Source: Bacilli bacterium (GTDB lineage Bacteria > Bacillota_I > Bacilli_A > RF39 > UBA660). From it: 33,312 nt of DNA. The DNA is taken from the NCBI GenBank assembly GCA_017433415.1, contig JAFRHI010000021.1, forward strand, positions 1 through 33,312, written 5' to 3'. Below the pieces are notes generated by a model. It did no database searches. It was not told where the DNA came from and saw nothing but the letters and a program-made list of their open reading frames with translations. Of this stretch, positions 1 to 33,312 are shown one piece after another (position 1 is the stretch's first letter; the number at the start of each line of letters is the position of its first letter). The position numbers and the translations under genes were made by a program.

Positions 1-2
1 AA

Positions 3-281
3 AAGAAAAAAAAGAAGAAGTATAAAGATCCTGTTGAAGTTGTATATTTAGTAAATAAGTATAAATTGGATTTGAAAAGAGTTAAATATAACCAATTACT
101 GTGGGTTGTATCAATTGTTTCTTCATTTGATATTGCTCTTATTGTTACAGTGATTGTATCAATAAAGAATTTTATTTTAGAGATTGTAGTTGGGTTTGTT
201 TTTATGATAGCTATTATAGTGGTTAGTTATCACTTAGTATATTTATTTTATAAGAAGAAGGGAATGATTAGTAATGGATAA
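3..281 (+). CDS. Membrane protein of unknown function, 5' end outside window
   Basis: The frame is open from the first bases of the window with no stop, so the gene is cut by the window edge. A TTG at 66 is in frame but has no ribosome site and should not be taken as the start. The visible ~92 residues begin with a lysine-rich stretch, then a charged segment (DPVEVVYLVNKYKLD), then two hydrophobic helices separated by a short hydrophilic turn, ending in a basic tail (YKKKGMISNG). It is probably a small two-helix membrane protein with a cytosolic basic N-terminal part. The end overlaps the leuS start by 8 bases, so the two are probably cotranscribed and translationally coupled. I do not recognise a named family. 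Confidence 0.7.
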   Translation, partial: KKKKKKYKDPVEVVYLVNKYKLDLKRVKYNQLLWVVSIVSSFDIALIVTVIVSIKNFILEIVVGFVFMIAIIVVSYHLVYLFYKKKGMISNG

Positions 282-2685
282 TATTATGAAAATAGAAAAA
301 AAGTGGCAAGATTATTGGGATAAGAATAAAGTTTTTGAAGCAAAGAATGGTGATGGTAATAAGCATTACTATATCTTAGTTGAGTTTCCATATCCTAGTG
401 GTTCAGGATTACATGTTGGTCATGTAAGAAGTTATACAGCTCAAGATGCTATTGCGAGAATGATGAGAATGCAAGGATATAATATTTTATATCCTATGGG
501 TTTTGATGCCTTTGGTGCACCAGCTGAACAATATGCAATTAAAAATCATATTCATCCTAAAGATGCTGTTAAGGAAAATATAGTAACTTTTAAAACACAA
601 ATGAAGTCACTTGGTTTTTCGTTTGATTGGTCTAGGGAGTTTTCAACTACTGATCCAGATTATTATAAATGGACACAATGGCAATTTTTACAATTTTATA
701 AGCATGATATGGCTTATAAAGATACTATTCCAGTAAATTGGTGTCCTAAGTGTAAAAGTGTTTTATCTAACGAAGATGCAGCTGGTGGTGTTTGTGAAAG
801 ATGTGGTTCACAAGTTGTGCAAAAAGAAAAAAGTCAATGGATGCTTAGAATGAGTGATTATTCTGAGGACTTATTAAAAGGATTAGATGATACTAATTTT
901 GCTGAAAGGGTTAAACTAGGTCAAATAAATTGGATTGGTAAATCTACAGGAGTAGAACTTGATATTGATATAGTAGATGGCGGTAAATTTAGTGTATTTA
1001 CTACTTGTCCAGAAACCGTTTATGGTATTACTTTCTTTGTTATTGCACCAGATGGTAAATTAATCAAGGAATTAATGCCACGTGTTAAGAATAAGAAGGA
1101 AGTAGAGGAATATATAAAAGAGACTGCTAAGAAGTCTAATATGGATCGTACTGAGTTAAACAAGGGTAAGACTGGTGTTAAAATTGATGGTATTGAAGCA
1201 ATTAATCCTGTTAATGGAAAGAAAGTTCCTGTATTTTTAGGAGATTTTGTATTAGGTGATTATGGTACTGGTGCTGTTATGGCTGTACCTAGTCATGATC
1301 AAAGAGACTTTGAGTATGCTAAAGAACATAATCTTGAAATAATTAAAGTTATTGAATGTGGAGATATTTCTCTTCATGCTATTGAAAAAACTGAATATAT
1401 GGGTCATGATTTTAAAATGATTAATTCTGAAGAATTTGATGGAATGGTTGTTGATGAAGCAAGAGTTAAAATTGCTGATATGCTAGAAGAAAAAGGTATT
1501 GGTCGTCGAGTTAATAACTATAAGATGCGTGATTGGGTATTTTCAAGGCAAAGATTCTGGGGTGAACCAATTCCAATGATTAACTGTCCAGAGTGTGGTT
1601 GGGTACCAATGAATGAGGAGGATTTACCATTATTACTTCCGGATATAGCTGAATATGAACCAACTGAAGATGGAGAAAGTCCACTTGCTAATATCAAAGA
1701 GTGGGTTAATTGTAAATGCCCAAAATGTGGTCACGATGCTAAAAGAGAAACTGATACCATGCCTAACTGGGCAGGATCATCTTGGTATTTCTTGAGATTT
1801 ATGGATCCACATAATGAAAAAGAATTTGCTTCAATGGACGCTATGAAATATTGGAATAGAGTTGATTGGTATAATGGAGGAATGGAACATACGGCAAGAC
1901 ATTTGTTATATGCAAGATTCTGGGTACAATTCTTATATAATATTGGTTTAGTTCCAAATAAAGAAATGATTTGGACAAGAGTTAGTCATGGTATGGTTCT
2001 TGGTTCTAATAATGAAAAGATGAGTAAATCTCGTGGTAATGTTATTAATCCAGATGATATTATTAAAGAGTATGGTGCTGATGCTTTAAGAGTTTATGAG
2101 ATGTTTATGGGAGACTATCAGATGGATGCTCCTTGGAGTACAGATTCTTTAAGAGGCTGCAAGAGATTTTTAGATAAAGTTGAAAGACTAAAAAATAAGC
2201 TTAATGATAAGAAGGGCTATACTCCAGAGTTAGAAGTTCTTCAGAATAAGACTATCAAAAAAGTTGAATATGATACTACTCATATGGGTTATAATACGGT
2301 TATTTCTAGTTTAATGATTTTAGCTAACGCTTATGATGATTTAGAATCTATTACAAAAGATGATTATAGATTATTACTTATACTATTAAATCCAACGGCT
2401 CCTCATATTACTGAGGAACTTAATGAGCAAATTGGTTTTGAACCAATATGTAAATCTGAATGGCCAAAGTATGATGAGGAAAAAACTATTGAAGATACTA
2501 AAGAAATAGCTGTTCAAGTAAATGGTAAAGTAAGAGCGACAATAGTAATTAATGTTAATGATGATGAAGAGTCAATAAAAGAAAAAGCTATGGAATGCGA
2601 TAATGTTATTAAGCATATTGAAGGCAAAGAAATTGTTAAAGTTATTGTCATAAAAGGAAAAATAGTTAATATAGTTGTTAAATAG
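274..2685 (+). CDS. leuS: Leucyl-tRNA synthetase
   Basis: Charges tRNA-Leu with leucine in the cytosol and edits mischarged tRNA. The 803-residue length is typical of bacterial LeuRS. Visible class I signatures are the HIGH-type motif HVGH (residues 47-50) and KMSKS (around residue 582). The CP1 editing domain carries GTGAVMAVPSHDQRD near residue 331. Zinc-binding cysteine pairs occur around residues 157-178 (CPKC, CERC) and again around 438-490. ATG 274 is chosen because GAAGGGA lies about 10 bases upstream; a second ATG at 286 has no suitably spaced site. The gene overlaps the end of the preceding membrane-protein gene and is followed directly by an intrinsic terminator, so it closes that operon. 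No T-box is visible upstream, unlike tyrS in this window. Confidence 0.98.
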   Translation: MDNIMKIEKKWQDYWDKNKVFEAKNGDGNKHYYILVEFPYPSGSGLHVGHVRSYTAQDAIARMMRMQGYNILYPMGFDAFGAPAEQYAIKNHIHPKDAVKENIVTFKTQMKSLGFSFDWSREFSTTDPDYYKWTQWQFLQFYKHDMAYKDTIPVNWCPKCKSVLSNEDAAGGVCERCGSQVVQKEKSQWMLRMSDYSEDLLKGLDDTNFAERVKLGQINWIGKSTGVELDIDIVDGGKFSVFTTCPETVYGITFFVIAPDGKLIKELMPRVKNKKEVEEYIKETAKKSNMDRTELNKGKTGVKIDGIEAINPVNGKKVPVFLGDFVLGDYGTGAVMAVPSHDQRDFEYAKEHNLEIIKVIECGDISLHAIEKTEYMGHDFKMINSEEFDGMVVDEARVKIADMLEEKGIGRRVNNYKMRDWVFSRQRFWGEPIPMINCPECGWVPMNEEDLPLLLPDIAEYEPTEDGESPLANIKEWVNCKCPKCGHDAKRETDTMPNWAGSSWYFLRFMDPHNEKEFASMDAMKYWNRVDWYNGGMEHTARHLLYARFWVQFLYNIGLVPNKEMIWTRVSHGMVLGSNNEKMSKSRGNVINPDDIIKEYGADALRVYEMFMGDYQMDAPWSTDSLRGCKRFLDKVERLKNKLNDKKGYTPELEVLQNKTIKKVEYDTTHMGYNTVISSLMILANAYDDLESITKDDYRLLLILLNPTAPHITEELNEQIGFEPICKSEWPKYDEEKTIEDTKEIAVQVNGKVRATIVINVNDDEESIKEKAMECDNVIKHIEGKEIVKVIVIKGKIVNIVVK

Positions 2686-2705
2686 GAGCTTTGCTCCTTT
2701 TTTTT
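2684..2705 (+). terminator. Intrinsic terminator of leuS
   Basis: Perfect 6-bp stem AGGAGC/GCTCCT with a TTT loop followed by a run of T. The left arm starts inside the leuS stop codon. Confidence 0.88.
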
Positions 2706-2751
2706 GACATATATTTTAGAGTATACACTTTATACTATTAGTGGTGATAAT

Positions 2752-2931
2752 ATGAAAGTTAAATTAATTGATTGTGAAGATGAAGGGGATTTGGAAGAAG
2801 ATATAAATAATTTTATAAATGGCAATAATATAGAAGTTGTTGATATTAAATATCAAGTTGGTGTTGGAGTGTTTAGTGAAGAACAAATATTTTGCTTTTC
2901 GGCTATGCTTATTTATACTTTAAATAATTAA
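2752..2931 (+). CDS. Cse60-like small sporulation protein
   Basis: A 59-residue acidic protein starting MKVKLIDCEDEGDLEEDIN, followed by an NNIEVVDIKYQV segment and a C-terminal FSAMLIYTL strand. This layout (an N-terminal strand with an acidic helix, then VxDIKY, then a hydrophobic strand) matches my memory of the Cse60 family, about 60 residues and sigma-E dependent in Bacillus. That assignment is from recall, not a search. ATG 2752 is preferred because GTGGTGA lies 4 bases upstream; an upstream TTG at 2704 overlaps the leuS terminator. Just upstream, ATATT (2711-2715) and TATACTAT (2731-2738), spaced 15 bases, loosely resemble a sigma-E promoter, but the leader would be only a few bases long, so I do not annotate it. 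Confidence 0.65.
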   Translation: MKVKLIDCEDEGDLEEDINNFINGNNIEVVDIKYQVGVGVFSEEQIFCFSAMLIYTLNN

Positions 2932-2935
2932 AAAT

Positions 2936-2964
2936 TTGTTTTTATATTACTTTTCTGTTATTAT
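2936..2964 (+). promoter_or_regulatory. Promoter of murJ
   Basis: TTGTTT (2936-2941), 17-base spacer, TATTAT (2959-2964) with an extended -10 TG at 2956-2957. The predicted transcript start falls just before the GGAGG site, so the leader is about 10 bases. Confidence 0.6.
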
Positions 2965-2980
2965 TATAGTGGAGGAGTAT

Positions 2981-4624
2981 ATGAAGAAAGATGTAACAAT
3001 GCGAAAAAATTCTTTTGTTAAGGGTGCTTTTATTACAACGTTAGGGATTGTTATTTCTAAGATATTAGGAATATTGTATGTAATTCCTTTTCATGCAATA
3101 ATAGGGGAACGAGGAGGAGCACTATATGGATATGCATATACTGTCTATCTCTTTTTTATGTCTCTTTCGACAGCAGGTATTCCATTAGCTATTAGTAAAG
3201 TTGTTTCGGAATATCAGACTTTAGGATATTATGGTGCTAAAAAAAGAGTTTTTTTACTTGGTAAAAAGATTTCTTTATTATTAGGATTTGTTTGTTTTTT
3301 AATTATTATGGTTTTTGCACCATTACTTGCCAAAGCAGTACTTGGTAATGTAACAGGTGGTAATACCGTAGAGGATATAGCTTTTGTTATTAGAGTAATT
3401 GGAACTGCTATTTTAATAGTACCGGTACTTAGTATTTATAGGGGATATTTTGAAGGACATCGTTTTATGAGCCCACCTTCAATATCTCAAGTTGTTGAGC
3501 AAATAATAAGAGTTTTAATAATTATTTTTGGTAGTTTATTGGCTTTAAAGAGTTTTAATTTATCATTGACAACTTCGGTAGGAGTAGCTCTTTTTGGTGC
3601 AACTGCTGGCGCTTTTGCGGCATATTTATATTTAGCTTTTAAACATATGAAAAATAAAAAGAAGTTTAATGAAAGGATTCGTCCTGTAAATGAACCATTT
3701 ATAAGTAATAAGGTAATTATTAGGAAGATTATTATATATTCAATTCCATTTATTTTAATTGATATATTTAAATCTTTATATAATTATATAGATATGTTTA
3801 CGGTAGTTAGAGGATTAGTAAATAGTGCTAATTATACAGCTATAGATGCAGAGACAGTTTATAGTATTCTCTCTACTTGGGCAGCCAAGTTTAATATGAT
3901 TATTTTAGCTATATCTACTGGTGTAATAGTTAGTTTAATTCCTAATCTTGCTGAAAGTGTTGTTAAAGGACAAAAACAAGAAGTAAACAAGAAAATTTCA
4001 CAGGCGCTTAGTATGTTGTTGTTTTTAACAATTCCAATGACGTTTGGAATTAGTTTTTTAGCTAAACCTATATGGACTTTATTTTATGGAAGTAGTAAAT
4101 ATGGTGCCAGTATACTTAGTTACTATATATTTGTTGGTTTGGCAGTTAGTTTGTTTACTGCTGGTGTTACGATACTTCAGTCATTGAAAGATTATAAGGC
4201 AGTCTTTATTAGTTTGGCGACTGGTGTTATGGTAAAATTTATTTTGAATGTTAATCTTTTAATTATTTTTCATAAAATGAATTTTCCAGCTTATTATGGT
4301 GTAATTACTGCTAGTATTTTTGGATATGTTACTTCATTTATAGTTTGTTTAATTATACTTAATAAAAAATATGAAATAAATTTTGAGGACTGTGTAAATA
4401 ATTTTATTGAAATTTTATGTGGATCTATGTTAATGGCATTAGTTTTATTTATATTAAGATTTATTGTTCCAATTACTGTAGCAAATAGACTTCTTAATTT
4501 AGTTATTATTATTTTATATACTATTGTTGGAATTGTTACTTATTTTATTTATACAAATAAAGTTGGGGCTATAAAACGTGTCTTTGGTAGGGATTTAAAG
4601 AAATTATTAAAAAGATTTAACTAG
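2981..4624 (+). CDS. murJ: Lipid II flippase, MurJ/YtgP (SpoVB-like MOP family)
   Basis: Predicted polytopic membrane protein of 547 residues, close to B. subtilis YtgP (544), which flips lipid II outward for peptidoglycan synthesis. The N-terminal pattern (FVKGAFITTLGIVISKILG, then GGALYGYAYTVYLFFMSLSTAGIPLAISK) is characteristic of the polysaccharide-transporter/SpoVB branch of the MOP superfamily. I count about 14 hydrophobic segments with basic cytosolic loops. ATG 2981 is chosen for the GGAGGAG site 5 bases upstream; a longer frame beginning at 2936 lacks one. The paralogue SpoVB is a spore-cortex protein; with one copy visible, the housekeeping role is more likely, given leuS next door, but a cortex role cannot be excluded. 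It converges on the fem operon through a shared terminator. Confidence 0.88.
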   Translation: MKKDVTMRKNSFVKGAFITTLGIVISKILGILYVIPFHAIIGERGGALYGYAYTVYLFFMSLSTAGIPLAISKVVSEYQTLGYYGAKKRVFLLGKKISLLLGFVCFLIIMVFAPLLAKAVLGNVTGGNTVEDIAFVIRVIGTAILIVPVLSIYRGYFEGHRFMSPPSISQVVEQIIRVLIIIFGSLLALKSFNLSLTTSVGVALFGATAGAFAAYLYLAFKHMKNKKKFNERIRPVNEPFISNKVIIRKIIIYSIPFILIDIFKSLYNYIDMFTVVRGLVNSANYTAIDAETVYSILSTWAAKFNMIILAISTGVIVSLIPNLAESVVKGQKQEVNKKISQALSMLLFLTIPMTFGISFLAKPIWTLFYGSSKYGASILSYYIFVGLAVSLFTAGVTILQSLKDYKAVFISLATGVMVKFILNVNLLIIFHKMNFPAYYGVITASIFGYVTSFIVCLIILNKKYEINFEDCVNNFIEILCGSMLMALVLFILRFIVPITVANRLLNLVIIILYTIVGIVTYFIYTNKVGAIKRVFGRDLKKLLKRFN

Positions 4625-4631
4625 TATAATA

Positions 4632-4661
4632 AAAAAATAAATACAAATGTATTTATTTTTT
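4632..4661. terminator. Bidirectional terminator between murJ and fem operon
   Basis: A 13-bp inverted repeat of A-rich and T-rich arms (4632-4644 and 4649-4661) around an AAAT loop. It gives a U tract in both directions and overlaps the stop codon of the minus-strand fem gene. Confidence 0.75.
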
Positions 4662-5942
4662 TGCTTTTAATTTGTGATAAAGTTTAAATGCTATGTTGTA
4701 GGTAGTATACCAGAATTTTGATATTACTAAGTCATATTCACCAATTAGTTCAACAACTTTACCACCAAAACTCTTTTTGAAAAGATATAGTCCATATAAT
4801 GGATTATCTTTATTAAAATCACCTGTTATACCATAGAAGTTATATCTTTTGTAACCATTGTCAATTGCGTATTTTATTCCAGCATAATGAACAGTATAGG
4901 CTGATTGAAATTGCATTAAATTATCATCTGTCCCACCAAATAGTGATAATACTTCATTTCCATATATTAAGAATAATATGGTACCTAAAGCTTTCTTTTC
5001 ACCATATTCTTTTTTATAATCTTTTATTTTGTCTAGTTGTTTATTTAATCTTTCTATCGCTTCTTCATCTTGTTTATTACTAGAGTTATATTTCTTTTCA
5101 TTCATTTTTAAAAGATTATTATCGTGTTTGTAGATTCTATCTTTTAATGCTTTTTCTATTTCATTAAGTTCATTTTTAGTGTTTTCTTCAAAGGTATTAA
5201 AATTAATTTCACCAATTAGTATTTTTAAAATTCCAGAATCATGAAGATTATCCCACATAGCTTCATAGTATGATAGTGGTCTATCAACAAAATCTCGTCG
5301 ATCGGAAGTGTGTTCCATTATTTCTTTGAATAGTGGTAATTCATCTCTAGTTATTTCATAAGTTGTAATACCTGACTTTTCATTTTTGCGAAGAATTTGT
5401 CTTGTCTTAGATTCCATATCTTTTTGAACTTCTTCTTCTGTTCTATTATTTATTTCAATGACATGCATCCATCTTGGTTGTAGAGTATCTTGCATTAAAT
5501 TAAAACCAAAGAATTTATAACCTAAATCTTTTAGGTTATCGACTACTTCTTTGTTATTGTAACCATTTTCAACAACATTACCATCATTATCACGTTCTTG
5601 ATATTCGACATAAGGATCAATTTTTACAAAAATAGCTTTTTCTTTTTCGGCATACTTTTTTAATTCTTCTGTAAATTCTTTTAGTAATTCTTTATTTTTA
5701 TAATCAATTAAGAAACCACGTGGTGAATAAAACATTTTTTTCTTTATTATTGGTAGTTCTTTGGCTAGAAGAAGGGCTCCAGCAACAATTTTTCCTTTAT
5801 CATCTTCAAATCCGATATAATGTGCTTGCCAATTATTGACTTTTTTTAAGTCGGCCCATTCTTTTGTTTGATGAAAGGTTATTTGTTCATGCTTATCAGC
5901 AAATTTTTTGAATTTTTTTTCATCCAGCTTTATTAATTTCAT
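4653..5942 (-). CDS. FemABX-family peptidoglycan bridge aminoacyltransferase (second gene)
   Basis: FemABX proteins transfer amino acids from aminoacyl-tRNA to the stem peptide of lipid II, building the interpeptide bridge. At 429 residues it has the usual size: two GNAT-like halves split by a long charged helical arm (roughly residues 250-315, Lys/Glu-rich). Family landmarks are FHQTKEWADLK near the N-terminus, FYSPRGFLIDY, FVKIDPY, and the C-terminal YGITGDF followed by GLYLFKKSFGG. ATG 5942 is selected because AAGGAG sits 8 bases upstream (5951-5956); the longer frame to 6011 has none. It overlaps the upstream fem gene by 23 bases, indicating coupled translation. Which residue it adds (Ala, Ser, Gly) cannot be told from sequence alone. 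Confidence 0.88.
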   Translation of the reverse strand: MKLIKLDEKKFKKFADKHEQITFHQTKEWADLKKVNNWQAHYIGFEDDKGKIVAGALLLAKELPIIKKKMFYSPRGFLIDYKNKELLKEFTEELKKYAEKEKAIFVKIDPYVEYQERDNDGNVVENGYNNKEVVDNLKDLGYKFFGFNLMQDTLQPRWMHVIEINNRTEEEVQKDMESKTRQILRKNEKSGITTYEITRDELPLFKEIMEHTSDRRDFVDRPLSYYEAMWDNLHDSGILKILIGEINFNTFEENTKNELNEIEKALKDRIYKHDNNLLKMNEKKYNSSNKQDEEAIERLNKQLDKIKDYKKEYGEKKALGTILFLIYGNEVLSLFGGTDDNLMQFQSAYTVHYAGIKYAIDNGYKRYNFYGITGDFNKDNPLYGLYLFKKSFGGKVVELIGEYDLVISKFWYTTYNIAFKLYHKLKAKK

Positions 5943-7233
5943 TTTGTAACTCCTTCTTACTTCTATTTCTAATAATTTTTCTATATATTGGTACAAGTTT
6001 AGTAAATACAAAATACATTAATTTGTTTGTTACATAATCCCATTCACCAATAAATTCTACATAATCTCCACCAAATTTCTTTTTAAATTCATGTAGTCCT
6101 AAACGTGGGTTATCCTTTGAAAGGTCCCCTATTGTTCCAAATTGATCATATATTTTTATACCCTTTTCTTTACAATATTTTAGATGTTCATAATAGGTAT
6201 AATAATTGACATAAGTTTCACTAAGAATATTATGATTACCAGCATATAGTACCCAGGCTTTATCACCATATTCGATTATCATATGAGCACTTAGTGTTAT
6301 ATCTTGTCCATATTCTTTTTTATAATTTTTATATTTTTCAATTTCATTTAATATGTTTTCTTTTTGTTTAGTTAATTCAGTAAGTTTAGCTTTAGCGCTT
6401 TTACTTAGATTATCAATTGGAAGAATTGATATTTGATTATTGATATCTTTTAGAGTTTGTTCTAAAGCTTTAATAGTTTTATTAATATGTACTTTTCCTA
6501 AGAAAAGCGTCGCTTTAGATGAAGGATTACCATTAAATATTTCATATAATGTTTCATAGTAATCTTCATTGTAAGAGATGAAATCTTTTCTACTTTCAGT
6601 TAGAGTCATTAAGTGATAAAAATCTTTTAAATCGTTTTTAGTTCCTATTGTAACTTCAGTGTTTAATTTAATAGCTTTAGTAATTCGTTGTTTTGTAGTT
6701 TTTGAAAAATGGCTTTCAATCTCTTCTAAATCCCTGTTTAAATCTATTCTAAAAGTATAACGAGGTTGCATTGTTTCAAAATTTTTAGTAAAGCCAAGGT
6801 GTTTAAATCCTACAGATTTTAATGTCTCAAAAATATCATTAAAGTCAGGATTTGGTTCTTCAATATTTTCATAATTAAATTTTGTTTTAATAATATCTGG
6901 ATCTATCTTTACGAAAATAGCTTTTTTGTTTTTGGCAAAATCAACTACTTTTTTGGTCATTGTTCTTACTAGTTCTTTATTTTTATAATCAATTACAAAA
7001 CCACGAGGTGCATAGAAGTAGCATAAATTTAATGGTAATTTTTTTTCTAGGAGTAGAGTTGCACCTACTAGTTCGTCTTTTTCATTAACTAATCCTAAAT
7101 AGTGTGGTATAAGATTCTTTTTAACTTTTGAAAATTCTCCCCATGATAGTGATTGGAGAAAATGTGATTTTGTTTTATGATTTTTAACAAATTCATCGAA
7201 TTGTTCTTTTTCAACATTTTTAAGTTTTAACAT
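5920..7233 (-). CDS. FemABX-family peptidoglycan bridge aminoacyltransferase (first gene)
   Basis: Paralogue of the next gene, 437 residues, same architecture: N-terminal SHFLQSLSWGEFSKVK, FYAPRGFVIDY, FVKIDPD, a coiled-coil arm at about residues 250-310, and C-terminal DQFGTIGDLS then GLHEFKKKFGGDYVEFIGEWD. ATG 7233 is preceded by GTGAGG (7241-7246). The stop is TGA (5920-5922), one reason to use the standard code. Two different Fem enzymes in one operon usually mean a bridge of more than one residue, each enzyme adding a specific position. An extended -10 promoter lies upstream at 7260-7268. Confidence 0.88.
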   Translation of the reverse strand: MLKLKNVEKEQFDEFVKNHKTKSHFLQSLSWGEFSKVKKNLIPHYLGLVNEKDELVGATLLLEKKLPLNLCYFYAPRGFVIDYKNKELVRTMTKKVVDFAKNKKAIFVKIDPDIIKTKFNYENIEEPNPDFNDIFETLKSVGFKHLGFTKNFETMQPRYTFRIDLNRDLEEIESHFSKTTKQRITKAIKLNTEVTIGTKNDLKDFYHLMTLTESRKDFISYNEDYYETLYEIFNGNPSSKATLFLGKVHINKTIKALEQTLKDINNQISILPIDNLSKSAKAKLTELTKQKENILNEIEKYKNYKKEYGQDITLSAHMIIEYGDKAWVLYAGNHNILSETYVNYYTYYEHLKYCKEKGIKIYDQFGTIGDLSKDNPRLGLHEFKKKFGGDYVEFIGEWDYVTNKLMYFVFTKLVPIYRKIIRNRSKKELQNEINKAG

Positions 7234-7259
7234 AATGATGCCTCACTTTCCTTAAGATT

Positions 7260-7268
7260 AGTATAACA
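7260..7268 (-). promoter_or_regulatory. Extended -10 promoter of the fem operon
   Basis: On the minus strand TGTTATACT provides TG-n-TATACT. No convincing -35 at standard spacing. A 7-bp inverted repeat (7237-7243 and 7284-7290, GATGCCT/AGGCATC) brackets this promoter and could be an operator or part of a leader structure. Confidence 0.5.
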
Positions 7269-7297
7269 CAGTTAAAGAAAATAAGGCATCAATTTAT

Positions 7298-7465
7298 TTA
7301 AATCATATAATAATTGTCATCTTTTTTTAAATAATTAGTATTATATTTATCTTCTATTTTGATAATTCGTTCTTCTAATTTGTTTATTTCTTGTTTTAAT
7401 TTGTTTATTTCATCAAAAATATTGGGAAAAGGAGTTGGAAAATAGGGGAATGGATAGTTATTCAT
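7298..7465 (-). CDS. Small coiled-coil protein with Pro/aromatic N-terminus
   Basis: A 55-residue gene. ATG 7465-7463 is preceded by a strong site, AAAGGTGA (7470-7477), four bases upstream, and the frame ends with TAA at 7298-7300. The N-terminus is rich in Pro, Phe and Tyr (MNNYPFPYFPTPFPNIF). Residues ~17-41 form a heptad-like Leu/Ile/Lys/Glu helix (EINKLKQEINKLEERIIKI), and the end is polar with KKDDNYYMI. The composition resembles small spore-coat or envelope-associated proteins, but I cannot assign a family. It lies just upstream of the fem operon on the same strand, with that operon's own promoter between them. Confidence 0.7.
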   Translation of the reverse strand: MNNYPFPYFPTPFPNIFDEINKLKQEINKLEERIIKIEDKYNTNYLKKDDNYYMI

Positions 7466-7516
7466 AAAATCACCTTTAAATCTTTCTATTTATTTTATGT
7501 ATATTAGGGCATTTTG

Positions 7517-7525
7517 TGATAAAAT
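7517..7525 (+). promoter_or_regulatory. Extended -10 promoter of trmB
   Basis: TGATAAAAT (TG-n-TAAAAT) ends 17 bases before the trmB ATG; no clear -35. The same element occurs at nearly the same distance before thiI. Confidence 0.5.
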
Positions 7526-7541
7526 ATTGACGGGTGGTATT

Positions 7542-8168
7542 ATGCGTCTTAGAAATGTTAAGAATAAAGAGGAGATAATGAATAATTCTAATTATTTAGT
7601 TAAAAATCCTTCTAATAATAAGGGTAAATGGAATAAATTTTTTAATAATAATAAGCCAATTTATGTTGAAATAGGTATGGGCAAAGGTAAATTTATTATT
7701 GAACATGCTAAAATGTATCCAGAAATAAATTTTATTGGAATAGAAAAATATGATAGTGTAGTCGCTAGAAGTTTACAAAAAATACCCGATAATTTGAACA
7801 ATTTAGCAATTCTTAGGGCTGATGCTTTAGATATCGATGATATTTTTGATAAAGAAATTGATAAAATATATTTGAATTTTTCTGATCCCTGGCCTAAAAA
7901 AAGACATCATTTGCGAAGATTATCTAGTAAAGTATTTCTTGATAAGTATGATAATCTTTTTAAGAATCAAAAAGTAATAGAAATGCGAACTGATAATAGA
8001 GATTTGTTTCAATATTCATTAGTTAGTTTTAGTAGTCATGGATATATACTTGAAGAAGTAACGCTTGATCTTCATTCTGATAATATGCCACTCATAACTA
8101 CAGAGTATGAGGATCGTTTCTCAAAAAATAATATGCCCATTTATTATGTTAGGTGTATAAAAAAGTAA
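7542..8168 (+). CDS. trmB: tRNA (guanine-N7-)-methyltransferase
   Basis: Methylates G46 in the variable loop of tRNAs using S-adenosylmethionine. The 208-residue protein carries the SAM-binding segment YVEIGMGKGKFI (about residues 41-51) and the TrmB signature DPWPKKRHHLRR (about 115-126), followed by EMRTDN. N-terminal MRLRNVKNKEE is typical of the family. ATG 7542 is chosen because GGGTGG (7532-7537) precedes it; a longer frame from 7497 would begin upstream of the promoter. A stand-alone gene between divergent fem genes and the lipoprotein operon, which has its own strong promoter. Confidence 0.95.
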   Translation: MRLRNVKNKEEIMNNSNYLVKNPSNNKGKWNKFFNNNKPIYVEIGMGKGKFIIEHAKMYPEINFIGIEKYDSVVARSLQKIPDNLNNLAILRADALDIDDIFDKEIDKIYLNFSDPWPKKRHHLRRLSSKVFLDKYDNLFKNQKVIEMRTDNRDLFQYSLVSFSSHGYILEEVTLDLHSDNMPLITTEYEDRFSKNNMPIYYVRCIKK

Positions 8169-8183
8169 AGGTAGATAAAATAT

Positions 8184-8211
8184 TTTACATTTACTAAAAA
8201 GATGTTATAAT
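8184..8211 (+). promoter_or_regulatory. Strong sigma-A promoter of the lipoprotein/ytxGH operon
   Basis: TTTACA (8184-8189), 16-base spacer, TATAAT (8206-8211) with extended -10 TG at 8203-8204. Confidence 0.78.
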
Positions 8212-8231
8212 ATATTAAGAGTAGGTGAAAT

Positions 8232-8891
8232 ATGAAAAGATTAATTGTTTTACTCTCTATTGTCTTGCTATTTATTACTGGTTGTAGTGTTACAAGATTA
8301 GATAATACTGATATTAATAAAAATATTAAGACACTTTTATCAGACAAGACAAAATTTTATAATGTTTATTATGATGGATATAAATACTATATTCCAAAAG
8401 GAGTTAGTTTTGTTGATAAGGAAGAGTATAATGCTATTTTAAGGGATAAAAATAATAATAAATACTATTTGTATGTTGATGTTGTGTGTTATCTTCATAA
8501 TACTAAGGTTAATTACGAAGTAAATAAAAGTAGTCATTTTTCAAAATTATTGGATTATAACAAAAAGGTTGGGTATATTCAAATTGATGAAGTTGGGAAT
8601 AAGTATTTTATTCAGTTTGTTTATAATTATGTTAAGATGGAAGCTTTGGTTTCTAAAGATGATTTGACTGATACAATTACTAATATGGCAATTATACTTA
8701 GATCAGTTAAGTTTAACAGAGCTATTTTGGAAAGTTTAATTGGAGAAAATGTTTTGGATTATAAGGAAGAAGAGTATAGTTTGTTCAAAGGTGATTCTTC
8801 AAAAGAAAACTTCTTAGATGTTGTTGAAAGAGAAGAAACTGATCTTTATAAACAAGATATAGAGGATGAGAAAATAGATTTGAATAATTAG
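8232..8891 (+). CDS. Lipoprotein of unknown function
   Basis: 219 residues with a clear lipoprotein signal peptide: basic MKR, a hydrophobic core, and lipobox ITGC with the lipidated cysteine at residue 18. The mature part has mixed strands and aromatics (YYDGYKYYIPKGVSFVDKEEYNAIL) and ends in an acidic tail rich in Glu/Asp. AGGTGA (8223-8228) precedes ATG 8232. It is first gene of a four-gene operon (8232-10722) read from the promoter at 8184-8211. Predicted location is the outer face of the cytoplasmic membrane. No family recognised; the operon suggests an envelope or stress role. Confidence 0.82.
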   Translation: MKRLIVLLSIVLLFITGCSVTRLDNTDINKNIKTLLSDKTKFYNVYYDGYKYYIPKGVSFVDKEEYNAILRDKNNNKYYLYVDVVCYLHNTKVNYEVNKSSHFSKLLDYNKKVGYIQIDEVGNKYFIQFVYNYVKMEALVSKDDLTDTITNMAIILRSVKFNRAILESLIGENVLDYKEEEYSLFKGDSSKENFLDVVEREETDLYKQDIEDEKIDLNN

Positions 8892-8907
8892 ATTAAGAGG
8901 TGAACTC

Positions 8908-10026
8908 ATGGGTGTATTAGATAAGATTAAGAATGCTTTATTTGAAGTAGAGTATATTGAAGTGGAAGAACCTCCAAAAAAGGAGAAAAAGGAAAAAGTA
9001 AAGAAAGAGAAAAAAGAGAAAAAGTCTTCTAATAAAGAAAACAAGATTAAAGAGAATAAACCGATTGCTAAAAAAGTTATTCTACCTAATAAGAGAAGTG
9101 AAAAAGTTGAAGATCTTGAAGAAGAAACTGTAGATATGGATACTATTCTAGATGATACAGGAAATATTGAAACTTCTTCTGGTGATATGCCAAGGTCAGA
9201 TTTTAAATTTATAGATGATAACGATTTAAAATTTGAAGATAATATGCCAGATGAGGAACCAGAAATATTAAGAGTTATAGATGAGGATGATGGTACTTCA
9301 AGTAATATTGAAAATAGGGGATTTGTAGAGATGCCTCCTGTTAGAGAAAGAAGATATCATGAAGATAGATATGAAGAATATACAGAAGATACACATAACT
9401 ATCGTGAAAGTAAACCTTATGGAGTGGATAATTCTTATAAAATTCCTGTTCATGAATATGGTGGATATGAAAGAAAAGAAGAGAAAACATATTTTAGACC
9501 TAGTCCAATAATATCTCCAATTTATGGAATTTTAGATAAAAACTATAAAAAAGAAGATGTTGTTCAAAAAAAAGAAGTTAGGCTTTCTAGTTATTCAAGA
9601 AATAATATGAATGTTGATGATATTCGTAATAAAGCATATGGTACTGATAAGAAAAAACCGGAAGAGACAAAGTTTGAAGTGGAACCAGATAGCGATGATG
9701 ACAGTTTGCTGGTTGATTTAAGTGATAAATCTAAACCTGAAGTAAAGGAATTAACTGTTGGAGATGCTATGGAATATTTTCAAGATTTAGGGTTAGAATA
9801 TAATGTAGATTATGTTGATGTTAGTAAAGAAAATGCCAAAAAAGAAGAGATTTCTTCTAAAAATAAAAAAGAAGATATGAAGACAGTGGCTGAAAAGCTA
9901 GTAGATGAATACAAAAAAGAGGCAGCAGTAGATGAAAAAGAAGTACCTGATACTGGAGATGCATTAGATGATGACAATGATAATTTGTTTGATTTAATTG
10001 ATTCCATGTATCATGAAGATGAATAG
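8908..10026 (+). CDS. Long disordered acidic/basic protein with amphipathic N-terminal helix
   Basis: 372 residues. The start MGVLDKIKNALFEVEY is a short amphipathic helix of the kind that tethers SepF-like proteins to the membrane. A Lys/Glu-rich block follows (about residues 24-55), then a long low-complexity acidic region, a compact conserved-looking motif (SPIISPIYGILDKNYKKED, around residue 200), and an acidic C-terminus. There is no catalytic fold and no transmembrane segment. AGAGGTGA precedes ATG 8908. It could be a peripheral membrane scaffold, possibly for division or envelope assembly; this is inference from the N-terminal helix and operon context only. A SepF domain itself is not visible. 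Confidence 0.75.
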   Translation: MGVLDKIKNALFEVEYIEVEEPPKKEKKEKVKKEKKEKKSSNKENKIKENKPIAKKVILPNKRSEKVEDLEEETVDMDTILDDTGNIETSSGDMPRSDFKFIDDNDLKFEDNMPDEEPEILRVIDEDDGTSSNIENRGFVEMPPVRERRYHEDRYEEYTEDTHNYRESKPYGVDNSYKIPVHEYGGYERKEEKTYFRPSPIISPIYGILDKNYKKEDVVQKKEVRLSSYSRNNMNVDDIRNKAYGTDKKKPEETKFEVEPDSDDDSLLVDLSDKSKPEVKELTVGDAMEYFQDLGLEYNVDYVDVSKENAKKEEISSKNKKEDMKTVAEKLVDEYKKEAAVDEKEVPDTGDALDDDNDNLFDLIDSMYHEDE

Positions 10027-10040
10027 AAAGGAGCTTTGAT

Positions 10041-10334
10041 ATGTTTTTATTGGATGTATTTTTACCTGTAATATTATATGTAGTAGCGATCATATTATTA
10101 ATTGTACTGATAGTTTTAGGAATAAGAGTAATTGCGTTATTGGATAAAGTTGATCGAATTGTAGATAATGTTGAAGGAAAAGTTAATGCTTTTAATGGTG
10201 CTTTCTCTGTCTTGGAACGAGCAACTAATGGTTTTGCTAGTATTACGGATTCTTTGATATTTAATGCATCTACATTTGTTTCAAAATTATTTAATAATAA
10301 AAAGAAAGGTAAGGAGGATTTAGAAGATGAGTAA
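10041..10334 (+). CDS. DUF948/YtxG-like membrane protein
   Basis: 97 residues: one strong transmembrane helix (about residues 5-32) followed by an amphipathic segment (ALLDKVDRIVDNVEGKVNAFNGAF) and a basic/acidic tail. This layout, immediately upstream of a YtxH-domain gene, matches the B. subtilis ytxG-ytxH pair of general stress genes. The site AAAGGAG (10026-10032) precedes ATG 10041. It overlaps the ytxH start by 8 bases. The function is unknown; such proteins are thought to act at the membrane. Confidence 0.75.
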   Translation: MFLLDVFLPVILYVVAIILLIVLIVLGIRVIALLDKVDRIVDNVEGKVNAFNGAFSVLERATNGFASITDSLIFNASTFVSKLFNNKKKGKEDLEDE

Positions 10335-10722
10335 AAAAGGTTTTGGAAAATTTTTTGCGGGGGCAGCGCTTGGTGCAGGTTTAGGATTATTGTTTGCACC
10401 TAAAAAAGGAGAAGAGGTTAGAAAAGAATTAAAAGCTAAAATGGATGAGTTTGTTGATTACTTAAAAGATATTGATACAAAAGAGGTAAAAAAGGAATTC
10501 AATAAAAAAATTGATGAAATTAAAAAGGAATTGGCTGACTTAGACAAGGAAAAAGCATTACAGTTGGCTAAAGATAAAAGTGCTGATTTAATGGCTAGAG
10601 CTGAAGATTTAGTTGATATGGCTAAAGAAAAAGGGACACCATTATTAAAAAAAGCCGCTGAAGAAGTACTAGATAGTGTTATAAAGGTTTCTAAAGATAC
10701 TTTAAAGAAATTAGAAAAGTAA
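10327..10722 (+). CDS. ytxH: YtxH-domain protein
   Basis: 131 residues with the YtxH signature near the N-terminus: a Gly/Ala-rich hydrophobic segment (FFAGAALGAGLGLLFAPKKG, about residues 9-28), then RKELKAKMDEF, and a long Lys/Glu/Asp helical region reminiscent of apolipophorin/LEA-like stress proteins. AAGGAGG (10311-10317) precedes ATG 10327 with 9-base spacing. Last gene of the operon, followed by an intrinsic terminator. General-stress association is known for the Bacillus homologue; no sigma-B promoter was seen here. Confidence 0.85.
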   Translation: MSKKGFGKFFAGAALGAGLGLLFAPKKGEEVRKELKAKMDEFVDYLKDIDTKEVKKEFNKKIDEIKKELADLDKEKALQLAKDKSADLMARAEDLVDMAKEKGTPLLKKAAEEVLDSVIKVSKDTLKKLEK

Positions 10723-10725
10723 TAT

Positions 10726-10750
10726 AAAAGTTGATTATTATCAACTTTTT
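10726..10750 (+). terminator. Intrinsic terminator after ytxH
   Basis: Perfect 10-bp stem AAAAGTTGAT/ATCAACTTTT with TATT loop and a short T run. Confidence 0.82.
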
Positions 10751-10753
10751 AAC

Positions 10754-10781
10754 TTGATATTTTTAATATTTATGATATTAT
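10754..10781 (+). promoter_or_regulatory. Promoter of the tyrS T-box transcript
   Basis: TTGATA (10754-10759), 16-base spacer, TATTAT (10776-10781) with extended -10 TG at 10773-10774. Confidence 0.65.
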
Positions 10782-10798
10782 ATAATTGTTTTTGGTGA

Positions 10799-10988
10799 TA
10801 AGTAATTAGTAGTATATTAGTTTTATTTAAGAGATTTAGTGGTTGGTGAAAACTAAAAAAGAATAATATATGAATTACATACTTTGAGAAAAATCGTTTG
10901 TCGCGTTAAGACATAAAGTGCATGTTTTACATGAATTAAGGTGGTACCGCGAATAATTCGTCCTTATGGATGGTTATTCGTTTTTTTT
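10799..10988 (+). promoter_or_regulatory. T-box riboswitch, tyrosine specific
   Basis: Stem I begins AAGTA (pairs with TACTT near 10880) and continues with TATATTA/TAATATA. The specifier loop between them reads TGAATTACA, placing UAC (Tyr, 10876-10878) followed by A, as expected for tyrS. The distal loop contains GGTTGGTGAAAA. The conserved T-box AAGGTGGTACCGCG is at 10938-10951. The terminator stem is CGAATAA/TTATTCG (10950-10956 and 10974-10980) followed by eight T. Binding of uncharged tRNA-Tyr stabilises the antiterminator and turns tyrS on. Confidence 0.95.
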
Positions 10989-11001
10989 AGGAGGAATTGA
11001 A

Positions 11002-12228
11002 ATGACATTATATGAAGAATTAATGTGGAGAGGACTTATTCAAGAAATTAGTAGTCCTGATTTGATTGAAAAATTAAATAATGGAGGAATGACATTTTAT
11101 ATTGGTACGGATCCAACTGCGGATTCAATGCATATTGGTCATTATTCATCATTTTTGATATCTAAAAGATTAGCTAAAGCAGGACATCATCCATTATTAC
11201 TTGTTGGAGGAGCTACAGGTCTTATTGGAGATCCTAAACCAACGGCTGAAAGACCAATTATTAGTAAGGAAGAAGTAGAAAAAAATATTAAGGGTCTTAC
11301 AGAACAAGCTAAAAAGATATTTGGTTTTGAAGTTGTTAATAACTGGGATTGGACTAAGGATATTAATATTTGTGATTTTTTAAGAGATTATGGTAAATAT
11401 TTTAATATTAATTATATGCTTGCAAAAGATCATGTGAAATCGAGAATGGATGTAGGTATTACATATGCTGAATTTTCTTATATGTTACTACAAGCAATGG
11501 ATTTTTATTATTTATATAAAAACTATAATTGTGAATTACAGGTAGCAGGTAGTGATCAATGGGGTAATATTACTTCTGGAATTGAACTTATTAGAAAAAA
11601 ACTTGATAAAGAGGCATATGGTATGGTTATGCCATTAGTTACTGATTCAACAGGTAAAAAGTTTGGTAAGACTGAAGGAAATGCTTTATGGTTAGATGAG
11701 GGTAAAACATCTTCTTATGAGTTATATCAATACTTAATTAATCTAGAAGATTCAATGATTATTGATTATTTAAAGAAATTGACATTCTTAAGTAAGGAAG
11801 AGATAGAAAAAATAGCCAAAGAAAATGAGAAATGTCCCGAGGAAAGAATTGCTCATAAGGCTTTAGCTAGAGAAATAATAACCGATTTACATGGTGAGGA
11901 AAGCTATAAAGAGGCAGTATCAATTTCAGAAGCACTATTTAGTGGTGATATAAAGAAATTATCTTTAAAAGATATAGAAGTAGCATTTAAAGGATTAGCT
12001 CCATTTTATATTGCTGAAGATATTAATATTGTTGATTTACTTGTTAATAATAAGATTGTTTCTAGTAAAAGAGAAGCTAGAGAGTTTATTGGTAATGGAT
12101 CTATTACTTTGAATGGTGATAAGATTACTGATGTGGAAATGATTATTTCTAAGAAAAGTTGTATTGAGGATAAATATCTTGTTATTAGAAGAGGTAAAAA
12201 GAAATATTTTATTGGAATTTATGAATAA
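11002..12228 (+). CDS. tyrS: Tyrosyl-tRNA synthetase
   Basis: Class I synthetase, 408 residues. Visible are the HIGH motif HIGH at 44-47 within IGTDPTADSMHIGH, the KMSKS equivalent KFGKT (about residue 220), QVAGSDQWGN in the tyrosine pocket, and a C-terminal S4 RNA-binding domain (about 340-400; VNNKIVSSKREAREFI, GSITLNG). ATG 11002 is chosen since AGGAGG (10989-10994) directly follows the T-box terminator; an upstream in-frame ATG at 10966 lies inside the terminator hairpin. Expression depends on the tyrosine T-box leader. Confidence 0.98.
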   Translation: MTLYEELMWRGLIQEISSPDLIEKLNNGGMTFYIGTDPTADSMHIGHYSSFLISKRLAKAGHHPLLLVGGATGLIGDPKPTAERPIISKEEVEKNIKGLTEQAKKIFGFEVVNNWDWTKDINICDFLRDYGKYFNINYMLAKDHVKSRMDVGITYAEFSYMLLQAMDFYYLYKNYNCELQVAGSDQWGNITSGIELIRKKLDKEAYGMVMPLVTDSTGKKFGKTEGNALWLDEGKTSSYELYQYLINLEDSMIIDYLKKLTFLSKEEIEKIAKENEKCPEERIAHKALAREIITDLHGEESYKEAVSISEALFSGDIKKLSLKDIEVAFKGLAPFYIAEDINIVDLLVNNKIVSSKREAREFIGNGSITLNGDKITDVEMIISKKSCIEDKYLVIRRGKKKYFIGIYE

Positions 12229-12234
12229 TTTACG

Positions 12235-12268
12235 AAAAGAAATAATACTTTTATAAGTATTTCTTTTT
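12235..12268 (+). terminator. Intrinsic terminator of tyrS
   Basis: AAAAGAAAT and ATACTT in the left arm pair with AAGTAT and TTCTTTT in the right arm, with a three-base bulge, then a T-rich tail. Confidence 0.72.
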
Positions 12269-12322
12269 ATTTTGTGGAAAAGAAATGTAATTTTTGATAA
12301 ACTGATTATAGTGGAGGTGTTT

Positions 12323-13519
12323 ATGAAGACTATTAAAGGATTAAAAATTATTACAATAATATGTTTTTTGATTGTAGTGGTAGAAGTTTTTTATGTGGTA
12401 AGACACCTAACAGATAATAATACGGAATCTATTTATTTTGATGGTATTAATAGTGTAGTTTTAAGTGATAATTATTATGTTACAGTTGGTAGTAATAATA
12501 ATAACGATAATAAATATGAAAAAGCAAAAATATCTAAATATAATAATAGTAAAGAAAAGACTTTTGAGAAACTTTATAGTATTGGGTATAATAGTGCTTT
12601 CTTTGGAGTGTGCACAGATGGTGATAATGTTGTAGCTGTTGGTAGTTATGAAAAAAGTTCTAAAGATCATGAAAATTTAATAAGAAAAGCGCTTATTACT
12701 AAGTATGATAAAGATGGAGAAATTGAATTTTCTAAGGATTTTAAGTTACTTGATAATTCTAAATTTACTGGTATTGTAAAGTATGAAGATTTTTATTATG
12801 TTGTAGGTCAGAGTATTTATAAGAATACTAAAGTTGGTGATGATGCTGGTGGAGCAATTTTAGTGAAATATGATTTGAATGGAAATCTTATTTGGAGTAA
12901 GAATTATGGAAGTAATAAAACAGCAATTTATAATGATTTATTGATATATGATGGTTATATTTATACTGTTGGAATGAACGACAATTATTTGGGAATTATT
13001 TGTAAATATGATTTGGATGGAAATCTTATTAATGATAATACGTATGATACTACAGATGATATTGGTTTTAGTGGGATTATTAATTTGGATGAGAAAATAT
13101 TTGTTAGTTCTTCTAAAAGAAATAATGATTTAACTAGTGCGATGATAATTGAATATGATACTGATTGTGATTATGTAAATGAAGCAGTTTATAATAGTGA
13201 GGGTAATACTCGTTATAATAAGCTTATAGTAGATAATGATAATAATATAATAGCTATTGGGATAAAGACTACAAATAAAAAAGATAATTCTAAGACAGCT
13301 GACGTTTTAAATTATGATGGGTTAATTGGTAAGTATAAAAGTGATTTGAGTGAAGTATCTGTTGTTGTATATGGTGATGAACGAGATGATTATTTTACAG
13401 ATATTACGTTAGATAATAATAATTATTTAGTGGTTGGTTATTCTTCATATGAAGATGGTAGTTATTTGTCAAAGTTTATTAGATACAGTGATGCTTTAAA
13501 AGTATTGGGGGTAGAGTAA
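12323..13519 (+). CDS. Membrane-anchored beta-propeller-like protein
   Basis: 398 residues. An N-terminal hydrophobic helix (about residues 8-28) acts as a membrane anchor or uncleaved signal. The rest is a chain of strand-rich repeats of about 50 residues that recur around KYDLNGNLIWSKNYGS, CKYDLDGNLINDNTY and TKYDKDGEIEFSKDF, each followed by a hydrophobic strand such as YYVVGQS or YIYTVGM. This is a propeller-type (SBBP/PQQ-like) fold, probably outside the cell. ATG 12323 is chosen for GGAGGTG (12313-12319) four bases upstream. Its stop overlaps the next start by one base (TAATG), so it is in an operon with the phosphatase. Function unknown. Confidence 0.8.
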   Translation: MKTIKGLKIITIICFLIVVVEVFYVVRHLTDNNTESIYFDGINSVVLSDNYYVTVGSNNNNDNKYEKAKISKYNNSKEKTFEKLYSIGYNSAFFGVCTDGDNVVAVGSYEKSSKDHENLIRKALITKYDKDGEIEFSKDFKLLDNSKFTGIVKYEDFYYVVGQSIYKNTKVGDDAGGAILVKYDLNGNLIWSKNYGSNKTAIYNDLLIYDGYIYTVGMNDNYLGIICKYDLDGNLINDNTYDTTDDIGFSGIINLDEKIFVSSSKRNNDLTSAMIIEYDTDCDYVNEAVYNSEGNTRYNKLIVDNDNNIIAIGIKTTNKKDNSKTADVLNYDGLIGKYKSDLSEVSVVVYGDERDDYFTDITLDNNNYLVVGYSSYEDGSYLSKFIRYSDALKVLGVE

Positions 13520-14052
13520 TGCTGATTACATTAGTTAGACATGGTCAAACTGAGGAAAATTTTTCTGGAATTGTTCAAGGGTCTACTAATACGCTGTTAA
13601 ATGATAGTGGTAGGAGAGAATGTGAGCGTTTAAAAAATAAAATTCGTGATATAGAGTTTGATTATTGTTATATGTCACCAATGATACGTACCGTTGAGAC
13701 AGCTATGATTATAGTAGGTGATAGAGTTGAACTTATTCCAGATGATCGACTAGTTGAAAGAGATATGGGTGATTTTGAAGGTGGAGATTATGAAGCGTAT
13801 AAATCATTAAAATATTGGGATTATGATTTTAATGATAATAGTCATGGTGTGGAGCCTATAAAAGATGTTTTTAAGAGATGTGAAAGTTTTTTGGAATATA
13901 TAAAAAAGAAGCATCCTAATAAAAAGATACTTGTTGTTACTCATGGATCTCCATATAGAGCGATGCGCCATATTTTATTAAAGCATGAGTTAAAAGGTGA
14001 CTTATGGGATTCGGCAATAAAGAATTGTCAGATAGAAACTTTTGAAGTATAA
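13519..14052 (+). CDS. Histidine phosphatase family protein (phosphoglycerate mutase-like)
   Basis: 177 residues with the RHG signature LVRHGQTEEN at residues 5-14, SPMIRTVETA with the second arginine (about 54-63), ERDMGDFEG (about 82-90) and VVTHGSPYRA carrying the second catalytic histidine near residue 140. Such enzymes form a phosphohistidine intermediate; substrates range from 3-phosphoglycerate to small phosphometabolites. The short length argues against glycolytic GpmA and for a GpmB/CobC-type phosphatase. It is translationally coupled to the propeller protein by a one-base overlap. Confidence 0.9.
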   Translation: MLITLVRHGQTEENFSGIVQGSTNTLLNDSGRRECERLKNKIRDIEFDYCYMSPMIRTVETAMIIVGDRVELIPDDRLVERDMGDFEGGDYEAYKSLKYWDYDFNDNSHGVEPIKDVFKRCESFLEYIKKKHPNKKILVVTHGSPYRAMRHILLKHELKGDLWDSAIKNCQIETFEV

Positions 14053-14054
14053 AA

Positions 14055-14080
14055 AAAAGAGCACGATAATGCTCTTTTAT
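14055..14080. terminator. Bidirectional terminator between phosphatase gene and rpsD
   Basis: 9-bp stem AAAAGAGCA/TGCTCTTTT around CGATAA, with A and T tracts outside serving both directions. Confidence 0.85.
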
Positions 14081-14679
14081 TTATTATAGAATTCAACGAT
14101 TAACGCTTCATTAATATCAGCATTAAGTTCATTTCTTTCTGGTAGTCTGACATAAGTAGCTGCCATTTTTCCTTCATCATAGTTAATAAATTCAACTCTT
14201 TTATTAACTTTAGCTAAAGATTCAGTAACAACTTTTAAGTTCTTGTCATCATCTTTTAGAGAAATAACATCACCTGGTTTTACTCTGTATGAAGGAATAT
14301 CAACTTTCTTACCATTAACAGTTACGTGACCATGGTTAACTAATTGTCTAGCACCACGACGAGTTGTTGAAAAACCAATACGGAAAACTAGGTTATCAAG
14401 TCTTGATTCAAGTAATCTTAAGAAATTTGTACCATGAATTCCACTCATTTTACTAGCTTCATTGAAAGTCTTTTTAAATTGTCTTTCATTTAGACCATAC
14501 ATAAAACGAACTTTTTGTTTTTCTTTTAATTGTGTACCATAGTCAGATAATTTACCTTTACGGTCATTACCATGTTGACCTGGTCCGTATGGACGACGAG
14601 CTAATTCTTTACCAGTTTCACTAGTAGAAAAACCAACACGACGAGCTTTTTTGTAACTTGGTCCAGTATATCTTGCCAT
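14077..14679 (-). CDS. rpsD: 30S ribosomal protein S4
   Basis: 200 residues, the same length as the B. subtilis protein. Landmarks: [16 protein letters not shown] at the start, [26 protein letters not shown], and the S4 RNA-binding domain from about residue 90 ([34 protein letters not shown]), ending in [11 protein letters not shown]4 binds 16S rRNA early in 30S assembly. In Bacillus it represses its own transcript; the leader here supports the same control. The GAAAGGAGA site sits just upstream of ATG 14679. A stand-alone gene, as in Bacillus. Confidence 0.98.
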
Positions 14680-14830
14680 AAATAATCTCCTTTCCTATTT
14701 TTACAAATTTCTTTTATTTAGCCATAACTTAGGGAGTTTCTTCTAACCTTTCACGTAAACAGCAATTGCTACTCAAGAATTTTAAGAAACACATTAAATT
14801 ATTCTAAATTCGCTGTTCAAGGAATTTGCA
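14680..14830 (-). ncRNA. S4 autoregulatory leader of rpsD with pseudoknot
   Basis: The transcribed leader folds into a hairpin with arms at 14822-14827 and 14806-14811 (AAATTC/GAATTT on the RNA). Its loop contains AACAGC (14812-14817), which can pair with GCTGTT at 14758-14763. A second long-range stem pairs GTTTCTT (14784-14790) with AAGAAAC (14736-14742). A pseudoknotted leader that mimics the S4 site on 16S rRNA is the established Bacillus rpsD control mechanism; the pairing here is what I see, and the assignment follows from position and pseudoknot. Confidence 0.75.
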
Positions 14831-14836
14831 TTATTA

Positions 14837-14865
14837 ATTATATTTGAAAACCCTTTATATGTCAA
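14837..14865 (-). promoter_or_regulatory. Consensus sigma-A promoter of rpsD
   Basis: On the minus strand TTGACA (14860-14865), exactly 17 bases, TATAAT (14837-14842). Full consensus, as expected for a ribosomal protein gene. Confidence 0.9.
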
Positions 14866-14934
14866 GGTTTTTATGGTTTTACGTAGTGTTTTTAATAATA
14901 TTAAGATAAAATGTAGAAAAATGTAGAAGTTTTA

Positions 14935-14943
14935 TGGTAAAAT
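14935..14943 (+). promoter_or_regulatory. Extended -10 promoter of ezrA
   Basis: TGGTAAAAT (TG-n-TAAAAT) 26 bases before the ezrA ATG; the -35 is poor. Divergent from the rpsD promoter 70 bases away. Confidence 0.5.
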
Positions 14944-14968
14944 ATAAGATGAGAATAGAGGTGAAGTT

Positions 14969-16681
14969 ATGCAAGGACAATTTCTTATTATTGGATCTGT
15001 TTTAGTTTTAGCTTTTATTATTGTTATTGTTATACTTCATTTTGTAAAAAAAGCGGAGATGAAGTATTATCAAAATAAGGTAAAAAACTTGGAAATTCAA
15101 AGGAATATGGTAGCTTCAACTCCAGTATTATTGGAATTATCGAAAGTTGAGCCAATTATTAAGAATGATAAGATGGAAGAAAAATATAATAAATGGCAGA
15201 GTAAATTTATTGAGATAAAAGAAAAAAGATTAACACTTATAGATGATATGTTAATAGATTTAGATATTTACATCGAAAACAGAGATTATAAATCCTGTGG
15301 TTATCGTATTGCAAATACAGAAATTGAAATTTATAAAGTAAGAGAAGCTGCGGAACATTTACTTGAGGAAATAAAAGATATTACATTAAGTGAAGAAAAA
15401 TATCGTTCTATTGTAACTAAATTGAAGACTAAATATAGAAATCTTAATCGTGAATTTAATGATCATCGCGATTTATATGGTTTTATGCAGGAATCAGTTG
15501 AAATGCAATTGGAAAATATTGAGAGAAGATTCTTGGATTTTGAAAAAGTCATGGAAACTAATGAATATAATGAAGTTGTTCAGATTTGTAGGGCATTAGA
15601 TACGATGATTGATCATATGGATATTGTGATTAGTGAGCTACCAGATATTTTACTGATGGCAAATAAAATTATTCCTGAAAGAATGAAAGAAGTTCAGGCA
15701 GTGAATAAAGAGATGACTGATGATGGTTTTGTTTTAGATTATTTAAATCTTGAATATAATATTTCAGAATCTAAGAAGAATATTGATAGTATTTTGGATA
15801 AAGTTAAATTACTTAACTTAGAAGGATCAATGTTTGATTTAAAGACAATGCTTGAGTATTATGATTCTTTGTTCTTAGATTTCGAAAAAGAAAGATTATC
15901 AAAAAAAGTTTATGAAGAAGTTGTTGAGGGCTTTAGTGGTCGATTAGAAGAAACAAACAAATTGGTAGATGATGTTTATAATCAGCTTGATGATATTAAA
16001 AATATGTATGATTTAAGTGATCAAGATATTGATGTTATTCATGAGGTTAATAAAACTTTAGTTGTTATAAATGATGATTACAAAAAAATGCTTTCAAAAG
16101 ATAAATCAAAGTCTAGTCCATATTCTGTCTTAAGTGAAGAAGCTGAAGGATTATCGAACCGGCTTGTTTCAATGGAGAATGAATTTGATTCTGCATTGAA
16201 ATCATTAGGTAATATGTATGATGATGAGCTTAGAGCTAGAGAGCAACTTGAGGAAATTCAAGGATTTTTGAAAGAGTGTAAAAACAAGATTAAGAGTTAT
16301 AAGTTGCCAGTTATTTCTGATAATTATTTTGTGCAATTAAATGAGGCAAATGAGGCTATTTCTGAAGTTATTAAAGAGCTTGAGAAAAAGCCAATTGTTA
16401 TTAAAACTCTTAATACTAGGGTTGATACTGCACGTGATTTGGTTTTAAAGCTTTATAATACAACAATCAATATGGTTAAAACTGCTAAGTTTGCAGAAAT
16501 GGTAATGATGTATGCTAATAGATATAGAGCTGATATGCCAGAAGTAGATCAAAGTTTAAATGATGCTGAGTATAGCTTTTTTAAAGGAAAATATAAGGAA
16601 TCATTAGATATTGCAAGTAAAGTTATGTCTTTAATTGATGAAAAAACATATAAGAAGCTGGTAGATACGTATGAACAATAG
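14969..16681 (+). CDS. ezrA: Septation ring formation regulator EzrA
   Basis: 570 residues (B. subtilis EzrA 562). An N-terminal transmembrane helix (about residues 5-26) is followed by a long, almost wholly helical cytosolic region with spectrin-like coiled-coil bundles, which is the EzrA architecture. EzrA restrains FtsZ ring formation at the poles and coordinates divisome and cell-wall synthesis. AGAGGTGA precedes ATG 14969. Position beside rpsD and upstream of thiI agrees with the Bacillus neighbourhood. The last 11 bases overlap the following pilin-like gene. Confidence 0.92.
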   Translation: MQGQFLIIGSVLVLAFIIVIVILHFVKKAEMKYYQNKVKNLEIQRNMVASTPVLLELSKVEPIIKNDKMEEKYNKWQSKFIEIKEKRLTLIDDMLIDLDIYIENRDYKSCGYRIANTEIEIYKVREAAEHLLEEIKDITLSEEKYRSIVTKLKTKYRNLNREFNDHRDLYGFMQESVEMQLENIERRFLDFEKVMETNEYNEVVQICRALDTMIDHMDIVISELPDILLMANKIIPERMKEVQAVNKEMTDDGFVLDYLNLEYNISESKKNIDSILDKVKLLNLEGSMFDLKTMLEYYDSLFLDFEKERLSKKVYEEVVEGFSGRLEETNKLVDDVYNQLDDIKNMYDLSDQDIDVIHEVNKTLVVINDDYKKMLSKDKSKSSPYSVLSEEAEGLSNRLVSMENEFDSALKSLGNMYDDELRAREQLEEIQGFLKECKNKIKSYKLPVISDNYFVQLNEANEAISEVIKELEKKPIVIKTLNTRVDTARDLVLKLYNTTINMVKTAKFAEMVMMYANRYRADMPEVDQSLNDAEYSFFKGKYKESLDIASKVMSLIDEKTYKKLVDTYEQ

Positions 16682-17285
16682 ATTTGGTTTTGCAAAATAT
16701 GAGGTTTTGACAGTTATAGTTCTTATAATGTCATTATCTTGTTTCTTACTATATGGTGTTTTTAAAAATAGAGATAGTAAAAAATTTGATACTTTTATGA
16801 ATAGTGCTATTGTCTTTTGTAATACCGTTAGGGCTAATGAAGCTACATTTCATAATTCTGGCGTTGTATATTTGGGTGAAGTTCTCGATGAAAAATTGAT
16901 GTCAGAAATAAGAAGTCCTTTTAGTTCAAAATATTGTGATAATAGTGAATCAAAAGTGGAGTTAATTAATGATGTTCCGCATGTTACTTTAAAGTGTGAT
17001 AATTATATTATTGAAAAAGCTAGATTTAATGATAAGGAAAATGCAAAAATTTATAAAATTGGCGGATGGAGCTCTAAAAAAAATAGTTCTGATGATGAAG
17101 AAAAAACATTATATAATTGTATTATTGATGGCAAAGAATTATTTGATGACTATTACGAAGAATTATACTTTATTTCTAGAATTAATAAAAAGTTTGGGAC
17201 AGATTATTATTATGCAAGTAATATTAAGGATGAATGTAAAGTTAAACATAAAAAGTTTTATCGTACTAAAGAGATTTGTGAATAA
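16671..17285 (+). CDS. Pilin-like membrane protein with class III signal-like N-terminus
   Basis: 204 residues. The N-terminus MNNRFGFAKYEVLTVIVLI matches a prepilin processing site: a short basic leader, Gly before the cleavage point, Phe at +1, Glu at +5, then a 20-residue hydrophobic helix. The remainder is soluble, with cysteines at about residues 47, 85, 105, 145, 188 and 203 that could form disulfides outside the cell. The usual prepilin form is GFTLIE, so GFAKYE is divergent, and no peptidase or secretion ATPase is in the window. It overlaps ezrA by 11 bases and is followed by a terminator. Alternatively it is an ordinary signal-anchored protein. Confidence 0.65.
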   Translation: MNNRFGFAKYEVLTVIVLIMSLSCFLLYGVFKNRDSKKFDTFMNSAIVFCNTVRANEATFHNSGVVYLGEVLDEKLMSEIRSPFSSKYCDNSESKVELINDVPHVTLKCDNYIIEKARFNDKENAKIYKIGGWSSKKNSSDDEEKTLYNCIIDGKELFDDYYEELYFISRINKKFGTDYYYASNIKDECKVKHKKFYRTKEICE

Positions 17286-17308
17286 ACAACCAATAGGTTG
17301 TTTTTTTC
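17285..17308 (+). terminator. Intrinsic terminator after the pilin-like gene
   Basis: 7-bp stem AACAACC/GGTTGTT, AATA loop, T run. Its right arm overlaps the -35 zone of the thiI promoter. Confidence 0.85.
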
Positions 17309-17318
17309 TTTATTTTTA

Positions 17319-17327
17319 TGTTAAAAT
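17319..17327 (+). promoter_or_regulatory. Extended -10 promoter of thiI
   Basis: TGTTAAAAT (TG-n-TAAAAT), ending 17 bases before the GTG start; a weak TTGTTT lies 18 bases upstream at 17298-17303. Confidence 0.5.
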
Positions 17328-17343
17328 ATGCGTGGTGATTGCA

Positions 17344-18531
17344 GTGAAAAGAGTAATTTTAATAAAATATGGTGAATTATCTACAAAAAAAGGTAATCGT
17401 AATTTTTTTATTAATACTTTATATAATAATATTAGGAATAAACTTAGTTCTTTTGATGTGAAAATTCATAAGGATCGCGCAAGAATGTATATTGAGTTTG
17501 ATGCAACTGATTTAGAAAAAATTAAGGGTGTTGTTGATACTATATTTGGTATTCATGCTTATCATATAGCATATATTGTTCCTAGTGATGATAATAGCAT
17601 TCAAAGTGAATTATTAAAAATTGTTGAAACAGAAAAGTTTTCTACTTTTAAGATAGAAACAAGACGTAGTGATAAGAGTTTTCCTATAAAGAGTCAGGAT
17701 TATAATAGAGTTTTGGGTGGTTTATTATTAAAAAATATTGCTGGTATTAGTGTTGATGTGCATAATCCAGATTTATGGATAAAGGTAGAGATACGAGAAG
17801 GAGAAACATTTATTTATTTTGATAGTTTTACTGGTTGTGGAGGTTATCCAGTTGGTACCCAACCACGGGGAATGTTAATGCTCTCTGGTGGGATTGATTC
17901 GCCTGTTGCCGGTTATTTGGCAATGAAAAGAGGAATTGTTTTAGATGCAGTTTACTTTGAAGCTATGCCACATACTAGTATTGAAGCTAGAAATAAGGTT
18001 ATTAGTCTTTGCAAAAAACTTGCTAAATATACTGATAGTATTAATTTGCATATTGTTAATTTTACGCCTATTCAGGAAGAAATATATAAAAATTGTCGAG
18101 AAGATTATTGTATTACTATTATGCGAAGAATGATGTATAGAATTACTGAAAAATTAGCTAAAAATCATAAAGCATATGCAATTGTTAATGGTGAAAGTGT
18201 TGGTCAAGTTGCTAGTCAAACATTAACTAGTATGCGTGTTATAAACGAAGTTACTAATATGCCTGTTATAAGACCAGTTGCTTGCTTAGATAAGTTAGAA
18301 ATCATTGATATTGCTAGAAAAATAGATACTTATGATATTAGTATAATTCCATATGAAGATTGTTGTACTGTGTTTGTTCCAAAGCATCCAGTTATAAATC
18401 CTAAATTGGAGCTTGCTATTAATGAAGAAAATAAATTTGATTATAATGAGATGATTAATACTGCAGTTGCTGAGATAAATACAATTAAGATTAATGAAGA
18501 ATATGGAGAAAAATTTTCTGATTTATTATAA
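17344..18531 (+). CDS. thiI: tRNA sulfurtransferase ThiI (4-thiouridine synthase)
   Basis: 395 residues (B. subtilis ThiI 401). Order: N-terminal ferredoxin-like segment (VKRVILIKYGELSTKKGNR), THUMP domain (about residues 60-165), then the PP-loop LSGGIDSPVAGY at about 180-191. ThiI adenylates U8 of tRNA before sulfur transfer. There is no C-terminal rhodanese domain, as in other Gram-positives, so sulfur must come from a partner cysteine desulfurase, which is not in the window. The start is GTG 17344, because GGTGA lies 5 bases upstream and the conserved protein begins VKRVILIKYGE; another in-frame GTG at 17335 has no site. Confidence 0.95.
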   Translation: MKRVILIKYGELSTKKGNRNFFINTLYNNIRNKLSSFDVKIHKDRARMYIEFDATDLEKIKGVVDTIFGIHAYHIAYIVPSDDNSIQSELLKIVETEKFSTFKIETRRSDKSFPIKSQDYNRVLGGLLLKNIAGISVDVHNPDLWIKVEIREGETFIYFDSFTGCGGYPVGTQPRGMLMLSGGIDSPVAGYLAMKRGIVLDAVYFEAMPHTSIEARNKVISLCKKLAKYTDSINLHIVNFTPIQEEIYKNCREDYCITIMRRMMYRITEKLAKNHKAYAIVNGESVGQVASQTLTSMRVINEVTNMPVIRPVACLDKLEIIDIARKIDTYDISIIPYEDCCTVFVPKHPVINPKLELAINEENKFDYNEMINTAVAEINTIKINEEYGEKFSDLL

Positions 18532-18561
18532 TTTTGGTATTAAATTGGGAAAATATCACAA

Positions 18562-18577
18562 CCTATAAATGTATAGG
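18562..18577 (+). repeat. Hairpin overlapping the SASP ribosome-binding site
   Basis: CCTATA and TATAGG (6 bp, loop AATG). The right arm takes in the first bases of the TAGGAGGTGA site, so the fold could mask translation or the palindrome could bind a regulator. Confidence 0.5.
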
Positions 18578-18587
18578 AGGTGATAAA

Positions 18588-18803
18588 TTGTCTAAGAGGA
18601 AAAAGGCTTCTATGAAAGTTAGAGTACCTGGTTCAAATAAGTCAATTGCTAAGGCAAAATATGAAATTGCTAATGAATTTGGTTTAGATTTAGAAAATAG
18701 TAAGCAATTAAATGAACAAGGTATGAATAGATCTAAAACAAACTCTCGTGTTAATTCAAAAGTAAAGAGTAGAAGACAAAAACAGGAGAAAAATTGTAAA
18801 TAA
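18588..18803 (+). CDS. Small acid-soluble spore protein, alpha/beta-type, with unusual basic tail
   Basis: 71 residues. The middle segment VPGSNKSIAKAKYEIANEFG matches the first conserved helix of alpha/beta-type SASPs, including the EIA-EFG region where the germination protease GPR cleaves. SASPs coat spore DNA in the forespore and protect it from UV and heat. The second helix normally carrying GGEITKRLV is not recognisable; instead the C-terminus is Arg/Lys/Ser/Asn-rich. The start is TTG 18588, placed by TAGGAGGTGA (18574-18583) five bases upstream. It follows thiI, as sspA does in B. subtilis. The strong ribosome site fits a very abundant protein. Confidence 0.8.
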   Translation: MSKRKKASMKVRVPGSNKSIAKAKYEIANEFGLDLENSKQLNEQGMNRSKTNSRVNSKVKSRRQKQEKNCK

Positions 18804-18805
18804 AG

Positions 18806-18828
18806 AATCGCTATTTGCGATTTTTTTT
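18806..18828 (+). terminator. Intrinsic terminator of the SASP gene
   Basis: AATCGC/GCGATT stem, five-base loop, eight-base T run. Confidence 0.85.
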
Positions 18829-18899
18829 ATATTATTATGAGAAATTTTTCTTCGATACTTTAAATATGTTTTTAAAAATAAAAAAAAGAATGACTTTAA

Positions 18900-18928
18900 T
18901 TGAATTATTTAATTATTTTTGATAATAT
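18900..18928 (+). promoter_or_regulatory. Promoter of ackA
   Basis: TTGAAT (18900-18905), 17-base spacer, TAATAT (18923-18928) with extended -10 TG at 18920-18921. Confidence 0.7.
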
Positions 18929-18949
18929 ATTTGTGGAAAGGAAGATATT

Positions 18950-20149
18950 ATGAAGTTATTATGTGTTAATGCTGGTAGTAGTTCTTTGAAATTTCAAGTT
19001 TTTGAAATGCCAGAAGAAAAAGTACTTATTAGCGGTTATATTGAAAAAGTTGGTATTGAAGATAGTTTTTGGAATACCAAGATAGATGGGAAGAAAATAA
19101 GAGGAGAAAGATATTTAAAGAATCATACTGAGGCAGTTAAGGTTATGCTTGATGAGATATTAAAGCATAAAGTAGTAAAAGACTTAAGTGAGATAAAAGG
19201 AGTAGGACATAGAGTTGTTCATGGTGGAGAAAAATATGCTGAGTCCGTTTTAATTACTGATGAAGTAATCAAGAGTATTAAAGATTTAACTAAGTTAGCT
19301 CCTAATCATCATCCTGGTAATCTTGCAGGTATTGAGGCTATGCAAGAAGCTTTACCAGATGTTCCAATGGTTGCTGTATATGATACTGCATTCCATCAGA
19401 CAATGCCAAAGGAAAATTATTTATACCCTGTTCCTATGGAATGGTATGAAAAATATGGTGTACGTAAATATGGTTTCCATGGAACTAGTCACAAATATAT
19501 TACTGAAGAAATGAAGAAAAAACTTGGTCGAGATGATGTTAATCTAATTATTGCTCATGTTGGTAGTGGAGGATCATTATCTGCCATTAAAGATGGTAAG
19601 TGTTTTGATACTACTATGGGACTTACACCACTTGATGGAATTATGATGGGTACTAGATGTGGTTCTATTGATCCATCAATCATTGATTATGTATGTAAGG
19701 AATCTGGATTAAATGTAACAGAAGTTACAATGATGTTAAATAAGAAAAGTGGATATTTAGGAATTACTGGTCATAGTGATGCTAGAGATGTAGAGGCAGC
19801 AGCTAGTGAAGGTGATGAAAATGCCGAATTAGCACTTAAAATGTATAATAATCGTGTTGCTAACTATGTTGCACAATACTATGTTGAATTGGGTGGTAAA
19901 GTAGATGCTATAGTTCTTACAGCTGGTGTTGGTGAAAATGGAATAGAGTTTAGATCTAATCTTATTAATAGATTAGCACCATTAGGATTGACTATTGATG
20001 AAGAAGAAAATAGTCGTATTGCTGGATTTAAGGATAAGCATGAAGGTATTATTTCTGGTAAAGATAGTTCAGTTCCTATTTATGTAGTACCAACAGATGA
20101 AGAAATAATGATTATAAGAGATACATATAATATAATTACTAATAAATAA
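18950..20149 (+). CDS. ackA: Acetate kinase
   Basis: 399 residues. Converts acetyl phosphate and ADP to acetate and ATP, the energy-yielding last step of acetate fermentation. Active-site residues are present: N7, S10, S12, K14 in VNAGSSSLKF; R88 in GHRVVHGG; H120 in APNHHP; D145 in VYDTAFH; H177 in KYGFHGTSH; R236 in GTRCGSID; GVGEN at 326-330; and PTDEE near the C-terminus. The phosphate loop reads HVGSGGS. AAGGAAG precedes ATG 18950. It has its own promoter and terminator and is followed by a paralogue that has lost several of these residues. A phosphotransacetylase is not in the window. Confidence 0.97.
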   Translation: MKLLCVNAGSSSLKFQVFEMPEEKVLISGYIEKVGIEDSFWNTKIDGKKIRGERYLKNHTEAVKVMLDEILKHKVVKDLSEIKGVGHRVVHGGEKYAESVLITDEVIKSIKDLTKLAPNHHPGNLAGIEAMQEALPDVPMVAVYDTAFHQTMPKENYLYPVPMEWYEKYGVRKYGFHGTSHKYITEEMKKKLGRDDVNLIIAHVGSGGSLSAIKDGKCFDTTMGLTPLDGIMMGTRCGSIDPSIIDYVCKESGLNVTEVTMMLNKKSGYLGITGHSDARDVEAAASEGDENAELALKMYNNRVANYVAQYYVELGGKVDAIVLTAGVGENGIEFRSNLINRLAPLGLTIDEEENSRIAGFKDKHEGIISGKDSSVPIYVVPTDEEIMIIRDTYNIITNK

Positions 20150-20152
20150 TAT

Positions 20153-20176
20153 GAGCTCAATTATTGAGCTCTTTTA
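20153..20176 (+). terminator. Intrinsic terminator of ackA
   Basis: Perfect 8-bp stem GAGCTCAA/TTGAGCTC with a three-base loop, then CTTTT. It separates ackA from its paralogue. Confidence 0.85.
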
Positions 20177-20228
20177 ATTTGCTTAAAATTATAGTATAAT
20201 GTTAGTATGTATTGAAAAGAGGGAGAAT

Positions 20229-21404
20229 ATGAAAATACTTGCAGTTGACTTTAGCAACAGTTCAATGAAATTTTCTTTATATGCTGAAAACAATGAATTG
20301 CTTGTAAATGGATTGTTTGAGCGTATTGGTTTTGAAGGTAGTAAATATACTTTATTTTTTAATAATCAAAATATTAGTGAGGAAATAGATATTTCTAATC
20401 AAGATGTAGCTGTTGAAATATTACTGATTAAATTACAGGATTTAGAATTTATTTCTTCAGTTGATGAAATAAGAGCAGTTGGTCATAAAATTATTCATGG
20501 TGGAAATAAATATGGTGATAGTGTTTTAATTAATGAATTTGTAATTTCTGAATTAGAAAAGCTAATTGATTATGCTCCACTTCATACTTCGGCTTCTTTG
20601 AAAGGAATTAGGGCTTTTGAAAAAGCACTTCCTACTGCTTCTATGATAGGAGTATTTGACACAGGATTTTATAAGGATATTGATGAAGTTAATTATTTAT
20701 ATCCTGTTCCATATAAATGGTATAGTGATTATGGTATTAGGAAATATGGATTTAATGGTATTAATCATAGATCTGCTGTGGATGCTATAAAGAAAGAGAT
20801 TAATAATAAAAACTTTAAAATGATAAGTTGTTATATTGATAAAGTTGTTTCTATTAGTGCAATTGATAATATGAAATGTATTGATACTTCAATGGGATTT
20901 ACACCACTTTCTGGTGCTATGATGGCTACAAGGTCAGGAGATATTGATTCATCTATTATTCCATTTGTTATGGAAAAAGAAGGTAAGAGTGCTAGTGAAA
21001 TTGTTGAAGATTTGAATAAGAATAGTGGTTTATTAGGCCTTAGTGAGTATAGTAATTCAATTATTGATATTATTGAAAAAGCAGCTGATGGTGATAAAAA
21101 ATGTCTAATTGCTAAGAATAAATATATTAGGAGAATAGTAGATTATATTGCTAAATATTATGTTTTGCTTGGTGGAGTAGATATTATTTCTTTCACTGGT
21201 AATATAGGAGTTAATTCAGCGATGCTTAGAAAAGAGATCATTGAAGAACTTGAAGTGTTAGGCGTTAAACTAGACTTGGATTTAAATAGTAAAAATGATG
21301 GATTTATGAATATTAGTTTAGAAACATCTAATATAGATGTATATGTAGTACCAACAGATGAATTTTTGAGTATTGCAGATGAGACTTTTAAATTTATAAG
21401 ATAG
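20229..21404 (+). CDS. Acetate kinase-like protein with degraded active site
   Basis: 391 residues, alignable with ackA over its whole length (for example NYLYPVP-WY--YG-RKYGF and the PTDE end). Against the intact neighbour: N7 is Asp, S10 is Asn, R88 is Lys, the catalytic H177 is Asn, the phosphate loop HVGSGG is YIDKVV, and GVGEN is NIGVN. S12, K14, the active-site Asp of FDTGF (144) and R235 remain. The frame is uninterrupted and the core is conserved, so the fold is probably kept while acetate kinase activity is lost or much altered. AckA acts as a dimer, so a regulatory heterodimer partner is one idea. ATG 20229 follows GAGGGAG. It is separated from ackA by a terminator, and nrnA follows 13 bases downstream. 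Confidence 0.85.
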   Translation: MKILAVDFSNSSMKFSLYAENNELLVNGLFERIGFEGSKYTLFFNNQNISEEIDISNQDVAVEILLIKLQDLEFISSVDEIRAVGHKIIHGGNKYGDSVLINEFVISELEKLIDYAPLHTSASLKGIRAFEKALPTASMIGVFDTGFYKDIDEVNYLYPVPYKWYSDYGIRKYGFNGINHRSAVDAIKKEINNKNFKMISCYIDKVVSISAIDNMKCIDTSMGFTPLSGAMMATRSGDIDSSIIPFVMEKEGKSASEIVEDLNKNSGLLGLSEYSNSIIDIIEKAADGDKKCLIAKNKYIRRIVDYIAKYYVLLGGVDIISFTGNIGVNSAMLRKEIIEELEVLGVKLDLDLNSKNDGFMNISLETSNIDVYVVPTDEFLSIADETFKFIR

Positions 21405-21417
21405 ATAGGGTAGAGAT

Positions 21418-22389
21418 ATGTTTGAAAAGGTTATTTCAAAAATAGAAGAATATAATACAATTGTTATTGCTAGACATAAAGGTGTTGATCCAGATGCATT
21501 GTGCAGTCAATTAGCACTTAGGGATTCTATTAGGTTAACTTATCCTGATAAAAAGGTTTTAGCAATAGGCACTGGAAGTAGTAAATTTTTAGATTTTGGT
21601 CGATTGGATAAACTTGAAGTATTCGATAATGCTTTATTGATTGTTCTTGATACTCCAGATGTTAAGAGAATAGATTTGGTAAATATTACTAATTTTAGTG
21701 AAATAATAAAGATTGATCATCATCCTTTTATTGAAAAATTTGCGGATATAGAAATAATTAATGATGAGATGAGTTCAACTTCTGAAATAATAATGAGTTT
21801 TTTATATGAGACTGAACTTGAATGTAATTCAGATATTGCGGAGCTTTTATACATGGGATTAGTTTCTGATTCTAATAGATTTTTATTTAATACATGTCGT
21901 TCTGAAACATTTAAGATGGTTGGCTATTATTTGGATAAATATCCCTTTGATATTACAAAGGCTTATCAAAAATTATATTTAAGACCTCTTACGGAAGTTC
22001 GATTACATGGTTTTATTTCTCTTAACATGAAAGTTAGTGATAATGGCTTAGGATATATAATTATTAATGAAACTGATTTAAGAGAATTTGGTGTAGATAG
22101 TGCTTCTGCTGGTAATATGATTAATGATTTTAATTATATAAATGAGGTTCTTGTTTGGGCAACAATTACAGAGGATATAAAGAATATGCAGTATCGTGTA
22201 TCAATTCGTTCTAGAGGACCAGAAATTAATAAAGTAGTAGAAACTCATGGTGGTGGTGGGCATCGCTTCGCGGCTGGTGTTAAGACAAAGACGTTGGAAG
22301 AAGCATTAAGTTTGATGGATGCGCTGGATGATAAATTACTTGCATATAAGAATGAGTTAAGTGAGGTGGATAGTAATGATAATAAATAA
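21418..22389 (+). CDS. nrnA: DHH-family phosphoesterase, NrnA-like
   Basis: 323 residues with the DHH/DHHA1 layout: H20, D24 and D26 in ARHKGVDPDAL; DTPD at 78-81; DHH at 100-102; the fourth metal-site Asp in VSDSNRF (151); and a C-terminal DHHA1 domain with HGGGGH (277-282). NrnA proteins are nanoRNases that degrade 2-5 nucleotide RNAs and dephosphorylate pAp. No transmembrane or GGDEF/PAS part is present, so it is not GdpP. It lies 13 bases after the acetate-kinase-like gene and overlaps ysxC by 14 bases, implying an operon. Confidence 0.88.
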   Translation: MFEKVISKIEEYNTIVIARHKGVDPDALCSQLALRDSIRLTYPDKKVLAIGTGSSKFLDFGRLDKLEVFDNALLIVLDTPDVKRIDLVNITNFSEIIKIDHHPFIEKFADIEIINDEMSSTSEIIMSFLYETELECNSDIAELLYMGLVSDSNRFLFNTCRSETFKMVGYYLDKYPFDITKAYQKLYLRPLTEVRLHGFISLNMKVSDNGLGYIIINETDLREFGVDSASAGNMINDFNYINEVLVWATITEDIKNMQYRVSIRSRGPEINKVVETHGGGGHRFAAGVKTKTLEEALSLMDALDDKLLAYKNELSEVDSNDNK

Positions 22390-22957
22390 AGCTGATTTAG
22401 ATGTTATTGCGACAAGAAGAAGTCAATATCCTGATGATGGTAGAGCTGAGTTTTTATTAGTAGGTAGAAGTAATGTTGGGAAAAGTAGTTTTATTAATTC
22501 AATATTATCTAGAAAAAATTTGGCACATACTTCTTCTAAACCGGGTAAGACTCAAACGTTAAACTTTTATGGTGTTAATGATAAGTTTTATTTAATAGAT
22601 GTACCAGGATATGGGTATGCGGCTACTGATAAAAAAACTCAGGCGAAATTTGGTATGATGATTGAGGAATACTTGGAAAAAAGAGATCAATTAAAGAGAG
22701 TCTTTATGTTGATTGATTTTAGACATAAGCCTAGTGAAGATGATCTTCTTATGTATAACTTTTTGAAGTATTATAATTTGCCTGTTACTGTTATTGCGAC
22801 AAAAGCTGATAAAGTTAGTGGTAGTAAAAAACAAAAAAATCTAAAGATTGTCTTAGATACTTTAGATTTAGTTATTGGTGATGATTTAGTAGTTTTTTCT
22901 AGTGTTACTAAATTAGGTGTTAAAGAAGTGTTACAAAAAATAGAAAGTTTAATTTAG
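22376..22957 (+). CDS. ysxC: Ribosome biogenesis GTPase YsxC/EngB
   Basis: 193 residues. TrmE-Era-EngA-like G domain: G1 GRSNVGKSS (30-38), G2 region TSSKPGKTQ (52-60), G3 DVPGYGYA (75-82), G4 TKAD near residue 142, and a G5-type FSS afterwards. EngB acts in late 50S subunit assembly and is essential in many bacteria. ATG 22376 is chosen because AGGTGG (22364-22369) precedes it and the protein then begins MIINKADL, as expected for the family; an in-frame GTG at 22361 is the ribosome site itself. Confidence 0.96.
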   Translation: MIINKADLDVIATRRSQYPDDGRAEFLLVGRSNVGKSSFINSILSRKNLAHTSSKPGKTQTLNFYGVNDKFYLIDVPGYGYAATDKKTQAKFGMMIEEYLEKRDQLKRVFMLIDFRHKPSEDDLLMYNFLKYYNLPVTVIATKADKVSGSKKQKNLKIVLDTLDLVIGDDLVVFSSVTKLGVKEVLQKIESLI

Positions 22958-23004
22958 TTATACATCCTATTAATATATTTCATATATTATATTAGGTGAT
23001 TTAT

Positions 23005-23430
23005 TTGCGTATTGAGAAAATAACAGATACTGATTATAAAATATGTATTTTATTTAAAATAGTTGATGATTATGAGAAAAATATAGAAAGAATTATTATA
23101 AAATTACGAAAAAAATTAAATTTGTGTGGATTTTATAAAGTATATATGATTATTCGTGATTTTGGTATTTTTTTAATACTTAAAAAGGTTGATAATTCAT
23201 ATTATAGAGATGTATTGAATATTAAATTTATAAAAAGTGATAATTTAAATGTTTATTTTGTGACAAAGGATTATTTTATTCTAGATAGAGAGAAAGAAAT
23301 ATTATATTATAATGGTTACTATTATTCTTTAGTCGATTCTGCTGTTGATGTTATTAGAATATCTGAATTTGGTACTTTTGTTTTTGGAGAGTGTTTGAAT
23401 AAAATACTAGAAGAAGCTGTTATAGTGTAA
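23005..23430 (+). CDS. Small protein of unknown function
   Basis: 141 residues with no signal peptide. Alternating strands and helices: MRIEKITDTDYKICILFK, a Lys-rich helix, LCGFYKVYMIIRDFGIFLIL, then DNSYYRDVLNIKFI and YFILDREKEILYYNGYYYSLVD. Very rich in Ile, Tyr and Phe. The start is read as TTG 23005, with AGGTGA (22994-22999) five bases upstream; GTG 22996 lies within that site. It sits 14 bases before the next gene, so the two are likely cotranscribed. No family recognised. Confidence 0.65.
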   Translation: MRIEKITDTDYKICILFKIVDDYEKNIERIIIKLRKKLNLCGFYKVYMIIRDFGIFLILKKVDNSYYRDVLNIKFIKSDNLNVYFVTKDYFILDREKEILYYNGYYYSLVDSAVDVIRISEFGTFVFGECLNKILEEAVIV

Positions 23431-23444
23431 TTGTAGGTGAGTTT

Positions 23445-24140
23445 ATGAAAAAGAAAAAGAAATTATTATGGGGTTTTTGTTTGATAGTATTAACAGCACT
23501 TTTGGCTGTAGTAGCTTTTTATGGTAGAAATAAAGTGCTATTAAACAATTTAGAGGAAGAAGTTAAAATACTTGCTAAATTAGATGTTGGTAGTGATAGA
23601 TATAATCGTGGACTTAAAACTAGTGGTGATTATGCACTTGTGGAAAAAACAATAAAAGAGTATATGGATGAATATGCTGTTTTATTGCAGGATACGTTAA
23701 AAATTAAGCAAGATGAAAAATTTACTAAGATATTGTCATATTCTAATTATGAAAAAGATGGGCCTAATTTTGAAGAATCACTTAATTATTTAGCTTTAGA
23801 AAAAACAAATTTTAATGATAATATTGCTAAGCTTTTAGATATGAGTAAGGAAGAAGCTATAATTAAGTATGGAGAAGATAGAATAACTGATGAATATTAT
23901 TTGTCTTTATATAAAGAGCTTATTCTTTCTGATGATTTAAAAAACAATTTTTGGAGTACTAGTGCTGATTTAGTAACTACCAGAGACGATGTTAATAGGC
24001 TTTTTGATCAGAGTACAGAAGCTTTAAACTTGCTAGTTGCAAATCAAAAATATTGGAAGTTAGAAGATGGGGAAATTAAAATTATGAGTCAAACATTATA
24101 TGATCAATATATGGCGATTATTAATGGTTTGAATAAATAA
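23445..24140 (+). CDS. Membrane-anchored helical protein of unknown function
   Basis: 231 residues. A basic start MKKKKKLLWG and a single hydrophobic helix (about 7-27) form an uncleaved anchor or signal peptide with no lipobox cysteine. The exported part is predominantly helical and charged, including YALVEKTIKEYMDEYAVLLQDTLKI and repeated Lys/Glu/Asp segments, with no cysteine. TAGGTGA precedes ATG 23445. Ends at a bidirectional terminator shared with spoIVA. No family recognised. Confidence 0.72.
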   Translation: MKKKKKLLWGFCLIVLTALLAVVAFYGRNKVLLNNLEEEVKILAKLDVGSDRYNRGLKTSGDYALVEKTIKEYMDEYAVLLQDTLKIKQDEKFTKILSYSNYEKDGPNFEESLNYLALEKTNFNDNIAKLLDMSKEEAIIKYGEDRITDEYYLSLYKELILSDDLKNNFWSTSADLVTTRDDVNRLFDQSTEALNLLVANQKYWKLEDGEIKIMSQTLYDQYMAIINGLNK

Positions 24141-24166
24141 AAAGAAGATTTTCTCTTCTTTTTTAT
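24138..24166. terminator. Bidirectional terminator between the membrane protein gene and spoIVA
   Basis: AAAAGAAGA/TCTTCTTTT stem with flanking A and T tracts; overlaps the spoIVA stop codon (24163-24165). Confidence 0.8.
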
Positions 24167-25347
24167 ATTACGATAGTAATGACGTTGTTACTACCTTTAT
24201 TTACAACTCTTGATAGGGTGTTTTGTAGTTTAAATCTTATGTTATCAGGCATAAGATTTATTTTTGATTGTATTCCTTCTTGAACTATAGAATCTAGGCT
24301 TCTACCAAATATTTCACTTTTCCAGATTTCGTTAGGATCTTTATCTTGATTTTTAGTTAGATAGTCTATTAATTCTTTAGATTGTATTTCACTACCAATT
24401 ATTGGTTCAAAAGTAGATTCAACATCAACTCTGATCATATGGATTGATGGAGCGACAGCTTTTAATTTAACACCAAATCTTGGCCCTTGTTTTATTATTT
24501 CAGGGGTATTCAATTTCATATCTTCTATTGATGGTGTGGCAATTCCATAACCTGTTTGTTTAACCATTTTTAAGGCGTATTTAATTTGATCATATTCTTT
24601 TTTTGCAGTATTAAATTCTTGAAATAAAGATAATAAATCTGCTTTGTTTTTTATATCTACATCGATTAATTCTTTTAGTGTTTTATTGTATAATTCTATT
24701 GGCGCAGTTAAATTTACAGTTATTATTCCTGTAGATGTGTCAATATCTGATAGATAGCATTTTTCTATATATTCATTATCAAGAAAGTGTTCTGTAATTT
24801 TTTCAACGTCTTTTATTTTATCTATTTCAATAACACTTTCTTTTATGGAATTAATATATGATTTTTTTATTTTATTATCTGGATTTAGAATGGCTATCCA
24901 TTCCGGCATATTTACTTTTACTTCTAGTACTGGGAATTCATATAAGGCTTCACGTAATATGTTATACATGTCTTTTTCGTTCATTGATTCAACACTAATT
25001 GGTAAAACTGGTACATTATATTCTTCTTGTAGAGATTTTGAAAGGTTTTCTGTCTCAGAATTAGTTGGATGAGTGGAATTTAAAATTACTATAAATGGTT
25101 TTCCTATTTCCTTTAATTCAGTAATGACTCTTTTTTCAGCATCTAAGTAATCTTTTCTTTGAAATTCTCCAATTGAGCCATCTGAAGTCATTACTATACC
25201 AATTGTGGAATGTTCTTTAATTACTTTTTCAGTACCTATTTCAGCAGCTTCTGTAAATGGTATTTCATCAGTATACCAGTATGACCTGTTTTCGTGATAC
25301 CCATAAGTCTTTTTAAAAATTGCTCCAAAGCAATCGTATTTTTTAAC
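24163..25347 (-). CDS. spoIVA: SpoIVA, C-terminal ~394 codons only; gene interrupted by an element
   Basis: SpoIVA is the mother-cell ATPase that polymerises on the forespore and forms the basement layer of the coat. The sequence is unmistakable: IPFTEAAEIGTEKVI, EHSTIGIVMTSDG, YEFPVLEVKVNMPEW, YALKMVKQTGYGIATP, GVKLKAVAPSIHMIRVDVES and IFGRSLDSIVQEGIQ. Against the 492-residue B. subtilis protein (recalled) the fragment corresponds to residues ~93-492 with one loop about six residues shorter, matching its 394 codons. It begins at DCFG, the Walker B aspartate region (D97 in B. subtilis). The part with Walker A (K30) and the sensor threonines is missing and should lie beyond the element. The frame reaches the recombinase stop codon in phase. 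An ATG at 25191 is internal and has no ribosome site. Confidence 0.92.
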   Translation of the reverse strand, partial: VKKYDCFGAIFKKTYGYHENRSYWYTDEIPFTEAAEIGTEKVIKEHSTIGIVMTSDGSIGEFQRKDYLDAEKRVITELKEIGKPFIVILNSTHPTNSETENLSKSLQEEYNVPVLPISVESMNEKDMYNILREALYEFPVLEVKVNMPEWIAILNPDNKIKKSYINSIKESVIEIDKIKDVEKITEHFLDNEYIEKCYLSDIDTSTGIITVNLTAPIELYNKTLKELIDVDIKNKADLLSLFQEFNTAKKEYDQIKYALKMVKQTGYGIATPSIEDMKLNTPEIIKQGPRFGVKLKAVAPSIHMIRVDVESTFEPIIGSEIQSKELIDYLTKNQDKDPNEIWKSEIFGRSLDSIVQEGIQSKINLMPDNIRFKLQNTLSRVVNKGSNNVITIVI

Positions 25348-25350
25348 TTA
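25336..25350 (-). other. Element/spoIVA junction (attachment-site half)
   Basis: SpoIVA similarity starts at the DCFG codons (about 25335) directly after the recombinase TAA (25348-25350). The three preceding codons (K, K, Y) do not look like a Walker B strand and may be element-derived, so the crossover probably lies within these 15 bases. A dyad ATTGCT-ttgg-AGCAAT (25319-25334) abuts it and may be part of the target site. The exact core needs the other junction. Confidence 0.6.
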
Positions 25351-26934
25351 TACTAATACTTCACTTTTCTTTATTCTATAATGAATTTCTAGTTTTTTAT
25401 CTTTTGTTACATATATTTTATCAATTAATCTATTCATTATTTCTCTTGTAGGATTTTTCATATCTAAAAAATTCTTAATTATATCTAAATATTCAACATA
25501 ACAAGAAGAATCTTCATCAATACTAGAAATTTCATCTTTTAACTTCTCCAATTTGTTATTTGCAGTTTTAATATCTTCTTCAGTAGCATTAAATAATCTT
25601 TGATAAGTTTCTACACTTATTACATTATTGAATTTATCATCATATAAAGCATCTTGCTTTCTTTTTAAATCAGCTATTGTATGATTTAATTCATCTATCT
25701 TCTTTAATTTATCTTGTTTTGGATCAACATATTCACTTTTAATAATATTCTCAAATTCTTCTTTATCATTAATATATTGATTAGCCATATTACTTAATTT
25801 ATCATAAACTGTATTTTCTAGCTTTGTATAGTTAATATAATGAGAAAAGCATATATCATACTTACTAAACTTACGATAGTTATTGCAATTCATTGTAACT
25901 CTATCTCTTTTCTTATCATAACTAATACTCATTCTAGCACCACAATCTTTACAAAAAACTAAATCCGATAAGACATAGTCAACATTTCTTCGGTCAGGAC
26001 TATAAGTGTTTGAAGAATCTTTAATACTTTGTGCTATTTCAAATGTTTTCCTATCAACTAGTGGCTCGTGTGCATTTTCTTTAATGCACCATTCGCTTTC
26101 AGGAACACTTTTTCGTTTCTTTATCTTATAATTGACTTTTTGAAATTTGTGTTGAATTAAATCTCCAATATAAACTCTGTTTTTAATAATATTACTGATA
26201 GATGTGTGTTTCCATATTTCAGGATGGTCAAATTTATTTAATTTAGAACCAGAGTATTTATACATAATTGGTGTTGGTAATTCTTCTCTTGTTAGTATCT
26301 CTGCAATCTGACTACTACCATAACCTGCTACATATAAATCAAATATTCTTTTAACAACAGGGGCAGTTTCAGGATCAGGCACTAATTTGTGCTTATCTAG
26401 GGGATCTCTCATATAACCATAAGGAGCAGCACTACCACAGAATTTACCATCTTTTTTCATTTGAAGTAAGTTTGAACGAACTTTTTTAGAAATATCTTTT
26501 GCATACATATCATTCATACTTAATCTAAATGGCATCATATCAGAGCCACTTGTTTCAAAAAAAGTATCTATATCATCATTTACTGCAATATATCTGACAT
26601 CATTTTTAGGAAAATAAGTTTCAACATAATAACCTGTCATTATATGGTCACGACCTAATCTTGATAAGTCTTTTGTTATAACCATATTTATTTTTCCATT
26701 CTCAATGTCATTTAGCATTCTTTTAAACTCTGGACGCTCAAAATTTGTTCCTGTATAACCATCATCAACATAAATATCAACTGCAACTAAGTTTTGTGCT
26801 TTTAAATAACCAATTAATAGACTTCTTTGATTGGTGACACTTTCTGATTCCATATCATCACCATCTTCACGAGATAGTCTTATATAAATGGCTATTTTAA
26901 ATATTGTATTGTCTATTGTATATTTATTATACAC
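25348..26934 (-). CDS. Large serine recombinase
   Basis: 528 residues. N-terminal resolvase domain: catalytic Ser21 in YIRLSREDGDD, then SRLGRD (91-96) with the active-site arginines. A recombinase domain follows (KLVPDPETAPVVKRIFDLY, about 184-202), then a zinc ribbon with C328, C331, C350 and C362, and a long coiled coil (about 390-480). The subgroup looks like TnpX/TndX (RLSREDGD, ESESVTNQ) rather than phiC31. It catalyses integration and excision between short att sites via a Ser-DNA link. The start is GTG 26934 with AAGGAG six bases upstream. Its stop codon lies in the same phase as the spoIVA fragment and next to it, the usual place for a serine integrase beside its att site. Confidence 0.95.
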   Translation of the reverse strand: MYNKYTIDNTIFKIAIYIRLSREDGDDMESESVTNQRSLLIGYLKAQNLVAVDIYVDDGYTGTNFERPEFKRMLNDIENGKINMVITKDLSRLGRDHIMTGYYVETYFPKNDVRYIAVNDDIDTFFETSGSDMMPFRLSMNDMYAKDISKKVRSNLLQMKKDGKFCGSAAPYGYMRDPLDKHKLVPDPETAPVVKRIFDLYVAGYGSSQIAEILTREELPTPIMYKYSGSKLNKFDHPEIWKHTSISNIIKNRVYIGDLIQHKFQKVNYKIKKRKSVPESEWCIKENAHEPLVDRKTFEIAQSIKDSSNTYSPDRRNVDYVLSDLVFCKDCGARMSISYDKKRDRVTMNCNNYRKFSKYDICFSHYINYTKLENTVYDKLSNMANQYINDKEEFENIIKSEYVDPKQDKLKKIDELNHTIADLKRKQDALYDDKFNNVISVETYQRLFNATEEDIKTANNKLEKLKDEISSIDEDSSCYVEYLDIIKNFLDMKNPTREIMNRLIDKIYVTKDKKLEIHYRIKKSEVLV

Positions 26935-26936
26935 TT

Positions 26937-27119
26937 TTAACTCCTTTCGTTAGACAACACTTTCACTTCATTAGTTGATTTCATTATACTATTTTTTGAG
27001 TCCTTTTTAAATACTTTTAATGAATTTTTATGAGCTATATAATATTTATATATACAACTCTTTAACACTTCTTTTAGATCACAACCATTACTATCATAAA
27101 ACTCTAGTGTTTCATACAT
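26937..27119 (-). CDS. Small protein upstream of the recombinase
   Basis: 60 residues, MYETLEFYDSNGCDLKEVLKSCIYKYYIAHKNS followed by a basic tail. GGAGG sits seven bases upstream of ATG 27119. It ends two bases before the recombinase GTG; its last codons contain the recombinase ribosome site, so the two are translationally coupled. No family recognised. Its position makes it a candidate accessory factor, such as a recombination directionality factor, but nothing in the sequence proves this. Confidence 0.65.
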   Translation of the reverse strand: MYETLEFYDSNGCDLKEVLKSCIYKYYIAHKNSLKVFKKDSKNSIMKSTNEVKVLSNERS

Positions 27120-27121
27120 GA

Positions 27122-27178
27122 TTATTCCTCCACAATGAATTTTATGTGTAATAGTTTATAAAAATTACTATTCTTCAT
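27122..27178 (-). CDS. Possible 18-residue leader peptide
   Basis: ATG 27178 to TAA 27122-27124, preceded by AAAGG about 11 bases upstream. The stop lies inside the leader of the 60-residue gene, just after its GGAGG, suggesting coupling. It could equally be a chance frame. Confidence 0.25.
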   Translation of the reverse strand: MKNSNFYKLLHIKFIVEE

Positions 27179-27227
27179 AAATTATCACAACCTTTCTTTC
27201 AATTTTTTAATTATTTAATTATTTAAT

Positions 27228-27647
27228 TTATCTAAAATCTTTCAATATTTCATCCATTTCTTTTTGCTGTTCTTCACTCATTGGTAATGCTTCTTCTCGT
27301 GTACCATTCCAAACTTCTACACCATCTGGATCATATCGTATATGAGGACCACTCTTTCCATTTATTAATTCTTCCTGATTATCAGATATATGAGTTACTG
27401 TGATAAAACTTTGTATTTTACCATTAGTAATATAAGAATTAAGATAACCTTTAATAAATACCTTTGTTCCTTTAACAAAAAAATCTTTATATATCGTATA
27501 AAGATTCCTATTAATATTTAAACTAGAATAAACTTTTCTTTTATCATATTTAAGAGTAATTAAACCAAATTTAATATAATCTTGATTATTATCTGTAACA
27601 TTATTTATGGTTCCAGATATAATAATTTCATTTAAATCAATTTCCAT
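27228..27647 (-). CDS. OB-fold, single-stranded-DNA-binding-like protein
   Basis: 139 residues. The first ~100 alternate as beta strands with the SSB-like pattern: NEIIISGTINNVTD, YIKFGLITLKYDKRK, then VKGTKVFIKGYLNSY and GKIQSFITVTHIS. This is an OB fold resembling PriB/SSB proteins of mobile elements. The C-terminal ~40 residues are acidic and polar, but the canonical DDIPF tip of cellular SSB is absent. AAGGAAG lies upstream of ATG 27647. Close to two winged-helix proteins, so it probably works in element replication or recombination. Confidence in the fold is moderate. Confidence 0.65.
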   Translation of the reverse strand: MEIDLNEIIISGTINNVTDNNQDYIKFGLITLKYDKRKVYSSLNINRNLYTIYKDFFVKGTKVFIKGYLNSYITNGKIQSFITVTHISDNQEELINGKSGPHIRYDPDGVEVWNGTREEALPMSEEQQKEMDEILKDFR

Positions 27648-27662
27648 TTTTAACTTCCTTTC

Positions 27663-27745
27663 AATTAATTAATTTATAATTTAAATTATTTAAATAAATT
27701 TAAAATTTATATTATTTATTAATATTATTTATTATATTATTTATT
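27663..27745. repeat. 83-base tract with no G or C
   Basis: An uninterrupted A/T run with irregular TTATTTATTA-like repetition, between the winged-helix gene and the SSB-like gene. Suited to easy strand opening. A hairpin (27753-27784) is adjacent. Confidence 0.75.
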
Positions 27746-27752
27746 CTGTAAG

Positions 27753-27784
27753 AAGATATTCGCTATATTCACTAGCAACATCTT
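27753..27784. repeat. Interrupted hairpin next to the A/T tract
   Basis: AAGAT/ATCTT outer arms and GCTA/TAGC inner arms with a seven-base loop; just downstream of the winged-helix gene stop. No T run on the minus strand, so not an obvious terminator. Confidence 0.5.
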
Positions 27785-27794
27785 GCGTTTACCC

Positions 27795-28070
27795 CTAGAA
27801 TATATCTGCTAAATATATTTTTCTTTCATTAGGTTCTTGTTCAACTCTGATATAATTTTTTCTTCTTAATGAAGTTATACAACTAGTAATTGTTCTTTTA
27901 GATACTTTCATAAGATTACCTAAACGCTTATTACTAGCATAACAAAAACCATCTTGCATAGTTAGAGTAGTTATTAAACCCATCAATACTTTAGAAGTAG
28001 AAGATATATCTTCATCTAATAAAACCACCATAGGCAATTCAACATATTTTAAATTTCTTAAATTATCCAT
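27795..28070 (-). CDS. Winged-helix DNA-binding protein, replication-initiator-like
   Basis: 91 residues. NLKYVELPMVVLLDEDISSTSKVLMGLITTLTM is followed by a clear helix-turn-helix (CYASNKRLGNLMKVSKRTITSCITSLRRKNYIRV) and a wing (EPNERKIYLADIF). This matches the N-terminal domain of RepA/DnaD-type initiators and similar element regulators, but no catalytic or C-terminal domain follows, so it is either a stand-alone DNA-binding domain or a truncated initiator. AAGGAG precedes ATG 28070. Its mRNA leader contains a terminator and a structured region. Confidence 0.75.
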   Translation of the reverse strand: MDNLRNLKYVELPMVVLLDEDISSTSKVLMGLITTLTMQDGFCYASNKRLGNLMKVSKRTITSCITSLRRKNYIRVEQEPNERKIYLADIF

Positions 28071-28104
28071 ATTATCAAACTCCTTTCTTTAATTTTTAGG
28101 TATT

Positions 28105-28133
28105 AAAAAAACTTGTAAAAATATCTTACAAGT
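28105..28133 (-). terminator. Intrinsic terminator within the element operon leader
   Basis: On the minus strand ACTTGTAA/TTACAAGT (8 bp, loop GATATTT) followed by six T. It lies 35 bases before the winged-helix gene, the position of an attenuator. Confidence 0.8.
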
Positions 28134-28285
28134 CATACTGATATAAAATGAACTAAGGCAATAGTAACCCTGAGACTTTATTTTAAATCCTGTCTCTAGG
28201 ATTGAAGCAGTTCAGTCTTTCGACTAGGTACTAACATAAATCTCCGAACATTTACTGTACCTTATTTACTAGCGATTATTCTATT
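28134..28285 (-). ncRNA. Structured, pseudoknot-capable RNA region, likely attenuator leader
   Basis: Visible pairings on the minus-strand RNA: AGGTAC/GTACCT (28257-28262 with 28226-28231), which encloses TAAAT/ATTTA; a GAAA tetraloop hairpin AGTC/GACT (28214-28225); AATCCT/AGGATT (28186-28203), whose loop GAGAC can pair with GTCTC (28172-28176) as a pseudoknot; and AGTTCA/TGAACT (28149-28154 with 28209-28214) closing that region. The segment is visibly less AT-rich than its surroundings and contains no gene. It does not match a riboswitch class I know. Confidence 0.55.
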
Positions 28286-28552
28286 CTAGCAAATTGTGTA
28301 TTCATATAGTCCATTGTCGTATTCATTGAACTTAATATAATTATATTTTTCTAATAATTTTAAGTTCTTTCTGAATCCAACATTTTTCAAACCTTTAATC
28401 TGACCTTGTATTCTACCAATATTCACATGATTGATAGTTCTATCAAATCCTTCTGAATATAGATAAGCATATATATCTTTAGCTTCAAATGTGATATTCT
28501 TATCTTTCCATATCCTATGGTCTGTCATATCTAGATGTTTAATTTTTCTCAT
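28286..28552 (-). CDS. Small winged-helix protein
   Basis: 88 residues: MRKIKHLDMTDHRIWKDKN, then FEAKDIYAYLYSEGFDRTINHVNIGRIQ and LKLLEKYNYIKF followed by a short wing. This resembles the KAKGLYAYL-type winged-helix domain of plasmid and phage replication regulators. AAGGAG lies 13 bases upstream of ATG 28552, longer than usual, and a five-codon frame starting at 28556 overlaps the start. Transcribed from the consensus promoter at 28620-28648. Probably the first gene of the element operon that ends with the recombinase. Confidence 0.68.
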   Translation of the reverse strand: MRKIKHLDMTDHRIWKDKNITFEAKDIYAYLYSEGFDRTINHVNIGRIQGQIKGLKNVGFRKNLKLLEKYNYIKFNEYDNGLYEYTIC

Positions 28553-28590
28553 TCATATCGTTTTCTCCTTTCTTCAAATTTACTACTTTT

Positions 28591-28606
28591 GAGTACATCA
28601 GTACTC
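28591..28606. promoter_or_regulatory. Candidate operator palindrome
   Basis: GAGTAC-atca-GTACTC, a 6-bp dyad just downstream of the expected minus-strand transcript start. A half-site ATACTC recurs at 28648-28653. Likely target of the divergent XRE regulator. Confidence 0.55.
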
Positions 28607-28619
28607 GTTTTCAATTTCA

Positions 28620-28648
28620 ATATTACATCATAATTACCAACTTGTCAA
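28620..28648 (-). promoter_or_regulatory. Promoter of the element operon
   Basis: On the minus strand TTGACA (28643-28648), 17-base spacer, TAATAT (28620-28625). Strong, divergent from the repressor promoter. Confidence 0.8.
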
Positions 28649-28677
28649 TACTCTTTTATTCATTTTTTGAAAAAATA

Positions 28678-28706
28678 TTGACTTCTGTATTCACTTATGC
28701 TATTAT
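28678..28706 (+). promoter_or_regulatory. Promoter of the XRE regulator gene
   Basis: TTGACT (28678-28683), 17-base spacer, TATTAT (28701-28706) with extended -10 TG at 28698-28699. Confidence 0.78.
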
Positions 28707-28726
28707 TAATGTGTGAGGTGAAGAAA

Positions 28727-29227
28727 ATGTCTAATGATAAAACAATCGGTGAAATAATTACCGAAGCAAGAGAATTAAAGAAATTATCTCAAAGACAACT
28801 TGCAAAATTAGCAGGAATTAATAGTTCAGGAATATCTAAAATAGAAGCTGGTGAAAGAGATCCTAGTCCAAAGATATTAAGAAAGATAAGTAAATACATA
28901 GATGTTAATTATAATGATTTAATGTATAAAATGGGATTAGGTATTGAAGTTAGTCCATTAAATCCTTTTATTAAAGATTATTATTCAAATCTAAAAGGTG
29001 ATGAACTAAATGAAGCTGAAATCAATGTTTTAGGTAATAAACAAAATCTTGAAAAATTAGTTTCATCTTGTGAAGCAAAATTAAAAAATGAAAACATATT
29101 AGAACAAGAAAAGGATTTATTATTACATACTATTGAAGATACTAATTATCAAATAAATACACAAAATGAAATTATTAATTTAATTCAAAGTTTAAAAGTA
29201 AAGGAGAGAAATAAAAATGCGAAATAA
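28727..29227 (+). CDS. XRE-family transcriptional regulator
   Basis: 166 residues. N-terminal Cro/C1-type helix-turn-helix (about residues 5-62): IGEIITEARELKKLSQRQLAKLAGINSSGISKIEAGERDPSP. The C-terminal ~90 residues are charged helices (EAEINVLGNKQNLEKLVSSCEAKLKNEN) suited to dimerisation or partner binding. No metallopeptidase motif is present. ATG 28727 follows GAGGTGA. It is divergently transcribed from the element operon with operator-like palindromes between, the standard layout of an element maintenance repressor. It overlaps the downstream membrane protein gene by 11 bases. Confidence 0.9.
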   Translation: MSNDKTIGEIITEARELKKLSQRQLAKLAGINSSGISKIEAGERDPSPKILRKISKYIDVNYNDLMYKMGLGIEVSPLNPFIKDYYSNLKGDELNEAEINVLGNKQNLEKLVSSCEAKLKNENILEQEKDLLLHTIEDTNYQINTQNEIINLIQSLKVKERNKNAK

Positions 29228-29645
29228 AAAAATATCTAAAATAATTTTAATTTTATTAACAATATTCTTTATAACAGGATTTGTACTATCACAGGCAATA
29301 GCCACTGACTATTTTAAAAATATGTTTTGGGCATCGTATGCATTTCTTATTGTGGGAATATTATTAGATGTTAATGCTTGGAGCAAATTGGGATTAGATG
29401 TAGATAAAGGCAAAGCAATAACCATCAGAAGAAGTTTCGATGATAATACTACTTTATTAGCAGTATCTCATGGAACATTAACATTAGTTATTTTACTTTT
29501 TGATACATTCAATCATAATGTAATGAAAAATAATTATGTAATAATTGGTATGTTCATTATGACATTAGAATTTGAATTATTTACATATTTATCAATATGG
29601 AATGCTAAAAGAGATACAGCAAAATTATTAAAAGGTAGTAAATAA
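29217..29645 (+). CDS. Four-helix membrane protein paired with the XRE regulator
   Basis: 142 residues with hydrophobic segments at about 8-27, 36-54, 80-97 and 104-128, short polar loops and a basic C-terminus. AAAGGAGAG precedes ATG 29217, which overlaps the regulator stop, so expression is coupled. No known family. An anti-repressor, immunity, or toxin-like role are all possible for a membrane protein locked to an XRE regulator; the sequence does not decide. Confidence 0.75.
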   Translation: MRNKKISKIILILLTIFFITGFVLSQAIATDYFKNMFWASYAFLIVGILLDVNAWSKLGLDVDKGKAITIRRSFDDNTTLLAVSHGTLTLVILLFDTFNHNVMKNNYVIIGMFIMTLEFELFTYLSIWNAKRDTAKLLKGSK

Positions 29646-29651
29646 TTTAAA

Positions 29652-29699
29652 AAAAATAACCTTTTACCTTTTTATTAGATTAGGTATTAGGTTATTTTT
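29652..29699 (+). terminator. Terminator after the XRE/membrane protein pair
   Basis: Outer stem AAAAATAACC/GGTTATTTTT, inner stem TACCT/AGGTA (29665-29669 and 29682-29686), ending in a T tract. Confidence 0.75.
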
Positions 29700-29703
29700 A
29701 TAT

Positions 29704-29969
29704 AAGAATACGTGGCACGTTTTGCGAGTTTACTCGTGAAAGTGGCGATAGTATTCTTCTTTTTATTTAAACTAGATTTAAATAAAAAGGCAACATTACT
29801 ACTTACGAATAGTTTGTAGTTATGTTGCTTATCGGGTTTCAAAAGGGGTGTCCCTTTGCACACTATTCCTAGTTGGCTAAAAGCCAACTTGGTAGTGTGT
29901 TACTATCTTGTCTTAAAGATAGTCTATTGCGAAAATTCATTAGTTACAAAGGTTCTTTTGAATTTTCGC
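29704..29969. repeat. Array of seven consecutive hairpins, noncoding
   Basis: No gene is visible here. Inverted repeats tile almost end to end: 29704-29711/29751-29758 (8 bp, with CGAG/CTCG inside); 29759-29771/29777-29789 (13 bp perfect); 29790-29796/29822-29828 extended by ACTAC/GTAGT; 29842-29847/29852-29857; 29859-29865/29893-29899 enclosing an 8-bp AGTTGGCT/AGCCAACT; 29902-29909/29916-29923; and 29929-29939/29959-29969 (11 bp perfect). The longest unpaired gap is 13 bases (29829-29841). It may be a large structured RNA or a single-stranded-DNA structure such as a transfer or replication origin. Confidence 0.8.
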
Positions 29970-29981
29970 CTCTAATGTATT

Positions 29982-32900
29982 TTAATGATTTATTCTCAAT
30001 ATTCTTGCATAACCCTCTGGACGATTTTGCTCAAATTGATGTGAAACTTGTTCAATATCAATTTGTTGATTATTAGCTAGTGCATATTCTTGTATAGTTC
30101 TCTTTGTTGATTCGTATTCTATTTGTGCTTTTTTATCAAAATCTAATACACAAGAACTACTAATAGCACCATTTGAATAAGCAATATACCAATTATCACC
30201 CATAAAAATTATTGTTCCTTTTGGTATTAAAGCACTCTCAAATTCAGTTTCATTAAAATATGAATATATACCATTTATTTTATTAATTTTGCTCATTATA
30301 TTTGCATCTAGATTTTCAGTTGCTATTATTTTATTTCTTGGTCTATTATATACTGCTTGTACATCTTTTGGTTTAATATCTTTTGGTTTAATTCTTCCAA
30401 TTGTTTTGGTTGATGCCATACATAATAAAGAATAATTTCCATAATCTGTTGTGAAAGTATCATTTTCTTGTAAATTTTGAGTATTTGTAACAAAATCTTT
30501 CCAATCTTGACTATCATGATCCATTGGGTTATTACCAATTTTATTTACAACATCAATATTTACATTTGAAGGAACACAATCTAAAGCATAACTCTTTGTT
30601 ACAAAGACAAAATCAATTTTATCTTTTTCATTTTCATTATTTTGTGATTTTTCAACAATATCAAGACATGCTTCTCTAAATGTTTCTATTATTTCTTTTA
30701 ACTCATTTGCATAACTACCTTCATATCCATATCCACCCTCATCATAAATAGTTCTTAGTTGGTTAATATAAACACTATTACCATTTCTAAATCCAGCTGC
30801 TCTTGCAATAAAATTTCCAAAAGTATCAGTTATTTTAATAACAAATCCATTTTTATCTAAAGCACAATAGTGCAAGAAGTCATTGTCATTACCATCAACT
30901 CTAAAACAAGCATTAGTGTTTATTCCTGATAATAACAAAGTTTCATCTTGCGAGTCATACATTGAATATACATAATTAGTTGTAGAACCTTTTATGTATG
31001 GCACAGTAGATTTATCTCTTTTTGCCATTTCACAAACTAATTCTTTTGCAATTCTAACTATTTCTTGTGCATCTTCATTTGTATATTCTTGATATCTACA
31101 TAATTTTACTATTACATCTTTTCCGAGTATAGCTAATGATTGATCATCAGCACAAATACTAAGTTCGCATAGTGACATAACATCACTATAATTATTTATA
31201 TCATAATTAAATTGTTTAGCTAGTTTAATAACTTCGCTCATATAATCCATTGTTGCCATAATTGTTTCTTTATCGATACCACATTGAATTAATGATTCGT
31301 TTTCATTTTTATTTAAAAACAATAGTAACCAAACTAATCCATTATTAATGACATAATTAGTTAATAATGAATATGATTCATCATCTAAAATACTACTAGG
31401 TTCAATTATATCGGTATCAACAAATATTCCATTTAATAAATTTCCAAAATTAAAATTCTTTTTATAATATTCCAAAGCAAATTCAAAATATTCATCATTA
31501 AATGGTAATTCATCTTCCAATCTTTTTAAAATACTATTATCGATGTTTTTGTCTATATCTAATGTTCTTGCTTTAAATATAATTTCTTTTTTAACTTTTT
31601 CAAATATTTTTTGTTTTTTTCTATATTCGTTATATTTAGAGACTTCTACAGCATCAAATAAAGGACCTTGATATCTATATTTACCTGTTTCGTTGTCATA
31701 TATAATTATATCCATATATTTTATGACTTCTTGATCAGTATATTTAATATATTTACTATTTAGCCTATTAACTAATTTACTCGCTTCCTCATATCTTTTA
31801 TAATTATTAAATCCACGAGGTGCTTTTATAAATGAATCCATTTTAGAGTAGCCAAATTTTACAAAATTATCTATCATATTCCATATTAAATTTTCATCAA
31901 AAGTTTCGCTACATTGAACAACAAGATTATTTAAAAAATTACAAATTCTTTCGTCTTTTATTGAATATAATTCATTAAATTTTTCTTTTTGTTTTTTTTC
32001 TATTGTTTTTTTGTAAATAACAGGATGATTTTTTCTTGGAATAAAGAATTCTTTAATGTATTCATTATAAGATTCTAAAATTGTTTTTTTATAGTTTTCT
32101 TTGCTTTTAGAAACATACAATGCTGATAGTTTTGCAATAGTATCACGAGAAACGTTAATTTGTTCTAAACTAGAGTTACTATGTATTACAACATGATATT
32201 GTTTCATGGCTTGCATCAAAAGATTAAACTTATCTTCCAATGCACTTTTCATTTCAACAAGAAATTCCAAGCTTTTTATAGCTTCATTAAAATTATTAGT
32301 ATTTTTTAATTCTGTACAAATCTTTCCAAAAATGTTTGTGTAATTTTCTATATAACATGCTCTATATGCATCCCACTCAGTTTCAGCACATTCTTCAAAT
32401 ACAGATTTAAAATTGTTAATAGTTGGATATATGCTGATTGCATTACTAAATAATCTACTAAATCGTTCTATATACTTATCAATACTATCTGGATAATCAG
32501 CAAATACATCTTTAAAGTCATCATCGTTCTTATCAAAAAACTCAAACTTTTTAATAGTGTTCATCATAGCATCATCATTTGAAAAGTCGTTTAAAGAGTG
32601 TTTTTCTAATTCTCTAGTGCTAAAATCAAAATCATGTACCAATAAAAACTTAAACACTTCAGGATATTGTCTTGCTTGATATGATACATATTGTATTGTA
32701 TTTGGATTTCTTTTAATAGAGTTTAAAACTATTTTTTCATTTTCTGCTAAATCTATACAATAATTTGTTGTTTTAGATAATTCATATCCAGATTTTATTG
32801 TTTCCTCAATTAAATCATCGTAATCTTCTTTAGAAAATGATTTCCAATCAACAAAGTTTGCCGAATTTGCATCTTGTCTAATTGAATTTAAAGCTATTGC

Positions 32901-33308
32901 ATAATTATTTTTTAAAAAAGCAGGACTATTAGGTTTTAAAATATATTTTTGATTAATAGCCATCATTCTTACTCTTTCGAGCAATCTAGGATTAAAATAT
33001 TCTATATAGTTAGCACTATTAACATCTCTGTCAATAGCAGCATTAATACATTCATCATTTTTTAAAATAAAACTTGGAGTCTCTTCATCAAAAATACAAT
33101 TTCCATTTAAAAAAGCATTTATAAGATATTTTTCTTGTTCTTTTGTTAATTCGAAATCATTAGGTCTTTTTTCTTTAATAATATCTCTTAACATAATTAA
33201 AGTGTCTCTATTAAATAAACTATCATCTGTTATTGTAATATTCCTATTTACTATAATAAAGTCAAATAATTTTTTTAATTCATAATTATTTAATCTCACT
33301 TTTACCAT
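29982..33308 (-). CDS. 1108-residue protein of unknown function with N-terminal helical repeats
   Basis: No signal peptide, membrane segment or nucleotide-binding motif is visible. The first ~210 residues carry three repeats of about 50 residues, near 77-103, 128-154 and 181-210, each built around an A/S-I-x-x-(D/N)-x-N-(S/T) helix followed by a Y/F-(V/I) step (DVNSANYIEY, DANSANFVDW, NPNTIQYVSY), recalling DUF4116-type repeats. The middle (about 210-790) is helical and Lys/Glu/Asn-rich. The C-terminal ~310 residues are a globular mixed domain (CFRVDGNDNDFLHYCALD, GNFIARAAGFRNGNSVYI). ATG 33308 lies four bases from the window edge, so the true start may be upstream; a GTG at the fourth codon is also possible. 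Confidence 0.75.
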   Translation of the reverse strand: MVKVRLNNYELKKLFDFIIVNRNITITDDSLFNRDTLIMLRDIIKEKRPNDFELTKEQEKYLINAFLNGNCIFDEETPSFILKNDECINAAIDRDVNSANYIEYFNPRLLERVRMMAINQKYILKPNSPAFLKNNYAIALNSIRQDANSANFVDWKSFSKEDYDDLIEETIKSGYELSKTTNYCIDLAENEKIVLNSIKRNPNTIQYVSYQARQYPEVFKFLLVHDFDFSTRELEKHSLNDFSNDDAMMNTIKKFEFFDKNDDDFKDVFADYPDSIDKYIERFSRLFSNAISIYPTINNFKSVFEECAETEWDAYRACYIENYTNIFGKICTELKNTNNFNEAIKSLEFLVEMKSALEDKFNLLMQAMKQYHVVIHSNSSLEQINVSRDTIAKLSALYVSKSKENYKKTILESYNEYIKEFFIPRKNHPVIYKKTIEKKQKEKFNELYSIKDERICNFLNNLVVQCSETFDENLIWNMIDNFVKFGYSKMDSFIKAPRGFNNYKRYEEASKLVNRLNSKYIKYTDQEVIKYMDIIIYDNETGKYRYQGPLFDAVEVSKYNEYRKKQKIFEKVKKEIIFKARTLDIDKNIDNSILKRLEDELPFNDEYFEFALEYYKKNFNFGNLLNGIFVDTDIIEPSSILDDESYSLLTNYVINNGLVWLLLFLNKNENESLIQCGIDKETIMATMDYMSEVIKLAKQFNYDINNYSDVMSLCELSICADDQSLAILGKDVIVKLCRYQEYTNEDAQEIVRIAKELVCEMAKRDKSTVPYIKGSTTNYVYSMYDSQDETLLLSGINTNACFRVDGNDNDFLHYCALDKNGFVIKITDTFGNFIARAAGFRNGNSVYINQLRTIYDEGGYGYEGSYANELKEIIETFREACLDIVEKSQNNENEKDKIDFVFVTKSYALDCVPSNVNIDVVNKIGNNPMDHDSQDWKDFVTNTQNLQENDTFTTDYGNYSLLCMASTKTIGRIKPKDIKPKDVQAVYNRPRNKIIATENLDANIMSKINKINGIYSYFNETEFESALIPKGTIIFMGDNWYIAYSNGAISSSCVLDFDKKAQIEYESTKRTIQEYALANNQQIDIEQVSHQFEQNRPEGYARILRINH

Positions 33309-33312
33309 CCCC

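Follow-up and report, generated by a model that had tools for sequence, protein, structure and literature searches.

Why does a Bacilli genome carry seven hairpins packed side by side between positions 29704 and 29969 of a contig of 33,312 nucleotides (the window, which is the complete contig C16)? The initial annotation had described such an array and had proposed that it could be either a large structured RNA of the kind carried by phages or a single-stranded DNA fold such as a transfer origin. The seven hairpins are indeed present, and they fold far beyond chance. As single-stranded DNA, the + strand of the interval reached -66 kcal/mol against -21.4 +/- 3.2 in shuffled versions (z -13.9, equalled in 0/200 dinucleotide shuffles), and the - strand fold was weaker (-60 kcal/mol, z -12.3). 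When 29650-29981 was folded as RNA, z was -14.8 on the + strand and -12.0 on the - strand. The placement between convergent genes was borne out, since the array is bounded by open reading frames at 29217-29645 (+) and 29982-33308 (-). The latter adjoins the array, encodes 1108 aa starting 4 bases from the contig end, and had no match in Pfam, PHROGs or NCBIfam. Elsewhere in the window, a T-box leader (10786-10968) lies directly 5' of a tyrosyl-tRNA synthetase gene (10966-12228).

Hairpin array and predicted nick site

All seven hairpins are described here on the + strand. H1 (29704-29758) belongs to a conserved module of 61 nt (29701..29761), in which a nearly invariant core, GGCACGTTTTGT..TGAAAGTGGCGATAG, is set within covarying stems. 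H2 (29759-29789) has a 13-bp AT-rich perfect stem and is a poorly conserved spacer hairpin, and H3 (29790-29828) is an accessory and optional hairpin whose apical ACTTACG..AGTTTGT is conserved while its stem varies among homologues. These three abut exactly, in agreement with the boundaries first reported as shared to the base. H4 (29842-29857) is a mini-hairpin, AAAGGG/CCCTTT, immediately 5' of the nic hairpin H5 (29858-29899), which is of the MOBV/pMV158 type, GCACAC...TAGTGTG. H5 is followed by the post-nick hairpin H6 (29902-29923; ACTATCTT/AAGATAGT) and by H7 (29929-29969), which has an 11-bp stem and is optional. The loops of H3 (29797-29820) and H7 (29937-29960) carry similar strings, TTACTACTTACGAATAGTTTGTA and ATTAGTTACAAAGGTTCTTT, which are perhaps binding sites of one protein.

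Such an interval between convergent genes might also hold several transcription terminators in succession, or serve as an insulator, and CTTTTT does follow H3 on the - strand and H1 on the + strand. Moreover, an inverted repeat at 29652-29699, which is outside the array and follows the + strand 142-aa open reading frame, looks terminator-like and is likely the terminator of that frame. However, a terminator scan of 29600-30000 passed none, as the initial annotation had anticipated when it dismissed terminators, and neither the invariant loop and internal sequences nor the nic core would be necessary for termination. We regard this reading as extremely improbable.

The + strand at H5 reads GCACACTATTCCTAGTTGGCTAAAAGCCAACTTGGTAGTGTG/TTAC, and the inverted repeat ends exactly at the nick motif. 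The oriT core consists of H5 plus the following bases (29858-29902), in the form GCACAC-stem-loop-TAGTGTG/TTA, with the nick core TAGTGTG/TTA at 29893-29902. The MobM relaxase of pMV158 cuts 5'-GTGTG/TT-3' beside such a hairpin (PMC5863519, PMC5090054). By its match to this cleavage sequence, the nick in TAGTGTG/TTAC is predicted between G29899 and T29900, and the + strand would be transferred with its 5' end at 29900. For comparison, the oriT of pUB110 has the form AGCACACACTTTAT..ATAAAGTATAGTGTG/TTATACTTTA, with AGCACACACTTTATGAATATAAAGTATAGTGTG/TTATACTTTA at nic. The combination of hairpin and nic motif was found once only in the 1.2-Mb source genome, GCACACTA-N8-60-TAGTGTG having a single occurrence there.

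Conservation and covariation among homologues

DNA searches of 293 related genomes returned about 40 long homologues, and the core pattern is present in at least 114 genome contigs. Among the 80 core-bearing contigs whose titles were listed, most are from uncultured Bacilli, Bacillales, Erysipelotrichaceae and Tenericutes, many of them from animal guts, and a few are labelled Clostridia or Clostridium. Fetched neighbourhoods together with a scan of genome contigs for the core gave 106-108 distinct arrays, in which the nick core is kept; an identical 15-mer, TAGTGTGTTACTATC, is found in 34 of 108, and most of the others differ only after TTAC.

Covariation had been set beforehand in the initial annotation as the first half of the refuting test, and compensatory changes were found in the homologues. 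Across 48 aligned cores, both sides have changed at six pairs of the H5 stem, for instance C-G in 28 and T-A in 13, or G-C in 30, C-G in 9 and T-A in 9; other pairs alternate between T-A (30) and A-T (18) and between A-T (30) and G-C (18). The arms of 32 distinct H5 pairs matched in 295 of 320 cells, against 243.7 +/- 7.7 when the arms were swapped (2000 trials, maximum 269 paired cells). The stem of H6, which starts two bases past the nick, is retained in 89 of 106 arrays via 19 different stem sequences, and was recovered in only 5 of 106 after shuffling. G-T wobbles outnumber A-C pairs in H5 by 22 to 5, which favours the nicked strand as the folding strand, and in 76 of 90 arrays it is the nic strand on which the accessory region 5' of H4 forms the stronger fold. 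As the arrays are related to one another, these covariation and wobble counts are not independent events.

The outer hairpins are modular. In 95 arrays with enough 5' sequence, the H4 motif is present in 89, H1 in 50, H3 in 54 and the H7 motif in 28; some arrays carry an unrelated hairpin in place of H3, and H7 was not seen in arrays abutted by mob.

These data also bear on a structured RNA, either a small RNA or a large ornate noncoding RNA, read from the + strand. The fold (z -14.8), the covariation and the one-strand G-U preference suit RNA as well as single-stranded DNA. However, promoter-like sites were not above chance (1 found against 1.9 expected), no Rfam match came near the gathering score, and the linkage to relaxases described below is fixed. 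The phage RNA first considered likewise loses ground, since outer hairpins are exchanged for unrelated ones between homologues while the relaxase nic motif stays, and the core pattern had no match in 2.9 million viral contigs. H1 had none there either; a looser pattern had 13 matches. Nucleotide searches of plasmid and phage records with the whole array gave chance-level matches only. An RNA role for the array is thus very unlikely.

A probable mobilizable element inserted in spoIVA

The part of the element in the window spans 25276..33312; its left end is inside spoIVA, and it continues on contig C29, where the other element end is found. A large serine recombinase is encoded on the - strand at 25348..26934 (Pfam Recombinase 9e-25, Resolvase 4e-20; PHROG integrase 4e-107) and adjoins the 3' part of spoIVA (24163-25191). 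The 5' part of spoIVA is at C29:3951-4331, beside a 330-aa protein and a MobV relaxase, and the joined flanks restore an open SpoIVA frame (..KTPWYTDEIPFTEA..). The element ends bear the arms GGGTATCAC / GTGATACCC, as expected of the attP of a serine recombinase. Its own integrase and att sites, with spoIVA split, are features expected of an integrative mobilizable element (IME). The array itself was considered as the attachment site and rejected, since the att site lies some 4.4 kb off, within spoIVA. The 330-aa protein (L005, C29:2854-3846), between the relaxase and spoIVA, has no family match; its C-terminus has a Cx6Cx2Cx5C motif that resembles the iron-sulphur loop found in glycosylases of the endonuclease III kind. 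The splitting of spoIVA, a sporulation gene, is comparable to the skin, SPbeta/spsM and gin elements, and a brief literature search found no published case of an element in spoIVA.

The relaxase gene (C29:1502-2797) encodes the HUH motif HLDEKTPHIH and is assigned to MobV by NCBIfam (111.3 bits, cut-off 100) and to Mob_Pre by Pfam (7e-30). The only relative of its product in the PDB is a plasmid recombination enzyme (entries 4lvi-4lvm and 5n2q), which is MobM of pMV158. It is only 26-37% identical to the listed plasmid relatives, the nearest named ones being MobV proteins of Priestia (34-37%). That this relaxase belongs to the same element as the array is probable from the spoIVA join, the attP symmetry and a relative genome, G089, in which the same kind of element has its gene set at both spoIVA ends (recombinase 94%, relaxase 79% and 330-aa protein 86% identical).

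Linkage between array and relaxase extends beyond this genome. In 42 of 80 loci listed from the DNA core alone there is a MOBV relaxase homologous to that of C29, and in 40 of these 42 it is encoded on the opposite strand, 3' of the nick and often at a distance of 50-150 bp. The loci with no relaxase mostly reach contig ends within a few kb; several have room, and none was seen there. By genome, array and relaxase co-occur with an odds ratio of 14.8 (p 6e-11), a value that counts related genomes as independent. The negatives in this 2x2 test included 19 mob-positive genomes, about ten of which proved to carry a diverged array, and the same nic core was found again in elements with a more distant relaxase.

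Since both the MobV relaxase and the missing spoIVA half are found on C29, with the joined ends in frame, we conclude with very high confidence that the array is the oriT of a MOBV integrative mobilizable element inserted in spoIVA. This conclusion draws on observed features, namely the fold, the compensatory changes, the nic motif, the linkage and polarity of the relaxase, and the element boundaries, and both the nick-site motif and the relaxase that the initial annotation had suggested looking for are there, the motif in H5 and the gene on C29. Of the two readings first offered, the transfer origin has held, on the nic motif, the fixed polarity of the relaxase and the compensatory changes.

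From these features we infer nicking and transfer as follows. The serine recombinase would excise the element from spoIVA, and the MobV relaxase would recognise H5 in the + strand, cut between G29899 and T29900, and remain on the 5' end. The + strand would then leave through a type IV secretion system supplied by a conjugative element resident in the cell, to be recircularised at the same hairpin, after which the recipient would synthesise the second strand. H4, H5 and H6 would form the relaxase-specific core, and the remaining hairpins, H1 to H3 and H7, may act on the same single strand. No type IV secretion gene was noticed in the 12 kb of the element seen, its middle being unassembled. Genes for coupling proteins are found elsewhere in the genome, on contigs C18, C4 and C30, indicating that helpers may be present.

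As of a 2017 review (PMC5704250), oriT and nick positions were known for some canonical IMEs only. Like the array, the MOBV1 oriTs of pMV158 and pUB110 (MobM/Pre) have a hairpin ending at TAGTGTG/TTA with the predicted nick dinucleotide, a Mob_Pre relaxase and a small palindrome after the nick. However, the stem sequence of the array is unrelated and six further hairpins are packed around it; moreover, the array occupies the 3' side of mob and the strand opposite to it, whereas the oriT of pMV158 is 5' of mob on the coding strand, an order that nicking does not require. In the Priestia MOBV plasmids (pBEH8, pELP1.24a_6 and a P. flexa plasmid), a GCACAC..GTGTG hairpin is likewise preceded on its 5' side by a row of hairpins, and their oriT regions fold with z of -6.3 to -8.9. 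The row layout is therefore common to plasmids, which was not obvious from pMV158, although in those of Priestia the oriT immediately precedes mobV on the coding strand, and no H1 core was seen by eye in the 200 nt upstream of mobV. In IMESag-rpsI, a MOBV1 IME with oriT, mobSag and ssoA, there are likewise a MOBV relaxase, an oriT hairpin and a single-strand origin near mob (a role proposed here for H1); it differs in having oriT 5' and ssoA 3' of mob, and in being integrated 3' of rpsI and not in spoIVA. What is new here is an array arranged beyond mob, together with the H1 module.

The H1 module across oriT types

An alignment of 38 copies of H1 shows 22 invariant columns (GGCACGTTTT..TGAAAGTGGC) and 8 pairs with two-sided changes, although the copies were gathered by a pattern that includes part of the core, so that GGCACGTT and GAAAGTGG are invariant partly because of how the copies were selected. 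Within the stems changing on both sides there is an invariant or nearly invariant T-G/G-T tandem. The covariance model R1, which is not tied to the collection pattern, found H1 in 61 of 293 genomes, all of one family, and in none from the other families sampled.

Copies of H1 are found on the nicked strand, 5' of the nick, in three types of oriT whose relaxases have diverged. Two oriT-like types besides the first, with hairpins 5' of which most of the remaining H1 copies lie, were seen in the same hosts (L293-L346): GCCC[CA]C-hairpin-TAGGGGG/TTA, before a Mob_Pre relaxase of the HYDETSPHMH type, and AACTCAC-hairpin-TAGTGAG/ATA, before one of the H(L/F)DE(S/D)TPHMH type, each on the same strand as its relaxase gene and with the nick position placed by analogy. 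A recognised nick hairpin is present at most 420 nt 3' of H1, on the same strand, in 48 of 59 contexts, with H1 53-278 nt 5' of the nick, and an HUH relaxase is encoded within 5 kb in 43 of 59. Relaxases of the three oriT types (A, B and C) all match Mob_Pre, with about 25% identity over 220-240 aa between type A and types B and C, and an alignment of about 50 aa only between B and C. H1 is a previously unlisted module common to three oriT types in the same group of gut bacteria. That it stays nearly constant letter for letter while its surroundings and the relaxases diverge argues for a recogniser shared among the hosts, and H1 would most likely be a site recognised by the host or by the helper. 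On balance, we favour a relaxase-independent single-strand module 5' of the nicks, which may represent a new class of single-strand origin restricted to these hosts or else a common signal at which a shared conjugation machine docks.

Our first guess is that H1, possibly with H2 and H3, could be a single-strand origin beside the oriT core, where the complementary strand would be primed; this is compatible with the oriT and has a reasonable chance of being correct, if short of an even one. In plasmids the single-strand origin is usually 5' of the dso, and its activity is orientation-specific (PMC4595007); some of these origins are host-restricted (PMC5703833). H1 resembles these orientation-specific hairpins (ssoA, ssoU, ssoT and sso1 of ICEBs1) in lying near the nick on the transferred strand; it sits 5' of the nick in all three oriT types, and among the 293 genomes it was confined to a single family. 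However, it has no sequence match to known single-strand origins, the array has no DNA match to plasmid records beyond chance, and the single-strand origin of ICEBs1 sits on the other side of oriT (PMC4595007). Moreover, no H1 match was found on the coupling-protein contigs of its own genome, which suggests that conjugative elements in that genome can dispense with H1.

H1 might instead be a docking or relaxosome site for an accessory protein, encoded by the helper or by the element, and not a priming site, a possibility that we put forward tentatively. The invariant two-sided internal sequence with its tandem T-G/G-T pairs suggests a specific binder, and H1 occurs on elements that encode relaxases of the MOBV type as well as serine recombinases; however, the analysis, which was not systematic on this point, turned up no accessory protein shared by the three element types.

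The oriT described here yields a rule by which transfer origins can be recognised from sequence, and the nick predicted to the base, across a large group of uncultured Bacilli of the gut whose mobile elements have only distant relatives among named plasmids. H1, in turn, may explain how many different mobilizable elements establish in the same hosts.
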